Below, piece after piece: positions 1 to 12,161 of a stretch of DNA of 12,161 nucleotides (its first letter is position 1; each line of letters starts with the position of its first letter). The DNA is from Candidatus Acetothermia bacterium (GTDB taxonomy: Bacteria; Bipolaricaulota; Bipolaricaulia; Bipolaricaulales; Bipolaricaulaceae), in NCBI GenBank assembly GCA_011057175.1, contig DSBZ01000010.1, positions 1-12,161 on the forward strand. Direction: 5' to 3'. The notes beneath the pieces are model-generated. The model searched no databases, was not told where the DNA came from, and saw only the letters and a program-made list of their open reading frames with translations. The position numbers and the translations under genes were made by a program.

Positions 1-1149
1 GATCCGCTCCGTCCACTGGACGACCGCCTCTCCATCCCCCCACGGGATCCGCTCCGCGACGAGCCCCTTCTCAGAGGCCTCCATGAGGGTGGCGATGGCG
101 ACCCCCACCGAGATCGTGTCCATGCCGTAGGCATTGCAGAGCTGGTTGGCGAGGGCGATCGCCTGGAGGTCGGAACAGAGGCAGAGGGACCCGAGCGCGG
201 CGAGGGTTTCGTACTCCGGCCCTCCATATGTGCCCTCGACGGCGCATCCCTGGAACTCCGTCTGTACGACCCGCTTGCAGCGCACCGGGCACCCGGCGCA
301 GGTGTCCCGGCCGACGAGGATCGTCTGGGCCATCCTCTCCCCGCCGATCTCGGAAGCGCGATCGAACACGCCCTCCTGGAAGTTCTTCGTGGGGAGGATC
401 CCCATCTCGGAGAGCCAGGTCAGGCCGCGGGCCGTGCCGTACTGACCGAACTGCCTCGTTCCCTCGTCCATGAGCTCGCGGGCGAACGCAGCTCGCGCCC
501 GGGCGAACCCGTCCGCATCATCGAGCGGCTTGTCCTGATCGCCCTTGACGGCAACCGCCTTCAGGCGCTTGGCGCCCATCACCGCCCCCAGTCCCGGCCG
601 GCCCGCGGCCCGGTTGGCATCGTGGATGATGCAGGCCTGGGAGACGATCCGTTCGCCGGCGGGGCCGATCGCGGCCACGCGCACCCCGGGATGCCTCTCC
701 TTCAAGATCGCGTCCACGGCGCCGGTCATCTTCCCCCACAGGTCGCCCGCCGCGCGGAGCTCGGCGTGGCCGTCGGTGAGAAGGAGGTACACCGGTTCCT
801 TCGCCTGCCCGCGGACGATGATCCCATCGTAGCCGGACCGCCCGAGCTCGTGGCCGAGGTGCCCTCCCACATAGGAGTCGGCGATGGAACGCGTCTTGGG
901 GGACACGGCCATCACCACATGGCGGCCCGCCCCCGCGAGCCCCGTCCCCTGAAGGGGGCCCGTGGCCCAGACGAGGGCGTTGTCCGGCGAGAGGGCATCG
1001 GTGCCGGGGGGAACGAGATCGAGGAGAAGCCGCGCCGCGATCCCCCTCCCCCCCAGGTGAAGCTCGTACCACCGGGATGGGATCTCCCGCTCCGTCACCC
1101 TCTCCGCGGCGAGATCGACCTCGAGATAGCGCCCGTGCACTCCGTCCAT
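1..1149 (-). CDS. Aldehyde:ferredoxin oxidoreductase family protein, 3' end outside window
   Basis: This is the first 383 residues of an AOR-family enzyme (usually about 600 aa), a tungsten- or molybdenum-bispterin protein with one [4Fe-4S] cluster that oxidises aldehydes to acids with ferredoxin as acceptor. Visible hallmarks are the N-terminal G-R-Y-L-E-V-D-L strand, the G-G-R-G-I-A pterin-binding turn near residues 33-38, A-A-G-R-P-G-L-G-A-V-M-G near 181-192, three cluster cysteines in C-A-G-C-P-V-R-C (C284, C287, C291), G-P-E-Y-E-T near 310-315, and the pterin motif N-A-Y-G-M-D-T-I-S near 339-347. The fourth cluster cysteine would lie beyond the left edge. The ATG shares one base with the rmuC stop (TGATG) and has a strong AAGGAGG site inside the end of rmuC. 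It is the last visible gene of the uvrA-rmuC-AOR operon. The family is confident; the aldehyde substrate and the metal cannot be told from sequence. Confidence 0.93.
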   Translation of the reverse strand, partial: MDGVHGRYLEVDLAAERVTEREIPSRWYELHLGGRGIAARLLLDLVPPGTDALSPDNALVWATGPLQGTGLAGAGRHVVMAVSPKTRSIADSYVGGHLGHELGRSGYDGIIVRGQAKEPVYLLLTDGHAELRAAGDLWGKMTGAVDAILKERHPGVRVAAIGPAGERIVSQACIIHDANRAAGRPGLGAVMGAKRLKAVAVKGDQDKPLDDADGFARARAAFARELMDEGTRQFGQYGTARGLTWLSEMGILPTKNFQEGVFDRASEIGGERMAQTILVGRDTCAGCPVRCKRVVQTEFQGCAVEGTYGGPEYETLAALGSLCLCSDLQAIALANQLCNAYGMDTISVGVAIATLMEASEKGLVAERIPWGDGEAVVQWTERI

Positions 1150-2201
1150 CAGTCCTCCTTATCCTGGGCCAGACGGCTCAGCCGCCGCTGGACATCGCCG
1201 ACGAGCCGTTCGATCTCCTCGTGCTTGCCCCGGGCGTTGCGGAGGTGACTCCCAAGCGTTCCCACCTCCCGCTCCATCTCCTCGAGGAGATCCTCCACCG
1301 CCCGTAGCTCACCGAACATCTCCTGCACGTTCCGCGCGAGCGCCAGCCCCCGCAGGCCCATTGCCACGGACCGGAGGTAGGAGTAGAACGAGTTCGGAGA
1401 ACAGGGGACGACCCGCTTCCCCATCGCGTAGGCGAGGAAGTCGAGGTCTCCCTCCGGGGTGAGGAGCTCGTGGTACACCCCCTCCGCCGGGATGTACATC
1501 AGGGCGAAATCGGCCGTCCCCTCCTCGGGCCGGATGTACTTCTGGCTGATCCCGTCCACGTGCTTTTGGGCATCGCGCACGAGGACCCGCTTGTGCTTCC
1601 TTCGTTCCTCATCCGTGGCTGCAGATAGGATCCGCTCGAACCCGGACAGGGGGAACTTGGCATCCACCGGGACGACGATCCCCTCGAGGAAGATCGCCGC
1701 GTCCACCGCCTCCCCGGAGGAGAACCGGTACTGTTCCCGGAACCGATCGCGGGGGAGCACCGCGGAGAGGAGGTCCCCGAGGAGCCATTCCCCGACGAGG
1801 CCGCGGCTCTTCGGGGCGCGGAGGATCTCCTGGAGGGAGGCGAGATCCTGGGCGAGCTCGGTCAGCCGGCGGCTGGTCTCGGTGAGCCCTCCCAGCCTCT
1901 CCCGCACGTCGGCGACCACCCCTTGCACGATGTTCAATCGCTCCCCAAGGGTCCCTTCCTGTTTCTGGAGGAGCTGGGCCGTGCTCGAGAGCTGCTCCCC
2001 GACCTGGGATGATAGCGTCCCCATCTGGGTCGCCACGAGGTGGGCAAGCTGCCCGATCTGCTCGGACAGGGCCCCCGTCGCCTCCTTGAGGAGGGACAGG
2101 TCCCGAGCCGCGTCCTGTCCGCCCCTCCGGCGGAGGAGGGCCACGGCGAGGGTCGCCACGCCCAGCGCGAGGAGCCCCAGTGCGATCCAAACCTCGATCA
2201 T
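1149..2201 (-). CDS. rmuC: RmuC family protein (DNA recombination-associated, membrane-anchored coiled coil)
   Basis: A 350-aa protein. Residues 3-23 form one hydrophobic N-terminal helix followed by R-R-R, which predicts a membrane anchor with the rest in the cytoplasm. Residues about 30-130 are a long Gln/Leu/Glu-rich coiled coil. Residues about 135-290 form the nuclease-like RmuC domain, with V-P-V-D-A-K-F-P-L (177-185), Y-I-P-A-E-G-V-Y (236-243) and a conserved C-S-P-N-S-F-Y segment (267-273); a second coiled coil closes the protein. RmuC in E. coli limits recombination at inverted repeats; its biochemical activity is not settled. I chose the ATG at 2201 because it forms an ATGA overlap with the uvrA stop, is preceded by AGGAGGTG, and starts right at the membrane helix. 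A longer reading frame upstream encodes only low-complexity Gly/Arg sequence antisense to nothing known. Confidence 0.93.
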
Positions 2202-5023
2202 GCCACCTCCTGCAGGGCGAGAGCCTGGCGCAGGAACCGGCCCGTGTACGACCCAGCGGCTCCGGCCACCTCCTCGGGCGGCCCCGCGGCAATCACCCGG
2301 CCCCCCTCCTCCCCTCCCTCCGGACCAAGGTCGATGATCCAATCCGCGGTCTTGATCACATCGAGGTTGTGCTCGATGACGACGACCGTGTTCCCGGCAT
2401 CGGCGAGGCGGTGGAGGACGGCGAGGAGCTTCCGCACGTCCTCGGGGTGGAGCCCGGTGGTGGGCTCGTCGAGGACGTACAGGGTCCGGCCGGTGGCCCG
2501 CCGCCCGAGCTCACGCGCCAGCTTCACCCGCTGCGCCTCCCCACCGGAGAGCTCGGTGGCCGGCTGCCCGAGCTTGATGTAGCCCAAGCCCACGTCGTAC
2601 AGGGTCTGGAGCTTGTCGCGGATCGGAGGGATCGGGGAGAAGAACCCGAGGGCCTCCTCCACCGTCATCTCCAGGACCTCGGCGATCGTGCGCCCCTTGT
2701 AGCGGACGGCGAGGGTCTCTTTGTTGTAGCGCGTCCCGTGGCAGACGTCGCACGGGACGTACACGTCGGGCAAGAAGTGCATTTCAATCTTGACTTTCCC
2801 TTGCCCCTGGCACGCCTCGCAGCGCCCCCCGCGCACGTTGAACGAGAACCGCCCGGGCGCGTAGCCCCGCATCCGCGCCTCGGGGGTGGCGGCGAACACC
2901 TCCCGGATCGGGTCGAACGCCTTGGTGTACGTGGCCGGGTTCGAGCGCGGGGTGCGGCCGATCGGGGACTGGTCGATCTCGATCGCCTTGTCAAAGTACT
3001 GGGTGCCTTCGATCGCGTCGTGGGCGCCGGGTTTCCCCACCATGTACCCCAGCCGCCAAGCGAGGCCCCGATAGAGGACCTCTTCGGCGAGGGTGGACTT
3101 CCCCGAGCCGGAGACGCCGGTGATGCACACGAACAGTCCCACCGGGAACCGAACGTCGATCCCCTTGAGGTTGTGCTCCCGCGCCCCGCGCACGACGAGC
3201 CACCGGCCGTCGGCCTTGCGCCGCAGGGCGGGAACAGGGATCCGTCGCGTCCCGGCCAGGTACTGGCCGGTGAGAGAGCGTGGCTCGCGTGCCACCTCGT
3301 CCGGCGTTCCCGTGGCCACGACGTGGCCGCCGTGGAGCCCGGCCCCGGGCCCGAGGTCGACGAGGAAGTCCGCCTCGCGCATCGTCTCCTCATCGTGCTC
3401 CACCACGAGGACGGTGTTCCCCAAGTCCCGGAGCCGCTTCAACGTCGCCAGCAAGCGCAGGTTGTCCCGGGGGTGGAGGCCGACCGAGGGCTCGTCGAGC
3501 ACGTACAGGACGCCCGTCAGCTGGGAGCCGATCTGGGTCGCAAGCCGGATCCGTTGCGCCTCGCCGCCGGCGAGAGTCCCCGCCGAGCGGTCGAGGGTGA
3601 GGTAATCCAATCCCACGTCGACCATGAACTGGAGCCGCGACCGGATCTCCTTGAGGATCCCGTGGGCGATCAGCTCCTCCCGCTCGGTGAGCGCAAGCGC
3701 AGCGAAGAATGCAAGCGCCGCGCGCACTGTGAGGCGGGTCACGTCCCAGATGTTCTTCCCCCCCACCGTCACCGCGAGCGCCTCCGGCCGCAGCCGCGCC
3801 CCCCCGCACGCCTCACACGGGAGCGCGGACAAGTACTGCTCGACGTCCTCCCGCGCCTCCTCGGACGTCGTCTCCCGGTAGCTCCGCTCGAGGAGGGGGA
3901 TCAGCCCCTCGAACGGCCGGCGGTAGACCCGCGTCCGCCGGTACGTGGTGGTGTAGGTGAACTCCACCGGTTCCCCGTCCGTGCCATGGAGGAGGATCTC
4001 CAGTTTGCGAGGCGGGAGCTCCCCCAACGGACGGTCGGGGTCGATGCGGTACGCGCGGCATACCCCATCCAGGATCGCCGCGATCCAGCGCGACTTCGTC
4101 CTCGCCCAGGGGAGGAGCCCCCCCTCCCGAAGGGAGCGCCGGGGGTCCACGACGAGGTCGGGATCCACCACCATTCGCACCCCGAGCCCGTCGCAGGCCG
4201 GGCACGCCCCGAACGGGGAGTTGAACGAGAACAGGCGCGGCTCGATCTCGGGCAGGCTCACCCCACAGGCCGCGCACGCGAAGTGCTCCGAGTACAGGCG
4301 CTCCCCCTGGCCGACGACCTCGACGATGGCCAGCCCTTGCCCGTAGCGGAGGGCGGTCTCGATCGAGTCCCCGATCCGACTCCGCTTCTTGTCCGTGACC
4401 TTGATCCGGTCGAGGACGATCTCCACGTCGTGGCGCTTGTTGCGGTCGAGTTCGATCTCCTCGTAGAGGGTGCGCAGGACCCCATCCACCCGCACCCGCA
4501 CGAACCCCTCCCGCTTCAGGTCGTCGAACAGGTTCTTGTACTCCCCCTTCCGGCCCCGGATCACAGGGGCCATGATCTGGACCGCGGTTCCCTCGGGTAG
4601 GCTCATCACTTGGTCCGTGATCTGCTGGGCCGTCTGGCGCTCGATGGGCTGGCCGCACTGGGGACAGTGGGGGCGCCCGACCCGGGCGTAGAGGAGCCGG
4701 AGGTAGTCGTGGATCTCCGTCACCGTGCCCACCGTGGAGCGGGGGTTGTGGGAGCGCGACTTCTGATCGATCGAGACCGCCGGCGACAGGCCCTCGATGA
4801 AGTCCACGTTCGGCCTCTGCATGAGCCCCAGGAACTGGCGAGCATAGGCGGAAAGCGACTCCACGTAGCGGCGCTGCCCTTCGGCGTAGATCGTGTCGAA
4901 CGCGAGCGAGGATTTGCCCGACCCGGAGATCCCGGTGATGACGACGAGCCGGTCCCGCGGGATCTCGACATCAATCCCCTTCAGGTTGTGCTCCCGGGCG
5001 CCGCGAACGATGAGCTTATCCAT
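2198..5023 (-). CDS. uvrA: Excinuclease ABC subunit A (UvrA)
   Basis: A 941-aa protein, the usual UvrA length and apparently complete. UvrA is the damage-sensing ATPase of nucleotide excision repair; it loads UvrB onto lesions. In order: Walker [11 protein letters not shown] (31-39); the UvrB-binding and insertion region; a zinc module with C250, C253, C274 and C277; signature I L-A-G-G-E-A-Q (484-490) and Walker B Y-V-L-D-E-P (507-512); Walker [12 protein letters not shown] (636-644); the C-terminal zinc finger C735, C738, C758, C761; signature II L-S-G-G-E-A-Q (825-831) and L-D-E-P (851-854). The first signature has Ala where Ser is usual. I chose the ATG at 5023 because the protein then begins [14 protein letters not shown] like other UvrAs; a GTG 42 nt upstream would add 14 atypical residues. 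No strong ribosome site is seen. It heads the uvrA-rmuC-AOR operon. Confidence 0.98.
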
Positions 5024-5201
5024 AAGTGGGAAAGCGCTTCCTGGCCCTGCGTAGGCCGTACCCACGATTTTAGCCGGGAGAGGCCCCCCCCGCCACGCGC
5101 GGACACGGGGAACCTCGCCGCGGAACCCGTGACCTTGAGGGAAGGGAACCCCCGCTTACCGTGTAATGTTGATCACATTGGCAAAACTTGGGGAGGGTAC
5201 C
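5024..5201. promoter_or_regulatory. Divergent intergenic region between uvrA and the lipoprotein gene
   Basis: This 178-nt stretch must hold the promoters of both divergent genes. For uvrA a TAAAAT -10-like box (plus-strand ATTTTA, 5067-5072) lies 43 nt upstream of the start, with no convincing -35 box. Between it and the start is an 8-base palindrome AAGCGCTT (5032-5039) inside a slightly imperfect larger dyad. On the lipoprotein side, AATGT-TGATC-ACATT (5165-5179) is a dyad with perfect 5-base arms, about 22 nt before the chosen GTG, and GGGGAGGG (5190-5197) is its ribosome site. An 8-base C run occurs at 5084-5091. Both dyads are operator-like, but no regulator is known. Confidence 0.35.
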
Positions 5202-5885
5202 GTGGGTCAGAAGAGAACGGTCATGAAGTTCCTGGTTCCAGTGGCGATGGGCCTGCTCATCCTCGCTACGGTGGCCGGGTGCAGCAGGGTGACAGTGAAG
5301 ATCGACTCCTACAGCCCCCGCGATCCGGGTTCCCCACTCCGCGTCGAGGCGGGGAAGCCCGTCCCGCTCAGCGTCACCTTCACCAACACCGGCAACCGCA
5401 CGGGGACGTTCCTCGTCCGGGCCGTGGTGCGGGACAGCCTGAACGTCCAGGTGGGCCCCCCTTCCCAGACAGTGACCGTCGACCCCGGGAAGTCGCGGAC
5501 CGTGACCTGGGAGCACATCGTGACTGCCCCCGGCACGTACACGGTCCAATTCATCGTGGGAAGGGACGCGAACACGACGCTGGCCCAAGTCCCAGCGAGC
5601 CCCGCTCCCCTCATCGTCGGACTGCCGGCGGTCATCTCCACGGCCTTCCAGCTGGGGGACAGGGTGCGGGTCACGACGGCGGTCAACGTCCGCACCGGGC
5701 CGGGGACGACGGCGAGCAAGGTGACCCACGTCAACTACCGCGATGTCGCCCCGGCGGGCGTCGAAGGGAAGGTCATTGGCGGCCCGGACAAGGCCGACGG
5801 CTACGTGTGGTGGCGGGTGGAGTTCGACGCCGGCTACACCGGGTGGTGCATCGAGGACGCCCTGACCAAGGCCTCCGGCGGCTAG
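5202..5885 (+). CDS. Putative lipoprotein with beta-sandwich (CARDB-like) and C-terminal SH3b domain
   Basis: A 227-aa exported protein. The N-terminus has K-R followed by a hydrophobic helix and a lipobox-like T-V-A-G-C, so it is likely lipidated at that Cys (about residue 26) and held at the cell surface. Residues about 30-140 look like an Ig/CARDB-type beta sandwich (L-S-V-T-F-T-N-T-G-N-R-T-G-T, then V-T-V-D-P-G-K-S-R-T-V-T-W). The C-terminal part carries a bacterial SH3 motif, V-N-V-R-T-G-P-G-T-T, followed by V-W-W-R-V and G-W-C-I. Such domains bind peptidoglycan or peptides. I chose the GTG at 5202 because GGGGAGGG lies just upstream; the ATG at 5223 is possible and would remove the charged V-G-Q-K-R-T-V segment. 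The gene converges on the DUF922 gene with one base between the stops. The specific role is unknown. Confidence 0.8.
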   Translation: MGQKRTVMKFLVPVAMGLLILATVAGCSRVTVKIDSYSPRDPGSPLRVEAGKPVPLSVTFTNTGNRTGTFLVRAVVRDSLNVQVGPPSQTVTVDPGKSRTVTWEHIVTAPGTYTVQFIVGRDANTTLAQVPASPAPLIVGLPAVISTAFQLGDRVRVTTAVNVRTGPGTTASKVTHVNYRDVAPAGVEGKVIGGPDKADGYVWWRVEFDAGYTGWCIEDALTKASGG

Positions 5886-5886
5886 C

Positions 5887-6879
5887 CTAGGGCAGAGGAG
5901 CGAGGCCTGGCTCGCGGAGCCACGCCGCGATCCACCTCTCCCAAGCCATCTGCCGCGCCGTGTCGCGGCCGTGGTCCGTCTCGCCGTCGTAGAGCGCCTG
6001 AACCTCGGAGTGGCCGGCGCTGACCCGCCGGAAGGCCTCCCCAGCCCGAGTGCGGAGCTCCTGCTCCGCATCGGCTGCCGCCCAACCGTCCGCCGAGAGC
6101 CCTCGTAGTTCACGGTCGAGGATCCGCCGGTACACCTCCGCGAGGTCGAAGTGCCCCTGCTCGTGGGCAAGGGCGGCCGCCGTCCTCCGCTCCGGGAGGG
6201 CCCACGACCGGTCCCGCTCCATCGCGGCGGTGACGAGGAGAGAAGCGATCCCTGCCTGCCACATCCCGGTCCCGGGGTCACGGGCGGTGACCACGGTCAA
6301 GTCGAAGGCGAGCACGGTCGCGATCCCCGCCCCCGCCGTGGGGTCGCGGTCCGCAGGAGGGGGACCCCAGAAGTCGTCCCAGGTGATCGGGCGGTGGGCG
6401 CTCCACGGAAGCCGCGCTTCGGTTCCTGGTGGCGCCCCTGGTGCCGGCGTCGCCGGCGGGCACGACGGAAGCGGGGCGCTGACCTCCACAGCCAACTTCA
6501 GGTCAAGCGACGGGATGCCATCAGTCCAGGCGCGGTACACGATCTCCACGCGCCGCCCCGCGCTCCCGGGGGGAGGGGAGAACGCGTAGACGGTCGTGAC
6601 CCTTCCCCAGCCAGAGGCAGGTGACGCCGCGGGCCAGCCCGGGGGAGCAGAGACGGGCGCCACGTGTACCGTGCACGCCGGATCAGACGACACGGAGAGC
6701 GAAACCGAGGCCGACGAGCCCTCGGAGACCTGGCACAGGAGGAGCGTTCCCCCACCTAGGGAGCACGAGCGGGCCGCCTCGACTTTCCAGGACCAGCGGA
6801 GGGTGACCGCGCCCTGGCCCCAACCGAGGGCGGCCGCTGCCCAGACTGCCCCCAGGACGAACCCAAGGCAACGCCTCAT
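5887..6879 (-). CDS. Secreted DUF922-type putative zinc-dependent protease
   Basis: A 330-aa protein. Residues 1-23 form a signal peptide (M-R-R-C-L-G-F then a hydrophobic Ala-rich helix ending G-W-G-Q-G-A). Residues about 25-135 are a Ser/Val-rich beta domain with paired cysteines, followed by a Pro/Ala linker (138-155). The C-terminal domain begins R-P-I-T-W-D-D-F (163-170) and contains H-E-Q-G-H-F-D-L (239-246), an HExxH zinc site, and Y-D-G-E-T-D-H-G (297-304), both typical of DUF922. The family is described as predicted secreted Zn proteases; activity is inferred. The ATG at 6879 gives a complete signal peptide, with CGAGGG about 10 nt upstream. It lies 28 nt after the GYD gene on the same strand, so the two are probably co-transcribed. 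No terminator is visible before the convergent lipoprotein gene. Confidence 0.85.
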   Translation of the reverse strand: MRRCLGFVLGAVWAAAALGWGQGAVTLRWSWKVEAARSCSLGGGTLLLCQVSEGSSASVSLSVSSDPACTVHVAPVSAPPGWPAASPASGWGRVTTVYAFSPPPGSAGRRVEIVYRAWTDGIPSLDLKLAVEVSAPLPSCPPATPAPGAPPGTEARLPWSAHRPITWDDFWGPPPADRDPTAGAGIATVLAFDLTVVTARDPGTGMWQAGIASLLVTAAMERDRSWALPERRTAAALAHEQGHFDLAEVYRRILDRELRGLSADGWAAADAEQELRTRAGEAFRRVSAGHSEVQALYDGETDHGRDTARQMAWERWIAAWLREPGLAPLP

Positions 6880-6907
6880 CGTGGTGGCCCTCGAATCCAG
6901 TGGAGGG

Positions 6908-7198
6908 TTACCTCTGTTGGATCCGGGCCACGAAGTCGTCCACGGGGAGGGCGGACAGAGTCTCGATCTTCACCGTTCCGCGCGCTCCCAGCTCCACGGC
7001 GACGCGGGCCACCGCCATCGCCCCCGTGGCCTCGATGATCGTCACGAAGTCGTAACGCCCGAGCGTGGCGTACTGGTGGATGACCTTCGCCCCCAGGGCC
7101 TCGATCTCCCGGTTGACTTCCAGAATCCGCTCCGGCTTCTCCTTGATCGTCTTGGCACCCTCGTCGGTGAGCCGACTCAGAAGCACATAGGTCTGCAT
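6908..7198 (-). CDS. GYD-domain protein
   Basis: A 96-aa cytoplasmic protein beginning M-Q-T-Y-V-L-L-S-R-L-T-D-E-G and containing L-G-R-Y-D-F-V-T-I-I-E near residues 46-56, then a run like A-M-A-V-A-R-V-A-V-E-L-G-A-R-G-T-V. These are the features of the small GYD family, a ferredoxin-like alpha/beta fold in which the G-Y-D motif is here G-R-Y-D. The function of the family is unknown. I chose the ATG at 7198 because GGAGGG sits at ideal spacing just upstream; a longer frame would add 25 residues without family similarity. It is the first gene of a probable two-gene unit with the DUF922 protein and has a plausible promoter upstream. Confidence 0.88.
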   Translation of the reverse strand: MQTYVLLSRLTDEGAKTIKEKPERILEVNREIEALGAKVIHQYATLGRYDFVTIIEATGAMAVARVAVELGARGTVKIETLSALPVDDFVARIQQR

Positions 7199-7224
7199 GG
7201 CAGCCCTCCTTCGGTGGTGGTCCC

Positions 7225-7254
7225 ATCCTACCCCACGGTTCCCCACGACGGCAA
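7225..7254 (-). promoter_or_regulatory. Candidate promoter of the GYD-DUF922 unit
   Basis: Read on the minus strand, TTGCCG (7249-7254) and TAGGAT (7225-7230) are separated by 18 nt, a sigma-70-like arrangement 26 nt upstream of the GYD start codon. The boxes match four of six consensus positions each or better. No other promoter-like pair was seen nearby. Confidence 0.45.
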
Positions 7255-7290
7255 CGGACGCGCTGCTTGCCACTCCCGGAGCGCGCTACC

Positions 7291-7868
7291 ATGGGAAGGC
7301 ATAGACTGGGAGCGTCCATCGTGGCTGTGCCTCGTTGCGGATGGGTACGGGGGGGCTCTCCTCTTCTCCCATTCCTTCCGTCGGTTCGTGGACGGCCTGG
7401 GGCTGAGGGGGACGGAGGCCGTGCTCGAGTTCGGTGCGGGGACAGGGAACGTGACCCGCCACCTCGCGCCGCGGCTCGCGAGGGGAGGGAAGCTGACCTG
7501 TATCGACATCTTCCCCCGCCTCCTCGCGGTCGCCCGACACGGGAGAGAGCGTACCCGCATGTGAAGATCATGCTGGGGCGGATCGAAGAGCTCGCCCTCC
7601 CGCCCGAGGGGTTCGAGGTGGGGGTCGTCCACTATGTCCTCCACGAGATCCCGGAGCGGGAGCGGCCGGCGGTGGCGAGGGCCCTCTCGTGCGTGCTCAA
7701 GCCAAGGGGGCTCCTTCACCTCCGCGAGCCGACCTCACCGCGCCACGGGATCTTCCCCCCGCCGTCCGGGAGCTCGTGTCCGCGGTGGGACTCGTCGAGC
7801 AGAGTTTCCACGAGCACCGCGTGCTCCTCGAGCGGGCCTCCACGGCCACGCTCGCCAAGCTGGGCTAG
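7291..7868 (+). pseudogene. SAM-dependent methyltransferase, frameshifted
   Basis: Three consecutive reading frames together encode one class I methyltransferase. Frame one gives A-D-G-Y-G-G-A-L-L-F-S, then motif I V-L-E-F-G-A-G-T-G-N-V-T and an acidic strand end at L-T-C-I-D-I (through about 7536). The continuation Y-P-H-V-K-I-M-L-G-R-I-E-E-L, then V-V-H-Y-V-L-H-E-I-P and L-K-P-R-G-L-L-H-L (about 7550-7750), is shifted by one. The C-terminus P-A-V-R-E-L-V-S-A-V-G-L to the TAG at 7868 is shifted again. Both changes equal single-base losses; the second falls at a C run (7755-7760), where restoring one C rejoins the frames. No normal start is in frame with the first part; the ATG at 7291 is in another frame. 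The gene is either decayed or misread in sequencing. The methylated substrate is unknown. Confidence 0.75.
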
Positions 7869-7893
7869 TTGACGCCCGCATCGGGCGATGCCC

Positions 7894-8388
7894 TTAGCGC
7901 GGGTTGGATCCTGCACGGTCGGAAATCCAGTCCGCAATCCTCGGGAGGAGCCCCGGGACGAGCTCCGCCCCGAGGAGGGCGTACTCCTCCGGCCCGCCCG
8001 TCACCGCGCGCTGGAACAGGTGGTTCGCCTCGGGGAGGACGACCACCGTCACGCCGCGGTTCCCGGCCCGGGCGAGGGCTTGCACGAGGGCCTGCTGCTG
8101 CTCGGGAGGGAGGGCCGCGATCTGGGCGCGCTTGATGTCCACCACGAGCGCCTCCAAGGACTCCCAATTCCTCGCCAAGACGAGGTCGAGGATCGCGCTC
8201 TGCTGGGCCGCGGCGGCGGCCGCCTCGTCCGCGCTCCGTCCAGCGGCGAGGAGGATGAGCTCCACCTGGCGGACGATCGTGTCGTACCCTGTTACCGCGA
8301 TCCCGGCCAGGGACACGACGAACGCCACCTCCGGTCGGCGCGCGGCGACGGTCGCGCCCGGTCTCGAGATCACCTGTGCGCTATTCAT
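7894..8388 (-). pseudogene. Alpha/beta-hydrolase remnant lacking nucleophile and acid regions
   Basis: The open frame encodes 164 aa resembling the second half of a dienelactone-hydrolase-like alpha/beta hydrolase. V-A-A-R-R-P-E-V-A-F-V-V-S-L-A-G-I matches the strand and helix that normally follow the G-H-S-x-G-G nucleophile elbow. V-T-V-V-V-L-P-E-A-N-H-L-F-Q near residues 112-125 matches the region of the catalytic His. The G-x-S-x-G elbow, everything before it, and the strand with the catalytic Asp (normally before the P-P-E-Q-Q-like helix) are absent. The protein therefore appears 5'-truncated and internally deleted by some 80 residues, and could not act as a hydrolase. It remains an open frame with ATG, but I see no clear ribosome site. 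It converges on the broken methyltransferase. Confidence 0.6.
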
Positions 8389-8518
8389 GCACCATGGGGT
8401 CGCTTAACAGGCGGGGCACGATAAGGTCGTCACTGCTTTTCCCGTCGATCAAACCTGTCGCCAGGCTTCTTAGTGAGGGCCACCTCAACCACTTCGTCAC
8501 CCCCACCAGCCGCTTCAT
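8381..8518 (-). other. Small open frame of 45 codons, doubtful gene or gene remnant
   Basis: An ATG frame of 45 aa, preceded by AGGAG with a long (11-nt) spacing, overlaps the start of the hydrolase remnant by 8 nt. Its end, L-L-S-D-P-M-V-H-E, faintly recalls the D-P-L-V-H segment of monoacylglycerol-lipase-type hydrolases, which would make it another hydrolase scrap. That likeness is weak, and the frame may be chance. Between 8519 and 8540 I see nothing further on this strand. Confidence 0.2.
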
Positions 8519-8540
8519 CTGGTAACGGTCTCCTGGCGCA

Positions 8541-8571
8541 CCAGGGTCGGGCCTCTTGACAGGGCCCCTGG
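8541..8571. promoter_or_regulatory. Operator-like dyad centred on the trpXYZ -35 box
   Basis: CCAGGG (8541-8546) and CCCTGG (8566-8571) are perfect inverted arms, with further inner GGGC/GCCC complementarity (8549-8552 with 8564-8567). The dyad is centred at about 8556, the first base of the TTGACA box. A further CCTGG at 8532-8536 also pairs with CCAGG (8541-8545). A repressor bound here would block RNA polymerase. No regulator is identified. Confidence 0.3.
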
Positions 8572-8584
8572 ACCGTCGTATCTC
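8556..8584 (+). promoter_or_regulatory. Sigma-70-type promoter of the leader peptide-trpXYZ unit
   Basis: The -35 box TTGACA (8556-8561) is a perfect consensus, the spacer is exactly 17 nt, and the -10 box is TATCTC (8579-8584). Transcription should start near 8590-8592, only a few bases before the leader-peptide ATG at 8595. The position upstream of an attenuator terminator supports its use. Confidence 0.75.
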
Positions 8585-8594
8585 TTAGCTTGCG

Positions 8595-8666
8595 ATGGAA
8601 GAGCTACGTGCAGGCGGGGGGGTGATCGCCGGGAAGCCAACCTTCTACGGGTATTGGTTCGCATAG
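8595..8666 (+). CDS. Aromatic-codon-rich leader peptide of trpXYZ attenuator
   Basis: A 23-codon ORF (ATG to TAG) that no gene finder would call. Its end reads K-P-T-F-Y-G-Y-W-F-A: two Phe, two Tyr and one Trp among the last seven codons. This is the signature of a leader peptide whose ribosome stalls when aromatic aminoacyl-tRNAs are short, as in trp and phe operon attenuation. Position agrees: it starts a few bases after the predicted transcription start and is followed by an alternative pairing element (from 8667) and an intrinsic terminator (8710-8736) just before trpX. There is no room for a Shine-Dalgarno site, so translation would be essentially leaderless. The peptide itself probably has no function. 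What is seen is the codon cluster and layout; regulation is inferred. Confidence 0.72.
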   Translation: MEELRAGGGVIAGKPTFYGYWFA

Positions 8667-8723
8667 GGGCGCGACCTCCTCCGCTCGTGGGGAGAGGGGC
8701 GCCCGGAGACCGCAAGCAGGAGG
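8667..8723 (+). promoter_or_regulatory. Candidate antiterminator and competing hairpin of the attenuator
   Basis: CCTCCT (8675-8680) plus GCT (8683-8685) can pair with AGC (8715-8717) plus AGGAGG (8718-8723), nine pairs with a two-base bulge. This structure excludes the terminator stem. CCTCCT lies 8 nt past the leader stop, so a ribosome finishing the peptide would cover it, while one stalled at the aromatic codons would leave it free. A competing local hairpin pairs GGGCGC (8667-8672) with GCGCCC (8699-8704), extended by CCTC...TCC with GGAGAGG. Which fold wins has not been computed. Confidence 0.45.
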
Positions 8724-8736
8724 CTTGCGGGTTTTT
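8710..8736 (+). terminator. Intrinsic terminator (attenuator) upstream of trpX
   Basis: CCGCAAGC (8710-8717) and GCTTGCGG (8723-8730) form a perfect 8-bp stem with a 5-nt AGGAG loop, followed by G and five T. It lies only 20 nt before the trpX start codon and downstream of the promoter and leader ORF. It therefore acts within the trpXYZ leader and is not the end of an upstream gene: the preceding gene is on the other strand. Confidence 0.88.
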
Positions 8737-8755
8737 CTTTGTCGAGGAGGGATAG

Positions 8756-9721
8756 ATGAAGCTTGCAGTTGTAGCGTTGCTCATGGTATGCGTGGTCAGC
8801 GCCGTTGGTCAGCCGATCGTGATCGGGATCACCCAGATCGTGGACCATCCGGCACTCAACGCCGTCCGGGACGGGGTCATCGCCGTGCTGAGCGAGGCCG
8901 GGTACGTGGAGGGGGAGAACGTACGCTACATCCTGGCCAACGCTCAAGGAGATTTCTCGGTGGCCATCGCGATCGCCCAGAACTTCCAGGACCAACGGGT
9001 GGGGTTGGTGATCGCAATCGCCACCCCCACCTCACAGGCTGCCGTCCAGGTCTTCCAAGGGACGGCAGTGCCCGTGGTGTTCGCGGCGGTCACAGATCCG
9101 GTGGGAGCAGGGCTCACCCTCTACCCCAACGTAACGGGGGCGTCCGACCTCATCGATGTGGCGGGCGACCTCGCCCTCCTCCAAACACTCATACCGGGGC
9201 TGCGCCGGGTGGGGATCGTCTACAACCCTGGAGAGGTCAACTCGGCCATCCTCACCAAGATGGCCCAGGAGGTCGCGGCAGGGATGGGGTTGACGATCGT
9301 GACCGCCCCCGCTGAGCACAGCGCGGCGGTACTCCCCGCTGCCCAGTCGTTGGTGGGGCGGGTGGATGCGATCTACGCGACCACCGACAATACCGTGGCC
9401 ACGGCACTGGAGGCAGTGGTCCAGGTGGCAACGGCAGCTCGGATCCCGTTCCTCATGGCGGATCCGACCAGCCTCGAACGAGGGGCACTTGTGTGTACTG
9501 GGTTCGACTACTGGGATCACGGCCGGCTCGCCGGGGAGATCGTGGTTCGGCTCCTGGAGGGGGCAGTGCCCGAGGAGATCCCGGTCGCCTACCAGAAGGG
9601 GACCCAGGTGTGGCTGAACCTCGACATCGCCCAGGCGATGGGGTTCGCGTTTCCCCAGGCAGTGCTGGACCAAGCGACGGGGATCTTCGTCGGCGGCCGG
9701 CGGTTCGTTGCCGGGGAGTGA
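8756..9721 (+). CDS. trpX: ABC transporter substrate-binding protein, TrpX-like (aromatic amino acid)
   Basis: A 321-aa exported binding protein. Residues 1-18 are a signal peptide (M-K-L then a hydrophobic helix ending V-S-A-V-G) without a lipobox Cys, so it is probably a free periplasmic protein. The mature part starts P-I-V-I-G-I-T-Q-I-V-D-H-P-A-L and has the two Rossmann-like lobes of the ABC_sub_bind (TrpX) family: D-G-V-I-A-V-L-S-E-A-G-Y, V-F-A-A-V-T-D-P-V-G-A-G-L, V-G-I-V-Y-N-P-G-E-V-N-S, and Y-A-T-T-D-N-T-V. GAGGAGG (8744-8750) is a strong ribosome site 5 nt before the ATG. It is the first gene of a three-gene importer, with a 10-nt gap to trpY. The upstream aromatic leader peptide argues for Trp, Tyr or Phe as substrate; the family alone would not settle this. 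Confidence 0.9.
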   Translation: MKLAVVALLMVCVVSAVGQPIVIGITQIVDHPALNAVRDGVIAVLSEAGYVEGENVRYILANAQGDFSVAIAIAQNFQDQRVGLVIAIATPTSQAAVQVFQGTAVPVVFAAVTDPVGAGLTLYPNVTGASDLIDVAGDLALLQTLIPGLRRVGIVYNPGEVNSAILTKMAQEVAAGMGLTIVTAPAEHSAAVLPAAQSLVGRVDAIYATTDNTVATALEAVVQVATAARIPFLMADPTSLERGALVCTGFDYWDHGRLAGEIVVRLLEGAVPEEIPVAYQKGTQVWLNLDIAQAMGFAFPQAVLDQATGIFVGGRRFVAGE

Positions 9722-9731
9722 GTGGGCCGGC

Positions 9732-10616
9732 ATGAGCATCGTCATGGCGGCGGTCGAGCAGGGGCTCATCTATGGCCTCATGGCCCTCGGTGTGTATATC
9801 TCGTTCCGGATCCTGTCGTTCCCCGACCTGTCTGTGGACGGGACGTTCCCCCTCGGGGCGGCGGTGGGGGCGACGCTGATCGTGGCGGGATGGAACCCAT
9901 ACGCAGCGCTCGGGGTCGCATTCGCTGCCGGGGCCGTGGGCGGGGCGTTCACCGGGGTCCTCGCCACCAAGTTCCGCATCCAAGGGTTGCTGGCGGGGGT
10001 GCTGACGATGATCATGCTCTACTCCCTGAACTTGCGCATCATGGGGAGGCCCAATCTTCCCTTGCTCGGCCGCCCGTCCGTGTTCCGCCTCGCCGCACAG
10101 TGGGGGGGGATCCCCATGGCGTGGGCCAACTTCGCTGTGGCGGCGTCGCTAGCGCTGGGGGCGATCCTCCTCCTTCATCTTCTGTTTCGAACCGAGATCG
10201 GCCTCGCCCTGCGCGCCACGGGGGACAACCCGGGGATGGTGAGGGCCTACGGCACGAGCCCGGAGGGGATGGTCATCTTGGGGCTCGCGCTCGCCAACGG
10301 GCTCGTGGCCCTGTCCGGCGCCCTGGCGGCCCAGCACGGGGGGTTCGCCGATGTCGGGCTCGGGGTGGGGACGATCGTCGCCGGGCTGGCATCGGTGATC
10401 GTTGGGGAGATCCTCCTCCGCCCGCGCTCGATCCTGTGGGCGTTGGGGGCGGTGCTGGCCGGGTCGTGCCTATATCGGGGAGCGATCCTCGTCGCGTTGC
10501 GCTATGGGTCCGCGGTGGGGTTCACCGCCTCCGATCTGCGGCTCCTCACCGCCCTCGTCGTGCTCGGGGCCCTCGTTGCCCCGGCGTGGCGGCTGCGCCA
10601 GGAGGGGGCCGGATGA
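9732..10616 (+). CDS. trpY: ABC transporter permease, TrpY-like
   Basis: A 294-aa inner-membrane protein with about eight hydrophobic segments, of the branched-chain-amino-acid-like permease family (BPD_transp_2). Family marks are S-F-P-D-L-S-V-D-G-T-F-P-L-G-A-A-V near the N-terminus, G-V-L-T-M-I-M-L-Y-S-L-N-L-R-I-M-G-R-P-N, and a cytoplasmic loop with L-R-A-T-G-D-N-P-G-M that contacts the ATPase. It forms the channel of the importer, probably as a dimer. I chose the ATG at 9732, which starts M-S-I-V-M-A-A-V-E-Q-G-L-I-Y-G; a TTG in frame earlier would overlap trpX by 14 nt. The ribosome site is weak, so coupling to trpX translation is likely. The stop overlaps the trpZ start (ATGA). Confidence 0.92.
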   Translation: MSIVMAAVEQGLIYGLMALGVYISFRILSFPDLSVDGTFPLGAAVGATLIVAGWNPYAALGVAFAAGAVGGAFTGVLATKFRIQGLLAGVLTMIMLYSLNLRIMGRPNLPLLGRPSVFRLAAQWGGIPMAWANFAVAASLALGAILLLHLLFRTEIGLALRATGDNPGMVRAYGTSPEGMVILGLALANGLVALSGALAAQHGGFADVGLGVGTIVAGLASVIVGEILLRPRSILWALGAVLAGSCLYRGAILVALRYGSAVGFTASDLRLLTALVVLGALVAPAWRLRQEGAG

Positions 10617-11470
10617 TCCTCAAGCTGGCAGGGGTGCGAAAGTCGTACTCGGTCGGAGCCCAGCTCGTTTCCGCCTTGGCGGGGGTGGACTTCGCCCTCG
10701 CCCAAGGGGAGTTCGTGACGGTCATCGGCTCCAACGGGGCCGGGAAGACCACCCTCCTCAACGTGATCGCAGGGGACACCCGCCCGGACAGGGGGAAGGT
10801 CTACCTGCTCGGCCGGGATGTAACGGGTTGCCCGACCCACCGTCGGGCCTGCTGGATTGGGCGTGTGTTCCAGGATCCGCGGCAGGGGGCCGCTCCCCAC
10901 CTCACCGTTGCCGAAAACCTCGCCCTCGCCTCGCGCAAGGGGAGGAGGGGGCTCGGCTTCCCGTTGACCCGTCGCCGCCGCGCCGCGCTTCGGGAGGCAC
11001 TGGCTGGGCTTGGCATGGGACTGGAGGAGAGGCTCTCCGAGCAGGTCGCCTGCCTATCCGGTGGGGAACGGCAGGCGCTCGCCGTGCTCATGGCCACCCT
11101 GGCGCGGCCACGGCTCCTCCTCCTCGACGAACACACCGCGGCCCTCGATCCGGCCAATGCCGAGCGCGTGCTCGCGATCACGGAGGACCTCGTGCGCGCG
11201 GGGGGCTTGGCCACGCTCATGGTCACCCACCGCATGGACCAAGCATTGGTCCTCGGGGATCGGCTGGTGATGCTCCATCAAGGCCGGATCCTCCTCGATC
11301 TCCCTTCCGCGGAGAAACGGGCGTTGGCCGTGGAGGACCTGGTCCGGCTGTTCCGGCAGGAGGGGTGCGCCGAAGACGAGCTCCTCCTCTCCTCTGCCGA
11401 CAACGCCCCGCCCCGCGCGCCCCTTACGCCGGGCGCCGCAGCCGTACCTCGATCTCCCAAGGGTCCCTGA
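10613..11470 (+). CDS. trpZ: ABC transporter ATP-binding protein, TrpZ-like
   Basis: A 285-aa cytoplasmic ATPase that powers the importer. Walker A is G-S-N-G-A-G-K-T-T (39-47), the Q-loop is V-F-Q-D-P (85-89), the signature is L-S-G-G-E-R-Q (148-154), Walker B is L-L-L-L-D-E-H-T-A-A-L-D-P (168-180), and the H-loop is T-H-R-M (205-208). The D-E-H-T-A-A-L-D-P wording is typical of TrpZ-type ATPases. Translation is coupled to trpY by a 4-nt ATGA overlap, with GGAGGGGG just upstream. The conserved domain ends near residue 260; the last 25 or so residues are Pro/Ala-rich and overlap an antisense gene remnant, so they look like read-through past a lost stop. No terminator follows. Confidence 0.93.
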   Translation: MILKLAGVRKSYSVGAQLVSALAGVDFALAQGEFVTVIGSNGAGKTTLLNVIAGDTRPDRGKVYLLGRDVTGCPTHRRACWIGRVFQDPRQGAAPHLTVAENLALASRKGRRGLGFPLTRRRRAALREALAGLGMGLEERLSEQVACLSGGERQALAVLMATLARPRLLLLDEHTAALDPANAERVLAITEDLVRAGGLATLMVTHRMDQALVLGDRLVMLHQGRILLDLPSAEKRALAVEDLVRLFRQEGCAEDELLLSSADNAPPRAPLTPGAAAVPRSPKGP

Positions 11471-11555
11471 GGAGCTCGACCAGGCGGGCTGTGTCGGTGT
11501 TCCCGAGCGCGGGGCCGCCCTGGATCTTGTCCGCGCCGCGGGGGGATGGCCGCAG
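11424..11555 (-). pseudogene. Possible C-terminal remnant of an unidentified gene
   Basis: On the minus strand a frame ends at TAA (11424-11426) and reads G-A-D-K-I-Q-G-G-P-A-L-G-N-T-D, then A-R-L-V-E-L-L-R-D-P-W-E-I-E-V-R-L-R. It looks like the amphipathic C-terminal end of a real protein, but I do not recognise the family. Upstream of about 11555 the frame becomes Arg/Pro-rich without protein-like pattern, close to where the KDG-kinase relic begins on the other strand. It overlaps the trpZ tail. It may be chance in GC-rich DNA. Confidence 0.25.
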
Positions 11556-12161
11556 GCGAGGCTCGCGAACACGGGGTTGACACGTCCTACGCGGTGTGGG
11601 TAGACGAGGATCGGGTGGGACTCTATTTCGTAGAGTTTGGAGCTAGTCCACGCGCGAGTTCTGTGCCCTACGATCGCCGCGATTCGGCCATGGCTCGCAT
11701 TCGCCCTAGGGAAGTCGACTGGGATGCCGTGTTCGCGGGGCTCGTACGTTCCACACCTCCGGGATCACCCCTGCCCTCTCCCCCTCCGCCGCCGAGGCCA
11801 CAAGGGAGGCGGTGGGAAAGGCCAAGGAAGGAGGGCTCCTGGTTCAACTACCGGGCCCGGCTGTGGTCTCAAGAGGAGGCGCGGCGGGTGATGACCCCGC
11901 TGACTGGGCAAGCCGACATCCTCATACCACCGAGGAGGCCACGGAGCGAGTGTTTGGGATCAAGGAACCCTCCTACGAGAAAGTGGCGGAGCGGCTGGCC
12001 AGGGAGTTCGACCTCGAGGCGGTAGCGATCACCGTGCGGGAGATGCCCTCCGTGTGGAGGAACACGTGGACGGCGATCGTCTATGCCCGAGGGGAGGTCT
12101 TCCCCGGCCCGCGGTTCGATATCGAGATCGTAGACCGGGTCGGACTGGGGATGTGTTCGCC
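11546..12161 (+). pseudogene. 2-keto-3-deoxygluconate kinase (PfkB family), truncated and frameshifted
   Basis: The pieces match a PfkB-type sugar kinase that phosphorylates KDG in the Entner-Doudoroff route. G-V-D-T-S-Y-A-V-W-V-D-E-D-R-V-G-L-Y-F-V-E (from about 11573) corresponds to residues about 80 onward, so the N-terminal substrate-binding strands are missing. F-H-T-S-G-I-T-P-A-L-S-P-S-A-A (11749 on) lies in a second frame. N-Y-R-A-R-L-W-S-Q-E-E-A (about 11846 on) is back in the first, having lost about 11 nt that would encode S-F-D-L. T-T-E-E-A-T-E-R-V-F-G-I (11926 on) is shifted again, followed by L-E-A-V-A-I-T-V-R-E and D-I-E-I-V-D-R-V-G. The catalytic G-x-G-D-x-F-A at the right edge is again one base out of frame. 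At least four lesions in about 600 nt, one not a homopolymer, indicate true decay. The gene runs off the window. Confidence 0.8.

Follow-up and report, generated by a model that had tools for sequence, protein, structure and literature searches.

The window analyzed here is a 12,161-nucleotide stretch from Candidatus Acetothermia bacterium that carries three consecutive genes for an ABC importer, preceded by a promoter-like sequence, a short leader ORF, a hairpin (hairpin 1), and an intrinsic terminator (Table 1). An initial annotation of this DNA had described a consensus -35 hexamer with a 17-nt spacer, a 23-codon ORF ending in aromatic codons and TAG, and an 8-bp terminator with a T tract followed by the start of a trpX-like gene, and all of these elements are present in the sequence, with the qualification that the -10 hexamer is poor, matching the consensus at three of six positions. 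That annotation made no mention of hairpin 1 or of the Shine-Dalgarno-like element inside the ORF. A promoter scan of the window reported none in 8400-8800, while a terminator scan returned two overlapping terminator-like sites against 0.3 expected. When all six frames of the window were read, the leader was the sole ORF ending with at least four aromatic codons among its last eight. Genes for a DUF922 protein (5887-6879, minus strand) and a GYD-domain protein (6908-7273, minus strand) also lie near the importer, and no link between these and the leader was seen.

Table 1. Features of the leader region and importer genes, with positions counted from the first letter of the window.
Feature	Position	Strand	Details
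Promoter-like sequence	8556..8584	+	TTGACA 8556-8561, 17 nt, TATCTC 8579-8584
Leader peptide ORF, MEELRAGGGVIAGKPTFYGYWFA	8595..8666	+	23 codons and TAG
Shine-Dalgarno-like element GGGGGGGTGATC, leader codons 8-11	8616..8627	+	GG-GGTG invariant in alignments A1 and A2
Control codons TTC TAC GGG TAT TGG TTC (F Y G Y W F)	8643..8660	+	
Hairpin 1, base directly 3' of the stop codon	8667..8704	+	covariation, 26 sequences
Intrinsic terminator (8-bp stem, 5-nt loop, U-rich tail)	8710..8740	+	CCGCAAGC-AGGAG-GCTTGCGG at 8710-8730; tail GTTTTTCTTT at 8731-8740
Substrate-binding protein (SBP), TrpX-like (PF04392)	8756..9721	+	Pfam 7.1e-71; 239.3 bits vs gathering 25.9
Permease, TrpY-like (PF02653)	9708..10616	+	
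ATPase, TrpZ-like (PF00005)	10613..11470	+	

The best relatives of the SBP in the PDB are 3lkv, 6hni, and 3lft. Of the corresponding proteins, CD0873 binds Tyr (6HNI), VC_1101 binds Phe (3LKV), and SP1069 binds Trp (3LFT), and two residue positions have been named as deciding specificity in aromatic SBPs (PMC6816091). In our own mapping, Asp236 of the window's SBP takes the place of CD0873 Glu-263, which is Ala in both VC_1101 and SP1069, and Tyr252 takes a place that holds Tyr in CD0873 and VC_1101 and a Trp-contacting Gln in SP1069. Both residues are invariant in 16 aligned homologues, and judged by this pocket, Tyr or Phe is no less likely a ligand than Trp. The initial annotation had also predicted an importer for Trp, Tyr, and Phe alike; this breadth is at most inferred, given that the SBP scores 207 bits against the TrpX equivalog NF041285, under the cut-off of 390, and that Asp236 and Tyr252 are nearer to the Tyr- and Phe-binders.

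Information on the likely physiology of the host comes from chorismate synthase (aroC, TIGR00033), the sole enzyme of the pathway for which we searched. It had no match in the window's own genome (1.38 Mb, 94% complete) nor in 33 of the 39 family relatives; among the 40 family genomes, which are drafts of 58-99% completeness, it was matched in 6 (5 over the cut-off), and it was matched in 14/14 control genomes. The absence of chorismate synthase suggests that most members of the family probably import all three aromatic amino acids, which would make a sensor for all three sensible.

Conservation of the leader among relatives

The SBP was found in 59 of the 197 genomes searched, the window's own genome (G000) included. 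Within Candidatus Bipolaricaulota, the lineage to which the window belongs, upstream regions were read at 42 loci of one class: 25 from the window's own family (f1), and 15 and 2 from the further groups f2 and f5, respectively. One locus (L048) that proved to be the same as another (L007), and low-identity or fragmentary SBP matches in G013, G020, G072, G082, and G090, were excluded from these counts. A short leader ORF with a Y/W/F cluster lies 5' of the SBP gene at 25/25 f1, 15/15 f2, and 2/2 f5 loci. With the addition of a copy that precedes a trpB-like gene in G020 (see below), 26 f1 leaders were available for comparison. Their last eight codons include four to six aromatic codons, with all three aromatics represented in 26/26, and the residues are encoded with synonymous variation (TTC 39, TTT 7, TAC 29, TAT 20, TGG 37). 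The f1 leaders typically end in YWFA, the f2 cluster is WYWF or close to it and is followed by more codons (often GFS..AR), and the two f5 leaders contain YSYYYWF and YAYSYWY; F, W, and Y all occur within the last 16 codons in 17/17 f2 and f5 leaders. In a 24-sequence alignment (A1), gaps within the ORF appeared by eye to be multiples of three. The uniqueness of the aromatic cluster in the window, together with its conservation at 42/42 class loci, places it beyond chance.

The stretch between the stop codon and the terminator is likewise conserved. When this stretch was folded, hairpin 1 was predicted in all 26 sequences, at -19 to -28 kcal/mol, and its pairs are exchanged at many positions, including position 4 (GC 13, AT 2, CG 1), position 9 (CG 18, TA 8), and position 10 (CG 14, TA 5, GC 4). 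The terminator stem and U tract align in the 24 A1 sequences, with the four outer pairs invariant and the others changed on both sides; two cells of the alignment at the inner pairs are broken or gapped, in shorter or varied stems. The base of hairpin 1 lies 5-6 nt past the last aromatic codon in 25/25 f1 loci, and at the 17 f2 and f5 loci the first predicted hairpin pair lies 1-7 nt past it. The stop codon follows the last aromatic codon 3 nt on in f1, and 9, 12, or 24 nt on in f2 and f5. Given that the spacing between hairpin and aromatic codons stays short while the distance to the stop varies, hairpin 1 is keyed to the aromatic codons and not to the stop. In three f2 leaders (L025, L027, and L042), the sequence GACTGCGG within hairpin 1 duplicates the 5' arm of the terminator and could be a decoy partner for the 3' arm.

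Promoter-like sequences recur at the 5' side of the leader. At 22 of the 25 family loci, the window included, TTGACA or TTGACT is followed by a -10-like hexamer with three to four of six matches (best of three spacings), and in these 22 the hexamer ends 5-11 nt 5' of an in-frame leader start codon; at the remaining three, the -35 is missing. This placement makes it probable that translation of the leader begins at the 5' end of the transcript or very close to it. Taken together, the comparative evidence indicates that the leader-peptide sensor is real. An alignment of relatives had been proposed as a check, and in it the aromatic codons, stop, and terminator are kept, with covariation in the hairpin that separates the stop from the terminator. 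The view of the initial annotation that the mixed codons form a general sensor of Phe, Tyr, and Trp is well supported by the presence of all three residues in every f1, f2, and f5 leader, and it fits the missing chorismate synthase.

To place the leader in a broader context, 80 named importer loci were compared, 21 from the lineage and 59 from other phyla. The leader is present at all 21 lineage loci, which largely repeat genomes already counted and are not independent of them, and its motif was found at 0/59 loci of other phyla, where at most 450 nt upstream were read and two loci (L082 and L100) had almost none. A loose aromatic filter was passed by 12 of these 59, none with the shared motif, and aromatic-rich ORFs 5' of L105 and L117 were dropped as they look, by eye, like another frame of a different gene. 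Five importer relatives from outside the class (L039, L043, L044, L045, and L047) lack such a leader, although at L043, L045, and L047 there are short ORFs with aromatic codons that are of a different kind.

A covariance model built from 21 leaders was used to search 120 genomes and produced 26 strong matches, namely 25 importer leaders (21 of which are in the model itself) and one leader before a TrpB-like gene; an exact DNA pattern search was too strict, with matches in 7/120 genomes and the window's own genome missed. The TrpB-like gene is in G020, where a leader encoding MEENPHRGEVIAGAKSFAWYWFN precedes it, directly upstream of the importer leader of the same genome, so that the locus (L172, G020:C209) has the tandem order leader, trpB-like gene, second leader, importer SBP gene. 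At other TrpB-like loci, the leader was found in 0/18, two of which (L250 and L252) begin inside the gene, with the upstream sequence unseen. In G028, the SBP gene is followed on its own strand, about 1.8 kb further downstream, by a TrpB-like gene. The weak covariance matches, among those listed, include true leaders before other importers; 21 were inspected and only those with ORF, hairpin, and terminator were used. The weak matches also contain gene starts with two Shine-Dalgarno sequences, presumably matched because the end of the covariance model fits T-rich signal-peptide codons.

Among importers of the Liv type, detected with a LivJ-like query, 7 of the 8 f1 loci with upstream sequence have a leader that mixes branched-chain, Met, and aromatic codons, a count in which the locus of the query itself is included (L204, first picked up as a covariance match); L209 has no leader, and two further loci (L210 and L230) had too little upstream sequence. 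Examples of f1 Liv leader ends, directly before the stop, are NLHATGYWFLMV, STSIFYVLFLTW, and STLVIFVLM, and in a loose screen of f2 and f5 Liv loci, several f2 leaders ended in SSHLVYWITLFAPARA or GSLWFAYYIWL. By this comparison, the codon content of the leader follows the downstream gene, and such changes could therefore offer a codon-based hint at the substrates of orphan transporters.

Shine-Dalgarno-like element within the leader

The f1 leaders share a second element, which resembles a Shine-Dalgarno sequence and lies inside the ORF. Its GG-GGTG is invariant in 24 aligned f1 leaders and lies 43-52 nt before the stop codon at 25 loci. Across the 26 f1 leaders, the codons that carry it are always GAG or GGG and then GTG, and this fixed codon choice argues for selection at the RNA level. 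The element also occurs in all seven f1 Liv leaders seen, and was found in 0/15 f2 importer leaders and in a shortened form, GAGGTGATC, in the two f5 leaders. At 13 of the 15 f2 importer loci (all but L035 and L037), a GGAGG lies within approximately 45 nt past the terminator T tract, with no evident start codon and tens to more than 100 nt ahead of the gene. A GGAGG after the T tract was likewise observed at the f2 Liv loci L213, L214, L216, L219, and L225.

The element is not confined to leaders. A search for AAGGAGGTGAT at 30-60 nt before a second GGAGG and an ATG yielded 39 matches in 23 of the 40 family genomes, compared to 1 when the pattern was reversed. With a trpX leader set aside and a pair of overlapping matches at a single site counted once, 37 remain. 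The exact pattern was found neither in the window's own genome nor in the 11 other genomes of its genus; a similar sequence, AAGGGGGTGATC, is present in the window's own genome at L201. Of the 37 non-leader sites, 0 have an ATG and 4 have a start codon of any kind at a distance of 4-11 nt, a small difference from the 2 and 7 of a shifted control. These orphan copies (e.g., at L189, L200, and L203) often have a G/A-rich stretch 5-13 nt further on, and several of the genes behind them look, by eye, like transporter SBPs. In 22 f1 leaders, the element lies 31-40 nt past the -10-like hexamer, where it is inside the ORF. Internal initiation after the element was considered and rejected, as by eye the leaders share no start codon behind it. 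The element has the look of a 5'-region feature of the family that the leader ORF overlaps incidentally.

One function that might be assigned to it within the attenuator is pausing, in which the internal Shine-Dalgarno sequence would pair with 16S rRNA and hold the ribosome before the control codons, timing it with the polymerase. The invariance of GG-GGTG, its distance to the stop codon, and its occurrence in the f1 Liv leaders speak for such a role, but we regard it as distinctly unlikely, given that AAGGAGGTGAT also occurs in non-leader 5' regions and that every f2 importer leader lacks the element. STAB-SD-like elements match the Shine-Dalgarno consensus near the 5' end of a transcript, have no start codon at the proper spacing, and protect RNA from 5' decay through binding of the 30S subunit. 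A general 5'-region role of this kind, or as a ribosome standby site, is at least as likely as pausing.

Folding of the leader and possible modes of action

To look for an antiterminator, the 25 f1 leaders were folded at equilibrium, without pseudoknots, in three states: free of ribosomes, with a ribosome stalled at the W codon, and with a ribosome at the stop. The probability of the terminator helix exceeded 0.9 in 23/25, 22/25, and 21/25 leaders, respectively. Single leaders deviate: with the stalled ribosome, L014 drops to 0.42, and with the ribosome at the stop, the window's own leader (L001) drops to 0.44 and L009 to 0.67 (0.04 without the tail). These share no common direction, and the exception in the window runs opposite to the model of the initial annotation. 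Folding of truncated transcripts revealed no partner for the terminator 5' arm at a conserved place. Upstream pairing of the U tail showed little dependence on state, with means of 0.26 free, 0.31 stalled, and 0.26 at the stop, and compared with shuffled sequences the fold of the entire leader is only marginally better (z -1.31), which we counted against an attenuator reading. Pairing between GGAGGT of the internal Shine-Dalgarno-like element and ACCTCC of hairpin 1 was also considered as a conserved switch and rejected; it fits one family branch only and fails where hairpin 1 reads ACTCTC/GAGAGT though the Shine-Dalgarno-like element persists (A1, by eye).

Searches for known regulatory RNAs were negative as well, with no Rfam family matched in the window or at 20 class loci. 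The T-box (RF00230) had no match in the window, in 8500-8800, or at 20 class loci. No Rfam leader family, such as Trp_leader or Phe_leader, reached its gathering score, and none appeared in 8500-8800 at E values up to 5 or at the 20 class loci. With the terminator favored in most leaders in every state, a trp-type switch is unsupported by equilibrium folding. The attenuation by stalling at mixed aromatic codons that the initial annotation put forward is thus upheld in part: the codons, stop, and terminator that it calls for are conserved, but the mutually exclusive antiterminator was not found.

Comparison has demonstrated the leader ORF with its aromatic codons, hairpin 1 at a short distance from these codons, and the terminator, and we consider it very likely that a leader-peptide attenuator tied to the supply of aromatic amino acids controls the downstream ABC importer. 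Transcription would start almost at the leader start codon, and a ribosome would translate the 23 codons. If Phe-, Tyr-, or Trp-tRNA were poorly charged, this ribosome would stall at the F/Y/W codons, shortly before it reaches hairpin 1, with the hairpin folded, and if all three tRNAs were charged, it would proceed and open the hairpin; transcription would end at 8731-8740 or continue into the importer genes. From standard ribosome footprints, a stall early in the cluster leaves hairpin 1 folded, and a ribosome that moves onward opens it. We infer both the stalling and the read-through upon starvation.

Several explanations depart from this scheme, and of these the possibility to be taken most seriously, if still an unlikely one, is a classical trp-type attenuator whose antiterminator escaped folding because it involves a pseudoknot, pairing of the U tail, or kinetic folding. 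All other parts are classical, the U tail does pair partly upstream (stalled mean as above; 0.69 in the window's own leader), and in the window GCTTGCG (8588-8594) could by eye pair with the terminator 5' arm. However, this last pairing was rejected as a switch as it is, by eye, not conserved; neither GCTTGCG nor any other partner of the terminator arm lies at a conserved place, and mean tail pairing is nearly equal across states. With the usual RNA switch not found, part of the mechanism may be new. We tentatively propose, as a design that is rather unlikely to hold, that no antiterminator is used and that the position of the ribosome on mixed codons, either aromatic or aromatic and branched-chain, gates a separate hairpin that does not overlap the terminator, with the folded hairpin and stalled ribosome acting directly on RNA polymerase so that it passes the terminator, for example because the ribosome is brought into contact with the polymerase or because the response of the polymerase is changed. 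If true, this would be a phylum-specific design that serves several amino acid importers, each with a codon set of its own, and the codons would report the cargo of the importer.

The leader might also act through its peptide and not its codons. TnaC is a nascent-chain arrest peptide, and by analogy a nascent chain ending in YWF(A) could sense within the ribosome tunnel whether a free aromatic amino acid is present, with the stalled ribosome changing termination. The last four residues are often YWFA and the cluster is C-terminal in f1, but we consider arrest of this type improbable. A check for fixed residues found that the F/W/Y class is conserved while residue order and distance to the stop vary (FGWYFYFV, YFGWFYFA, LVYYWWFA, and CAYYYWFA), the f2 leaders have three to eight more codons after the cluster, and the Liv-type leaders contain L, I, V, and M as well. 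The varying order and the content of the Liv leaders point to codon content rather than a fixed arrest motif. It is more improbable still that the ORF is incidental and that hairpin and terminator constitute either a constitutive attenuator or the terminator of an upstream gene. While the terminator is favored in most modelled states, the aromatic codons are kept at 42/42 loci despite changing DNA, as is their short spacing to hairpin 1, and the promoter-like sequence just 5' of the ORF in 22/25 implies that the terminator belongs to the leader transcript.

Relation to known leader systems

Leaders that respond to several amino acids are known from ilvGMEDA (Ile/Val/Leu) and thrABC (Thr/Ile). 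Like the trp, phe, and ilv attenuators, the Bipolaricaulota leader places a short ORF with relevant codons, a hairpin, and an intrinsic terminator before structural genes. Unlike them, it has a mixed Phe/Tyr/Trp codon set, an importer as its target, hosts that are likely auxotrophs, and a start codon that probably lies at the 5' end or close to it; moreover, hairpin 1 and the terminator share no strand, and no antiterminator was found. Leaders with a conserved peptide and a terminator have been described as incomplete attenuators before actinobacterial ilvB (PMC1262725). The leader reported here resembles these in both parts, and differs in that the actinobacterial leaders concern branched-chain biosynthesis in another phylum, with no codon-keyed hairpin described in the available text of that report. 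In Staphylococcus aureus ilvD, an antiterminator has been predicted that would sequester the U tail and leave the terminator stem intact (PMC5794164).

According to a 2010 survey, transcriptional attenuation was known for very few ABC transporters (PMC2965389), and our literature search returned no paper naming Bipolaricaulota or Acetothermia together with a leader peptide. The attenuator proposed here would extend leader-peptide control to a candidate phylum and to ABC importers of likely aromatic auxotrophs, and would very likely let the cell import more aromatic amino acids when these are short. It also raises the question of how a stalled ribosome could suppress an intrinsic terminator without refolding, a question made testable by 25 leaders with no conserved antiterminator and a hairpin placed by the aromatic codons.

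The importer family itself is known under a different form of control. In Streptococcus suis, trpXYZ is subject to T-box control (PMC9382623), and in our scan of 20 other-phylum loci a T-box lies 5' of the importer at three (L083, L084, and L101, all Atribacterota; L083 is from Caldatribacterium). These T-boxes imply that control of the importer differs among phyla, by T-box in some and by leader peptide in others. Both arrangements would serve the same importer family and respond to the same class of signal, tRNA charging, but a T-box reads one tRNA through one specifier, whereas the Bipolaricaulota leader, with no T-box in the window or at the 20 class loci scanned, would read its mixed set of aromatic codons.
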